From Candidatus Pacearchaeota archaeon (GTDB lineage Archaea; Nanobdellota; Nanobdellia; Pacearchaeales; GW2011-AR1), in contig JAAOYK010000028.1 of assembly GCA_018221305.1 (NCBI GenBank), positions 1 to 40,325 on the forward strand: a stretch of DNA of 40,325 nt, written 5' to 3'. Position numbers and translations under genes: made by a program. The notes under the pieces were generated by a model. It was given only the letters and a program-made list of their open reading frames with translations, was not told the DNA's origin and searched no databases. Below, piece after piece: positions 1 through 40,325 of this stretch; the first letter of the stretch is position 1; each line of letters begins with the position of its first letter.

Positions 1-1991
1 ACGTCCTTTATTGCCTTATTAATCTTACTTTCAATCCTCGTGCTAGATTTTGTAGGTTTAATAGTATTAAAATATCCAAAAATTCGTTTAACAAATCTTA
101 AACTACCACTAATCCCTTTTTCACTCCAAAAAATGTCTTTGTCAGGGCTTGCAACTGAGACCAAAAATAATCGTGCAGTATCAATCCCATACTTTGCTGA
201 GACTGTTTCAGGCAACACAACATTTCCCCTAGACTTACTCATACGAAACCCGTCAGGCCCATGCAGAATGCCTTGATTAAAAAGACTAGTAAAAGGTTCA
301 TCAAACTGTAAAAAACCCAAATCACGAAGCGCTTTTGTAAAAAAACGTGCATAGATTAAATGCATACAAGCATGCTCTGCACCCCCAATATACTGATCAA
401 CAGGCATCCAGTATTCCATACGTTTTTTATTAAAAGGAAGTTTATCATTTTTATTATCACAATACCTCAAAAAATACCAACTACTATCAAAAAATGTATC
501 CAGAGTATCAGTCTCACGACGTGCTGCGTTTCCACACTTTGGACATGCAACATTAACAAAATCATTGTTAGTAGTTAACGGATTCCCTTTCCCAAACTTT
601 ACTTTTTGTGGTAACACAACAGGCAAGTCAGACTCAGGCACAGGAACTACCCCGCACGCATCACAATAAATAATAGGAATCGGTGTTCCCCAATATCTTT
701 GACGAGACACTAACCAATCTTTAAATTTATATTCAATAGTTTTACGCCCAATCCCTTTCTTATCCATTGATTTAGTAATTTCATCAATTGCTTCACGATT
801 ATTTAATCTATTAAACTCATTTGACCCAACAAGCTTCCCGTCACTAGTATAAGCACAAGTCATCTCATTATCATTAAGAGTTATCTTTTCAGGCTGAATA
901 ACAACCCTTATTGGAATATCATATTTTTTAGCAAATTCAAAATCACGCTGATCATGTGCAGGAACCGCCATCACCATACCAGTACCATAATCTGCTAAAA
1001 CAAAATTTCCAGCATAAACAGGAACATTTTCATTTGTAACAGGATTTTTAGCATAAGCTCCAATAAAGACCCCCTCCTTTTCTAAATCCCCCATTTCTTT
1101 TTCTGATACTGACTTAATCTTTTTCAAAAATTTCTCGACATCTTTTTTTTGTTCCTCACTTACAAGATCCATTAAACGTGAATGCTGAGCAGATATAACC
1201 ATGAAAGTAACTCCATAGATCGTATCAGGCCTAGTTGTAAACACAGGCCATTTTTCGCCTTCAATTTCAAAATCAATCTCAGTACCATGACTCTTTCCAA
1301 TCCAATTTTTTTGCAATTTCTTAATCTTATCAGGCCAATCAAGCTTACCCGCACTTGTCAATAATTCGTCAGCATATTTTGTAGTTTTTATAAACCACTG
1401 CTCTAACTGCTTAATTTCTACATTTGTTTTCTCATGCCTCCAACATTTCCCTTCATGAACTTGTTCATTAGCAAGCACAGTATTACATTTTGGACACCAA
1501 TTAACAGGAGCCTTTTTACGGTAAACAAGCCCGTTTTCTAAAAATTTCAAAAAGAAATATTGATTCCACCGATAATATTCAGGTTCACAAGTGACCACCA
1601 AACGATCCCAATCATAACTAAGCCCTATTGCCTTTTGTTGTTTAATATAATTTTTAACAGCATCCAGGGTATACTTTTTCGGATGCGCTCCAGCCTTTAT
1701 AGCAGCATTTTCTGCAGGAAGACCTAACGCATCAAAACCCATAGGATATAACACATTAAACCCATTCATTCGTTTAAATCTAGAAAAAATGTCGCCAATA
1801 GTATAATTCAAAGTATGCCCCATATGAAGCCCACTCCCTGAAGGATAAGGAAACATTTCCAAAACATAATACTTTTTCTTTTTTCCCTCCTTAGCAGCAA
1901 AAACATGTTCATTTTCCCATTTGTTTTGCCATTTTTTTTCTATTCTCTTAAAATTAATTTCTTTTCTTACTGTTTGCTTTTTTTCTACCAT
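1..1991 (-). CDS. leuS: Leucyl-tRNA synthetase, bacterial type, C-terminus cut by window edge
   Basis: Charges tRNA-Leu with leucine in the cytoplasm. The frame runs from ATG at 1991 off the left edge (663 residues; bacterial-type enzymes are about 800-860). Visible class I signatures are the HIGH-type motif HMGH near residue 57 after FPYPSGSG, and a KMSKS-type loop written FRMSKSRGN near residue 580. The zinc-ribbon segment CPKCNTVLANEQ near 160-170 and the CP1 editing motifs FTTRPDTIYG and AVPAHDQRDFEF lie in the order and context of bacterial LeuRS, not of the archaeal/eukaryotic enzyme. The KMSKS lysine before M is replaced by R. No exact leaderless promoter is seen; the stop of the upstream gene is 25 nt away, so the two may be co-transcribed. 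Transfer from bacteria is inference. Confidence 0.96.
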   Translation of the reverse strand, partial: MVEKKQTVRKEINFKRIEKKWQNKWENEHVFAAKEGKKKKYYVLEMFPYPSGSGLHMGHTLNYTIGDIFSRFKRMNGFNVLYPMGFDALGLPAENAAIKAGAHPKKYTLDAVKNYIKQQKAIGLSYDWDRLVVTCEPEYYRWNQYFFLKFLENGLVYRKKAPVNWCPKCNTVLANEQVHEGKCWRHEKTNVEIKQLEQWFIKTTKYADELLTSAGKLDWPDKIKKLQKNWIGKSHGTEIDFEIEGEKWPVFTTRPDTIYGVTFMVISAQHSRLMDLVSEEQKKDVEKFLKKIKSVSEKEMGDLEKEGVFIGAYAKNPVTNENVPVYAGNFVLADYGTGMVMAVPAHDQRDFEFAKKYDIPIRVVIQPEKITLNDNEMTCAYTSDGKLVGSNEFNRLNNREAIDEITKSMDKKGIGRKTIEYKFKDWLVSRQRYWGTPIPIIYCDACGVVPVPESDLPVVLPQKVKFGKGNPLTTNNDFVNVACPKCGNAARRETDTLDTFFDSSWYFLRYCDNKNDKLPFNKKRMEYWMPVDQYIGGAEHACMHLIYARFFTKALRDLGFLQFDEPFTSLFNQGILHGPDGFRMSKSRGNVVLPETVSAKYGIDTARLFLVSVASPDKDIFWSEKGISGSLRFVKRIFGYFNTIKPTKSSTRIESKINKAIKD

Positions 1992-2016
1992 TATATCTAT
2001 CCATACCAATATTTAG

Positions 2017-2472
2017 TTATTTTAAAAGGTTACCCCTAACATCATATCTTTGTCTTTTTCTACCAAAGGAATCATAAAAATGTATTGGTACAGGAGATAA
2101 ATGATCTTTAAAATCCCTATAATCAATTTCCATTTCCCTCATACCATCCGGGACAGGCATTCTTGACCCAAAGATCAATCCTCCAGAATATTCATAAAAA
2201 CTAATCATCCATTTGCCTTTATATTTATCTTCTCTTATTTCATTCATCTTAGCTTCTTCATTTAACTCAAGGATATCATAACAACATTTGCATCTTGGAA
2301 GATTTATGAAAATATCCTCTGGAGTAAGTAATGTCCTTGTAAAAGCATATTCACTAACATTATCCCTAGGGATAACACCTTTTTTATCAGATTTTCCACA
2401 AATATTTACCTCCCCACAACTACGAAGATTCACAGATTTTTCAGCTATTTGGGTTAATGTTTCAAGAACCAT
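2017..2472 (-). CDS. Hypothetical 151-residue protein
   Basis: I do not recognise a family. The protein is soluble-looking, with no signal peptide or membrane helix. It has four cysteines in the first third to half, including a CKCCYDIL segment near residues 61-68 that could bind metal, and a hydrophilic C-terminus rich in F, Y and R. A TATA-like octamer at 2494-2501 (minus strand) is centred 25.5 nt before the ATG at 2472, which supports both the gene and the start. It lies 25 nt upstream of leuS on the same strand, so the two may share a transcript. Confidence 0.7.
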   Translation of the reverse strand: MVLETLTQIAEKSVNLRSCGEVNICGKSDKKGVIPRDNVSEYAFTRTLLTPEDIFINLPRCKCCYDILELNEEAKMNEIREDKYKGKWMISFYEYSGGLIFGSRMPVPDGMREMEIDYRDFKDHLSPVPIHFYDSFGRKRQRYDVRGNLLK

Positions 2473-2704
2473 TTTTCAAAAAAGAATTGTTTATTATTTA
2501 TCTAATAAGCAAAGAAAAACAGCCCTGTATTATAACAGGACTAAGACTAAGACTAAGACTAATAATACTAAACTCAAAGTATTTTGTCTAAGTTTCATAC
2601 AATAAAGATCAAAACCCCATTTAAATAATTTGTGATTAAAAAATAAATTTATAAACAACAAAAACCTATATTAATCATACATTTTAAGGGGGTATTAAAA
2701 AAAG
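2473..2704. other. 232-nt intergenic gap with short hexamer repeat
   Basis: Divergent spacer between the minus-strand gene ending its 5' side at 2472 and the small membrane protein at 2705. It carries the minus-strand TATA box at 2494-2501, about four tandem copies of a 6-nt GACTAA unit around 2540-2563, and a plus-strand TTTATAAA near 2648. A G-rich AAGGGGGT lies about 10 nt before the plus-strand ATG and may act as a weak ribosome binding site. I see no RNA gene here. Confidence 0.5.
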
Positions 2705-2968
2705 ATGAAAAAATCAAGGAAAAATAATGTAGAATCAACAGACCCTATACCAATACCCTGCAAACCTTCATCCAAATTAAACACAAATCTCGCAATAGCT
2801 GCGGTAGGATGTTTGCTTTTGTCTGGAGTTTTTTCTTTACCAAGGGTGACTGGAAATATAGTTGGAATGTCTGGATTTGCTTCATTTAAAACAGAACCAA
2901 TTGGTGTTATAACTTTAGCTATAGCAACCCTATTTTTTACAATTCTAGTGTTAAGAAAAAATTTATAA
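2705..2968 (+). CDS. Small two-helix membrane protein with TGNIVG motif
   Basis: An 87-residue protein of unknown function. A polar N-terminal tail (about 28 residues) precedes a first hydrophobic segment near 29-46 and a second near 66-83, and the chain ends in RKNL. The loop between the helices contains TGNIVG near residues 50-55, matching motifs before the last helix of two larger exported proteins in this window. Its mRNA probably has a leader, because the TTTATAAA box near 2648 is too far upstream for a leaderless start. The antisense frame over the same bases is a shadow. It is followed 38 nt later by the CNNM-type gene. Confidence 0.7.
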   Translation: MKKSRKNNVESTDPIPIPCKPSSKLNTNLAIAAVGCLLLSGVFSLPRVTGNIVGMSGFASFKTEPIGVITLAIATLFFTILVLRKNL

Positions 2969-3006
2969 AACACTACAACTACCCTTATTTATAAAAAGAA
3001 GTGAAA

Positions 3007-4242
3007 ATGGTCTCAACAACACAAATAATTATTTTAGTAATTTTACTATTTTTTTCTGCATTTTTCTCAGGAATAGAAACAGCATTCATGTCAATAAGCC
3101 GTGTAAAAGTTAAATCACTTGTTACAAAGAAAAAAAGGGGCTCAAAAACTCTTGAAAAATTAAAAAATAACCCACACAAACTTATAATCACAATTTTGAT
3201 CGGAAATAATTTAGCAAACATTGGTGCAGCTTCTCTTGCAACAGTAATATTTACAAACATTTTCGGGTCAAGTGGTATAGGGATTGCAACAGGAGTAATG
3301 ACTTTTCTAATACTCATCTTTGGCGAGATAAGCCCAAAAACTTTTGCGTCACAAAACGCAACAAAGATATCCCTTTTAGTCTCAAAACCAATATACATCT
3401 TATCAATTATTTTAGCGCCAGTTGTTTATGTTTTCGAAAAGATCACAAAAGCTATAAATAAATTATTTGGTTCTGCTGGAAAAACAAAATTATCACATGA
3501 AGAAATAAGTACAATTGTTTCAATGGGTAAAGATGAAGGAATCTTAGACAAAGGCTCAGCAACAATGATGCACAACTTATTACAATTTGAAGGAACAAAA
3601 GCTACAGAAATAATGACTCCTGATGCAAACATAGAAATGCTTGACGGAAACAAAAAATTGTCTCAAATGATAAACTTTATTGTAAAAAGCCCATTTTCAA
3701 AATATCCAGTCTACATAAACGATAGAGACAATATTGTAGGAATATTAGATGTTGATACAGTACTTAAATATGTGAAAAATACGCAAATGAATATGAAAAT
3801 TAAAACAATAGTAAAACCTGCATATTTTGTTCCAGAATCAAAAGAAATCGACGACCTACTGACAGAGCTAAGCAGCAAAAAGCTTGCCATGGCGATTGTA
3901 GTGGACGAATATGGCCATGTTTCAGGACTTGTCACTGTTGAAGACATTTTAGAAGAAATTGTTGGAGAAATTTTTGACAAAAGTCAAAGAACAAGCGTTT
4001 TCATAAAGAAAGTTAACGAAAAAATAACCCGAGTGGACGCAAAAGCACCAGTACAAGAAGTTAACAAAATATTACATTTAGGCATTAAAGAAAAAAAATT
4101 CGACACTTTAGCAGGATTTGTGGTAAATAAACTTAAACGAATACCAAAAAGAGGAGAATCAATAAAACTAAGAAACTCAGTAATAATTGTAGACAAGGTA
4201 ACTCCTCAAGGCATTAAAAGTGTCAAAATAATTAAAAAATAA
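3007..4242 (+). CDS. CNNM/CorC-family membrane protein with CBS pair
   Basis: A 411-residue member of the DUF21-CBS-CorC family, linked in other organisms to Mg2+ or Co2+ handling. Order: DUF21/CNNM membrane domain (residues about 1-145; motifs FFSGIETAFMS and LIFGEISPKTFA), two CBS domains (about 195-320; starting at EIMTPDANIEML and including VVDEYGHVSGLVTVEDILEE), and a C-terminal CorC/HlyC transporter-associated domain (about 325-405). ATG at 3007 is preferred over GTG at 3001 because GAAGTGA just before it resembles a Shine-Dalgarno site. TTTATAAA at 2962-2969 would give a leader of about 16 nt. The substrate ion cannot be told from sequence. Confidence 0.93.
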   Translation: MVSTTQIIILVILLFFSAFFSGIETAFMSISRVKVKSLVTKKKRGSKTLEKLKNNPHKLIITILIGNNLANIGAASLATVIFTNIFGSSGIGIATGVMTFLILIFGEISPKTFASQNATKISLLVSKPIYILSIILAPVVYVFEKITKAINKLFGSAGKTKLSHEEISTIVSMGKDEGILDKGSATMMHNLLQFEGTKATEIMTPDANIEMLDGNKKLSQMINFIVKSPFSKYPVYINDRDNIVGILDVDTVLKYVKNTQMNMKIKTIVKPAYFVPESKEIDDLLTELSSKKLAMAIVVDEYGHVSGLVTVEDILEEIVGEIFDKSQRTSVFIKKVNEKITRVDAKAPVQEVNKILHLGIKEKKFDTLAGFVVNKLKRIPKRGESIKLRNSVIIVDKVTPQGIKSVKIIKK

Positions 4243-4283
4243 AAATTAGTTAGTTTTAAATAATTCTTTTAGCACCTACAATC

Positions 4284-4787
4284 ATGGCGTTTGAAATTTA
4301 TTTTTTAGGAAACCAGCTATTTTCTAATACAGCTCAAGCAATAACTCTTGCAAAAAATAAGAAGCTTGGAGAATACAAAACAAGCAAAGTTATCTATTCA
4401 AAATATGAAGCATTTTATTTAATTGAAAAAGCAAAAGCCAAAATAATGTTTAAAGAAAAAAAAATAACTTCTATCAAAGCAATAAAACTATTCTCTAAAA
4501 AACATAAAAACTTTTCTAGAAACTATTTAGTTTACAAGGATTTAAGAGAAAAAGGATACATTGTAAAAACTGCGCTTAAATTTGGTACAGAATTCAGAGT
4601 CTATGATAAAAAAAGTAAACATGCCAAATGGTTAGTTTTTATAAGTTCTCCAAGGGACAAAGTAAAATGGAAAGAGTTTGTTTCAACTAACAGAATCTCA
4701 CATTCAACAGCCAAAAAATTATTAATAGCATTAATTGATTCACAACACTCAATATCTTATTTTGAGAGTGATTGGATAAAACCATAA
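4284..4787 (+). CDS. endA: tRNA-splicing endonuclease
   Basis: Cuts introns from precursor tRNAs at bulge-helix-bulge structures. The 167-residue chain has the length of the homodimeric/homotetrameric alpha-type archaeal enzyme. The catalytic triad is visible: Tyr107 in FRVYDK, His113 in SKHAKW and Lys144 in HSTAKKL. The N-terminal half (about 1-75) fits the small alpha/beta domain of the family. TTTAAATA at 4255-4262 is centred 25.5 nt before the ATG, so the transcript is predicted to be leaderless. The antiporter gene starts 7 nt after the stop, suggesting a two-gene operon. None of the six tRNA genes in this window shows an intron. Confidence 0.95.
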   Translation: MAFEIYFLGNQLFSNTAQAITLAKNKKLGEYKTSKVIYSKYEAFYLIEKAKAKIMFKEKKITSIKAIKLFSKKHKNFSRNYLVYKDLREKGYIVKTALKFGTEFRVYDKKSKHAKWLVFISSPRDKVKWKEFVSTNRISHSTAKKLLIALIDSQHSISYFESDWIKP

Positions 4788-4794
4788 AAAGAGG

Positions 4795-5775
4795 ATGATA
4801 GTTTACGAATATGTATTATTTGCAATAGGAATAGTTCTTTTAGTAAAGGGCGGACAATGGCTAGTTAATGGTGCATCCTCCTTAGCAAAAAAATTAGGTA
4901 TCTCTTCATTAGTTATCGGACTAACAATTGTTGCTTTCGGGACATCCACACCAGAACTAGTTGTCAATTTAATAGCATCAATTAGTGGCAATGATCAGAT
5001 AGTTTTTGGAAACATTATAGGAAGTAATATTGCTAATATCTTATTAGTTCTAGGTGCAACAGCAACGATACATGCAATAACAGTCCCTGCAACGACTGTA
5101 AGAAAAGAAATACCTTTTGCATTTTTAGCAGTAGCAGTATTATTTTTTATCTCAAACAAATTTCTTTTAAACAATGATAATTCATTCATTGTAACTCGGG
5201 CAGATGGATTAATTCTTTTAGCATTTTTTGCAATATTCATATACTACGCATTTGGTATGGCTCTTTCTCAGCGAGAAAAATTAAAAAGAACAAGAGAAGA
5301 TAAAGAAAGAATTGAGAAAAGACCTTACTCATTAATTATTTTCTATATAATTCTGGGCTTAATCTGTTTATATTTTGGCGGACTTTGGACAGTAAGAGGA
5401 GCAGTCTATATTGCAGAAAAGTTAGGATTGTCTCAATTTTTCATTTCAGCAACAATAGTAGCTTTAGGCACATCATTACCAGAACTTACAACTTCAATAA
5501 CTGCTGCATTAAAAAAAGACATAAACTTGTCAATTGGAACCATTGTCGGGTCAAACATATTTAATATATTTTGGATTTTAGGTCTTACCGCCATAGTCTC
5601 TCCAGTAAAAATACCAATATTTATTAATCTAGATCTAATAATTCTAGGAGTTGTCACACTACTATTATTTACTTTTACATTCCTAGCTGAAAAAAGCCGT
5701 CTTGAAAGAAAACACGGAATCTTATTTTTATGGCTATACATTGCATATATTATATTAATAATATCCAGAGGTTAA
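4795..5775 (+). CDS. Ca2+/Na+ exchanger family membrane protein
   Basis: A 326-residue CaCA-superfamily cation exchanger similar in layout to YrbG and the archaeal NCX, with about ten hydrophobic segments. The two inverted alpha repeats are clear: repeat 1 has FGTSTPELVVN and GNIIGSNIANILLVLG (about residues 47-90), and repeat 2 has LGTSLPELTTS and GTIVGSNIFNIFWILG (about 222-265). These hold the Glu and Asn residues that bind the cation. A charged cytoplasmic loop (KLKRTREDKERIEKR, about 160-175) links the halves. AAGAGG directly before the ATG and the 7-nt gap after endA suggest translation as the second gene of an operon. Ion specificity is inferred from the family. Confidence 0.94.
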   Translation: MIVYEYVLFAIGIVLLVKGGQWLVNGASSLAKKLGISSLVIGLTIVAFGTSTPELVVNLIASISGNDQIVFGNIIGSNIANILLVLGATATIHAITVPATTVRKEIPFAFLAVAVLFFISNKFLLNNDNSFIVTRADGLILLAFFAIFIYYAFGMALSQREKLKRTREDKERIEKRPYSLIIFYIILGLICLYFGGLWTVRGAVYIAEKLGLSQFFISATIVALGTSLPELTTSITAALKKDINLSIGTIVGSNIFNIFWILGLTAIVSPVKIPIFINLDLIILGVVTLLLFTFTFLAEKSRLERKHGILFLWLYIAYIILIISRG

Positions 5776-5815
5776 ACACAATTAAGTTTATTAATTCACT
5801 TTAAGATAATGTTTT

Positions 5816-6703
5816 ATGATTGATCCAAACGAAACACATGAAAGAATAATTAAGGTACTAAACGAAAAAGGGCCAAGTTTGCCAATAAATATAGCAAAAG
5901 AGGTAGACATGAGTTCATTATTTATTGCAGCTTTTCTTTCAGAACTAACTGATAGTAAAAGAATCAAGGTTAGTAATTTAAAAGTAGGCGGCACACCACT
6001 TTACTTCATGGAAGGTCAAGAAGAATTGCTTGAAAATTTTCATAAATATTTACATCCAAAAGAAACAGAAGCATTTTTATTATTAAAAGAAAAAAAAGTT
6101 TTAAAAGACATTAACCAAGAACCAGCCATACGCGTGGCCCTTAGAGCTATTAAAGATTTTGCAATAGGATTTAGAATAAATCAAGACATTTATTGGAGAT
6201 ACATGTTAGCACCAGAATCAGAAATAAGAAACCTTTTTTCTAAAACCCCAAATGTTAACAAAAAACAAGAAAAAAAAGTAATAGTGCCTGCACCAAGACT
6301 AATACCTAAAAAAGTAGTCAAATCAGTGCAATCAGCTTCAAACAATTTTCAAAATCCTTTAGTTACTACAATTCCTACAAAAAAAGAAAAATCAAAACCA
6401 GAATTTGTAGAAAAAGTAATAAATTTCATAAATACCCACTACAAAATAATTGAAGAAAAAGATTATAAAGCAAAAGAATATAATTGCATAACTCAAATAA
6501 AATCCCAGTTAGGCCCAATAAACGTCCTTACATTAGCTAAAAATAAAAAAAGTATTACTGAAACAGACCTAAAAAAACATTTATCTAATGCTCAAACAAT
6601 TCCTCTTCCAGGACTTTTCATTTATACAGGCAAATTAAGCAAAAAAGCTCAAGAATACGAAGAAAAATACTTCTCTATACTAAAAACAGTCAAAATCAAG
6701 TAA
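5816..6703 (+). CDS. Winged-helix protein with possible nuclease-fold C-terminal domain
   Basis: A 295-residue protein of unknown role. Residues about 1-75 look like a winged helix (two helices in ERIIKVLNEKGP...INIAKEVDM...LFIAAFLSEL, then a strand pair ending in TPLYFMEG). Residues about 145-195 are a lysine-rich linker. Residues about 195-295 resemble a reduced restriction-endonuclease-like fold: QIKSQLGPINVLTLAKNKKSI has the alternating hydrophobic strands and lysines of PD-(D/E)XK domains, but I cannot find a complete acidic pair, so it may be inactive. TTTATTAA at 5787-5794 gives the 25.5-nt leaderless spacing. The nuclease-fold reading is inference. Confidence 0.75.
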   Translation: MIDPNETHERIIKVLNEKGPSLPINIAKEVDMSSLFIAAFLSELTDSKRIKVSNLKVGGTPLYFMEGQEELLENFHKYLHPKETEAFLLLKEKKVLKDINQEPAIRVALRAIKDFAIGFRINQDIYWRYMLAPESEIRNLFSKTPNVNKKQEKKVIVPAPRLIPKKVVKSVQSASNNFQNPLVTTIPTKKEKSKPEFVEKVINFINTHYKIIEEKDYKAKEYNCITQIKSQLGPINVLTLAKNKKSITETDLKKHLSNAQTIPLPGLFIYTGKLSKKAQEYEEKYFSILKTVKIK

Positions 6704-6761
6704 AAAGTCTCCAAAATCATACTATAATAATATTTAAAAAGCCCTAAAGTGCCCTAATTAT

Positions 6762-6950
6762 ATGGGAAGAATCAAATCAAAACTAGTTAAAAGGACAGCT
6801 CATGCTTTAATGAAAGAAAAAAACGTATTTACTGATACGTTTGAAGGGAACAAAAACGTCTTGAAAGGATCAGCTATACCAAGCAAGAAAATTCGGAACC
6901 AAATTGCAGGGTATGTTACAAGACTTAAGAAACAAAAGAATACACAGTAA
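6762..6950 (+). CDS. rps17e: Small ribosomal subunit protein eS17
   Basis: A 62-residue component of the archaeal 30S subunit, the usual length for archaeal eS17. Family motifs are MGRIKSKLVKRTA at the start, FTDTFEGNKNVL in the middle and SKKIRNQIAGYVTRLKK at the end. TTTAAAAA at 6733-6740 is centred 25.5 nt before the ATG. The Alba gene begins 2 nt after the stop, so the two are almost certainly co-transcribed and translation of alba may depend on reinitiation. Confidence 0.95.
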   Translation: MGRIKSKLVKRTAHALMKEKNVFTDTFEGNKNVLKGSAIPSKKIRNQIAGYVTRLKKQKNTQ

Positions 6951-6952
6951 AA

Positions 6953-7285
6953 ATGGAAGAAGAAAAGCAGGCTAAAGAAGCTCCCACAGAAAATCCTGAA
7001 AAGGGAAAAGATAACATCATTTTTATCGGGATTAAACCTTTTATGAATTATGTAACCGGTGTTGTTATGCAATTCCAAAATAAAGGGCAAGACGAAGTTA
7101 TTGTATCAGCACGTGGCAAATTTATCTCAAAAGCCGTAGACGTTGTTGAAGTTGCAAAAAGAACATTTCTAAAAGATGAAAATATTCAAATAAGAGACAT
7201 CAAAGTATCAAGCGAACAATTTGAAAACAAAGAAGGTAAACGAATATTTGTATCAACTATTGAATTATACTTAGTAAAACCCTAA
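6953..7285 (+). CDS. alba: Chromatin/RNA-binding protein Alba
   Basis: A nucleoid protein that binds DNA and RNA as a dimer. Of 110 residues, the first 18-20 are an acidic, lysine-containing extension (MEEEKQAKEAPTENPEK) and the rest is the Alba fold: NIIFIGIKPFMNYV, then VIVSARGKFISKAVDVVEV and a hairpin ending in VSTIELYLVKP. The lysine of the IGIKPFMNY loop matches the DNA-contacting position of other Alba proteins (usually KKPVMNY). No Shine-Dalgarno site is seen before the ATG, 2 nt after the eS17 stop. The stop codon abuts that of the convergent gene at 7286 with no spacer. Confidence 0.95.
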   Translation: MEEEKQAKEAPTENPEKGKDNIIFIGIKPFMNYVTGVVMQFQNKGQDEVIVSARGKFISKAVDVVEVAKRTFLKDENIQIRDIKVSSEQFENKEGKRIFVSTIELYLVKP

Positions 7286-7906
7286 TTATTTCTTTTTACT
7301 ACTTTTTTTGTCAAGTTTTCCCTTATCAGATTTCTTAACCACCACATCACTTTTCTTGTTTAACTTTTTAAAATCTTCTTTTACTACTTTAGTTTTATCA
7401 TTTTTTTTATCCTCATCAGCCTTATCCTTTTGGTCTTTATCTTTCTTATCTTCTTGCTCTTTATCATCTTGATCCTTATCTTTCTTATCTTCTTGCTCTT
7501 TATCATCTTGACCTTTATCCTTTTTCCAAAAGAAAAATAATTTATACAAAAATCCATGATGCCTTTTTCTTGGCTTTTCAGGAGCTTTAGCTCTTGCATT
7601 AAGCTTTCTTTTAAGTATCTCTAAACTTATTTCATTATGTTCTATTAAAACGTCAACCTTTTCATCAATCTCATAAACTTTATGATACATTTTCGTTATC
7701 CTCATATTACGCCTTATTTGAAAAATGCCTCGAACAATAACAAAAATAAGATAAATTATAAAGATTAATCCAGCAGCTTTTAATATTGTCAATAATCCTG
7801 CAAAACTTGACGCAAGATCAGGGGTCACATTATTTATTAAAGACCCGTTTACAACACCTTCAACATTACTTTTTATATTACCTGCAATTGATCCAATATC
7901 TGCCAT
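7286..7906 (-). CDS. Single-helix membrane protein with charged tandem-repeat tail
   Basis: A 206-residue protein of unknown function. A mostly uncharged N-terminal stretch (about 1-33) is followed by a membrane helix near 34-62 (LLTILKAAGLIFIIYLIFVIV). A short basic region and a possible helix (KVYEIDEKVDVLIEHNEISLEIL) come next, then a long Lys/Asp/Glu/Gln tail. The tail holds three copies of a 13-residue unit (KDQDDKEQEDKKD and variants, about residues 136-175; DNA about 7400-7525). GAGGG lies 4-8 nt before the ATG, and TTTTTAAA further up suggests a leader of about 15 nt. It is convergent with alba. Function not assigned. Confidence 0.8.
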   Translation of the reverse strand: MADIGSIAGNIKSNVEGVVNGSLINNVTPDLASSFAGLLTILKAAGLIFIIYLIFVIVRGIFQIRRNMRITKMYHKVYEIDEKVDVLIEHNEISLEILKRKLNARAKAPEKPRKRHHGFLYKLFFFWKKDKGQDDKEQEDKKDKDQDDKEQEDKKDKDQKDKADEDKKNDKTKVVKEDFKKLNKKSDVVVKKSDKGKLDKKSSKKK

Positions 7907-7983
7907 GTTCCCTCTTTTTACAATATATATAACAATTTTCCTTTTAAAAAGTTTTTTAAATGAACATTATTTCAATATTTCAT

Positions 7984-8057
7984 GGCTGCTTAGCTCAGTT
8001 GGTTAGAGCGCTGCTTTCATGAGGCAGAGGTCCCCGATTCAACTTCGGGAGCAGCCA
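7984..8057 (+). tRNA. tRNA-Met (CAU), elongator type
   Basis: A 74-nt cloverleaf with acceptor GGCTGCT pairing AGCAGCC and discriminator A. The anticodon loop TTCATGA gives CAU and the T loop is TTCAACT. It lacks the A1:U72 end and the three G:C anticodon-stem pairs of archaeal initiators, so it is called elongator Met; a tRNA-Ile2 with modified C34 cannot be excluded. No CCA is encoded. A TTTTTAAA box near 7953-7960 fits a promoter about 27 nt upstream. A copy of its 3' end lies 80 nt downstream. Confidence 0.95.
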
Positions 8058-8157
8058 TTTTTCTTATCAAAAAATGGTGAAATAAAGGGAAGGTGACTTG
8101 TTAGGAAACCCCAGGTTTCATACGACGGGAGCAGCCATTTTTTTATCAAAAAATGGT
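8046..8157 (+). repeat. Duplicated tRNA-Met 3' end with hairpin
   Basis: The last 12 nt of the tRNA plus the following 21 nt (8046-8078) recur at 8126-8157 with one small length difference in the T-run. Each copy ends in a self-complementary CCATTTTT...AAAAATGG hairpin. Between them lies a second hairpin, GAAACC-CCA-GGTTTC, at 8105-8119. The arrangement resembles an attachment-site scar or a local tandem duplication; no integrase gene is nearby. Confidence 0.8.
8055..8077 (+). terminator. Candidate hairpin after tRNA-Met
   Basis: CCATTTTT and AAAAATGG form an 8-bp stem directly after the tRNA, with a T-run on its 5' side. The stem is repeated in the second copy (8135-8156). It could end tRNA transcription or be part of a duplicated element. 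Confidence 0.4.
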
Positions 8158-8202
8158 CAATACAATCTAATAACTTCAAACAATTTTGTAGTTATCAACA
8201 AC

Positions 8203-8210
8203 TTTATATA
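8203..8210 (+). promoter_or_regulatory. TATA box that sets the start of the gene at 8232
   Basis: TTTATATA is centred 25.5 nt before the ATG at 8232. The in-frame ATG at 8223 would lie only 16.5 nt away, upstream of the expected transcript start, so 8232 is chosen. Confidence 0.65.
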
Positions 8211-8231
8211 CAAAACAACCTTATGCTTAAT

Positions 8232-8795
8232 ATGAAAAAAGAAAAGGTCATAGTGCCCACACGTATGAAAACAATTATTTTAAGCATAGCAATTGCCATA
8301 ATTTTGTCAGCTTTTGTAATCTATTTCATAAATGCGGTCTATCCTAGACCTAGTTGGGAAGACTTTTGTGGTGGTGAAAGAACAGCCTTAAAAGGATCTC
8401 CACAAACTCCTGCAAAAATAAATCAAACAGCATGTACAAATAGTGGAGGCAACTGGATTGATTTAGAAATTAGATGTATTCAAGCCCCATGCCCAGAAGA
8501 GCAAGGATATTGTGATTATTATAAAGAATGTCAAGAAGATTTTGAAGCAGCAGCTAACAGATACAAATTAACAGTATTTTTAGTTTCAATAATTGTAGGC
8601 ATGATTGCTCTTGTTGCAGGAATAATTTTGACACTTCCAAGCGTATCCTCTGGCTTAATGATCGGCGGAACATTCCTAACAATCTTTGGAACCTTATTTT
8701 ATTGGACAAATTTAAATAATATCTTAAAAGCAATCATTCTTGGACTTGTTTTATTTATCCTAATCTGGGTCGGTTATAAAAAGCTAGGAAACTAA
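8232..8795 (+). CDS. Four-helix membrane protein with six-cysteine external loop
   Basis: A 187-residue protein of unknown function. Helix 1 is near 13-34, then an external loop of about 75 residues with six cysteines (46, 68, 82, 87, 94, 100; segment LEIRCIQAPCPEEQGYCDYY), and three helices near 113-135, 140-160 and 165-183. The even cysteine count outside the membrane suggests disulfides. I believe similar loop-plus-helices proteins occur in other DPANN archaea, but that is recollection. The start at 8232 rather than 8223 follows from the TATA position. It is convergent with the AMMECR1 gene. Confidence 0.8.
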   Translation: MKKEKVIVPTRMKTIILSIAIAIILSAFVIYFINAVYPRPSWEDFCGGERTALKGSPQTPAKINQTACTNSGGNWIDLEIRCIQAPCPEEQGYCDYYKECQEDFEAAANRYKLTVFLVSIIVGMIALVAGIILTLPSVSSGLMIGGTFLTIFGTLFYWTNLNNILKAIILGLVLFILIWVGYKKLGN

Positions 8796-8832
8796 CTTTT
8801 TTACTGGCCTCATTAGTCTCTTTCTTCTTCTT

Positions 8833-9354
8833 CTATTCTTCAACACTTTCAACTTTATAAAATTCAAGATCTGCGCCTTTCCAATCACTTTGCCCAAGCC
8901 CTGCTTTGACTGACAAATGTTCTAAAAATTCAGTTTTGTCAGGAATCTGTTTCCAAACTTGCGGCAAAAACGTTGCACTTTTAAACCCTCTTTTCAAGAT
9001 AAGCCCCATATCACTTTCAATTTTATCAAAAACTTCTTCACCCTTTCCTAGCTTTTCAGGCGAGCTCAAAACTGACACTTCGATTTTGATATTATCAAGT
9101 TCATCAAGAACAACAGGCCCAAACCTTGTATCATGAAATGCTGCATTCATAGCATTTTCAGCAACATCTGTGTAAAGCGGCTGTCGAGCAGACAAGCTCC
9201 CGACACACCCTCGCAGCTCCCCATCAAGGGTTAAAGTAACAAAACTAGCCCCAGCTTCACCAAACTCTTCAATAAGCGTTGGATCTGCTTCATAAACCTC
9301 TCCAGTAAGATAAGCTTTAATCGTTTCTCGCGCAAGTTTTAACAATTCTTTCAT
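8833..9354 (-). CDS. AMMECR1-domain protein (AmmeMemoRadiSam component A)
   Basis: A 173-residue protein covering a single AMMECR1 domain. The family signature LRGCVGSL is at residues 47-54, followed by NAMNAAFHDTRF and the conserved VLDELDNIKIEVSVLS strand. Its biochemical role is not settled; across genomes the domain co-occurs with Memo and a radical SAM enzyme, and both are encoded within 6 kb here (14070-14771 and 12383-13243). TATAATAA at 9376-9383 on the other side of the ATG gives the 25.5-nt spacing, so it is transcribed on its own as a leaderless message. Cytoplasmic. Confidence 0.94.
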   Translation of the reverse strand: MKELLKLARETIKAYLTGEVYEADPTLIEEFGEAGASFVTLTLDGELRGCVGSLSARQPLYTDVAENAMNAAFHDTRFGPVVLDELDNIKIEVSVLSSPEKLGKGEEVFDKIESDMGLILKRGFKSATFLPQVWKQIPDKTEFLEHLSVKAGLGQSDWKGADLEFYKVESVEE

Positions 9355-9480
9355 AAGACATAGCAGTTAACAAGGTATAATAATATTGCGCTTTTTATCC
9401 AATTTTGGTATATTTAAGCATAAACAATGAGGTTAATAGGAATTATATTTAATTTGAACTGGGGCTCGATTAGCGTTTAT

Positions 9481-10065
9481 TTAAGCCAAGAAAAAAAGAT
9501 TGCCATCATCTTCAACAGGTTTGGAGGATGTACAAATAATACGATGTTGTTCAGTAGTACTTTGTCCATTTGAACTAAAATTAGTACCTCCAATAACATC
9601 TCCTGCTTTTGGGAATGCTTTTTCACATTTTAAAAAAATAGATTTTGGAGAAGATACTCCTTCAACCCATCCACCCTGAGGAATTGTAATGGTTAATAAA
9701 AATTCTGATTGATAAAGATTTCCAATTTTTTCGTTTAGAGTAACAGTCTTATAAGTTAAGCTACTTTTTGGCCTCGGATTAATCATATTAACATTATCAA
9801 TCTTGCCTGCAGTTATTCCTCCACTCTGATGGTTACTTTCAACATTATATACCTCATCAGGTGTTTTATCTTTCCCAAACATTTTATCAGCTCCAATAGA
9901 AATACTTAAAATAAGGACTCCTATTAAAATAGGGATTACAATGTATTTAAAAGTAGGGTTCGCCCATAGCCCCTTCTGTTTTTGAGAGGCAGGGTTGATA
10001 TTTACACTATGGGCAGTTATTCCTCCCCTTTGATTATTGCTTCTAACACTTATTTTCTTTGCCAT
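9481..10065 (-). CDS. Single-helix protein with two N-x-Q-x-GGITA motifs
   Basis: A 194-residue protein of unknown function. A 40-residue basic N-terminus contains NNQRGGITAHSVNIN. A membrane helix follows near 45-63 (YIVIPILIGVLILSISIG), then a second NHQSGGITAGKIDNVN segment near 85-100 and an outer beta-rich domain to the end. The doubled GGITA motif recalls repeats placed beside effector-type or membrane-linked domains in many prokaryotes, but I cannot assign a role. ATG at 10065 is chosen over 10086 because ATATATAA at 10087-10094 is centred 25.5 nt before it. The gene sits between inverted repeats, which hints at mobility. Confidence 0.75.
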   Translation of the reverse strand: MAKKISVRSNNQRGGITAHSVNINPASQKQKGLWANPTFKYIVIPILIGVLILSISIGADKMFGKDKTPDEVYNVESNHQSGGITAGKIDNVNMINPRPKSSLTYKTVTLNEKIGNLYQSEFLLTITIPQGGWVEGVSSPKSIFLKCEKAFPKAGDVIGGTNFSSNGQSTTEQHRIICTSSKPVEDDGNLFFLA

Positions 10066-10086
10066 TAAAAGCGGTAGATTCAACAA

Positions 10087-10094
10087 ATATATAA
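10087..10094 (-). promoter_or_regulatory. TATA box fixing the start of the GGITA gene
   Basis: ATATATAA is centred 25.5 nt before the ATG at 10065. The longer frame starting at 10086 would begin almost on the box itself, so it is rejected. Confidence 0.6.
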
Positions 10095-10119
10095 AACTTC
10101 TGAATCGCCCCAGTTCAAA

Positions 10120-10344
10120 CTCTCCTCATTTCATTCGTTGTCCTGCGGAAAATATAACAGCGATTAAAAAGTTCCAGAATAAATTCTTCCACCCATATGC
10201 TTCGCACACTCGAGGTCACTTTGCTCCGCTCGAGCCTTTCAGGTTTTTTAATCGCAAACGTTAAACGCAATCGCAGATGAGTCTTAAACCTCCGCCCCCC
10301 CACCCAGAGGGAGAAATTATTAAAAAATATAAATCTTATTACTA
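10120..10344. other. GC-richer structured intergenic region
   Basis: No credible gene. It contains an 11-bp perfect inverted repeat, GCGATTAAAAA at 10160-10170 and its complement at 10255-10265, enclosing two CTCGAG sites at 10209-10214 and 10229-10234 that can also pair. A C-run lies near 10292-10302. The composition differs from the surrounding AT-rich spacers. It could be a structured RNA, a small non-autonomous element or an insertion scar. Confidence 0.5.
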
Positions 10345-10794
10345 TCACATATAATCACAAGTAGGCGTGTTTTCAAAAGCTCGCCTTATTAAATCTCTTC
10401 TTTTTTCATGTCCCCGTTTCTTTTTTCCTTCACTAAATTCTCTAATTTTCACATCATTTTCATCTAAAATAATAAAATAATCACCCGGCATTCCAGTTTG
10501 CATAACTCTCATTTTTTCTCTACTCCCACTAAACTCTTTAAGTTCTGGATAAGAGTTTATTATAAAAGAATCTCTCCCGAACTTATGACCCCAATAAGTA
10601 GTATTGTGCCATTCAAAATGTTTTTCTTCAGAGGCTCCGGGAAGATAGTGAAAACAAACACGAACAGTGTCTCCAACCCCCAAATGATATAAATCCGCAT
10701 CAATTTCTTCTCCAGAATAAGTTCTTTCTCTGACTGATAGGTTTTGGTGAGGGAAATTTTCTTTTGTAGACTTTCTTCTTAAACGTTTTAGCAT
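10345..10794 (-). CDS. Hypothetical basic 149-residue protein
   Basis: Unrecognised. No signal or membrane helix; the ends are strongly basic (MLKRLRRKSTK at the start, KKKRGHEKRRDLIRR near the C-terminus), with aromatic-rich segments between (FHYLPG, FEWHNTTYWGHKFG). Nucleic-acid binding is possible but not shown. TTTATAAA at 10816-10823 is centred 25.5 nt before the ATG, so the gene is probably expressed as a leaderless message. Confidence 0.65.
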   Translation of the reverse strand: MLKRLRRKSTKENFPHQNLSVRERTYSGEEIDADLYHLGVGDTVRVCFHYLPGASEEKHFEWHNTTYWGHKFGRDSFIINSYPELKEFSGSREKMRVMQTGMPGDYFIILDENDVKIREFSEGKKKRGHEKRRDLIRRAFENTPTCDYM

Positions 10795-10880
10795 AATATT
10801 TAATCTTATTTAAGATTTATAAAAATTGTTGTGGTTTATTTTTAAAATTTTTTCAATAATCTAAATTTTTGAGCTAAGAT

Positions 10881-11414
10881 TCACACCTTACAAGATTCAG
10901 GGGTATACATAAAAATAGTGCCCTCACTTAAAACATCTTTTTTCCAGACAGGATGATATTGAGTTTTCTCAGATTTATCTTTAAAAAGAATTATACCACC
11001 GTGTCGTTCATAAAATTGTTGACTTTCTATTATATTTGATTGTAAAATTATGCTTTCAAATCCCTTTTCTACTAGATATGTTTTTTGCATGAACTTCATT
11101 AATTGGCTGCCAATACCTCGATTTCTGAAATCTGAATTAAGAACTATAAATTCTGCCTCAATGTTATTTTTTTCTGGGCGCAATTGCATTTCTTTTTCAA
11201 ATTTGCTTAACTCTTTTTCATGATTTGTCATATAATTACCACCAATAACGATCCCATTTTCTGTAACTACTAAAGCTTCTGTAAAAAATGAACGGTTTAA
11301 CCAATAATCTTCAAACCCGCTTATTCCTTTCTTTAAATCCGGCCATTCTTCTCGGATAATTTCACCCAAGGCCTTTTGTTCTCGTGTATGCATTTGAACA
11401 TATTTAATATCCAT
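10881..11414 (-). CDS. GNAT-family N-acetyltransferase
   Basis: Expected to move an acetyl group from acetyl-CoA to an amine; the substrate is unknown. In 177 residues the acetyl-CoA site is clear: AEFIVLNSDFRNRGIGSQLM (about 106-125) gives the R/Q-x-x-G-x-G pyrophosphate loop, and ESQQFYERHGG (about 149-159) is the usual motif B helix and following turn. The N-terminal half is more variable, as in the family. A TTCATAAA box at 11436-11443 gives the standard 25.5-nt spacing. Neighbours on both sides are unknown small genes with their own promoters, so context does not suggest a substrate. Confidence 0.85.
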   Translation of the reverse strand: MDIKYVQMHTREQKALGEIIREEWPDLKKGISGFEDYWLNRSFFTEALVVTENGIVIGGNYMTNHEKELSKFEKEMQLRPEKNNIEAEFIVLNSDFRNRGIGSQLMKFMQKTYLVEKGFESIILQSNIIESQQFYERHGGIILFKDKSEKTQYHPVWKKDVLSEGTIFMYTPESCKV

Positions 11415-11523
11415 ACCGAAAGATTTCGTTTATTATTCATAAATATTTAGGTGATAAACTTTTTTGAGATCTAAAAATAATCATCCACATCTTACGTACC
11501 TTAGAAATAACATCTATTACGAA

Positions 11524-11979
11524 TTAAATACAAGTAAATTCTTTTGAAGAATTTTCCGAAAAAGTGAGTTCTCCAGAAGAAATCAGTCTTTTTTCTTCAC
11601 GTTGCAAAGTTTTCATCTCTCTAAGAATTTGTTTATATTCTGGCCTTGTTTCATCAATTTTTGGGCCAGTAACATATCTTTCAGCACCATTAATATCACT
11701 ATAAAGCAATTCATAAACTCTTGTAGCAAACTTTTTTAAATTCCTTGGAGACATATCCATTATCCGTTTATGCCTTTTTAATTCCTTAAAACAATTCAAA
11801 CTGTCAAGCCCCCAATTACTTCCATATGTTGAACCATCACCATTTTGTCTTTCAAAAGCAATGCAATCCCGAGACTCAGACATCCAAAGACTTCTTATAA
11901 TTGCTTTAGAGTTTGGATCACATTCTAATTGTTTATACTTCCCAGAACCAGTTATTTCGAGTTTATATTCGATACTCAT
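11524..11979 (-). CDS. Hypothetical 151-residue protein
   Basis: No family recognised. A soluble, mixed-charge protein: an N-terminal half with short strands (YKLEITGSGKYKQLEC, AIIRSLWMS) and a helical, lysine-rich C-terminal half (PEYKQILREMKTLQREEKRL) that could form a short coiled coil. Three or four scattered cysteines show no clear metal motif. TTTATAAA at 12001-12008 is centred 25.5 nt before the ATG, which is the main evidence that it is a real gene. Confidence 0.65.
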   Translation of the reverse strand: MSIEYKLEITGSGKYKQLECDPNSKAIIRSLWMSESRDCIAFERQNGDGSTYGSNWGLDSLNCFKELKRHKRIMDMSPRNLKKFATRVYELLYSDINGAERYVTGPKIDETRPEYKQILREMKTLQREEKRLISSGELTFSENSSKEFTCI

Positions 11980-12018
11980 TATTTGTGCTAGAAATAAAGG
12001 TTTATAAATTTTTAGATA

Positions 12019-12333
12019 CTATGCCAAATTCAGCCCAAAAATCCCTTCGAGATCTTCTTTGTCAAGACCTTTTTTACCACTTCTGCCAGTTTTCCTAAAC
12101 TCAAAAACTTTACTCCCGCGCCTTATTTTTGCTTCTTCTTCAGTAGGTTCCCTAATATGTTCTTCTACCAGATCTTCACGCGCTAAACCATACAAATTAG
12201 AAAAAATTGCACCTATAGGGATCTTCATCTTATTAACACCAGACTTCTCTGCAACCAAGCCCCGAATCTTACTTGTAGACTGGTAATCAAAACTTAGAAC
12301 ACTATAAACATCTTCCGGACTAAGATTTGCCAT
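12019..12333 (-). CDS. Small winged-helix-like protein
   Basis: A 104-residue protein whose order of segments suggests a winged helix: helix (SPEDVYSVLSF), helix (TSKIRGLVAEKSG), a putative recognition helix (IPIGAIFSNLYGLAREDLVEEHI), then a wing-like GSKVFEFRKT before a basic tail. It would fit a DNA-binding regulator, but I cannot name a family or target. ATTATAAA at 12355-12362 gives the 25.5-nt leaderless spacing. It lies just downstream of the AmmeMemoRadiSam radical SAM gene on the same strand (49-nt gap) but has its own promoter. Confidence 0.65.
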   Translation of the reverse strand: MANLSPEDVYSVLSFDYQSTSKIRGLVAEKSGVNKMKIPIGAIFSNLYGLAREDLVEEHIREPTEEEAKIRRGSKVFEFRKTGRSGKKGLDKEDLEGIFGLNLA

Positions 12334-12382
12334 AAAATACCAAGAACATCAAACATTATAAAATTAATCATAATCAAACTAA

Positions 12383-13243
12383 CTACACATTTCCTAAATA
12401 AACATGATTCAAATACTTCCTTCCAATTTCATATGCTTTTTTTAAACTTTTTTTCCCAGTAATATCTTTATCAAGCATTTTATAACGTGGGAAAAATCTG
12501 CTAATATGCCATACAATATTTTTGTCAACTGAGGCGATAAATTTTGCAATATCTTCTATTTCTTTGTCATCATCATTTTCTTCAGGAATCAAAAGGGTCG
12601 TCACCTCAACATGTTTTCCTGCCTTGCTAAACCGTCTTATTGTGTCAAGCACAGGATTCAATTTTGCGCCACACAATTTTTGATAAAACAAGTCATTTCC
12701 TTTCAAATCAATATTAACAGCATCAATATATTCTTTAACATACTCAAACGCTTCCTCACTCATATACCCATTAGTTACAAGCACGTTCCTAAGACCCTTT
12801 TCCTTTGCAAGTTTTGCAATATCATACACAAACTCAATAAATATTGCAGGTTCATTATAAGTATATGCAATACTGTTACATCCACTAGAAATAGCTTTCT
12901 TAACAATTTCTTCTGGCTTAATTTCTTCACCCAAAATAAATCCTGCTTTGCTAGCCTGAGAAATATCATAATTCTGACAAAAATCACACCTAAAATTACA
13001 TCCAACAGTACCAATAGAAAAAATGTCAGTTCCTGGCAAAAACTTATACAATGGCTTTTTCTCAATCGGGTCCACTGCCATCGAAACAACTTTACCATAT
13101 ACCAACAAAATTAGCTCATTTTCAATATTTTTCCTTACACCACAAATCCCTGTTTCTCCCTTATTAATAAGACATTTATGAGCACATGCTAAACATCTAA
13201 CCTTATCTTTTTCTTGTTTGTATAATTTACATTCTTTTTTCAT
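12383..13243 (-). CDS. amrS: AmmeMemoRadiSam radical SAM enzyme, short form
   Basis: A radical SAM protein with the iron-sulfur motif C82-N-F-R-C86-D-F-C89 in GTVGCNFRCDFCQNY. An N-terminal cysteine set (C17, C20, C24, C34) is typical of this subfamily, and YTYNEPAIFIEF and VTNGYMSEEA fit its barrel. Family members pair with AMMECR1 and Memo proteins; all three genes are in this window. At 286 residues it stops at YLNHVYLGNV, where relatives continue for about 40-50 residues with further CxxC motifs. No such sequence follows the stop in any frame I checked, so this is a short form, not an evident frameshift. TATAAATA at 13265-13272 overlaps the tail of the upstream HAD gene. Confidence 0.92.
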   Translation of the reverse strand: MKKECKLYKQEKDKVRCLACAHKCLINKGETGICGVRKNIENELILLVYGKVVSMAVDPIEKKPLYKFLPGTDIFSIGTVGCNFRCDFCQNYDISQASKAGFILGEEIKPEEIVKKAISSGCNSIAYTYNEPAIFIEFVYDIAKLAKEKGLRNVLVTNGYMSEEAFEYVKEYIDAVNIDLKGNDLFYQKLCGAKLNPVLDTIRRFSKAGKHVEVTTLLIPEENDDDKEIEDIAKFIASVDKNIVWHISRFFPRYKMLDKDITGKKSLKKAYEIGRKYLNHVYLGNV

Positions 13244-13263
13244 AGAATTAATAAATAATAGAA

Positions 13264-13962
13264 TTATAAATATTTTAGTATTTCTCTAAAATCTTCTTTA
13301 CCTTCTTCTTGATTAATAACATGAGTAGAAACCCTTTGCAATTCTTCATGACCATTGAATGAAATCCCAACCCCCACTTCTTTTGCTAAATGTACATCAT
13401 TTATCCCATCACCAACAAACGCACACTCGTCAGGACTTCGGCCATGTTCTTTCATAATTAATTTAATAAAATGATACTTGCCTTCATAATCACACGGCAA
13501 CAAATTCCAATGTATTAACTTTCCTTTTTCATCCCAAAAATATTCACACGCTGCAAAAGAATGATCAATCTTTAAATCTTTTTGAGCTCTGTCAGCATTT
13601 GCCTTAAATCCTCCAGAAACTAACACAGTTCTGTAACCTTTTTCATTTAATATTTTAAAAGTTTCTTTCACCCCGTTATGATATTCAACACTATCCATAA
13701 CCTTATCAAAAAAATTCTTTGTCAAACCATATTTTTGATGAATCTTTATCGTATCTTCCATCCATTCAACATAACCTGCATATTTATTATTATTCCATTT
13801 ATCTTTTGTTTCTTCTTCCTCTTTTAATGCCTCGGGGCCTAAATGTTTTGCGATTAAGGTCCATGCACTCGGAGTAGTATTTCCTTTACTAAATTTAATA
13901 ATCTTCTTAAATAATGTTCCTTCCATATCAAAGAAAATCAGTTTTATTTTTTTATCTTCCAT
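13264..13962 (-). CDS. HAD-superfamily phosphatase, phosphoserine-phosphatase-like
   Basis: A 232-residue HAD hydrolase with all four motifs: D12-M-E14-G-T (motif I, nucleophile D12), S116-G-G (II), K162 (III) and GDGIND at 184-189 (IV). The second acid of motif I is Glu, not the Asp common in bacterial SerB, a variant seen in archaeal relatives. An all-helical cap lies between motifs I and II (about 20-110). The substrate is not certain; phosphoserine or another small phosphate ester is likely. TTTTTAAA at 13984-13991 gives a leaderless start. It is divergent from the Memo gene (107-nt spacer) and 20 nt upstream of the radical SAM gene. Confidence 0.88.
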   Translation of the reverse strand: MEDKKIKLIFFDMEGTLFKKIIKFSKGNTTPSAWTLIAKHLGPEALKEEEETKDKWNNNKYAGYVEWMEDTIKIHQKYGLTKNFFDKVMDSVEYHNGVKETFKILNEKGYRTVLVSGGFKANADRAQKDLKIDHSFAACEYFWDEKGKLIHWNLLPCDYEGKYHFIKLIMKEHGRSPDECAFVGDGINDVHLAKEVGVGISFNGHEELQRVSTHVINQEEGKEDFREILKYL

Positions 13963-14040
13963 TTAATATTTAAAAAATTAGGTTTTTTAAAGCCTTTGGA
14001 AATTCCTTAAAATTCAGCCCTTTTTCCAGTCATAACAAAA

Positions 14041-14048
14041 AATATATA
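14041..14048 (+). promoter_or_regulatory. TATA box of the Memo gene
   Basis: AATATATA is centred 25.5 nt before the ATG at 14070. It rules out a longer N-terminus even though most relatives have extra residues before the WYP motif. Confidence 0.6.
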
Positions 14049-14069
14049 CTAAAACATCTATATATAAGT

Positions 14070-14771
14070 ATGTGGTATCCTGAAAATAAACGCATACTAA
14101 ATACCCAATTAACTAAATTTGTTGGAAGAAAAAGAGGCAAAAAGATAAATGGAATTATCGTCCCTCACGCAGCTTACCTATATTCAGGTGCAATAGCCGG
14201 CTCAGCATTTGCATACTTAAAAGGTAAAAAATATAAAAAGGCAGTCATTTTAGGGCCCAGCCATTATGTTCATTTATATGAGGCAGCAACATCTAACCGA
14301 AAAAAATGGTCAACCCCGCTAGGCAATATAGACTTATTTAACAAAGATTTTCCAACAGCAGACATTAGGCGAGAACATTCAATAACTAATCAAATTCCAT
14401 TTTTACAAAAATTAGGTTTTGAAGAGATCATGCCATTAATGGTGGGTCAAATAACTAATGAAAAGGCAGAAGAAATTGCAAAACAACTAGCAAAATTAAA
14501 AAATACTGTTTTAATCTTTTCAACAGACTTATCACATTTTCTTCCACACGAGGTAGCCACACAAAAGGACAAACATTCAATAAAATTAATAGAAGATCTA
14601 AACTTTCAAAATTTCAAGCAAATAGATGCTTGTGGAATTTATCCACTTTTAATTTTGTTTCATCTTTGCAAACTTAAAAAAACAAAACCAAAATTAATAC
14701 AATACAAAAATTCTGGAGACATCACAAAAGACCACAGCGCAGTAGTGGGGTATGCGAGCTTTTATTTTTAA
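14070..14771 (+). CDS. Memo-family protein (AmmeMemoRadiSam component B)
   Basis: A 233-residue Memo protein. Residues that hold the metal in relatives are present: His33 in VPHAAYLYSG, His65 in LGPSH and Cys188 in DACGI. REHSITNQIPFL (101-112) and FSTDLSHFLPH (150-160) also match the family fold. The function of archaeal Memo is unsettled; redox or iron-linked roles have been proposed. It begins MWYPENK, missing roughly ten residues that usually precede the YP motif; the TATA box supports this short start. Its stop overlaps the stop of the convergent HIT gene by 4 nt. The partner genes are at 8833-9354 and 12383-13243. Confidence 0.93.
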   Translation: MWYPENKRILNTQLTKFVGRKRGKKINGIIVPHAAYLYSGAIAGSAFAYLKGKKYKKAVILGPSHYVHLYEAATSNRKKWSTPLGNIDLFNKDFPTADIRREHSITNQIPFLQKLGFEEIMPLMVGQITNEKAEEIAKQLAKLKNTVLIFSTDLSHFLPHEVATQKDKHSIKLIEDLNFQNFKQIDACGIYPLLILFHLCKLKKTKPKLIQYKNSGDITKDHSAVVGYASFYF

Positions 14772-15157
14772 ATTTCTGCCTTTTCGCTTACTTGGGCAAT
14801 TCTATTCAAGTTAACTAAAGGTTTTATACCGTCACCTTTTTTTCGTGGAATAACATGAATATGTACATGAGACACATCTTCTCCCACAACCATTAAATTA
14901 AAAGATTCAGCCTGTGTCTCAGAAATTATTTTTAATGTAACCTTTTTTATTGCGTCAAGTAACTCAAGGCCCATTGTATTAGGAATATCAATAAACGTTT
15001 TATAATGATTTTTAGGAATAACCATGGCATGCCCAGGAGTTATCGGATCAATATCATAAATAGCAAAAAAGTTATCATCTTCATAAATAAAATCAGACTT
15101 AATCTCACCTTTTGCGATTTTACAAAATAGACATTCAGTATTATTTTCTGGTTTCAT
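14768..15157 (-). CDS. HIT-family nucleotide hydrolase
   Basis: A 129-residue protein that probably cleaves a nucleoside phosphoramidate or dinucleoside polyphosphate. The histidine triad is H97-V-H99-I-H101 in VSHVHIHVIP, and the N-terminal CLFCKIAKGEI (C9, C12) is the usual start of Hint-like members and may bind zinc. DIDPITPGHAMVIPKNH at about 36-51 is the other conserved block. It lies 11 nt after a 52-residue ORF on the same strand, so the two are likely one transcript. It is convergent with the Memo gene. Confidence 0.93.
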   Translation of the reverse strand: MKPENNTECLFCKIAKGEIKSDFIYEDDNFFAIYDIDPITPGHAMVIPKNHYKTFIDIPNTMGLELLDAIKKVTLKIISETQAESFNLMVVGEDVSHVHIHVIPRKKGDGIKPLVNLNRIAQVSEKAEI

Positions 15158-15168
15158 TTTTTTTGTGT

Positions 15169-15327
15169 TTAGTAATCTGCCAAATCAATATCTCCGCCAC
15201 CATCCTTTGGCAAATCATACCATCCAGGATGGCTTGACACTTCTTTTGCCATCGCTTCATAAGCAACTTCCCCAACAGCATCATAATCACCCATTAGACT
15301 TTCTTCACGTATTCTATAAACTCTCAT
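15169..15327 (-). CDS. Small acidic 52-residue protein upstream of HIT gene
   Basis: A short ORF from ATG at 15327 to TAA at 15169-15171. The product starts MRVYRIREESLMGDYDAVG, then EVAYEAMAKEV and a tail with two Gly/Asp-rich steps (PKDGGGDIDLADY). It is acidic and has no membrane helix; function unknown. Support comes from a TATA-like TTTTTAAA at 15350-15357 about 26 nt before the ATG, good codon texture, and an 11-nt gap to the HIT gene in the same direction. Confidence 0.65.
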   Translation of the reverse strand: MRVYRIREESLMGDYDAVGEVAYEAMAKEVSSHPGWYDLPKDGGGDIDLADY

Positions 15328-15348
15328 AAAAAACTTTTATGCTTTAAT

Positions 15349-15357
15349 CTTTTTAAA
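15349..15357 (-). promoter_or_regulatory. TATA box of the 52-residue ORF / HIT unit
   Basis: CTTTTTAAA on the plus strand (TTTAAAAAG on the coding strand) lies about 26 nt before the ATG at 15327. It is the only promoter-like site seen for this pair. Confidence 0.5.
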
Positions 15358-15378
15358 GATTCTTATATTAAAAAAATA

Positions 15379-15711
15379 TTATTTAACAAGATTTACAGGT
15401 TTACTTTGCTCAACATTTACCTTAGGGATCACACCTTTTTGCGGCTCAACTTTTTTCTTAAATCTAAGCATTGATTTTATCCATGCAAAATTTAATGTCC
15501 AATGCACTAATAATAAAATAATAAATATAACAGTTACCCAATTATGAATCTCTAACCATTTAAATCTATCAAACAAAAATTTAACTCCCGCACTCCCACT
15601 ATGTTTTCCTGCAGGATAAACAAACCATAAAATAAAGCCAGACAAAGCAACAACCAGTAGATCTAAAAACATTACAATATCGACCCACAGCTTCACCTTA
15701 TTTTTTACCAT
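15379..15711 (-). CDS. DUF4405-like membrane protein
   Basis: A 110-residue protein with two or three helices (about 9-32, 58-80, and a weaker one near 83-92). KVKLWVDIVMFLDLLVVALSG, FKWLEIHNWVTV and LVHWTLNFAWIKS match the DUF4405 layout, whose two histidines (here in EIHNW and LVHWT) recall heme sites of small b-type cytochromes; heme binding is inference. ATG at 15711 is preferred to an in-frame TTG at 15732 because TTTATAAA at 15733-15740 is centred 25.5 nt before it. It is divergent from tRNA-Ala with only 36 nt between them. Confidence 0.8.
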   Translation of the reverse strand: MVKNKVKLWVDIVMFLDLLVVALSGFILWFVYPAGKHSGSAGVKFLFDRFKWLEIHNWVTVIFIILLLVHWTLNFAWIKSMLRFKKKVEPQKGVIPKVNVEQSKPVNLVK

Positions 15712-15732
15712 AAATAACTTAAACAAACCCAA

Positions 15733-15740
15733 TTTATAAA
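15733..15740 (-). promoter_or_regulatory. TATA box fixing the DUF4405 gene start
   Basis: TTTATAAA is a palindrome centred 25.5 nt before ATG 15711. It lies too close to tRNA-Ala (11.5 nt) to serve that gene; an ATAAATAA near 15710-15717 could do so. Confidence 0.6.
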
Positions 15741-15747
15741 ACTTATT

Positions 15748-15819
15748 GGGCCTGTCGTATAATGGTTATTATTCTCGGCTGGCAGTCGAGAGACCCGGGT
15801 TCGACTCCCGGCAGGTCCA
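15748..15819 (+). tRNA. tRNA-Ala (GGC)
   Basis: A 72-nt cloverleaf with acceptor GGGCCTG/CAGGTCC, including the G3:U70 pair that marks alanine tRNAs. The anticodon loop CTGGCAG reads GGC, the T arm is CCGGG-TTCGACT-CCCGG and the discriminator is A. No intron and no encoded CCA. Its 3' end is repeated about 55 nt downstream. Confidence 0.97.
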
Positions 15820-15881
15820 TTCTTTTGGAACTGACGGCACTGGCAATTTTTAATTGACTCAGCCGGCAGGTCCATTTCTTT
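15803..15881 (+). repeat. Duplicated tRNA-Ala 3' end
   Basis: GACTC-CCGGCAGGTCCATT at the tRNA end (15803-15821) recurs as GACTC-AG-CCGGCAGGTCCATT at 15856-15876, with similar T/C-rich sequence after both. Fourteen bases match without a gap. The spacer contains CTGACGGC (about 15831-15838), which can pair with GCCGGCAG of the second copy with one mismatch. Confidence 0.75.
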
Positions 15882-15885
15882 CTCA

Positions 15886-16380
15886 TTAATCATTCATCTT
15901 TTTCCATTCCATATCATCACCTTGCTTAAGATGTTTATCCAGAATGACAAGTTCTTCATAAATCCCTTCAATTAAATCATAATTCTTAGCTTCATTAATG
16001 TCAACCCATCTATACTCGCTAAGAGCCTTACATAACTGCACAGTATCACCAACAGGCGTTGCATACAAACTAATGATCAATGTAGGTATTTCATCACTCC
16101 TTACATAAACCAAACTAGTGACATATCCAATATTCTTAACATCTAACCCAACTTCTTCTTTAATTTCCCTTTTCAATAAATTCTCCAAAACATTATACCA
16201 ATGACTGTTTGTATCTTTCTCCTTTAAAGCATAATCTAGAACCTCCAACTTACCACCAGGGACAGTCCACTGACCAGGAAAAGCCTTTTCCCACTCGGCT
16301 CTTTTAGCAATTAAATATTTACCATCTTTCACAAGAATCCCAGTAACTACAACATAATGAGCTTTATTTTTGTCATACAT
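15886..16380 (-). CDS. NUDIX hydrolase with split Nudix box
   Basis: A 164-residue NUDIX-fold protein expected to hydrolyse a nucleoside diphosphate derivative. The C-terminal part of the box is clear (LLKREIKEEVGLDV, about 88-101) and the opening glycines are in WTVPGGKLEV (about 38-47). About 20 residues are inserted between them and the usual first Glu of the box is not at its normal place. FPGQWTVPGG and SEYRWVDINEA are typical flanks. ATG at 16380 is chosen because TTTAAAAA at 16402-16409 is centred 25.5 nt before it; the upstream TTG is not needed. Substrate unknown. Confidence 0.85.
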   Translation of the reverse strand: MYDKNKAHYVVVTGILVKDGKYLIAKRAEWEKAFPGQWTVPGGKLEVLDYALKEKDTNSHWYNVLENLLKREIKEEVGLDVKNIGYVTSLVYVRSDEIPTLIISLYATPVGDTVQLCKALSEYRWVDINEAKNYDLIEGIYEELVILDKHLKQGDDMEWKKMND

Positions 16381-16401
16381 CAAAAGATCAATTATTTTTA
16401 A

Positions 16402-16409
16402 TTTAAAAA
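16402..16409 (-). promoter_or_regulatory. TATA box fixing the NUDIX gene start
   Basis: TTTAAAAA, centred 25.5 nt before the ATG at 16380, decides for this ATG over the in-frame TTG three bases upstream. Confidence 0.55.
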
Positions 16410-16471
16410 CAAATATTTGTTACAAAACATATTTTCTAATATTTACCAATTCAAAGAAATAAGCCTGAAAA

Positions 16472-17146
16472 TTAATTTGGAAATAAATTATTGTACTTCA
16501 AAATAACTAAAGCAATCTGTCCATTAAATCCTGCAAAGATTTGTATCATTAAATTGTCATCTAATTTGTATATAATAGTTTCAACAAATGTAGCAGTTAT
16601 TGCCATAATACCAACTAATAGCCATAATTGCCAAGAATAAATGAGTGAAATGTCATAGATAGCTCCTCTAAAAAATACACCAATACCAATAAGCAAATCA
16701 ACTGCCAACTCTGTCAAGGTCCCTTCCCAACTTCTATTTTTCAGTCCAAAAACTTGATGTTTCCCATACTTAGTACCAACCAATGCCGCTGCTAAATCTC
16801 CAAAAGTTGTCATTAAAATGGCTGCCATAGCAACACGTATATCAAAAATTGCCAAAACAAGTATTGCCCCAATTAAAAAGAAAACATCACCACCAAAAGT
16901 AGCTTTTTCTTTTTTACGCCTTAAATATTTCCAGACATGACTAACTAATGGAATTTTGCTTCCAATTTCAATCCTAAAATATTCAAACTCAATAGCAATG
17001 ATTAATATTAAAACAAGAAACAATAATGCGATGTGTTTATTAAAAATATCACTAGCCAAAAAGTAAATAAATAAGATAAAAACTGAAAGAAAATGTATAA
17101 ACTTCCGCGCCAGCTCCTGCTTAAAATTCCACTTCATTTTTAACAT
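16472..17146 (-). CDS. Dolichol/polyprenol kinase-like membrane protein
   Basis: A 224-residue integral membrane protein of the SEC59/phytol kinase/CDP-diglyceride synthetase-like superfamily, probably a CTP-dependent polyprenol kinase in lipid-carrier recycling for glycosylation. Family marks are RKFIHFLSVF near residue 14, TTFGDLAAALVGTKYGKH near 113-130, NRSWEGTLTEL near 137-147 and FVETIIYKLDDNLMIQ near 187-202. About six to seven hydrophobic segments are visible. A second ATG at 17137 is possible; a TTTAAAAA box about 24 nt before 17146 favours the first. The exact lipid substrate is inference. Confidence 0.83.
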   Translation of the reverse strand: MLKMKWNFKQELARKFIHFLSVFILFIYFLASDIFNKHIALLFLVLILIIAIEFEYFRIEIGSKIPLVSHVWKYLRRKKEKATFGGDVFFLIGAILVLAIFDIRVAMAAILMTTFGDLAAALVGTKYGKHQVFGLKNRSWEGTLTELAVDLLIGIGVFFRGAIYDISLIYSWQLWLLVGIMAITATFVETIIYKLDDNLMIQIFAGFNGQIALVILKYNNLFPN

Positions 17147-17204
17147 AATGTAATAGAATCCAATATTTTTAAACTATTGCACTAACAAAAAAGACATTAT
17201 AAGC

Positions 17205-18917
17205 CTATTTAACCCTTGTATCAACAATTTTTCCAGCTTTAAGAAACTCTATCTCTTTATTGATCAATTTTCTAAGTATATCACGTAAATCTTTAATTTT
17301 TACTCGAATTTGTCTTGTACTATCCCTATCCCTAATAGTTGCGTCCTTACCTTTCTCACTATCAGCATCAACAGTTATACAATACGGTGTGCCAATTTCA
17401 TCATTTCTTGCATAACGTCTTCCAACACTACCACCTTTATCATAAATTATATTCCATTCTCGCCTAAGATCATCAACAATACTTTGTGCCATTTCAATAT
17501 ATTCAGGTTTTTTAATTATAGGAAAAACTGCAGCCTTTATCGGGGCAAGTTTTGCAGGAATACGAAGAACAACATAATCACGTTTTTTGTCTTTTGTATA
17601 ACCTTTAGTTAAAACTGCCAAAAAAGCTCGCTCTATCCCAAACGTTGGCTCAATAACTCGTGGCACTATTTTCTTTTTACTTTTTTCATCAAAAATTTCC
17701 TGAGATTGTTTACTATGTTTTTGATGTTGCAACAAATCATACTGACCACGATCAGCATTACCAGCAACTTCTAAACTACCAAAACTATACTCATAATCAA
17801 CATCAAATGTTGCACTTGAATAATGACTTAATTCGTCTTTGGTATGTTCTCTTATTTTTATTTCAGTAAGCCCTAAACTTTGGTACCACAGAATTTGTTC
17901 AGCAAGCCAATAAGCATGCCAGTTACCTAACCTTTTTTCATCAACCATTTGTCCAATAGTTATCTCTCTTAATTCATCACTATCCTTTTCCTGGGTTTGA
18001 GAGTCTAATAACCTTACTTTAACTTCCCTATGTATTTCAGAAAAAAGTTCACAGTTTGTTTCATCAGGATTAATAAAAAACTCAAACTCTGCTATATGAA
18101 ATTCTCTACATCTAAACAAAAAATCTCTAGGAGCAATTTCGTTTCTAAAACATCTACCAATTTGCGCAATACCAAAAGGTAACTGTTGACGTGAAGTTTG
18201 TTGAATAAGCTTAAAATCCATAAACATCCCTTGAGCAGTTTCTCCTCTAAGATATGCAGAAACTGGATCAATCGCTCCAACCTTAGTTTCAAACATCAAA
18301 TTAAACTTACCCATATTTTCATATTCACCCCCACATTCACACTTAACTTTTCCAAACTCGTTTTCATCTAATTTTGTAGTTTTTGTACAATTTTTACATT
18401 TAACAAAAATGTCATTAAAATTTGCAACATGTCCAGAAGCTTCCCAAGTCTTTGGATGACTTATAATACTTGCTTCCATTCCAACCATATTATCTCTACT
18501 TTTCACAAAAAAGTTCCACCAGTCCTGTTTTATGTTATTAAAAAGCTCAACACCAAGGGGCCCAAAGTCCCAAAAACCACTCATCCCCCCATAAAGGTCA
18601 CTACTACGAAAAACAAATCCCTTTTCCTTACAAAAATTTGTTAATTCTTCAATAGTTATCTTCTCCTTTTCAAAAGCATCATCACTATCATTAACTTCAT
18701 TATCATTACTAACTGTTTCTCCAACAATTTCTTTTGCTTGTTTGATTGTGTCAGCCATTTTCAAAGTTTCTTCAATTTCTGTTTTTTTACGCTCAGCATC
18801 TTTGCGATCTTTCCCAAGATATGCAACACTTTTGCTACGAACTTTATCACCTTCTCTTATACTTTTGTTTAAATAATAATATTCTTTACCATTAATTGTT
18901 TTTTTGACAATATACAT
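17205..18917 (-). CDS. glyS: Glycyl-tRNA synthetase with extra N-terminal domain
   Basis: A 570-residue class II alpha2-type GlyRS that charges tRNA-Gly. The core begins near residue 85 (TIEELTNFCKEKGFVFRSSD, then LYGGMSGFWDFGPLG); motif 2 is GRCFRNEIAPRD and motif 3 is TFGIERAFLAVL. A CKNC...CECGG zinc-ribbon-like insert lies near 175-200. LAPIKAAVFPI starts the anticodon-binding domain, and the chain ends without the long insertions common in archaeal/eukaryotic forms, so it looks closer to Thermus-like bacterial alpha2 enzymes. Residues 1-50 (MYIVKKTINGKEYYYL, KVRSKSVAYLGK) resemble N-terminal domains of IS4/IS1634-type transposases. It has a strong Shine-Dalgarno site at 18924-18931, unlike most neighbours. 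Confidence 0.95.
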   Translation of the reverse strand: MYIVKKTINGKEYYYLNKSIREGDKVRSKSVAYLGKDRKDAERKKTEIEETLKMADTIKQAKEIVGETVSNDNEVNDSDDAFEKEKITIEELTNFCKEKGFVFRSSDLYGGMSGFWDFGPLGVELFNNIKQDWWNFFVKSRDNMVGMEASIISHPKTWEASGHVANFNDIFVKCKNCTKTTKLDENEFGKVKCECGGEYENMGKFNLMFETKVGAIDPVSAYLRGETAQGMFMDFKLIQQTSRQQLPFGIAQIGRCFRNEIAPRDFLFRCREFHIAEFEFFINPDETNCELFSEIHREVKVRLLDSQTQEKDSDELREITIGQMVDEKRLGNWHAYWLAEQILWYQSLGLTEIKIREHTKDELSHYSSATFDVDYEYSFGSLEVAGNADRGQYDLLQHQKHSKQSQEIFDEKSKKKIVPRVIEPTFGIERAFLAVLTKGYTKDKKRDYVVLRIPAKLAPIKAAVFPIIKKPEYIEMAQSIVDDLRREWNIIYDKGGSVGRRYARNDEIGTPYCITVDADSEKGKDATIRDRDSTRQIRVKIKDLRDILRKLINKEIEFLKAGKIVDTRVK

Positions 18918-18923
18918 CTTTCA

Positions 18924-18931
18924 ATCACCTC
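18924..18931 (-). promoter_or_regulatory. Strong Shine-Dalgarno site with two-codon upstream ORF
   Basis: GAGGTGAT lies 6 nt before the GlyRS start and matches the archaeal anti-Shine-Dalgarno over eight bases. It overlaps a minimal ORF, ATG-AGG-TGA, at 18933-18925. This is the best ribosome binding site in the window. Confidence 0.7.
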
Positions 18932-18998
18932 ATTGATAATTTAACCACTACAAAAGTGTTTTTAAAGATTATTGTTAAAAATAAAAAAAATAAAAATA

Positions 18999-19070
18999 AG
19001 TGCGGACCGGGAATCGAACCCGGGTATCCCGCTCTGCAGGCGGGTGCAAGAACCACTATGCGATCCGCAC
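18999..19070 (-). tRNA. tRNA-Cys (GCA)
   Basis: A 72-nt cloverleaf with acceptor GTGCGGA/TCCGCAC and U as discriminator, the cysteine determinant. The anticodon stem is CCCGC/GCGGG with loop CTGCAGA reading GCA, and the T arm is CCGGG-TTCGATT-CCCGG. A TTTAAAAA box about 33 nt upstream suggests a leader of a few nucleotides. No CCA is encoded. Confidence 0.97.
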
Positions 19071-19128
19071 ATAATTATAATTCTATTAGAAAAATTGAGT
19101 TTTTAAACTTAGCTATACATAAAAAACA

Positions 19129-19202
<74 letters not shown>

Positions 19203-19246
19203 ATAAATGAGATACAAAAAAACTATATTTAAACCTATGGATTAAC

Positions 19247-22200
19247 CTATTTTTTCTTCTTTTTAGTTAATTTTTTACTCCCTTTACTAAGTTTTTTCAC
19301 TTTTCTCTTTTGTATCAATTTGTCAACTTCTTTAAAAATATCATCTTGAGCTTTCTTTTTTTTCTTTTTTGCTTTTTTCTTCTTAGTATGTTTTTGTGGT
19401 TTTCTACTTATTTTCTTTTTTTCATTTTTCTCATTTACTCTTTTTTTCTTTTTATGCTTTACATAACCTCTAGCCATAAAAATAGCACCTGCAAGAACTA
19501 TTAATCCCAAAACTATTGCTCCAGCAATACGTCCAGTATTTCCTCCCCCAATAACTTGTCCCGTAGCCCCGGATTCACCTAATACTACTGACTGTCTCAC
19601 AAAATTAGTCGGATCATCACTTTTTGCTAAATATAATGAATAAATACCATACACTTCTTCCCCAAGCTCTAGTTCAATATCTCTAGAAGTAAGCATACCA
19701 CTTGAAACAAACAAATCATTAATTCTTTTCACTTCAACTCCATCAGGGTCTACAAGCCAAACATCAATCAATACTTCTTCATCGACATTATCAGAATTAT
19801 TAAACAGATAATTAACATCTAAAATCCCATCTTCATGCACTACTTCACCAATTTGTATTACCTGCAGGCCTGTTGGCACCCTAACAAAAACAGTTTGAGT
19901 TTTGTTAGTTTCCTCACAAAACATACCAATTTCTCCCTTATAAGAACCTGGTTCTGTTCCTTCAGGAATATTAAGACTATAAACAAAATCTACATATTCT
20001 CCCGGAGCAATGCCTGCAATTTGGTTTACATAAATCCAAGAAGCATAATCTCCAAAGAATTTTAATTTACACTTATTTAAGTAACCACCCCCGGTATTTC
20101 TAACTTTAATTGACATCGTTTTTGAATCACCATCTCTTGCAACAATATCAGACAAACTACCAAAATCTATTTTACCAGTATTGTTCCCTACTGGCAAAAA
20201 GATAACACCCCCACCGCCCCCACTAGAGGATGAACCACCATCATTATTAATTATTATAACAGGTTTTACTCTAACATCAATCCGGTTAATAGGCCTATTA
20301 GTAGTTAAAGATTCAACCTGATTTCCAAAAGCATCAGCTTTTAAACATTCTACATACAAAAAGTCATAATAAACAGCAACAGAATTTACAGTAGTAGGAT
20401 TATAAGTAACTGTAAAACTTTTATTTTCAGATTTATTCAATGAAAAATTATACAAGCTAGCAGTTAGCCAATTGTATTCACTTCTTATAAAACATTGCTC
20501 AAGCGTATTATTTCCGTTATTTACAATCAAGTAATTAAAAACAAACGAAGAATCTTGCTCTATTGATTCATCATTAGAACAACTATCACCATCATAAGGC
20601 CTAAACTCCCCATCACACATAACATTACTATCTGAGTACATCACAGGTTGTCCAGCAGGAGGATTTATCCCATAACTAAATTCGACAGTCTCAAAAATAT
20701 CAGTCCCATTACCAAAACTAATATTACCATAATAAGTACCCTCTAAGATACTAGAATTTGCTTTAAAAGAAAATATAACTTTCGCAGGATTTGTTACATT
20801 ATCACTACTATTCAACATCACACTACTAGGATTTAACAAGAATGTAAAATTGCTTGCTGCATCAATATAGTAACTAATATTTAATGTAACATTGTCAGTA
20901 ACTAAATCATGCAATCCAACTTCAATATTTTGAGTTTCATCCTTGTCATTAACAGCAGCCAAAGTATAATCCTGCGGATAAACATTTAATACATATCCTG
21001 AAAAATCAAAACCAGTATCATTACTTTGATTATTGCTTTGGTTACCTGTTACAGTTAGATTAACACTAAAGCTAACAGCACTACTATTCAAATTACCAAA
21101 GATATCATTAGCATAAGCAATAAGCTCATGCTGCCCCTCACTAAAATTATAATCTCCTTCAACATAACTAACATTCTCGCTTCCATTAAAAAACCAAACA
21201 GAGTCCAAGTTAGAGTCAACGTCAATAGCACTAATATTAACATAAATACTACTAGTATTATAGCTAGTGTTTATTGGGCTAATAATGCTAAGCAGTGGGG
21301 CTTCATCATCAATATCAACATAAAAACTCACAGTCGCAGAAGTCAAATTTCCAAAGATATCATTAGCATAAGCAATAAGCTCATGCTGCCCCTCACTAAA
21401 ATTATAATATCCTTCAACATAACTAACATTATCAGTACCATTAAAAAACCAAACAGAGTCCAAGTCAGAACTATTAACAGAAAAATTAACATAAACACCT
21501 GCTAAGGTATAGGTAGTATTTGCTGGACTCACAATACTAAGATTCAGCCAAGAAGGACTAGCAACAACATTAGAATAAGTAATATTAAGATACGGATGCA
21601 AAGTTGCATCACCTACATCTTTTGAAGCATACTCATTAATATCAGCATCATTTGTATGCATTACAGCCCTAAACAAGTTTTCACTATCACCATATGTCTT
21701 TGATATCATATTTTTTACATCAAAACATCTCCAAGTATTTTCATATGTCTCATTCATCTGAACAATTGATTCTGACGTCAGATTACATGCAGAGGCATTA
21801 TCAAAATTTGTCCCGCAAGGTTGATTGTTCCAAGTAAGTGTTGATTCATCAAAACCAACATACATGTGACTAAGATTAATTTTTTGATCTTTCTTTCTTT
21901 GTAAATACACACACATCTGGGCTAAATCAATTTGTTTATCAGCAGGAATACTGGTTATATTAAACATTAAGTAAGTCCTAGCTCCATCCCCAGTCTTTAA
22001 AATATTAGAACTCCCAAAATTTTTGTTAGCATCCCCTGCATCTCCAACATAAGCATCCATGCCTGCAGGTTCGCTTGCATTAATCTTAATAGATGGATCA
22101 ATATATACTGGATACACCCTTTCAGTAGCATTAAGCCAATCATAAGGTGTTAAAAGTTTGATACTTAAACTAGGACCTTGTTTTTTAAAGATATAAGTTA

Positions 22201-22939
22201 ATTCAACTCTCGACCCATTACTATCATAAGCATAAGGTTTTGGGAAAAAATAAAGCAAATTACCAGCAATATCCTGAACTTCAACAGAGTCTGTTGAAGT
22301 GACCTCATTATTACCATCTAACAAATCAGTTCCCTCTATAATCAATCTAGGAGCATTAGTATTAAAATTAAAATTCATTTGTAAAGTAACGTTCACCGTA
22401 CTAGCAAGCCCTGGCAAAGGCAGATCTGAAAATGAATTTATAACTAATTCCTCCTTCAACATTGTAGGAAGGTAAAGATAACGAAAACTAATTCCAGACC
22501 CATAAATATCAGCATAATTAAAAGAATTTTCTTGAGCAGTTCCAATAACACCTAAAACATTACTAATCTGATCAAGCTGACCAATAGCATTTGTAAAATA
22601 AAGTGGCATAGGCCTAAAAGCAATCTCCACATTATCTTTTAAATATTTGACTGGCTGACCAGTGGTAGGGTCCACATTAAAAAAAGAACTATAAAATCCA
22701 GCATTATTTACTTCATAATCATATAAGGGATCAGAAGAAACATTAAGGCTCAAATTAATAAAATCATACCCACTCCCATTATCATAATTAACAATTCCGT
22801 TGTAAATTTCTAACCCAAAACTTCCATCACCATTATCTATTTTATTCCAATTACTACCCCTATCAATAACATTAGCATTAACCAAACTAAACATAAAAAA
22901 TGCTATAATTCCAAATAATACTATTCCTCTTTTGTTCAT
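19247..22939 (-). CDS. Large surface protein with DNRLRE-like and Ig-like domains
   Basis: A 1230-residue exported protein. A signal peptide (MNKRGIVLFGIIAFFMFSLVNA) is followed by a long beta-rich region and a DNRLRE/disaggregatase-like module near 290-450 (DAYVGDAGDANKNFGSS, TLTWNNQPC). Two near-identical 85-residue Ig-like repeats lie near 465-635 (VWFFNGTDNVSYVEG, GQHELIAYANDIFGNL), then further Ig/CARDB-like domains and a Ser/Gly linker near residue 895. The C-terminus has TGQVIGG, a membrane helix (AGAIVLGLIVLAGAIFMA) and a very lysine-rich tail. Many N-x-S/T sites suggest glycosylation. ATG 22939 is set by TTTAAATA at 22961-22968. It follows two smaller exported proteins on the same strand. 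Role in surface structure or attachment is inference. Confidence 0.9.
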   Translation of the reverse strand: MNKRGIVLFGIIAFFMFSLVNANVIDRGSNWNKIDNGDGSFGLEIYNGIVNYDNGSGYDFINLSLNVSSDPLYDYEVNNAGFYSSFFNVDPTTGQPVKYLKDNVEIAFRPMPLYFTNAIGQLDQISNVLGVIGTAQENSFNYADIYGSGISFRYLYLPTMLKEELVINSFSDLPLPGLASTVNVTLQMNFNFNTNAPRLIIEGTDLLDGNNEVTSTDSVEVQDIAGNLLYFFPKPYAYDSNGSRVELTYIFKKQGPSLSIKLLTPYDWLNATERVYPVYIDPSIKINASEPAGMDAYVGDAGDANKNFGSSNILKTGDGARTYLMFNITSIPADKQIDLAQMCVYLQRKKDQKINLSHMYVGFDESTLTWNNQPCGTNFDNASACNLTSESIVQMNETYENTWRCFDVKNMISKTYGDSENLFRAVMHTNDADINEYASKDVGDATLHPYLNITYSNVVASPSWLNLSIVSPANTTYTLAGVYVNFSVNSSDLDSVWFFNGTDNVSYVEGYYNFSEGQHELIAYANDIFGNLTSATVSFYVDIDDEAPLLSIISPINTSYNTSSIYVNISAIDVDSNLDSVWFFNGSENVSYVEGDYNFSEGQHELIAYANDIFGNLNSSAVSFSVNLTVTGNQSNNQSNDTGFDFSGYVLNVYPQDYTLAAVNDKDETQNIEVGLHDLVTDNVTLNISYYIDAASNFTFLLNPSSVMLNSSDNVTNPAKVIFSFKANSSILEGTYYGNISFGNGTDIFETVEFSYGINPPAGQPVMYSDSNVMCDGEFRPYDGDSCSNDESIEQDSSFVFNYLIVNNGNNTLEQCFIRSEYNWLTASLYNFSLNKSENKSFTVTYNPTTVNSVAVYYDFLYVECLKADAFGNQVESLTTNRPINRIDVRVKPVIIINNDGGSSSSGGGGGVIFLPVGNNTGKIDFGSLSDIVARDGDSKTMSIKVRNTGGGYLNKCKLKFFGDYASWIYVNQIAGIAPGEYVDFVYSLNIPEGTEPGSYKGEIGMFCEETNKTQTVFVRVPTGLQVIQIGEVVHEDGILDVNYLFNNSDNVDEEVLIDVWLVDPDGVEVKRINDLFVSSGMLTSRDIELELGEEVYGIYSLYLAKSDDPTNFVRQSVVLGESGATGQVIGGGNTGRIAGAIVLGLIVLAGAIFMARGYVKHKKKKRVNEKNEKKKISRKPQKHTKKKKAKKKKKKAQDDIFKEVDKLIQKRKVKKLSKGSKKLTKKKKK
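21096..21465 (-). repeat. Recent in-frame tandem duplication (two 115-bp near-identical blocks)
   Basis: Bases 21096-21210 and 21351-21465 differ at only about six positions, with a period of 255 bp (85 codons). They encode the core of the two Ig-like repeats of the surface protein. Identity of DNA, not just protein, points to a recent duplication or gene conversion. Confidence 0.9.
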
Positions 22940-22960
22940 AAAATACAATAAGAATTCTAA

Positions 22961-22968
22961 TTTAAATA
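22961..22968 (-). promoter_or_regulatory. TATA box of the large surface protein gene
   Basis: TTTAAATA is centred 25.5 nt before ATG 22939. It shows that the gene has its own promoter despite following two same-strand genes, and rejects an upstream TTG start at 22948. Confidence 0.6.
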
Positions 22969-22986
22969 GTTTTATATGACCCTAAA

Positions 22987-23529
22987 TTAAAGCCTTTTTG
23001 AAAGCAATTTTCTATTTTTCCTTTTCTCTTTTTTATCTTTCTTACCAGTACCAGAAAGATACTTTTTCTTAACTTCTAACGTTACCAAAACAGCAACCAA
23101 AATACAAGCTAGAGACAAAAGTGAATATAATAAAATCCCTTTAGTATTTTTGTCATCCTTATCAATAACAAACTCATAACTTACAAAATCTTGTAAATTA
23201 CCTCCAAGAGCAATAAATAAGGTATAATTTCCAGGTTCAATTAATATATCTTTTTCAACCCGTCTGCCTACAATCCCTTCTTTTTTTATATCAATTATAT
23301 CAACAGTTCGATAAATTTCAGAATCACTCACGTTTGTCACCCATACTTCAACCAAAGCATTATCCCCAATAATACTTTCTGAATTAAAGTCATAGTCTAC
23401 GATTAAGTCAGTACCAATCTTAGAATAACTAACATTATTTACATTTAAGACATTGTCTTGTGCTTGAACACTGCTCAAATTAAAAACTAGAAAGAATAAT
23501 ACAATAAAAAACAAACAAAACTTTTTCAT
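22987..23529 (-). CDS. Exported single-anchor protein with basic tail
   Basis: A 180-residue protein with a signal peptide (MKKFCLFFIVLFFLVFNLSSVQA), an outer beta-rich domain of about 110 residues (LIVDYDFNSES, ALVEVWVTNVSDSEIYRTVD, EPGNYTLFIALGG) and a membrane helix near 133-153. A Lys/Arg-rich cytoplasmic tail follows. The outer part resembles a small CARDB/Ig-like fold. The ATG lies 1 nt after the TAG of the preceding gene, so the pair is translated from one message; the upstream GTG is not needed. Function unknown, but the layout matches its neighbours. Confidence 0.8.
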   Translation of the reverse strand: MKKFCLFFIVLFFLVFNLSSVQAQDNVLNVNNVSYSKIGTDLIVDYDFNSESIIGDNALVEVWVTNVSDSEIYRTVDIIDIKKEGIVGRRVEKDILIEPGNYTLFIALGGNLQDFVSYEFVIDKDDKNTKGILLYSLLSLACILVAVLVTLEVKKKYLSGTGKKDKKEKRKNRKLLSKRL

Positions 23530-23530
23530 C

Positions 23531-24244
23531 CTATTCAGCACTTTTATTTTTTACACGATGAACTAAAACAACACTAAATAATCCAACGAGAACAAAAACA
23601 AAAATTATAAGCATAGGATACTGTTGAAAAAAGTTTCCTTTAATAACACTTTGCAAACCAATAGCATTACCAGTTAATGCAACACCTGTTGCTTCAAAAA
23701 GGTTATCATCAGTACCATCATTAACTTTAATTGCATATTCTCCTGTTGGCGCAGTCAATCGAATTCTTTTTGTTTGTCCAATATCCAAATTAACCAAAGC
23801 AGTTTCATGATTTTCACCAATATATATCAAAATTGGTTTTTCATAAATCACATTACCAACATTAGTAATAATTAAAGTATCTCCCTCCAATGTTATTTCT
23901 GCTTTCTCAAGCTCCCCAACATTAAACAACCGATCAACAACTATACCATTAGATGTCACAACAATCTTCCAAGGCCCACGATACGCATCTTCACTTATTT
24001 TATAATTAACAGTTTCACCTGAAAAAGTATTACCAGTTGCAACAATTTCTGAATAATGATTATACACTTCGTATTTTACAGACCCATCAATTTTCTGCAA
24101 ATTATCATCATACAAAACAACTTTAAAATTAATCGTCTCTCCAGGAGCATACTTATTTTTCATTTCAATATCCAAACTTTGCGCAGAAATAAAACTAACA
24201 AAGAATAATACCACTACAAAAAATGTTATACCAATCTTTTTCAT
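23531..24244 (-). CDS. Exported protein with MG-like domain and TGNAIG motif
   Basis: A 237-residue protein with signal peptide (MKKIGITFFVVVLFFVSFISA) and a first domain near 22-110 resembling alpha-2-macroglobulin MG modules (YAPGETINFKVVLYDDNLQKIDG, YRGPWKIVVTSNGIVVD). A second beta domain follows near 112-185. ALTGNAIG near 191-198 precedes the membrane helix near 211-230 (MLIIFVFVLVGLFSVVLV), which is followed by a short basic tail. It is the first gene of the surface cluster; TTTTTAAG at 24266-24273 gives the leaderless spacing. Function unknown; interaction with the larger surface protein is inference. Confidence 0.82.
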   Translation of the reverse strand: MKKIGITFFVVVLFFVSFISAQSLDIEMKNKYAPGETINFKVVLYDDNLQKIDGSVKYEVYNHYSEIVATGNTFSGETVNYKISEDAYRGPWKIVVTSNGIVVDRLFNVGELEKAEITLEGDTLIITNVGNVIYEKPILIYIGENHETALVNLDIGQTKRIRLTAPTGEYAIKVNDGTDDNLFEATGVALTGNAIGLQSVIKGNFFQQYPMLIIFVFVLVGLFSVVLVHRVKNKSAE

Positions 24245-24330
24245 GAATTTAAGAGTATTTACGAGTTTTTAAGTTTTATTAAACAAAGACAATTCCAAAC
24301 CTATTTAAACCAAAACATCTATTCAAAAAT

Positions 24331-25239
24331 ATGAGTATAGACATATCATTTTTAGGCACAAGTCAGGCAATTCCTACAAAAACTAGGAATCATACAGCAA
24401 TCCTTCTTAGTTATAAATCTGAAAACATCTTAATAGATTGTGGTGAAGGGACCCAAAGACAATTTAGAAAACTAGATTTAAACCCTGGCAAAGTAACAAA
24501 AATATTATTAACACACTGGCACGGGGACCACGTGCTTGGCCTTCCAGGATTATTCCAGACCCTGGCACTAAGCGGGTACAACAAAAAAATGAAAATCTAC
24601 GGACCAAGAGGTACAAAAAAATATATGAAAGAGTTAACAGCAAGCTTTATCCCAGTACTAAAATTTGAAGCAGAAGTTTTTGAAGTCAAAGATAAAGTGT
24701 TTTTTGAAAACAAAGATTTTCAACTTCAAGCTTATTCATTAGAACATGGGAAAGTTCCAGTTAACGGATACAAATTTATTGAAAAAAATAAATTACGAAT
24801 AGATAAAAAGAAATTAAAAAAGCTAAACATCTCTAGAGACGAATTATCAAAACTGTCCCTTCTAACAAGCGGAAAATCAATAAAAATAAATAAAAAAACA
24901 ATTACACCAAAACAACTAACATATCAAAGTTTAGGTAAATCTGTTTCATTTATTTTTGACACAAAAGTTTGTCCAAAAGCAAAATCTTTAGCAAAAAATT
25001 CAGACCTAGCAATAATGGAGTCAACATATGCTAATGAGGAAGAAGAACTTGCAAAAGAGTACGGGCACATGTCAGCAGGCCAGGCAGCAACAATTGCTAA
25101 ACAGTCAAACGTCAAAAAATTAATCCTAACTCATATTTCACAACGTTATCAATATAAAGACAAAATCTTAGAAACTCAAGCAAAACAAATCTTTAAGAAT
25201 ACAGAAATTGCTCAGGATTTAATGAAACTCACAATTTAA
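24331..25239 (+). CDS. rnz: Ribonuclease Z
   Basis: Cuts precursor tRNAs after the discriminator base; none of the six tRNAs in this window encodes CCA, so the step is needed here. The 302-residue chain has the short-form tRNase Z layout: FLGTSQAIPTKTRNHTA at the start, H62-W-H64-G-D66-H67 as motif II, His139 in LEHGKVP, Asp210 in FIFDTK, His246 in YGHMSAGQAA and His268 in LTHISQRY. These are the two-zinc ligands. TATTTAAA at 24302-24309 gives a leaderless start. The 3' end overlaps the convergent small gene by 11 nt. Confidence 0.96.
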   Translation: MSIDISFLGTSQAIPTKTRNHTAILLSYKSENILIDCGEGTQRQFRKLDLNPGKVTKILLTHWHGDHVLGLPGLFQTLALSGYNKKMKIYGPRGTKKYMKELTASFIPVLKFEAEVFEVKDKVFFENKDFQLQAYSLEHGKVPVNGYKFIEKNKLRIDKKKLKKLNISRDELSKLSLLTSGKSIKINKKTITPKQLTYQSLGKSVSFIFDTKVCPKAKSLAKNSDLAIMESTYANEEEELAKEYGHMSAGQAATIAKQSNVKKLILTHISQRYQYKDKILETQAKQIFKNTEIAQDLMKLTI

Positions 25240-25477
25240 CAAGCTTTGATAATTCTTCTAACTTCATATATTCTTCAACTGCATTAACAGCCCTCATACA
25301 GGACTTATAATCAGTTAGTCCAGAATTATCATATTTCCAAGCATGAAGATTAGCTAATGCTTCATAATAATCCATCTTATCTTCTAAAAGTAAATCATTA
25401 GCTCCATACTTCTTCCAAATTTTGTCAATTATCAGCCGTTGTTTAACAAAATTAACAGTTCCTTCAAGTATAATCAT
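25229..25477 (-). CDS. Hypothetical helical 82-residue protein
   Basis: Unrecognised. The chain is mostly helical by composition (IIDKIWKKYGANDLLLEDK, YEALANLHAWKYD, CMRAVNAVEEYMKLEELSK), with no membrane helix. A family of small helical regulators or adaptors is possible, but nothing definite can be said. ATTATAAT at 25499-25506 is centred exactly 25.5 nt before the ATG, the main reason to accept it. Its end overlaps the RNase Z stop by 11 nt on the other strand. Confidence 0.65.
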   Translation of the reverse strand: MIILEGTVNFVKQRLIIDKIWKKYGANDLLLEDKMDYYEALANLHAWKYDNSGLTDYKSCMRAVNAVEEYMKLEELSKLVKL

Positions 25478-25606
25478 AAAATATTAAGCACAAGAACCAT
25501 TATAATCATTATTATAATAAAGAAGTAATAAAGCTCAGGCTATATTTTATTTCTTGAGAACTTTTCGACCGTGCGAATCTAAAAAGGTCTAACGCTCAAT
25601 TTTCAA
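25478..25606. other. 129-nt spacer with a possible hairpin
   Basis: Holds the promoter of the 82-residue gene and a stretch near 25565-25600 with GACC and GGTC that can pair across about 15 nt. No boxes typical of C/D RNAs are seen. It may be the 3' region of the Sm-like gene message. Confidence 0.3.
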
Positions 25607-25852
25607 TCACTGTTTAGCAACACTTGCAGGCGAAATAAAAATTATGGTATCTCCTCGCAAGAAGGTTAACCCCATACTTCGTCTATTTTCGCCATCAACC
25701 ACTTCCTTAGCATTATCTAACACAATATTAATGTGTATATCAAACGCTAACAAAGTGCCTACCATTTGGCGGTTGTTTTTTAGTTGTACCAATACCTCTT
25801 TACCTTTGGCATTGTTCAACACGTCAAGTGGTCTTTCAATTCCATTAACCAT
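25607..25852 (-). CDS. Archaeal Sm-like protein (SmAP/LSm)
   Basis: An 81-residue RNA-binding protein that forms a ring and binds U-rich RNA. Sm1 is KGKEVLVQLKNNRQMVGTLL followed by AFDIHINIVLDNA (about 17-49); the key Asp is in FDIHINIV. Sm2 is LTFLRGDTIIFISP (about 63-76), with the R-G pair. Length is typical of archaeal SmAP1. TATTTAAA at 25874-25881 is centred 25.5 nt before the ATG. It is divergent from eS8 (109-nt spacer). Confidence 0.95.
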   Translation of the reverse strand: MVNGIERPLDVLNNAKGKEVLVQLKNNRQMVGTLLAFDIHINIVLDNAKEVVDGENRRSMGLTFLRGDTIIFISPASVAKQ

Positions 25853-25932
25853 AAAACATTTTCATTTAACAGCTATTTAAATATTTCTATAATATTTCTG
25901 TGAAAAAAAGGATTAAAAGATTAATCGAAAGC

Positions 25933-25940
25933 TTTAAATA
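25933..25940 (+). promoter_or_regulatory. TATA box of the eS8 gene
   Basis: TTTAAATA centred 25.5 nt before the ATG at 25962, preceded by a purine-rich CGAAAGC that could serve as a B-recognition element. This is one of the best-matching promoters in the window. Confidence 0.65.
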
Positions 25941-25961
25941 CAAATTTTATTACCAAAATTC

Positions 25962-26333
25962 ATGGTAAGAGGAAGAAAATTAACAGGCGGAAAATATCGT
26001 CCTAGAAGAAAAACCAAACACTATGAACGTGAAGGTATAACTCGTAAAGTTAAAATTAGAGAAACAAAGAAAAAGTTGAAACGTGGTAGAGGAGGAAACG
26101 TTAAAACAATCCTTTTATCTGAAAAAATTGTAAACGTTATGGATCCTACAACAAAAAAAGCAAAAAAGGTTGAAATCAAAAATGTTCTTGAAACACCAAG
26201 TAATCGTTTTCTAGCCAGACAAAACATTTTAGTCAAATCAGGCATTATTGAGACAGAACTTGGTAAAGCTAAGATAACAAATCGCCCAAGCCAAGAAGGG
26301 TCGGTTCAAGCAGTATTATTAAAAGATAACTAA
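25962..26333 (+). CDS. rps8e: Small ribosomal subunit protein eS8
   Basis: A 123-residue 30S component. It starts MVRGRKLTGGKYRPRRKTKHYERE, the usual basic eS8 opening, and continues with VKTILLSEKIVNVMDPTT and the C-terminal GIIETELGKAKITNRPSQEG block. Length matches archaeal eS8 (about 120-130). The transcript is predicted to be leaderless. The DUF1284-like gene starts 13 nt after the stop, so the two are probably co-transcribed. Confidence 0.97.
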   Translation: MVRGRKLTGGKYRPRRKTKHYEREGITRKVKIRETKKKLKRGRGGNVKTILLSEKIVNVMDPTTKKAKKVEIKNVLETPSNRFLARQNILVKSGIIETELGKAKITNRPSQEGSVQAVLLKDN

Positions 26334-26346
26334 GAGATCAAATTTT

Positions 26347-26739
26347 ATGATAAAAGATTTACGAGCACATCATGTCGAGTCTGCTAAATATTTACATACA
26401 CATTCATTTGAAGATGCAGTAACCGCATTAGTAACATTTGAATATATTAAAACACCATCAGACTCTTTTGTGCAAGCCATAGCAGACCTTAAATATCAAT
26501 TTGACAACCCAAATCAGCAATTTAGAATAAAAATTGACGAGTTTGATTTTATTTGTGAACAATGCCCCCACATAAAAAATAATGCCTGTACCTCAAAAAA
26601 CGCAACCAATTTAATAGGTCGTGCATTTTTTGGTAGAGTTGAAATGGATTTAGGAGATAAAAGAATTGCTGAAAAATATGGATTAGAAGAAGAAAAGATC
26701 TATTCTGTGCAAGAATTACGTCAAAAAGCAGGATTTTAA
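26347..26739 (+). CDS. DUF1284-like cysteine-containing protein
   Basis: A 130-residue protein resembling the DUF1284 family of unknown function: RAHHVESAKYL near the start, DSFVQAIADL near 39-48, then FDFICEQCPHIKNNACTSK with C70, C73 and C81, which may bind a metal or iron-sulfur centre. The C-terminus (AEKYGLEEEKIYSVQELRQ) also fits. The second histidine-leucine pair of bacterial members is changed here (HHVES), so the assignment is moderate. It follows eS8 by 13 nt and precedes TFB by 73 nt, and is likely translated from the eS8 message. Confidence 0.7.
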   Translation: MIKDLRAHHVESAKYLHTHSFEDAVTALVTFEYIKTPSDSFVQAIADLKYQFDNPNQQFRIKIDEFDFICEQCPHIKNNACTSKNATNLIGRAFFGRVEMDLGDKRIAEKYGLEEEKIYSVQELRQKAGF

Positions 26740-26812
26740 CCAACAGCTTTATAAACCAACCCCCTTTCACTTTATAAATATTACTAAACCTTTTTAAATC
26801 AATTTTTATCAA

Positions 26813-27757
26813 ATGGCAGGAGTTAAAAGATGCCCTGAGTGTGGCGGTATAAATCTCACTTGGGACGAACAACGTGGAGAAGTTTTCTGTAATGATTGTG
26901 GTACAGTTGTAGAAGAAAAAATGGTTGACGCAAGCCAAGAACTTCAAGGAAGTTTTGATTCAGGAGACAAAAAAGGTCGAGGTGGCGCACCACTATCTAT
27001 GCAAAAGTTTGACAAAGGCCTAACAACTAATGTTGGAGAAATTTCTGATATTTACAGGTTAGATGCAGGATCTACTCGTAAGTTCTTAAGATTAAAAAAA
27101 TGGCAAGAACGTGTATCAACATCTATTGAAAGAAACTTACGTTTAGCAATGGCAGAACTACGCCGTGTTGCATCATTTTTAAACTTACCAGAAGTTGTAA
27201 AAGATGAAGCTTCTCGTATTTACCAATTTGTTTTACAACGAGGACTAGTACGTGGACGAAGCATGGAATCAGTAATTGCTGCATGTATTTATGCTGCATG
27301 TAGATCTTATGATATCCCACGAACTCTAGACGAAATTTCTGCAGCAAGTGACGTTGAACGTAAAGAAATTGGAAGAACATATCGTTTTATTATAAGAAAA
27401 CTAGGAATAAAAGTTACACCTTCAAGTCCAAAAGATTACATTCATCGTTTTGCATCAGTTTTAAAGCTGTCCCCAAAAACTCAAAACGAAGCATTAAAGA
27501 TCTTAAAAAAAGCAGAAGAATCAGAACTAACTTCTGGCCGTGGACCAGCAGGAATAGCTGCTGCAGGCTTATATGTTGCAGCCTTGTTAAACGATGAAAA
27601 AAAGACTCAACGTGAAGTTGCAGATGTTGCAGGAATAACAGAAGTTACAATACGTAACAGATATAAAGAACTTCTTGATAAATTAGGTTTAGAAGAAAAA
27701 CTGCGCGTTAAAGAAGCAGAAATTAAAGCTAAGAAAAAGAAAAGTAAAGAAAAATAA
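26813..27757 (+). CDS. tfb: Transcription initiation factor TFB (TFIIB)
   Basis: Bridges TBP on the TATA box and RNA polymerase. In 314 residues: zinc ribbon C7-x2-C10...C26-x2-C29 (RCPECGG, FCNDCGTVV), a B-reader/linker region near 40-110 (GAPLSMQKFDKGL, RKFLRLKKWQER), first cyclin repeat near 115-200, and second cyclin repeat near 208-300 ending in a helix-turn-helix (QREVADVAGITEVTIRNRYKELL) for BRE contact. Length is normal. The TTTATAAA box at 26771-26778 is 38 nt upstream, so this message has a leader of about 13 nt, unlike most genes here. Confidence 0.97.
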   Translation: MAGVKRCPECGGINLTWDEQRGEVFCNDCGTVVEEKMVDASQELQGSFDSGDKKGRGGAPLSMQKFDKGLTTNVGEISDIYRLDAGSTRKFLRLKKWQERVSTSIERNLRLAMAELRRVASFLNLPEVVKDEASRIYQFVLQRGLVRGRSMESVIAACIYAACRSYDIPRTLDEISAASDVERKEIGRTYRFIIRKLGIKVTPSSPKDYIHRFASVLKLSPKTQNEALKILKKAEESELTSGRGPAGIAAAGLYVAALLNDEKKTQREVADVAGITEVTIRNRYKELLDKLGLEEKLRVKEAEIKAKKKKSKEK

Positions 27758-27763
27758 TTCTAC

Positions 27764-28069
27764 TTAATCAGTTTTTAAAAGAACAATACCATCTTTAAAT
27801 CCGCCACGCTCTTTTTGTTTATCTTGTTTTATTTTGAATAAATCTTTTAAAGTTGTATTATTTACAAAACAAAGCGCTTCAATAACTTCAAAAATATCTG
27901 CTAACTCTTCAATTTCTTTTGACTCTAAGTATTCATCAACTTCTTCATTCAGTTTATCATACAATTTTTGCTTATACTTTTGCCCAGAAACATTAGTTGT
28001 CAAAAACCCTACTCCTTTTGATTTCAAAATCTCCGGGATTTTGTCTCGTACTAATTTATCATATTTCAT
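27764..28069 (-). CDS. MazG-like nucleotide pyrophosphohydrolase
   Basis: A 101-residue all-alpha NTP pyrophosphohydrolase-like protein, probably removing damaged or unwanted nucleotides. YDKLVRDKIPEIL at the start, the acidic helix KLNEEVDEYL (Glu42, Glu43 region) and ELADIFEVIEAL give the paired E-E/E-D metal-binding helices of the superfamily. RGGFKDGIVL near the C-terminus is typical of the phosphoribosyl-ATP-pyrophosphohydrolase-like subgroup. ATG at 28069 is chosen over a longer frame (28117) because ATATATAA at 28091-28098 lies between them. It is convergent with TFB with 6 nt between the genes. Confidence 0.85.
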   Translation of the reverse strand: MKYDKLVRDKIPEILKSKGVGFLTTNVSGQKYKQKLYDKLNEEVDEYLESKEIEELADIFEVIEALCFVNNTTLKDLFKIKQDKQKERGGFKDGIVLLKTD

Positions 28070-28090
28070 TAAATAACACACAAGAGAAGG

Positions 28091-28098
28091 ATATATAA
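28091..28098 (-). promoter_or_regulatory. TATA box fixing the MazG-like gene start
   Basis: ATATATAA centred 25.5 nt before ATG 28069; the 16 extra hydrophobic residues of the longer frame are encoded by the promoter itself and are rejected. Confidence 0.65.
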
Positions 28099-28157
28099 TA
28101 ATTATTATAATCAGCAACCTTTTTATACCGTTATTATTTAAGTTTATTAACTCATAT

Positions 28158-28241
28158 GCGGAGATGCCGGAGCGGTCAAACGGGCTAGGTTTAGGTCCTA
28201 GTGGCTTAGTGCCTACAGGGGTTCAAATCCTCTTCTCCGCA
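28158..28241 (+). tRNA. tRNA-Leu (UAG)
   Basis: An 84-nt type II tRNA with a long variable arm. Acceptor GCGGAGA/TCTCCGC, discriminator A, anticodon stem CTAGG/CCTAG with loop TTTAGGT reading UAG, and T arm AGGGG-TTCAAAT-CCTCT. No intron. This is a substrate of the partial leuS at the left edge. No duplicated 3' end follows it. Confidence 0.97.
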
Positions 28242-28259
28242 TTCATTTTTTTCTAAACA

Positions 28260-28267
28260 TTTATAAA
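28260..28267 (+). promoter_or_regulatory. TATA box of the 53-residue ORF
   Basis: TTTATAAA is centred exactly 25.5 nt before the ATG at 28289, which is the main evidence that this short ORF is expressed. Confidence 0.6.
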
Positions 28268-28288
28268 TATGTACAACCCTTTTTAACC

Positions 28289-28450
28289 ATGAAAGATGAA
28301 GATAAACAAATTCTAAGATATCTCATAAAAAGAGAGATTAAGCATATTAAAGAAACAACCCAAGAAATTGTTTTCCCAGAGTTTGATATTGCACGCAGTG
28401 CAGAAGAATATAATCACAAACTAAAAGAGATTCTTGAAAAACTAAAATAA
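28289..28450 (+). CDS. Small helical 53-residue protein
   Basis: An ORF from ATG 28289 to TAA 28448-28450. The product is highly charged and helical (MKDEDKQILRYLIKREIKHI, then a PEFDIARSAEEY bend and HKLKEILEKLK). It has no membrane helix and no recognised family. An ideal TATA box supports a leaderless message. It lies 47 nt after tRNA-Leu and converges on the metallopeptidase gene with 4 nt between the stops. Confidence 0.65.
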   Translation: MKDEDKQILRYLIKREIKHIKETTQEIVFPEFDIARSAEEYNHKLKEILEKLK

Positions 28451-28454
28451 AACC

Positions 28455-30125
28455 TTAACGTTTCTTCTTTTTATTTCTTATAATCAATATAACAATAACA
28501 ATTAATGAAATAGCAACAAGAATTACCGGCAAGAGATAATCACGTGCCCTTTTCGAACAACTTTTAATATCCGGACAATCAGTATCACAAACATCAGTTT
28601 GACAAAAATGGTCCCCTATCAAAGAACAATCCTTACTACAACTCAAATAATTTTCATCATCATCACAAACATTATCCCCACATTTATTAGAAAATGCCGT
28701 AACTGAGACAGTATCAACAATCTCATTTTCTTTCCGAATTTCAATAACATCCCCGTTACGTGCATAAGGAACCATTACCAAAAATTCAACACTAGCTAAA
28801 CTTACAGGAACAGAGTCAGGCCCAGTCACAGGATATACTTTATTTGGAACTTCCAGATTCGAACTATAAATAATATTCCCAGAATCATCTTTTATCGAAT
28901 AATTGTACTTACTAGATTTATATGAAAATCCAGATTTAACTGGCATCAAGAAAACATCACCTGCATCTATTTCCCCATTATGATATCTCATTGAGACCAC
29001 ATAACTTTTCTTATCAGGAAGTAAAGATTCCGCCTCATTTTCTTTTTGCGTATAATCATTTACAAGACGAATTATTTTGTCACGTGATACTGCATTATAT
29101 TCAGGATACAAATCAAACATTACTGATTGATCTTCAACAGACCGATACAAACTATCATACGTACATCCAGGATAACATCCAGTAGTTATCTGCTGCCATT
29201 TACTACAGGTTTCTGTATCACAGTTTGCCTTATCTATCTTACCAACATCATAATCTCCAAAATAATTAGAATACACATATTCATCAGCCAAATCTGCAAA
29301 ACTATGCCCTAATTCATGCATCAAAATTAATTGAGAATTTTCATTTTTAGCACAAATCTTTGCATAACTTGACGCAGACCCGCAAAGTTGTGAATTATTA
29401 AGTAATACAAAGATACTATCATGATGACAATTCATTGCTTCTTTTTTGACTTTTTGAGTATTACAACAAACAAGGGTTGAAACATCATTACATCCAACCT
29501 CACACTCAAGATCAACATTAGTATTAACAACAGAAAACGAAAACTTATCCCTATTAGATTTAAATGGATTCTTAGACAATAATGCCCCCCTACCTGCCAC
29601 AATCTTTTTTGCATCATTAACAAAAGCATCAAAATCATTATATCCATAAGGCAATATTACAAAATTAATATTATTATCATTAGAATTACCAACTATTAAA
29701 TCACATTTTGGCTCCCCAATTCTAAAACTTGCCAAGGTTTCTTTATCATTTTTAATATTATAGACCCCATCAACATGCCCCTTAGAATCATAATGTGCAG
29801 CGTAAACATAATCTTTAAGTTCCAAATCATAATGCTCCCCATCATCATACAAAAAAAAGCGCTCAATAGTTTCAGGCCCTTGAATCATCAAGCTTAAATC
29901 CTGCTCTGGCCTTTGTTTCTCCCAATACGCTCTTACTAAAAATTGTGTACCCTGCAAAGAATCTCCAGGAGTTACTTCAACTTTTATTTTTTCAACTGGA
30001 ACAGGATATCCAGGAATAACACCAACACTCATACTAACTTTAACAATTAATACAACACCACCAATTAAAAAAGCCATAGCTAAAACTATTACAACAGCAG
30101 CTTTTAAGCTCAAATTCACACCCAT
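28455..30125 (-). CDS. Membrane-anchored M64-type metallopeptidase
   Basis: A 556-residue zinc peptidase facing outward. An N-terminal membrane segment (about 9-33) is followed by a beta domain (45-135), then the peptidase region with H270-E-L-G-H274-SFADLADEY, the HExxH site plus downstream acidic pair of M64 (IgA-peptidase-like) enzymes, and LPYGYNDFDAFVNDA upstream as in that family. A beta domain and a Cys-rich EGF-like stretch (CGDNVCDDDENYLSCSKDC) precede a C-terminal helix with basic end. The two helices would hold both ends in the membrane. Cysteines are plentiful, implying disulfides. It has a separate promoter region with a leader of about 7 nt. Its substrate is unknown; surface-protein processing is inference. 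Confidence 0.88.
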   Translation of the reverse strand: MGVNLSLKAAVVIVLAMAFLIGGVVLIVKVSMSVGVIPGYPVPVEKIKVEVTPGDSLQGTQFLVRAYWEKQRPEQDLSLMIQGPETIERFFLYDDGEHYDLELKDYVYAAHYDSKGHVDGVYNIKNDKETLASFRIGEPKCDLIVGNSNDNNINFVILPYGYNDFDAFVNDAKKIVAGRGALLSKNPFKSNRDKFSFSVVNTNVDLECEVGCNDVSTLVCCNTQKVKKEAMNCHHDSIFVLLNNSQLCGSASSYAKICAKNENSQLILMHELGHSFADLADEYVYSNYFGDYDVGKIDKANCDTETCSKWQQITTGCYPGCTYDSLYRSVEDQSVMFDLYPEYNAVSRDKIIRLVNDYTQKENEAESLLPDKKSYVVSMRYHNGEIDAGDVFLMPVKSGFSYKSSKYNYSIKDDSGNIIYSSNLEVPNKVYPVTGPDSVPVSLASVEFLVMVPYARNGDVIEIRKENEIVDTVSVTAFSNKCGDNVCDDDENYLSCSKDCSLIGDHFCQTDVCDTDCPDIKSCSKRARDYLLPVILVAISLIVIVILIIRNKKKKR

Positions 30126-30208
30126 TTTACTTAAATATACAAAAGAAAGTCAAGTTTTAAAGGATTGTGTTCTTTATTGCATAAAATAGTAACAACCCCA
30201 CACACAAA

Positions 30209-33200
30209 CTATTCAAACCCTAAAAATTCAAGCCTCATAATCTCATTAAGTTTACCATCACCCCTACACCGAACAAAATTAGATATAACCTCAGCAGAAT
30301 TTCCATCATAATAACGTTCATCAACACTTAATTGTACAAATTCCGAAACCCTTTTCCCATTTAAAGTAAACTCAAGATTTTGTCCATCATTACTTACAGT
30401 ATACACATTATTACCTCTACAATTTTTAAAATAATCTTTCTTATTACTGACAACAACCCTAAACTTCGGATTTAAAGAAAATCCACCTTTAAGTTTAAGG
30501 CGTAAAGCACCAGATTTTTTCCAAAAATTCCCACTCGAAAGATCAATATCAGTTAATTTAATCCAATTATCTTCTTCTGCCCATTCATGCGGCCCTTTAA
30601 TTTCAAAAGCTTCAAATAGATTTTTATCTTCTGGGACCACTCTTCCAGAATCAATATCGTTTAAAGAATCATAATAATCTTTTAAAGAATATGGCTTCAA
30701 CTTTCTTTCATCAAGAATAGAATTTTTAAGAACAATTTCCATGACATCACCCATCTTTCCCATACGATTCAACAAAGCACTTTGAACACTTTCCGGAAGC
30801 TCAATCGAAAGAGTATTAGAAAGAATAAGATTAACAGTCTCACTTGTTGTTGTTGTCCCGACCCCACTAATTTCTCTATATTCTTTGTCAGTTAAAATTT
30901 CTGCATTCCTTAAGCTAATTGTAAACATGCGAGTGTTTACCACAGGATCATTAATTGGCTCTTTACCAGCAAGAGAAGCCTTAGTATCTCTATTCCACAA
31001 ACCTTCAAGATAATTATAATTAATATATTTTACAGCATTGCTATTAGTCCACCCATCTCCTTTGTACCTGTTATAAGCTAATTTATTTTTTTGTGTTTTT
31101 AGCTCTTTAATATCCTTTTCAAGGAAATAAATTGCACTCTGCTTATGACTATAAGGTCTAGAAGCATACTCACCTTCCCCGCTATTAATCTCCAGAATCT
31201 TACTTTCCTTAAGCTTTATCTCTGCATCAATTCTTTTTATTTCTGCCTCAAACTCTTCTTTAGCAAGCTTTTCTTCACTAAACTCAGAAGCTTCAGAACT
31301 TGCGGTTATACCCCTAGCCAGTACATCATCAGTTAAAAGTGCGTGTGTTAATGCAGCGTAGATTGCAAAAGATCCTCCAGTCGGCCTTGTAACTAAAACA
31401 CGGGCAACTTTAATTTCATTTTCACTATCTTCTGTCATTTTCGCAAGTTCTTGTAAACCTTGCAAATAAGTTTTTCCATCCAAAGGCCCAGGCCCTTCAG
31501 GAATCCATTTAGTCATAAACATATAAGTCTTAGCTTCAACCTCAATAGGCTTATCTGTTTTCAAATGCTCTTCTTTAAGCTCTGAAAAATAATCTTTAGA
31601 CAATGATGAAACAACCTCTCCTTCATTACTAACCCATTCATTATTTTCTTGCATAACCCATACAACATTATCATTTCCAAGAACAATAACACCAGCAACA
31701 GGGCCAGGTTCAACAACTGGATCAGGAGGCGTAATTATTGGATCATCATTCCCAAGATCATCTTCAGCTTTCAAAGTTTCAATTTCTTCTACAAGCACTC
31801 CTTCTCTTTCTTTTAATATGTCAAGTTCTTCTTGTGTAATTCCAACAGGATTACCATTAGCATCAGTAAACTCTGCAATTTCATTCTGCACAGTAGTAAG
31901 CGAAACTTTTGCTTGAACAATCTTATTTTCAACAAGATTATTTACAGGAATTTTATCTGTAACCACCCTTGGTGGAAGATATTTTTGTGCAAGCGCTTCA
32001 TGCAAGTTTCCTAAAATAAAAAGTCCACGTGCACGCAAATTATTATTATATGCTGCATTGACTAATTTTGTTAAATCCTTAATCATGTCAGCTATCCCCA
32101 AAGTTCCAAGACCTGCTTTTGAGGATCCTCTAACCGCATTAACAAACTTTTCACCTTTGCTTGCCAAATTTTGGCTTTCATTAGGTGTTAGATAATCATC
32201 AATACCAATCATTTTTAGATTAATTTCATCTATCGCAGCATTTGCAATATCTTTATTATGTATAACATCCCGTACACTATCTTCATCTAACCAGCACCGA
32301 ATAGTCTTGTCTCCACAATATCCCACATCTTTCCATTTATCATAAGTAGAGTTTGTTGTATCATACTGTCCGTCAAGACGAACCTGCTTTCCAGGATTTT
32401 GTGTAGCACATACCCGAATTATTCCAGAATTATAAAGTTCAGGATTTATTGTATCTTCAAGTCCTGCCTGTAGGTTCGGATTTGCCAAGCTCCACATTGA
32501 AGGAGTACCTGCAACACATTCTTCCTCTCTAATTATTTGCTCATTATTTAATTGATCTTCCGCATACTTATCCGAAATTGCATTAACAGCAAAACTAGTA
32601 GAAACTTTACCAAACCCGCATTTGTCCTGTCCATTAACACTCAAACACAATTGTTTATATCCAGAAACAGTCGTAAAATCGTCTGCTTTATCAATAGTTT
32701 CACCTTTCTTTGCATAACCCCTATCAACCACATAGCGCCCTGTAGAATGAACATAATTAGACTGCGGAAGATCTTTTAAGTACACAATATAATATGCTCC
32801 TTGATCATTGCCTGCATAAATATGATAATATACCTTATAATGACTTGTTGCAGGAATCGTGGCAGTAGTTAATGAATTTTCTGAAAACCAGGCATGATAT
32901 TGTACAGGACTATCTGGTTCAATCAAATCATCAAAAAAGTTCTTTGAGTTTGGATAATTAACAGACATAAACGATTTACAAACATCATCACCAATTTCAT
33001 CAGTAGTCCTATATCTAAAAGCATCTCTAGAATTTACTGCATAAGTATCTCTAAAATAAGATATAGAGTCTTGCGTATTGTCCCATGCAGACTGTACTGT
33101 TAAATATTCTCCACCACCCCTAACCCCTTGTTTAGAAAAACTTTCAAGCAATCTAGGTATGGCAGCATTTGCAAAAGGTGCTGCTTGTTTCCAGAAAAAT

Positions 33201-36200
33201 TGGCACAAATATACAGACTTTATTTCATCACAAATACCAATAGTTTTACCAGTTTCTAAACTTTCATTTAAACATCCTCGTGTAGATTCTAATATACTTA
33301 AATATCCCTCAATTCCAGCCTTTACGCCACTCAAACAAATAGGAATAGCTATACCTTCTTTTGCGTTTGGCAAACAAAGCATCAAACTTCCAATAATCCC
33401 ACTCTGGATAACATTATCAACACGGTACGCTCCACCAAGATCACACCTAGATGTTGGACAAATAACAGGATCACATACATTAAACAAGATATTACAATCC
33501 TTTGCACTCATAAAATCAGTACATCTTCCTTCTTCCCCACCAAAATCAATACCAGCATTAAAAGTTTCATCCCCTATACGAACCTTTTTCTGGCCATGCT
33601 GCCTGCCTGCTTCTTGAAGTGCTCGTTGCGCACGAACCACTAATTGACGCGATGCACCAGGAGCAAGTCCAGGAAAGTCTAGTGATGCTGTATTACCATT
33701 ATAATATCTACAAATGTCATCCCCACCCCGTTTAAACTCTGCAATACTATTTCCACCAACATTACAAATATAATAGTTCACAGGACGCCCAGAATCATCA
33801 TAAGGCCTTCCAAAGCCAGTTAAAACATAGGTTAACTGCACATACCATCCTTCTCGTGTATCAAAAGGTACAAAAGATGGCAAACCTTTGTATGGCTCAC
33901 GTTCAAAATATTTAACCATTAATTGATCTGTTCGTGCAAACGGATTTTGATATGCTTTAGCATCAGAATTTTTAATACGATTAATCTTTGCCAAGTTCAT
34001 ATATTCAACAACAGACCCAGATGCTTGTGAAAGTTTACCTTCACTATTAGTATCATCTTCATTATTTGTCGACCCAATCACCCCCCCAGCACCTTTAAAT
34101 TCAGTGCCAGTAAGCTCTCTTCCATCAACAAAATGTGCCTTTCCTGTCAAGTCAACATCATATACACCACTAAGTTTATCATAAGTTACAGGAACCAATA
34201 TTTGTGAGGTAGTAATAGAAGATTGTGCTCTAAAAGTTTCTGTACCAAACTGTTGAGTATGCGGTATAGATACACGCACAACATGTTTCCCAACCCCAAT
34301 AGCTTTATAGGCCTCATTTTTTCCAAGATCAGTATTAGTAACAGTTTTCACGTCACCATATGCAAAATTATCCCCAGCAGGATTAATCGTTCGTATTCCT
34401 AAATTATACTTACTTGCTTGTTTATCTAAAGCTAAACGTGTTTGTTCAAAATCATAATAATCTTTTGCAGAACTCATTGATGTGCTCATATCTTGACGCA
34501 CCATTCCTTTCAAGACATCACTTCCGCCTTGCGCCTCAATACTATCAAGAACCATTTTGTCTCGCAAAATGTCACGTTTTTGCTCAAAACTACCCATATT
34601 ACAAACTTCAGAATTACCAAACTTCAAGTTAGTTTCTCCATCACTTAAATTAACACTATCACTCCAGCCGATACATTTATCATAATAACTAGAATTAAAT
34701 TGTCCTTCAACTTCCAGTGCATCTGTCTGGCCCTGAAAGTCTAAAATATCTGAAGATTCTACACCAACCTTAGTTTGTATTCGTTTTAATTCTTTATTTA
34801 CTTCAGTTATCTGTTCAGAATATATTTTTACATCTTTTTCAATTTCTGAATTTTTTTCAAGCAAACAAGTTTGCACGGTTGCAAATTTACCAGAACTAAC
34901 CAATCCTTCACATTTATCATTCCATCCACCAGAACGCGTCATTACCTCGTTTCGTGCCATAGATTCTCCAGCCATACCACTTGCTAGATTTTTTAACATA
35001 AATATTGCAGATGTTGCAAAACATGCCCCTTTCATTGCCTTAACAACAGTATCCAGTTTATCATTAACAGAGCTCCATTTTTCAATTTGTTCGTCTAAAT
35101 CCTTAATCATTTCTTCTGTCCGGTCATCACTAAGTTTTATGCCACGTTTTTCAATACCAATCTTAAACTTAAAAGAAGAATTAGTTCTAGGCCCACGAAT
35201 TTTCGGGATTAAAGTTAGCTTAGCATTTTTCTCAACATTTAAATTTATAACCCGAATAAGAGTGCCATCAAAATCTTTCTCAGCCCTTAGATCAACCCGC
35301 TGAGTACTTGTCTTGTCGCTAACACCCCCGCCACTTTTTGTATATTTAATTTTTACATAATCAGTATTAATCTCTGTAACCTGAAAAGTTTTTTTAATCT
35401 TTATTGAATCTGGCACTTCTTTACCTTTAGAATCCGTTTTAGTAATAATCATTTCTTCATCATCAATGGTATAAATCTCACCAAGACCTAAATCTTCTTC
35501 TACCTGATCAATACGCAATCTTACACTTAAATCACTTTTATCAGGAACCCTAAAATCTAATAATTCTATAAAATATTCTTTATTGTTAAGATAAATCAAA
35601 GCTCGCGAATTTGTTGAATCATATTCTGTTAACAATTCTTTTTCACGAATAGCTTTTGTACTAACATCTGTTTCAGGATAATCATTTATTAATTTTGTAT
35701 AAAAATTATTAGCATCTTCAAACATGTCAAACCCTTTAGCAAGACCTGCTGCAACATACAAGCCGTACGCAGCATAAGGATCATCACTTACAGGATTTTC
35801 TTCCTTAGGATAAAAATCATAAAGGTCTGTATAATAACTAGTTGCATTTTTATAATAATCATACGCAATTATTTCATCTCCAGTGAGATTATCTTCCCAA
35901 ACCTTATTTTTTACAACAATTGATTCCTGAAGTCTTATCCCGTTAAACTCTTCAGATTCTATATTATTTTTATCAACAATTAAAATCTTAACTTCTACTA
36001 CACCTTTTTCTGAAGTTCGGTACTTTGATTGAATCTTTTTTTCAATTAACTCAGCCATAGAAGAAATATTATCTTTTTCACCATTACGAGTAATAATTTC
36101 TTTTACTGCTCCATAAACTTTTTTTTCAGCAAAACGCACTTCATCAAATGACACACTTTCCCTTACTAATACAACAAAATCAGAATTTTCCTTATCCCTA

Positions 36201-37396
36201 CCAATATAACCGACCCAGACATCTTTAGAATCATTACCTCTTAATTTTTCACCTACAGCATACTCATGAGAGACCACTTTGCCGTCAATTGTGCTTGACA
36301 AATTAACTTTGCCCGGGTTTAGTGTTAAAATGAAATTTCCATTTTTCACTTGACAAGACATTCTTACTTTCCCTCCAGACCCATAAGCTTCTAAATCCTT
36401 GATACTACATTTATTATCTAAAATACGATCCCGATCAGCCACCCAAATCTCCTGACCATTAATACGTAACAGTGCAGCCTCAACCGGTGCAGTAATTGAT
36501 TCAAGCTTTACATTCAATCCAGCAGCACAATAAAACCCACTAACATACAAATCATTTGATGTTTCTCCCCTTCTTAAAGTAACAGTAGAGACCCGTTCAT
36601 GCTCATCTCGATAAAGTCCAATAGTTGCACTATTTTCATCAATCATGTCAGCACGAACATACCCTTTTCCATTCCAAAACCCATAACTCCTATATTCTCG
36701 TGCCCAGTCTTCATCAGTCATCTCTGGCAAATAAAAACTAGTCCTACCAATACCAAAAGCACCTTGTGCATCATAATCAATCGTTGCAGTTATCTCTCCT
36801 TCAACAAATTCTGGCATATCCTTTTCAGCAACTTGTTTTGATAAAACTATGACAACATACCCTAAATTATCATTAACAGGTGTTGAAACAAGATTTCTAT
36901 AGCTTCTAAGTGCAGCCTTTGCAGGAAAATATGATATACTAGAAACCCCATCAGGAAGATTCTTAGTATTAAACCTTAACGCGCGTATACGCGAAACATC
37001 TATCAAAGGATTAGCTTGTATTGACATAACTTTACAAAATACTGGAACATTTTGCTCTTCTAACAAATCACTCCTAACAACAGAAGGACTGCACCCACCG
37101 GGAGCTATCTGCATTATGAAATCTTGACGATCATAGCAATCATCCCGATTAAATTCACTCCAATAAATTCCAGGAGAAGTAAATCCAGCACCACCAAAAA
37201 AGTTTGGATCATTAAATTGAGGATTCATACTAGCTCCAATAATTTGAGCCCCGCCAATAGAACTCGGAGACGGATTTGAAAAAGGTACAGAAGGCCCAGA
37301 CAGTGCTAAAGCTATTCCCATCAGACTCAAAACACTAACTAATAACATTGCTACTAGTGTTATTGCATTCATTCTTTTCTTTTTTTGTATTTTCAT
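30209..37396 (-). CDS. Giant exported protein, 2395 residues
   Basis: Unrecognised at family level. A long basic N-terminus and one hydrophobic segment (residues about 10-32) serve as signal or anchor, and no C-terminal helix is present. A proline/glycine-rich start follows, then beta-rich domains to about 500, a TPR-like helical region near 525-580 (YTDLYDFYP, AAGLAKGFDMFEDANNFYTKLINDYPE), coiled-coil stretches near 760-780 and 845-875, a Cys-rich block near 1230-1400, another coil near 1855-1880, a Pro-rich linker near 1884-1902 and a coil near 2040-2070. It follows the 630-residue pilin-like gene by 3 nt and must be co-transcribed. A structural or scaffold role outside the membrane is likely but inferred. 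Confidence 0.9.
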   Translation of the reverse strand: MKIQKKKRMNAITLVAMLLVSVLSLMGIALALSGPSVPFSNPSPSSIGGAQIIGASMNPQFNDPNFFGGAGFTSPGIYWSEFNRDDCYDRQDFIMQIAPGGCSPSVVRSDLLEEQNVPVFCKVMSIQANPLIDVSRIRALRFNTKNLPDGVSSISYFPAKAALRSYRNLVSTPVNDNLGYVVIVLSKQVAEKDMPEFVEGEITATIDYDAQGAFGIGRTSFYLPEMTDEDWAREYRSYGFWNGKGYVRADMIDENSATIGLYRDEHERVSTVTLRRGETSNDLYVSGFYCAAGLNVKLESITAPVEAALLRINGQEIWVADRDRILDNKCSIKDLEAYGSGGKVRMSCQVKNGNFILTLNPGKVNLSSTIDGKVVSHEYAVGEKLRGNDSKDVWVGYIGRDKENSDFVVLVRESVSFDEVRFAEKKVYGAVKEIITRNGEKDNISSMAELIEKKIQSKYRTSEKGVVEVKILIVDKNNIESEEFNGIRLQESIVVKNKVWEDNLTGDEIIAYDYYKNATSYYTDLYDFYPKEENPVSDDPYAAYGLYVAAGLAKGFDMFEDANNFYTKLINDYPETDVSTKAIREKELLTEYDSTNSRALIYLNNKEYFIELLDFRVPDKSDLSVRLRIDQVEEDLGLGEIYTIDDEEMIITKTDSKGKEVPDSIKIKKTFQVTEINTDYVKIKYTKSGGGVSDKTSTQRVDLRAEKDFDGTLIRVINLNVEKNAKLTLIPKIRGPRTNSSFKFKIGIEKRGIKLSDDRTEEMIKDLDEQIEKWSSVNDKLDTVVKAMKGACFATSAIFMLKNLASGMAGESMARNEVMTRSGGWNDKCEGLVSSGKFATVQTCLLEKNSEIEKDVKIYSEQITEVNKELKRIQTKVGVESSDILDFQGQTDALEVEGQFNSSYYDKCIGWSDSVNLSDGETNLKFGNSEVCNMGSFEQKRDILRDKMVLDSIEAQGGSDVLKGMVRQDMSTSMSSAKDYYDFEQTRLALDKQASKYNLGIRTINPAGDNFAYGDVKTVTNTDLGKNEAYKAIGVGKHVVRVSIPHTQQFGTETFRAQSSITTSQILVPVTYDKLSGVYDVDLTGKAHFVDGRELTGTEFKGAGGVIGSTNNEDDTNSEGKLSQASGSVVEYMNLAKINRIKNSDAKAYQNPFARTDQLMVKYFEREPYKGLPSFVPFDTREGWYVQLTYVLTGFGRPYDDSGRPVNYYICNVGGNSIAEFKRGGDDICRYYNGNTASLDFPGLAPGASRQLVVRAQRALQEAGRQHGQKKVRIGDETFNAGIDFGGEEGRCTDFMSAKDCNILFNVCDPVICPTSRCDLGGAYRVDNVIQSGIIGSLMLCLPNAKEGIAIPICLSGVKAGIEGYLSILESTRGCLNESLETGKTIGICDEIKSVYLCQFFWKQAAPFANAAIPRLLESFSKQGVRGGGEYLTVQSAWDNTQDSISYFRDTYAVNSRDAFRYRTTDEIGDDVCKSFMSVNYPNSKNFFDDLIEPDSPVQYHAWFSENSLTTATIPATSHYKVYYHIYAGNDQGAYYIVYLKDLPQSNYVHSTGRYVVDRGYAKKGETIDKADDFTTVSGYKQLCLSVNGQDKCGFGKVSTSFAVNAISDKYAEDQLNNEQIIREEECVAGTPSMWSLANPNLQAGLEDTINPELYNSGIIRVCATQNPGKQVRLDGQYDTTNSTYDKWKDVGYCGDKTIRCWLDEDSVRDVIHNKDIANAAIDEINLKMIGIDDYLTPNESQNLASKGEKFVNAVRGSSKAGLGTLGIADMIKDLTKLVNAAYNNNLRARGLFILGNLHEALAQKYLPPRVVTDKIPVNNLVENKIVQAKVSLTTVQNEIAEFTDANGNPVGITQEELDILKEREGVLVEEIETLKAEDDLGNDDPIITPPDPVVEPGPVAGVIVLGNDNVVWVMQENNEWVSNEGEVVSSLSKDYFSELKEEHLKTDKPIEVEAKTYMFMTKWIPEGPGPLDGKTYLQGLQELAKMTEDSENEIKVARVLVTRPTGGSFAIYAALTHALLTDDVLARGITASSEASEFSEEKLAKEEFEAEIKRIDAEIKLKESKILEINSGEGEYASRPYSHKQSAIYFLEKDIKELKTQKNKLAYNRYKGDGWTNSNAVKYINYNYLEGLWNRDTKASLAGKEPINDPVVNTRMFTISLRNAEILTDKEYREISGVGTTTTSETVNLILSNTLSIELPESVQSALLNRMGKMGDVMEIVLKNSILDERKLKPYSLKDYYDSLNDIDSGRVVPEDKNLFEAFEIKGPHEWAEEDNWIKLTDIDLSSGNFWKKSGALRLKLKGGFSLNPKFRVVVSNKKDYFKNCRGNNVYTVSNDGQNLEFTLNGKRVSEFVQLSVDERYYDGNSAEVISNFVRCRGDGKLNEIMRLEFLGFE

Positions 37397-37399
37397 TTT

Positions 37400-39292
37400 T
37401 TATTCAAAAAAGATATCAAGACTTGATATATCAACATTATTAAAATTTGCCTGCAAACTCTCAACACTTTGTGGAACACCAAAAGAGTCAGCATTAATAA
37501 TCATCTTTGTTGACTCAAGCAATTCGCTTTCGCCAATAAAATTATTCCATTTACCTCCACCAGAGATTGCAAGATTAACAGTTTGCGCAGGCATATCTAA
37601 ATCAAAACATTTTTCTTCTTCTGCACCAAAAAATCCTAAAACTCCACTTTTTGGAACTTTTACACATTTTCGCTGACTACTACCTGCAAGACGAATATTA
37701 GAATTTGTATAAATATACGCTTTAATCTCATACGTCCCAGGAGTCAGCATTACTTCACTTTGATTAGGATATGCAACAGTTGTAGTTATATCATCCTTAG
37801 TAAAAGTTAATATTGCATAATCTTTTTCAAGTTTACTATTCCCTTTTGTAACCTCTAGACTTAGGTTATACTTTTTGTCCATTACAATATAAACACTTTC
37901 AGGAGCAATAGTTGAGACCAAATACTTCTTTGTTTCATAACCTTCTTTTTCTGCAATAACATATCCATTAACACATTGAGGAAAGTCTGTTTCAAGTATT
38001 GATTCTCCAGCAACAATTTCAGTCTCACCAATTAAGCACGTTGTATCAAAACATTTAAACCTAATAGTCGCATCCAATGGCTCAAGATTTGTATTATAAG
38101 TTGAGACACTAATAGGCGTGTTTTTATGCTCACAAAGCTCAGGGACAACTTGCGGCATCCCCACACCTTGTAAAGCTTTTCGTGCATTCGTCTTATCAAT
38201 AACAACTACCACTGGGAACTGGAACATTTCTTCATCACTATATATCTGTATCATAACAGGATAATAAAGATCATAAACAAAATGATAAGGAGTATAACAA
38301 AATCCAAGCATACCAAGACCTTCTTGTAAGCCTACAGGATCTGCACGCAAAATCCCATCTTCTTGGTCCCAAACCTCAAAACGCATCGGCCATTGACGAG
38401 AATACATAAAGTTAATATTTGCATCAACATCTTCACCAATATCATGAATAAAATAATCATTAACCTTTTCTGCATCATAATAATTACCTTTAAGTTTTAT
38501 TGCAGGAACATTTGCTTCTAATGCTGATACAATATCCCCATGGACCTCATTAACACTCCATATTTTTGGGCTACATCCAATCTCACTTCCATCCACTGGA
38601 GCATACAATCTCAAAACATCTAGACCATACTCTTCCAAGAACATGCTTGATTTATGATTTGAATAAATTTGTCTAGCCAAATTATAAAAATTTCCAAGAT
38701 TTGAATTAGTTTCTATGGTATGCTTACCTTTTGTCCACACAACTTCACCAAAACTAATAATCAAATCCTGTTCAACTTCAACATCAATTGATCGTTTATT
38801 AACAGTGGTACTTACTTCAACCTCACCAAACCCAACTTGATACCCTTCCGCTAAAAAACTATCAAAATCACATTCACTAATTCTGTCACCTAAATAATCA
38901 TTTAGTTGTGCTTCAATCTTATTAAGGGCAGGGACTTGTTCGTGCACCACACCATTACCTGAAAGATAATACCAATATGGAACACCGATACCCAAAAAAT
39001 CAAGTTGTGAAGAAAAAGGCATATAAGTACTACCAGTTACAAATTCAGGATTGTCTAAATATCCCCCACGTTCGCTTAAGATCATAGCAGCTTGCTTTAT
39101 TTCTTGTTCAATACAACTTTGATAATAAGTATAAACCTGTTCAAGCTCTTTTGGCACAGAAATTTTTTCAGGATTATTTGTTATAACAAAAAATACAACA
39201 ATTGCTGCAACAATAACTATTCCAAGTATCACAAATATAGCTATCTGCCCGCGCTTATTCCCAAAAATTCGATCAATAAGATTATTTTTCAT
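37400..39292 (-). CDS. Pilin-like exported protein, 630 residues
   Basis: Begins with a class III (type IV pilin-like) signal: FGNKRG-QIAIFVILGIVIVAAIV, with predicted cleavage after Gly15 and helix 17-38. The outer part has an alpha/beta region to about 380 with a few conserved cysteines, a domain near 405-480 resembling PEGA/carboxypeptidase-regulatory folds (DATIRFKCFDTTC, FPQCVNGYVIAEKEGYETKK) and a last beta domain to 630. At this length it is not a simple pilin subunit. It overlaps the 45-residue ORF by 11 nt upstream and lies 3 nt before the giant gene, so all three form an operon. It would be held in the membrane by its helix unless processed and assembled. Confidence 0.85.
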   Translation of the reverse strand: MKNNLIDRIFGNKRGQIAIFVILGIVIVAAIVVFFVITNNPEKISVPKELEQVYTYYQSCIEQEIKQAAMILSERGGYLDNPEFVTGSTYMPFSSQLDFLGIGVPYWYYLSGNGVVHEQVPALNKIEAQLNDYLGDRISECDFDSFLAEGYQVGFGEVEVSTTVNKRSIDVEVEQDLIISFGEVVWTKGKHTIETNSNLGNFYNLARQIYSNHKSSMFLEEYGLDVLRLYAPVDGSEIGCSPKIWSVNEVHGDIVSALEANVPAIKLKGNYYDAEKVNDYFIHDIGEDVDANINFMYSRQWPMRFEVWDQEDGILRADPVGLQEGLGMLGFCYTPYHFVYDLYYPVMIQIYSDEEMFQFPVVVVIDKTNARKALQGVGMPQVVPELCEHKNTPISVSTYNTNLEPLDATIRFKCFDTTCLIGETEIVAGESILETDFPQCVNGYVIAEKEGYETKKYLVSTIAPESVYIVMDKKYNLSLEVTKGNSKLEKDYAILTFTKDDITTTVAYPNQSEVMLTPGTYEIKAYIYTNSNIRLAGSSQRKCVKVPKSGVLGFFGAEEEKCFDLDMPAQTVNLAISGGGKWNNFIGESELLESTKMIINADSFGVPQSVESLQANFNNVDISSLDIFFE

Positions 39293-39419
39293 TTTTCTTT
39301 TTTTCTTTAGCCTTTTCTTTAATTAAATTCATAATTTCTGTATTAATGTCTCTGTCAATTACTTCCTTAAACTTCTCCCATAAAGACTCATCTTCAATTA
39401 AAAGTAGATATTTTTTCAT
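39282..39419 (-). CDS. Small 45-residue leader gene of the giant operon
   Basis: ATG 39419 to TAA 39282-39284. The product MKKYLLLIEDESLWEKFKEV followed by a Lys/Glu-rich helix (IMNLIKEKAKEKKKNEK) is soluble and helical. It overlaps the next gene by 11 nt, typical of translational coupling. TATATAAA at 39459-39466 is 43 nt upstream and leaves a leader of about 18 nt. Several other ATGs lie nearby in other frames, so the start is moderately sure. Function unknown. Confidence 0.6.
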   Translation of the reverse strand: MKKYLLLIEDESLWEKFKEVIDRDINTEIMNLIKEKAKEKKKNEK

Positions 39420-39458
39420 ATTTTACACATCTTTTACAAAACATCACATAATCTAGAA

Positions 39459-39466
39459 TATATAAA
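39459..39466 (-). promoter_or_regulatory. TATA box of the giant-protein operon
   Basis: TTTATATA on the coding strand, with palindromic candidate operators directly upstream. Distance to the first ATG (about 43 nt) predicts a short leader, unlike the leaderless genes around. Confidence 0.55.
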
Positions 39467-39478
39467 TCTTTCTTAATA

Positions 39479-39511
39479 AGTTACTAAGTAACTTACTTAG
39501 TAACTAAGTAA
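39479..39511 (-). promoter_or_regulatory. Palindromic operator-like repeats upstream of the giant operon
   Basis: TTACTAAGTAA at 39481-39491 is followed by its reverse complement TTACTTAGTAA at 39494-39504 and a half site (TAAGTAA) to about 39512. They lie about 15-50 nt upstream of the TATA box. The layout suits a dimeric regulator. No regulator gene is adjacent. Confidence 0.6.
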
Positions 39512-39552
39512 AATAAGCTAGTAAAAATTAAAAGAACAAAAAATTAAAAAAA

Positions 39553-39623
39553 TGGTCCTGCCAAGAATTGAACTTGGGTTACTTCCACGTCAAGGAGGCG
39601 TCTTACCATTGGACTACAGGACC
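39553..39623 (-). tRNA. tRNA-Val (GAC)
   Basis: A 71-nt cloverleaf with acceptor GGTCCTG/CAGGACC and discriminator A. The anticodon loop TTGACGT reads GAC, and the T arm is CCAAG-TTCAATT-CTTGG. The anticodon stem CCTCC/GGAAG has one C28-A42 mismatch where archaeal tRNA-Val usually has GGAGG. No intron and no CCA. Confidence 0.94.
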
Positions 39624-39669
39624 AAGGTAACCATACAAAACAAAACAAAAATCTACATTATAAATTTAA

Positions 39670-40248
39670 CTAATCCAGTGTAACTTCTAAAGTTTTAACA
39701 GAACCACACTTAAGATTCTTAGTACTAAACTCCCCGACCCCAATAATATCACCCACGTTTAGCTCATCTAAACTAATAGTAACTTCACCTTGCCCACTAC
39801 TAGATTTCACATTTTCTCGCACAAGTTCATTATTAACATAGACATTAATCCCTTCAAAAATTCCTGAATCAGTATCACCAATACCAACAGTTACACTAGG
39901 ATCCTCAAGATTATGAGAAACAATGCTTAAATCAGCATCAAAACACATAGCAAGTTGTGTAAAAAGTCCAAATAAACCTCCAGCCATAGATCCTACAAAA
40001 ATAAGCAATAGGATTATTACAATTAAGAATAATATAAAACCAAGAATTGCCAAAGAGCTTAAAATCACCCCCGCAGTAGCCATACCTCTTCTTTTCTTTT
40101 TTATTTGTATAATTGAAATAACAAGACCAACAACACCAAAAAAACCCAGAAAACCAAAACTAATAACTGCTAACAAAAAACTAATTAAACCTACAATAAA
40201 TCCAGCAACACCAAGCCCAACGCCTTCATCTACACTACTTTTTTTCAT
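39670..40248 (-). CDS. DUF4190-like membrane protein with outer domain
   Basis: A 192-residue protein. The first 95 residues hold three hydrophobic segments with the glycine-rich pattern of DUF4190 (GVAGFIVGLISFLLAV, FFGVVGLVISIIQIKKKRRG, ATAGVILSSLAILGFI). A beta-rich outer domain of about 90 residues follows, with two cysteines (CFDADLSIV, NLKCGSVKTLEV). TTTAAATA at 40270-40277 is centred 25.5 nt before the ATG. Function unknown. Confidence 0.8.
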   Translation of the reverse strand: MKKSSVDEGVGLGVAGFIVGLISFLLAVISFGFLGFFGVVGLVISIIQIKKKRRGMATAGVILSSLAILGFILFLIVIILLLIFVGSMAGGLFGLFTQLAMCFDADLSIVSHNLEDPSVTVGIGDTDSGIFEGINVYVNNELVRENVKSSSGQGEVTISLDELNVGDIIGVGEFSTKNLKCGSVKTLEVTLD

Positions 40249-40288
40249 AAGAAAGAGAATAATTTTTACTTTAAATATCTAACCATTC

Positions 40289-40325
40289 TTACCTTCTCCG
40301 CTTACTTTTACGACCCCCCCTTACC
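40289..40325 (-). CDS. Possible C-terminal end of a basic protein at the right edge
   Basis: Read on the minus strand, the last 37 nt end in TAA (40289-40291) after codons for VRGGRKSKRRR. Such a basic Arg/Lys tail would suit a ribosomal or other nucleic-acid-binding protein, but only 11 codons are visible, so the assignment is tentative. Confidence 0.25.
   Translation of the reverse strand, partial: VRGGRKSKRRR

Follow-up and report, generated by a model that had tools for sequence, protein, structure and literature searches.

A conserved pair of a pilin-like and a giant secreted protein in Pacearchaeota as a candidate apparatus for contact with bacterial cells

Introduction

No host is known for most Pacearchaeota and Woesearchaeota. 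The nearest described relative of the giant protein analyzed here is fam00969 of Castelle et al. (2021, PMC8204110), a family of extracellular proteins of up to 3,000 amino acids that occurs in Pacearchaeota and Woesearchaeota, carries a murein-like lytic transglycosylase domain and, as these authors suggested, may attach to the walls of bacteria. Vigneron et al. (2022, PMC9723730) described putative 'vampiristic' Woesearchaeota and read murein transglycosylase genes in DPANN archaea as predation on bacteria, and a 2025 study (PMC12352652) reported that archaeal peptidoglycan hydrolases kill bacteria, with Nanoarchaeota as prominent carriers. Among pilus systems, the type IVa pilus tip and priming complex of PilY1 with minor pilins (PMC7541494) contains a large secreted protein, proposed to be the tip adhesin, that works with pilin-type proteins. 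Phage tail tape-measure and tail-tip proteins are also giants, with SLT, M23 and NlpC/P60 domains in changing positions.

We analyzed a stretch of 40,325 nucleotides from a Candidatus Pacearchaeota archaeon (contig JAAOYK010000028.1; hereafter the window) that encodes a pilin-like protein, A, directly followed by a giant secreted protein, B. It is very likely that B corresponds to fam00969, its membership in the published family list being inferred: both occur in the same lineages, are giant and extracellular, and some B homologues carry a transglycosylase. However, the transglycosylase domain named for fam00969 was not found in the window's B, whereas it is present in many relatives that share the B core, and the text of the fam00969 paper mentions no pilin-like partner, no other hydrolase classes and no core separate from the transglycosylase. 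The comparison with PilY1 concerns only how the parts may work. Specifically, PilY1 and B have no sequence match, a single big pilin-like partner takes the place of several minor pilins, and B has exchangeable hydrolases. The C-terminal beta-propeller of PilY1 was not found in B by Pfam, and the B core had no PDB fold match at E<=0.001. The archaeal hydrolases of the 2025 study are modular enzymes with a wall-binding domain, whereas the hydrolase of B is a single module within a giant scaffold that is paired with a pilin-like protein, and the sections of Vigneron et al. that bear on this question describe no apparatus, pilin partner or conserved scaffold. Unlike the phage tail proteins with embedded lysins, B has a Sec-type signal and a pilin-like partner, and its core matched no viral fold at E<=0.001. 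The literature that we searched contains no description of an obligate pilin-like partner, a hydrolase-free core, the swapping of modules from five families or a small upstream open reading frame (ORF).

Results

Gene order and conservation of the A-B pair

The locus lies on the minus strand and comprises, in order, a palindrome, a 45-amino-acid ORF (39282-39419), protein A (630 amino acids, 37400-39292), protein B (2395 amino acids, 30209-37396) and a membrane M64-family metallopeptidase (556 amino acids, 28455-30125). The 45-amino-acid ORF and A overlap by exactly 11 nt, the gap between A and B is exactly 3 nt, and the M64 gene starts 83 nt after B. An earlier note on this stretch had claimed the three closely packed ORFs with this overlap and gap and a membrane metallopeptidase behind them; the former is confirmed by the ORF coordinates and the latter by a Pfam M64 match (E 1.5e-13, 51.1 bits against a curated cut-off of 26). 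Its impression of a gene-poor organism is no more than plausible, as the genome bin measures 1.26 Mb at 61% completeness.

Protein A is present in 75 of the 89 related genomes and B in 69, and profile searches of the wider class detected A in 151 and B in 98 of 234 genomes. The first 43 loci that we inspected all have A ahead of B, and the distance between the two is mostly between -35 and +44 nt. Overall, A is immediately upstream of B at 97 distinct loci, with 3-4 further cases found by tblastn. The remaining B loci are cut off at or near contig ends. B directly follows A wherever the contig extends far enough, from Pacearchaeota into what we infer to be Woesearchaeota. Specifically, an alignment search of named genomes with the B core returned Candidatus Pacearchaeota and other Nanoarchaeota as carriers (A alone as query gave no match in this search), and the further families of the class that carry the pair are probably Woesearchaeota, which is an inference. 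In remote genomes, the cysteine-block motif of B is sufficient by itself to detect the family.

When compared with Pfam and NCBIfam, A and B gave only chance-level matches. The earlier note had stated that its proposal would fail if each protein matched a known unrelated family or if the pair was not adjacent in any related genome. Neither was the case, and the profile search of other DPANN genomes that it had proposed found the pair adjacent in every related genome with sufficient contig.

The neighborhood of the pair in many Pacearchaeota includes genes for ribosomal proteins, TFB and an Sm-like protein, names that were assigned from sequence and are partly inferred. In genome G059 a T2SSE ATPase, two T2SSF proteins and some small pilin-like genes adjoin the pair.

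Protein A has a prepilin-type N-terminus and a large extracellular part

Residues 13-16 of A (39245-39256, minus strand) form a K-R-G^Q prepilin-type cleavage motif that stands before a modeled hydrophobic helix of 25 residues (residues 14-38). The K/R..[GAS]^Q site is kept in 110 of 117 A homologues, which upholds the type IV pilin-type signal that the earlier note had assigned to this protein. A consequently fulfills the type IV pilin criterion of a class III signal that leads into a hydrophobic N-terminal helix. It does not fulfill that of Glu at +5, as this position of the mature protein is Phe in 98 of the 110 homologues. Note that Glu at +5 is common in major pilins. Machinery that such a signal calls to mind is encoded in the same genomes, the window's own included: an A24 prepilin peptidase in 85 of 89, where the earlier note had proposed looking for co-occurrence with prepilin peptidase genes, and a T2SSE-type (T4P-type) ATPase family in all 89.

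In the AlphaFold model of A (pLDDT 85), the N-terminal helix is joined by a further long helix, a mixed domain and a C-terminal half rich in beta structure. Its best PDB fold matches are stacked Ig-like pilins and adhesins; these matches are generic and have low TM-scores, and therefore no more than 'beta-sandwich stack' can be said of the predicted fold. Residues 12-215 (38648-39259, minus strand) form a module that a homologue search also recovered in pilin-like proteins of 245-290 amino acids. These shorter proteins, which share the first ~215 residues of A, adjoin other exported proteins, and a scan of the partners of the pilin-like paralogues found no hydrolases. The genes for the 245-290-amino-acid proteins are often located near PCNA- and primase-like genes.

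Protein B combines a conserved cysteine-rich core with a hypervariable tail

Complete B homologues range from 1606 to 3243 amino acids and have a single N-terminal signal, which in the window's B is represented by residues 1-31 (37304-37396; all B features are on the minus strand), a signal or anchor that is its only hydrophobic stretch. Residues ~85-1770 are strongly conserved and Cys-rich, and residues 1800-2395 are hypervariable. The conserved part includes an N-terminal domain with a VxRSDLLEEQNVPVFC motif (residues 85-350, 36347-37144) and a C-terminal core (residues 1151-1706, 32279-33946). The core contains the most conserved block of the protein (residues 1292-1398, 33203-33523), with the motif CxDFMSxxDCxxxFNxCDPVxCPxSRCDxGG... 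This block has ten Cys that are mostly invariant, which is compatible with B being a disulphide-rich extracellular protein, an inference from sequence alone.

A TPR-like region was placed by PDB profile match at residues ~494-609 (35570-35917). A profile of the N-terminal half (profile positions 415-530) matches the TPRs of BamD/YfiO and CpoB in the PDB with E values of 1e-6 to 5e-3, and a TPR_6 domain is found in 8 of 44 B homologues. Aside from this stretch, the PDB sequence profiles gave no match to B. The model of residues 620-1799 is of medium confidence (pLDDT 73), and a fold search with the core returned no PDB or viral-model match at E<=0.001. A phage-tail origin of B is not supported, given the lack of a viral fold match at this threshold. 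The earlier note had described B as having an N-terminal anchor or signal, a TPR-like region and a Cys-rich block with no known family visible. All of this held, as judged by the hydrophobic stretch, the PDB profiles, the alignment, the lack of a believable Pfam or NCBIfam match and the absence of a solved fold for the core.

The tail of the window's B (residues 1800-2395, 30209-31999) is lineage specific, with almost no relatives found. Hydrolases occur at the homologous position elsewhere, and none is recognized here.

Peptidoglycan hydrolase modules turn over in B homologues

The hydrolases carried by B homologues, which could not be seen from the window and go beyond the earlier note, belong to five families: SLT, M23, amidase_3, glucosaminidase and NlpC/P60. 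With local profiles they were detected in about a third of distinct B proteins (33/118), mostly C-terminal to the core and in some cases N-terminal to it. Every SLT match contains a Glu motif of the catalytic type (in locus L088 it was read directly from the sequence), and the amidase and several M23 motifs are intact, with some M23 copies being degenerate and having lost their metal-binding motifs. When SLT, M23 and amidase_3 are tallied over the 89 genomes, a copy within B is found for 23 of the 59 genome-family incidences. Taking B as about 1% of a genome, this enrichment has a p-value of 1e-30, which is only nominal because the genomes, counted as independent, are related. A tree of 98 B cores shows at least 18 gains or losses of a hydrolase and at least 23 changes of hydrolase type. 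These counts are approximate, as the FastTree topology has many weak forks.

Hydrolases are also found next to the pair. In L074 B itself has no hydrolase, and the gene directly after it carries an SLT domain with a D-Ala-D-Ala carboxypeptidase. SLT domains with GDSL lipase domains are present in genes downstream of A in L245, L258 and L259, and a cluster of pilin-like genes in genome G065 includes one whose product joins a pilin-like N-terminus to SLT.

FtsW/RodA was detected in none of the 89 genomes under conditions where bacterial controls were detected, and because of this absence the producers of B are unlikely to make murein. No recognized hydrolase was found in the window's B or in its whole clade (18 tree rows), so that any cell-wall function of the window's pair rests on relatives. 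The window's genome does have its own SLT and M23 genes. We set both aside as evidence for this species, since the contig that carries the SLT gene is short and possibly viral, and no signal peptide is encoded by the M23 gene.

A proposed contact apparatus and its alternatives

We favor, with moderate confidence, the interpretation that A and B constitute a contact apparatus that is anchored in the manner of a type IV pilin, has exchangeable modules for cutting cell walls and is used against bacterial cells. In this model A would be inserted through its prepilin-type signal and serve either as a membrane anchor or as a minor pilin of unusual size. It would hold the secreted B, a large scaffold rich in disulphides, at the cell surface or at the tip of a pilus. 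The conserved core of B would do the docking, and its ends would be exchangeable modules directed at the partner cell. For about a third of species these ends would be peptidoglycan hydrolases, which would open the wall of a bacterial partner or prey or hold on to it. The module of the window's clade is no known hydrolase and may be an adhesin or have an unknown activity, with the M64 peptidase gene following. The conservation, gene order, domain content, catalytic motifs, module turnover and FtsW/RodA absence that underlie this model are shown, and the binding of A to B, a position at the pilus tip and bacteria as the target are inferred. Bacteria are suggested as the contact partner because B homologues repeatedly carry peptidoglycan hydrolases, evidence that is indirect and comes from relatives only. 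The more general claim of the earlier note, a surface or cell-contact apparatus, is well supported by the adjacency, the prepilin site, the peptidase and the ATPase, with physical interaction of A and B remaining an inference. Counting against the apparatus are the lack of a recognized hydrolase in the window's B and its clade, the missing Glu at +5 in A, the degenerate state of some M23 copies, the modest pLDDT of the B core, the generic fold matches of A and an enrichment test that treats related genomes as independent.

The most serious rival, which remains possible, is a general adhesin complex for any host, archaeal or bacterial, in which hydrolases are optional lineage-specific additions that are not central. 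In its favor, about two thirds of B homologues including that of the window have no recognized hydrolase, and A resembles stacked Ig-like pilins and adhesins. However, the hydrolases are heavily concentrated in B, represent five catalytic families and have been repeatedly regained or lost, and a B without a hydrolase can be followed by an operon gene that carries one, as in L074. We regard as unlikely that the pair is a housekeeping structure of the archaeon's own envelope, such as an S-layer scaffold or a division or biogenesis machine, whose hydrolase folds would target glycan or proteins of the archaeon's surface. Near-universal occurrence in the window's order and a conserved place beside ribosomal protein and TFB genes do suggest a core function, but the B tails are hypervariable with domains that turn over quickly, and the domain mix is specific to peptidoglycan chemistry in genomes without FtsW/RodA. 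Least likely is a type II-secretion-like pseudopilus tip that exports enzymes, in which B would be the largest of the enzyme carriers exported. In its favor, Glu5 is missing from A and likewise from the pseudopilus tip protein GspK, and a secretion ATPase and a prepilin peptidase are present. Against this, B has its own Sec-type N-terminus, there is to our knowledge no outer membrane to be crossed, and the conserved B core is scaffold-like and not an enzyme.

A bolder version of the contact apparatus, which we hold to be clearly less likely than not, is that A and B form the tip of a dedicated archaeal pilus that breaches bacterial walls, with a new fold and with modules swapped between lineages. 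If true, this would be a machine of a new class for attack on, or attachment to, cells of another domain, and Pacearchaeota and Woesearchaeota would widely be episymbionts or predators of bacteria. For these lineages, mostly without a known host, the pair provides a concrete, testable link to bacterial partners, with a partner protein, a conserved core and a variable region as the parts named for further work.

The 45-amino-acid ORF, the palindrome and the M64 gene

Orthologues of the 45-amino-acid ORF with 60-73% identity are located immediately 5' of A in related genomes, and for this reason we conclude that it is a genuine gene, a conserved small companion of the pilin-like gene. Several relatives keep it ahead of A, and weaker conservation is seen next to pilin-like paralogues. 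Its sequence pattern resembles a ribbon-helix-helix regulator of CopG size, a tentative assignment made from sequence alone that is not confirmed, and no ribbon-helix-helix match was found by Pfam or PDB profile search.

Located 5' of this ORF is a perfect inverted repeat, TTACTAAGTAA-G-TTACTTAGTAA (39481-39503, without strand), for which 0 of 100 shuffled sequences gave a match. Clusters of its half-site occur 5' of A in all 8 loci with the 45-amino-acid ORF as compared to 3 of 35 loci without it (Fisher p 1e-6). The earlier note had referred to palindromic operators. The palindrome held, and its role as an operator for the putative 45-amino-acid regulator is an inference that is reasonable and possible, although unproven. 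Finally, at the other end of the locus, the M64 peptidase gene also adjoins B in genome G032 and is located near B in G010.

Genes neighboring the pair and its relatives

In the related genome G059 (locus L069:2463-8219), a T2SSE ATPase and two T2SSF proteins adjoin the pair formed by the pilin-like anchor A and the giant secreted protein B, as do several small pilin-like genes. The gene immediately after B in genome G073 (L074:12329-15388) carries both an SLT domain and a D-alanyl-D-alanine carboxypeptidase domain (M15_4), and in remote relatives exported proteins with SLT and GDSL lipase/acylhydrolase domains are encoded downstream of A (L245:3712-6645, L258:9570-11267 and L259:10655-13852), the last of which additionally has an M23-like stretch. 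Genome G065 has a minus-strand gene (L208:5001-6080), situated inside a run of pilin-like genes, that fuses a lytic transglycosylase (SLT) domain to a pilin-like N-terminus. A 6.3 kb contig (G000 contig 12, L196) binned with the window's genome has a gene for a small SLT lysozyme-like protein that is exported; this contig is viral in appearance, having a packaging ATPase-like ORF, and is possibly a mis-binned phage.

Relatives of the N-terminal module of A, 245-290 aa in length, are arranged in arrays (L061-L064 and L110-L115) where each adjoins its own, different exported protein of 420-1315 aa, several of which start with a CC-containing motif. PCNA- and primase-like genes are found near these arrays. 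We read the arrays and their exported partners as a second system of pilin and partner, carried by the same genomes as the A-B pair.

Finally, the operon is immediately preceded, on its own strand, by a tRNA-Val gene (39552-39624), and a tRNA-like sequence is also present at the corresponding position in some relatives.
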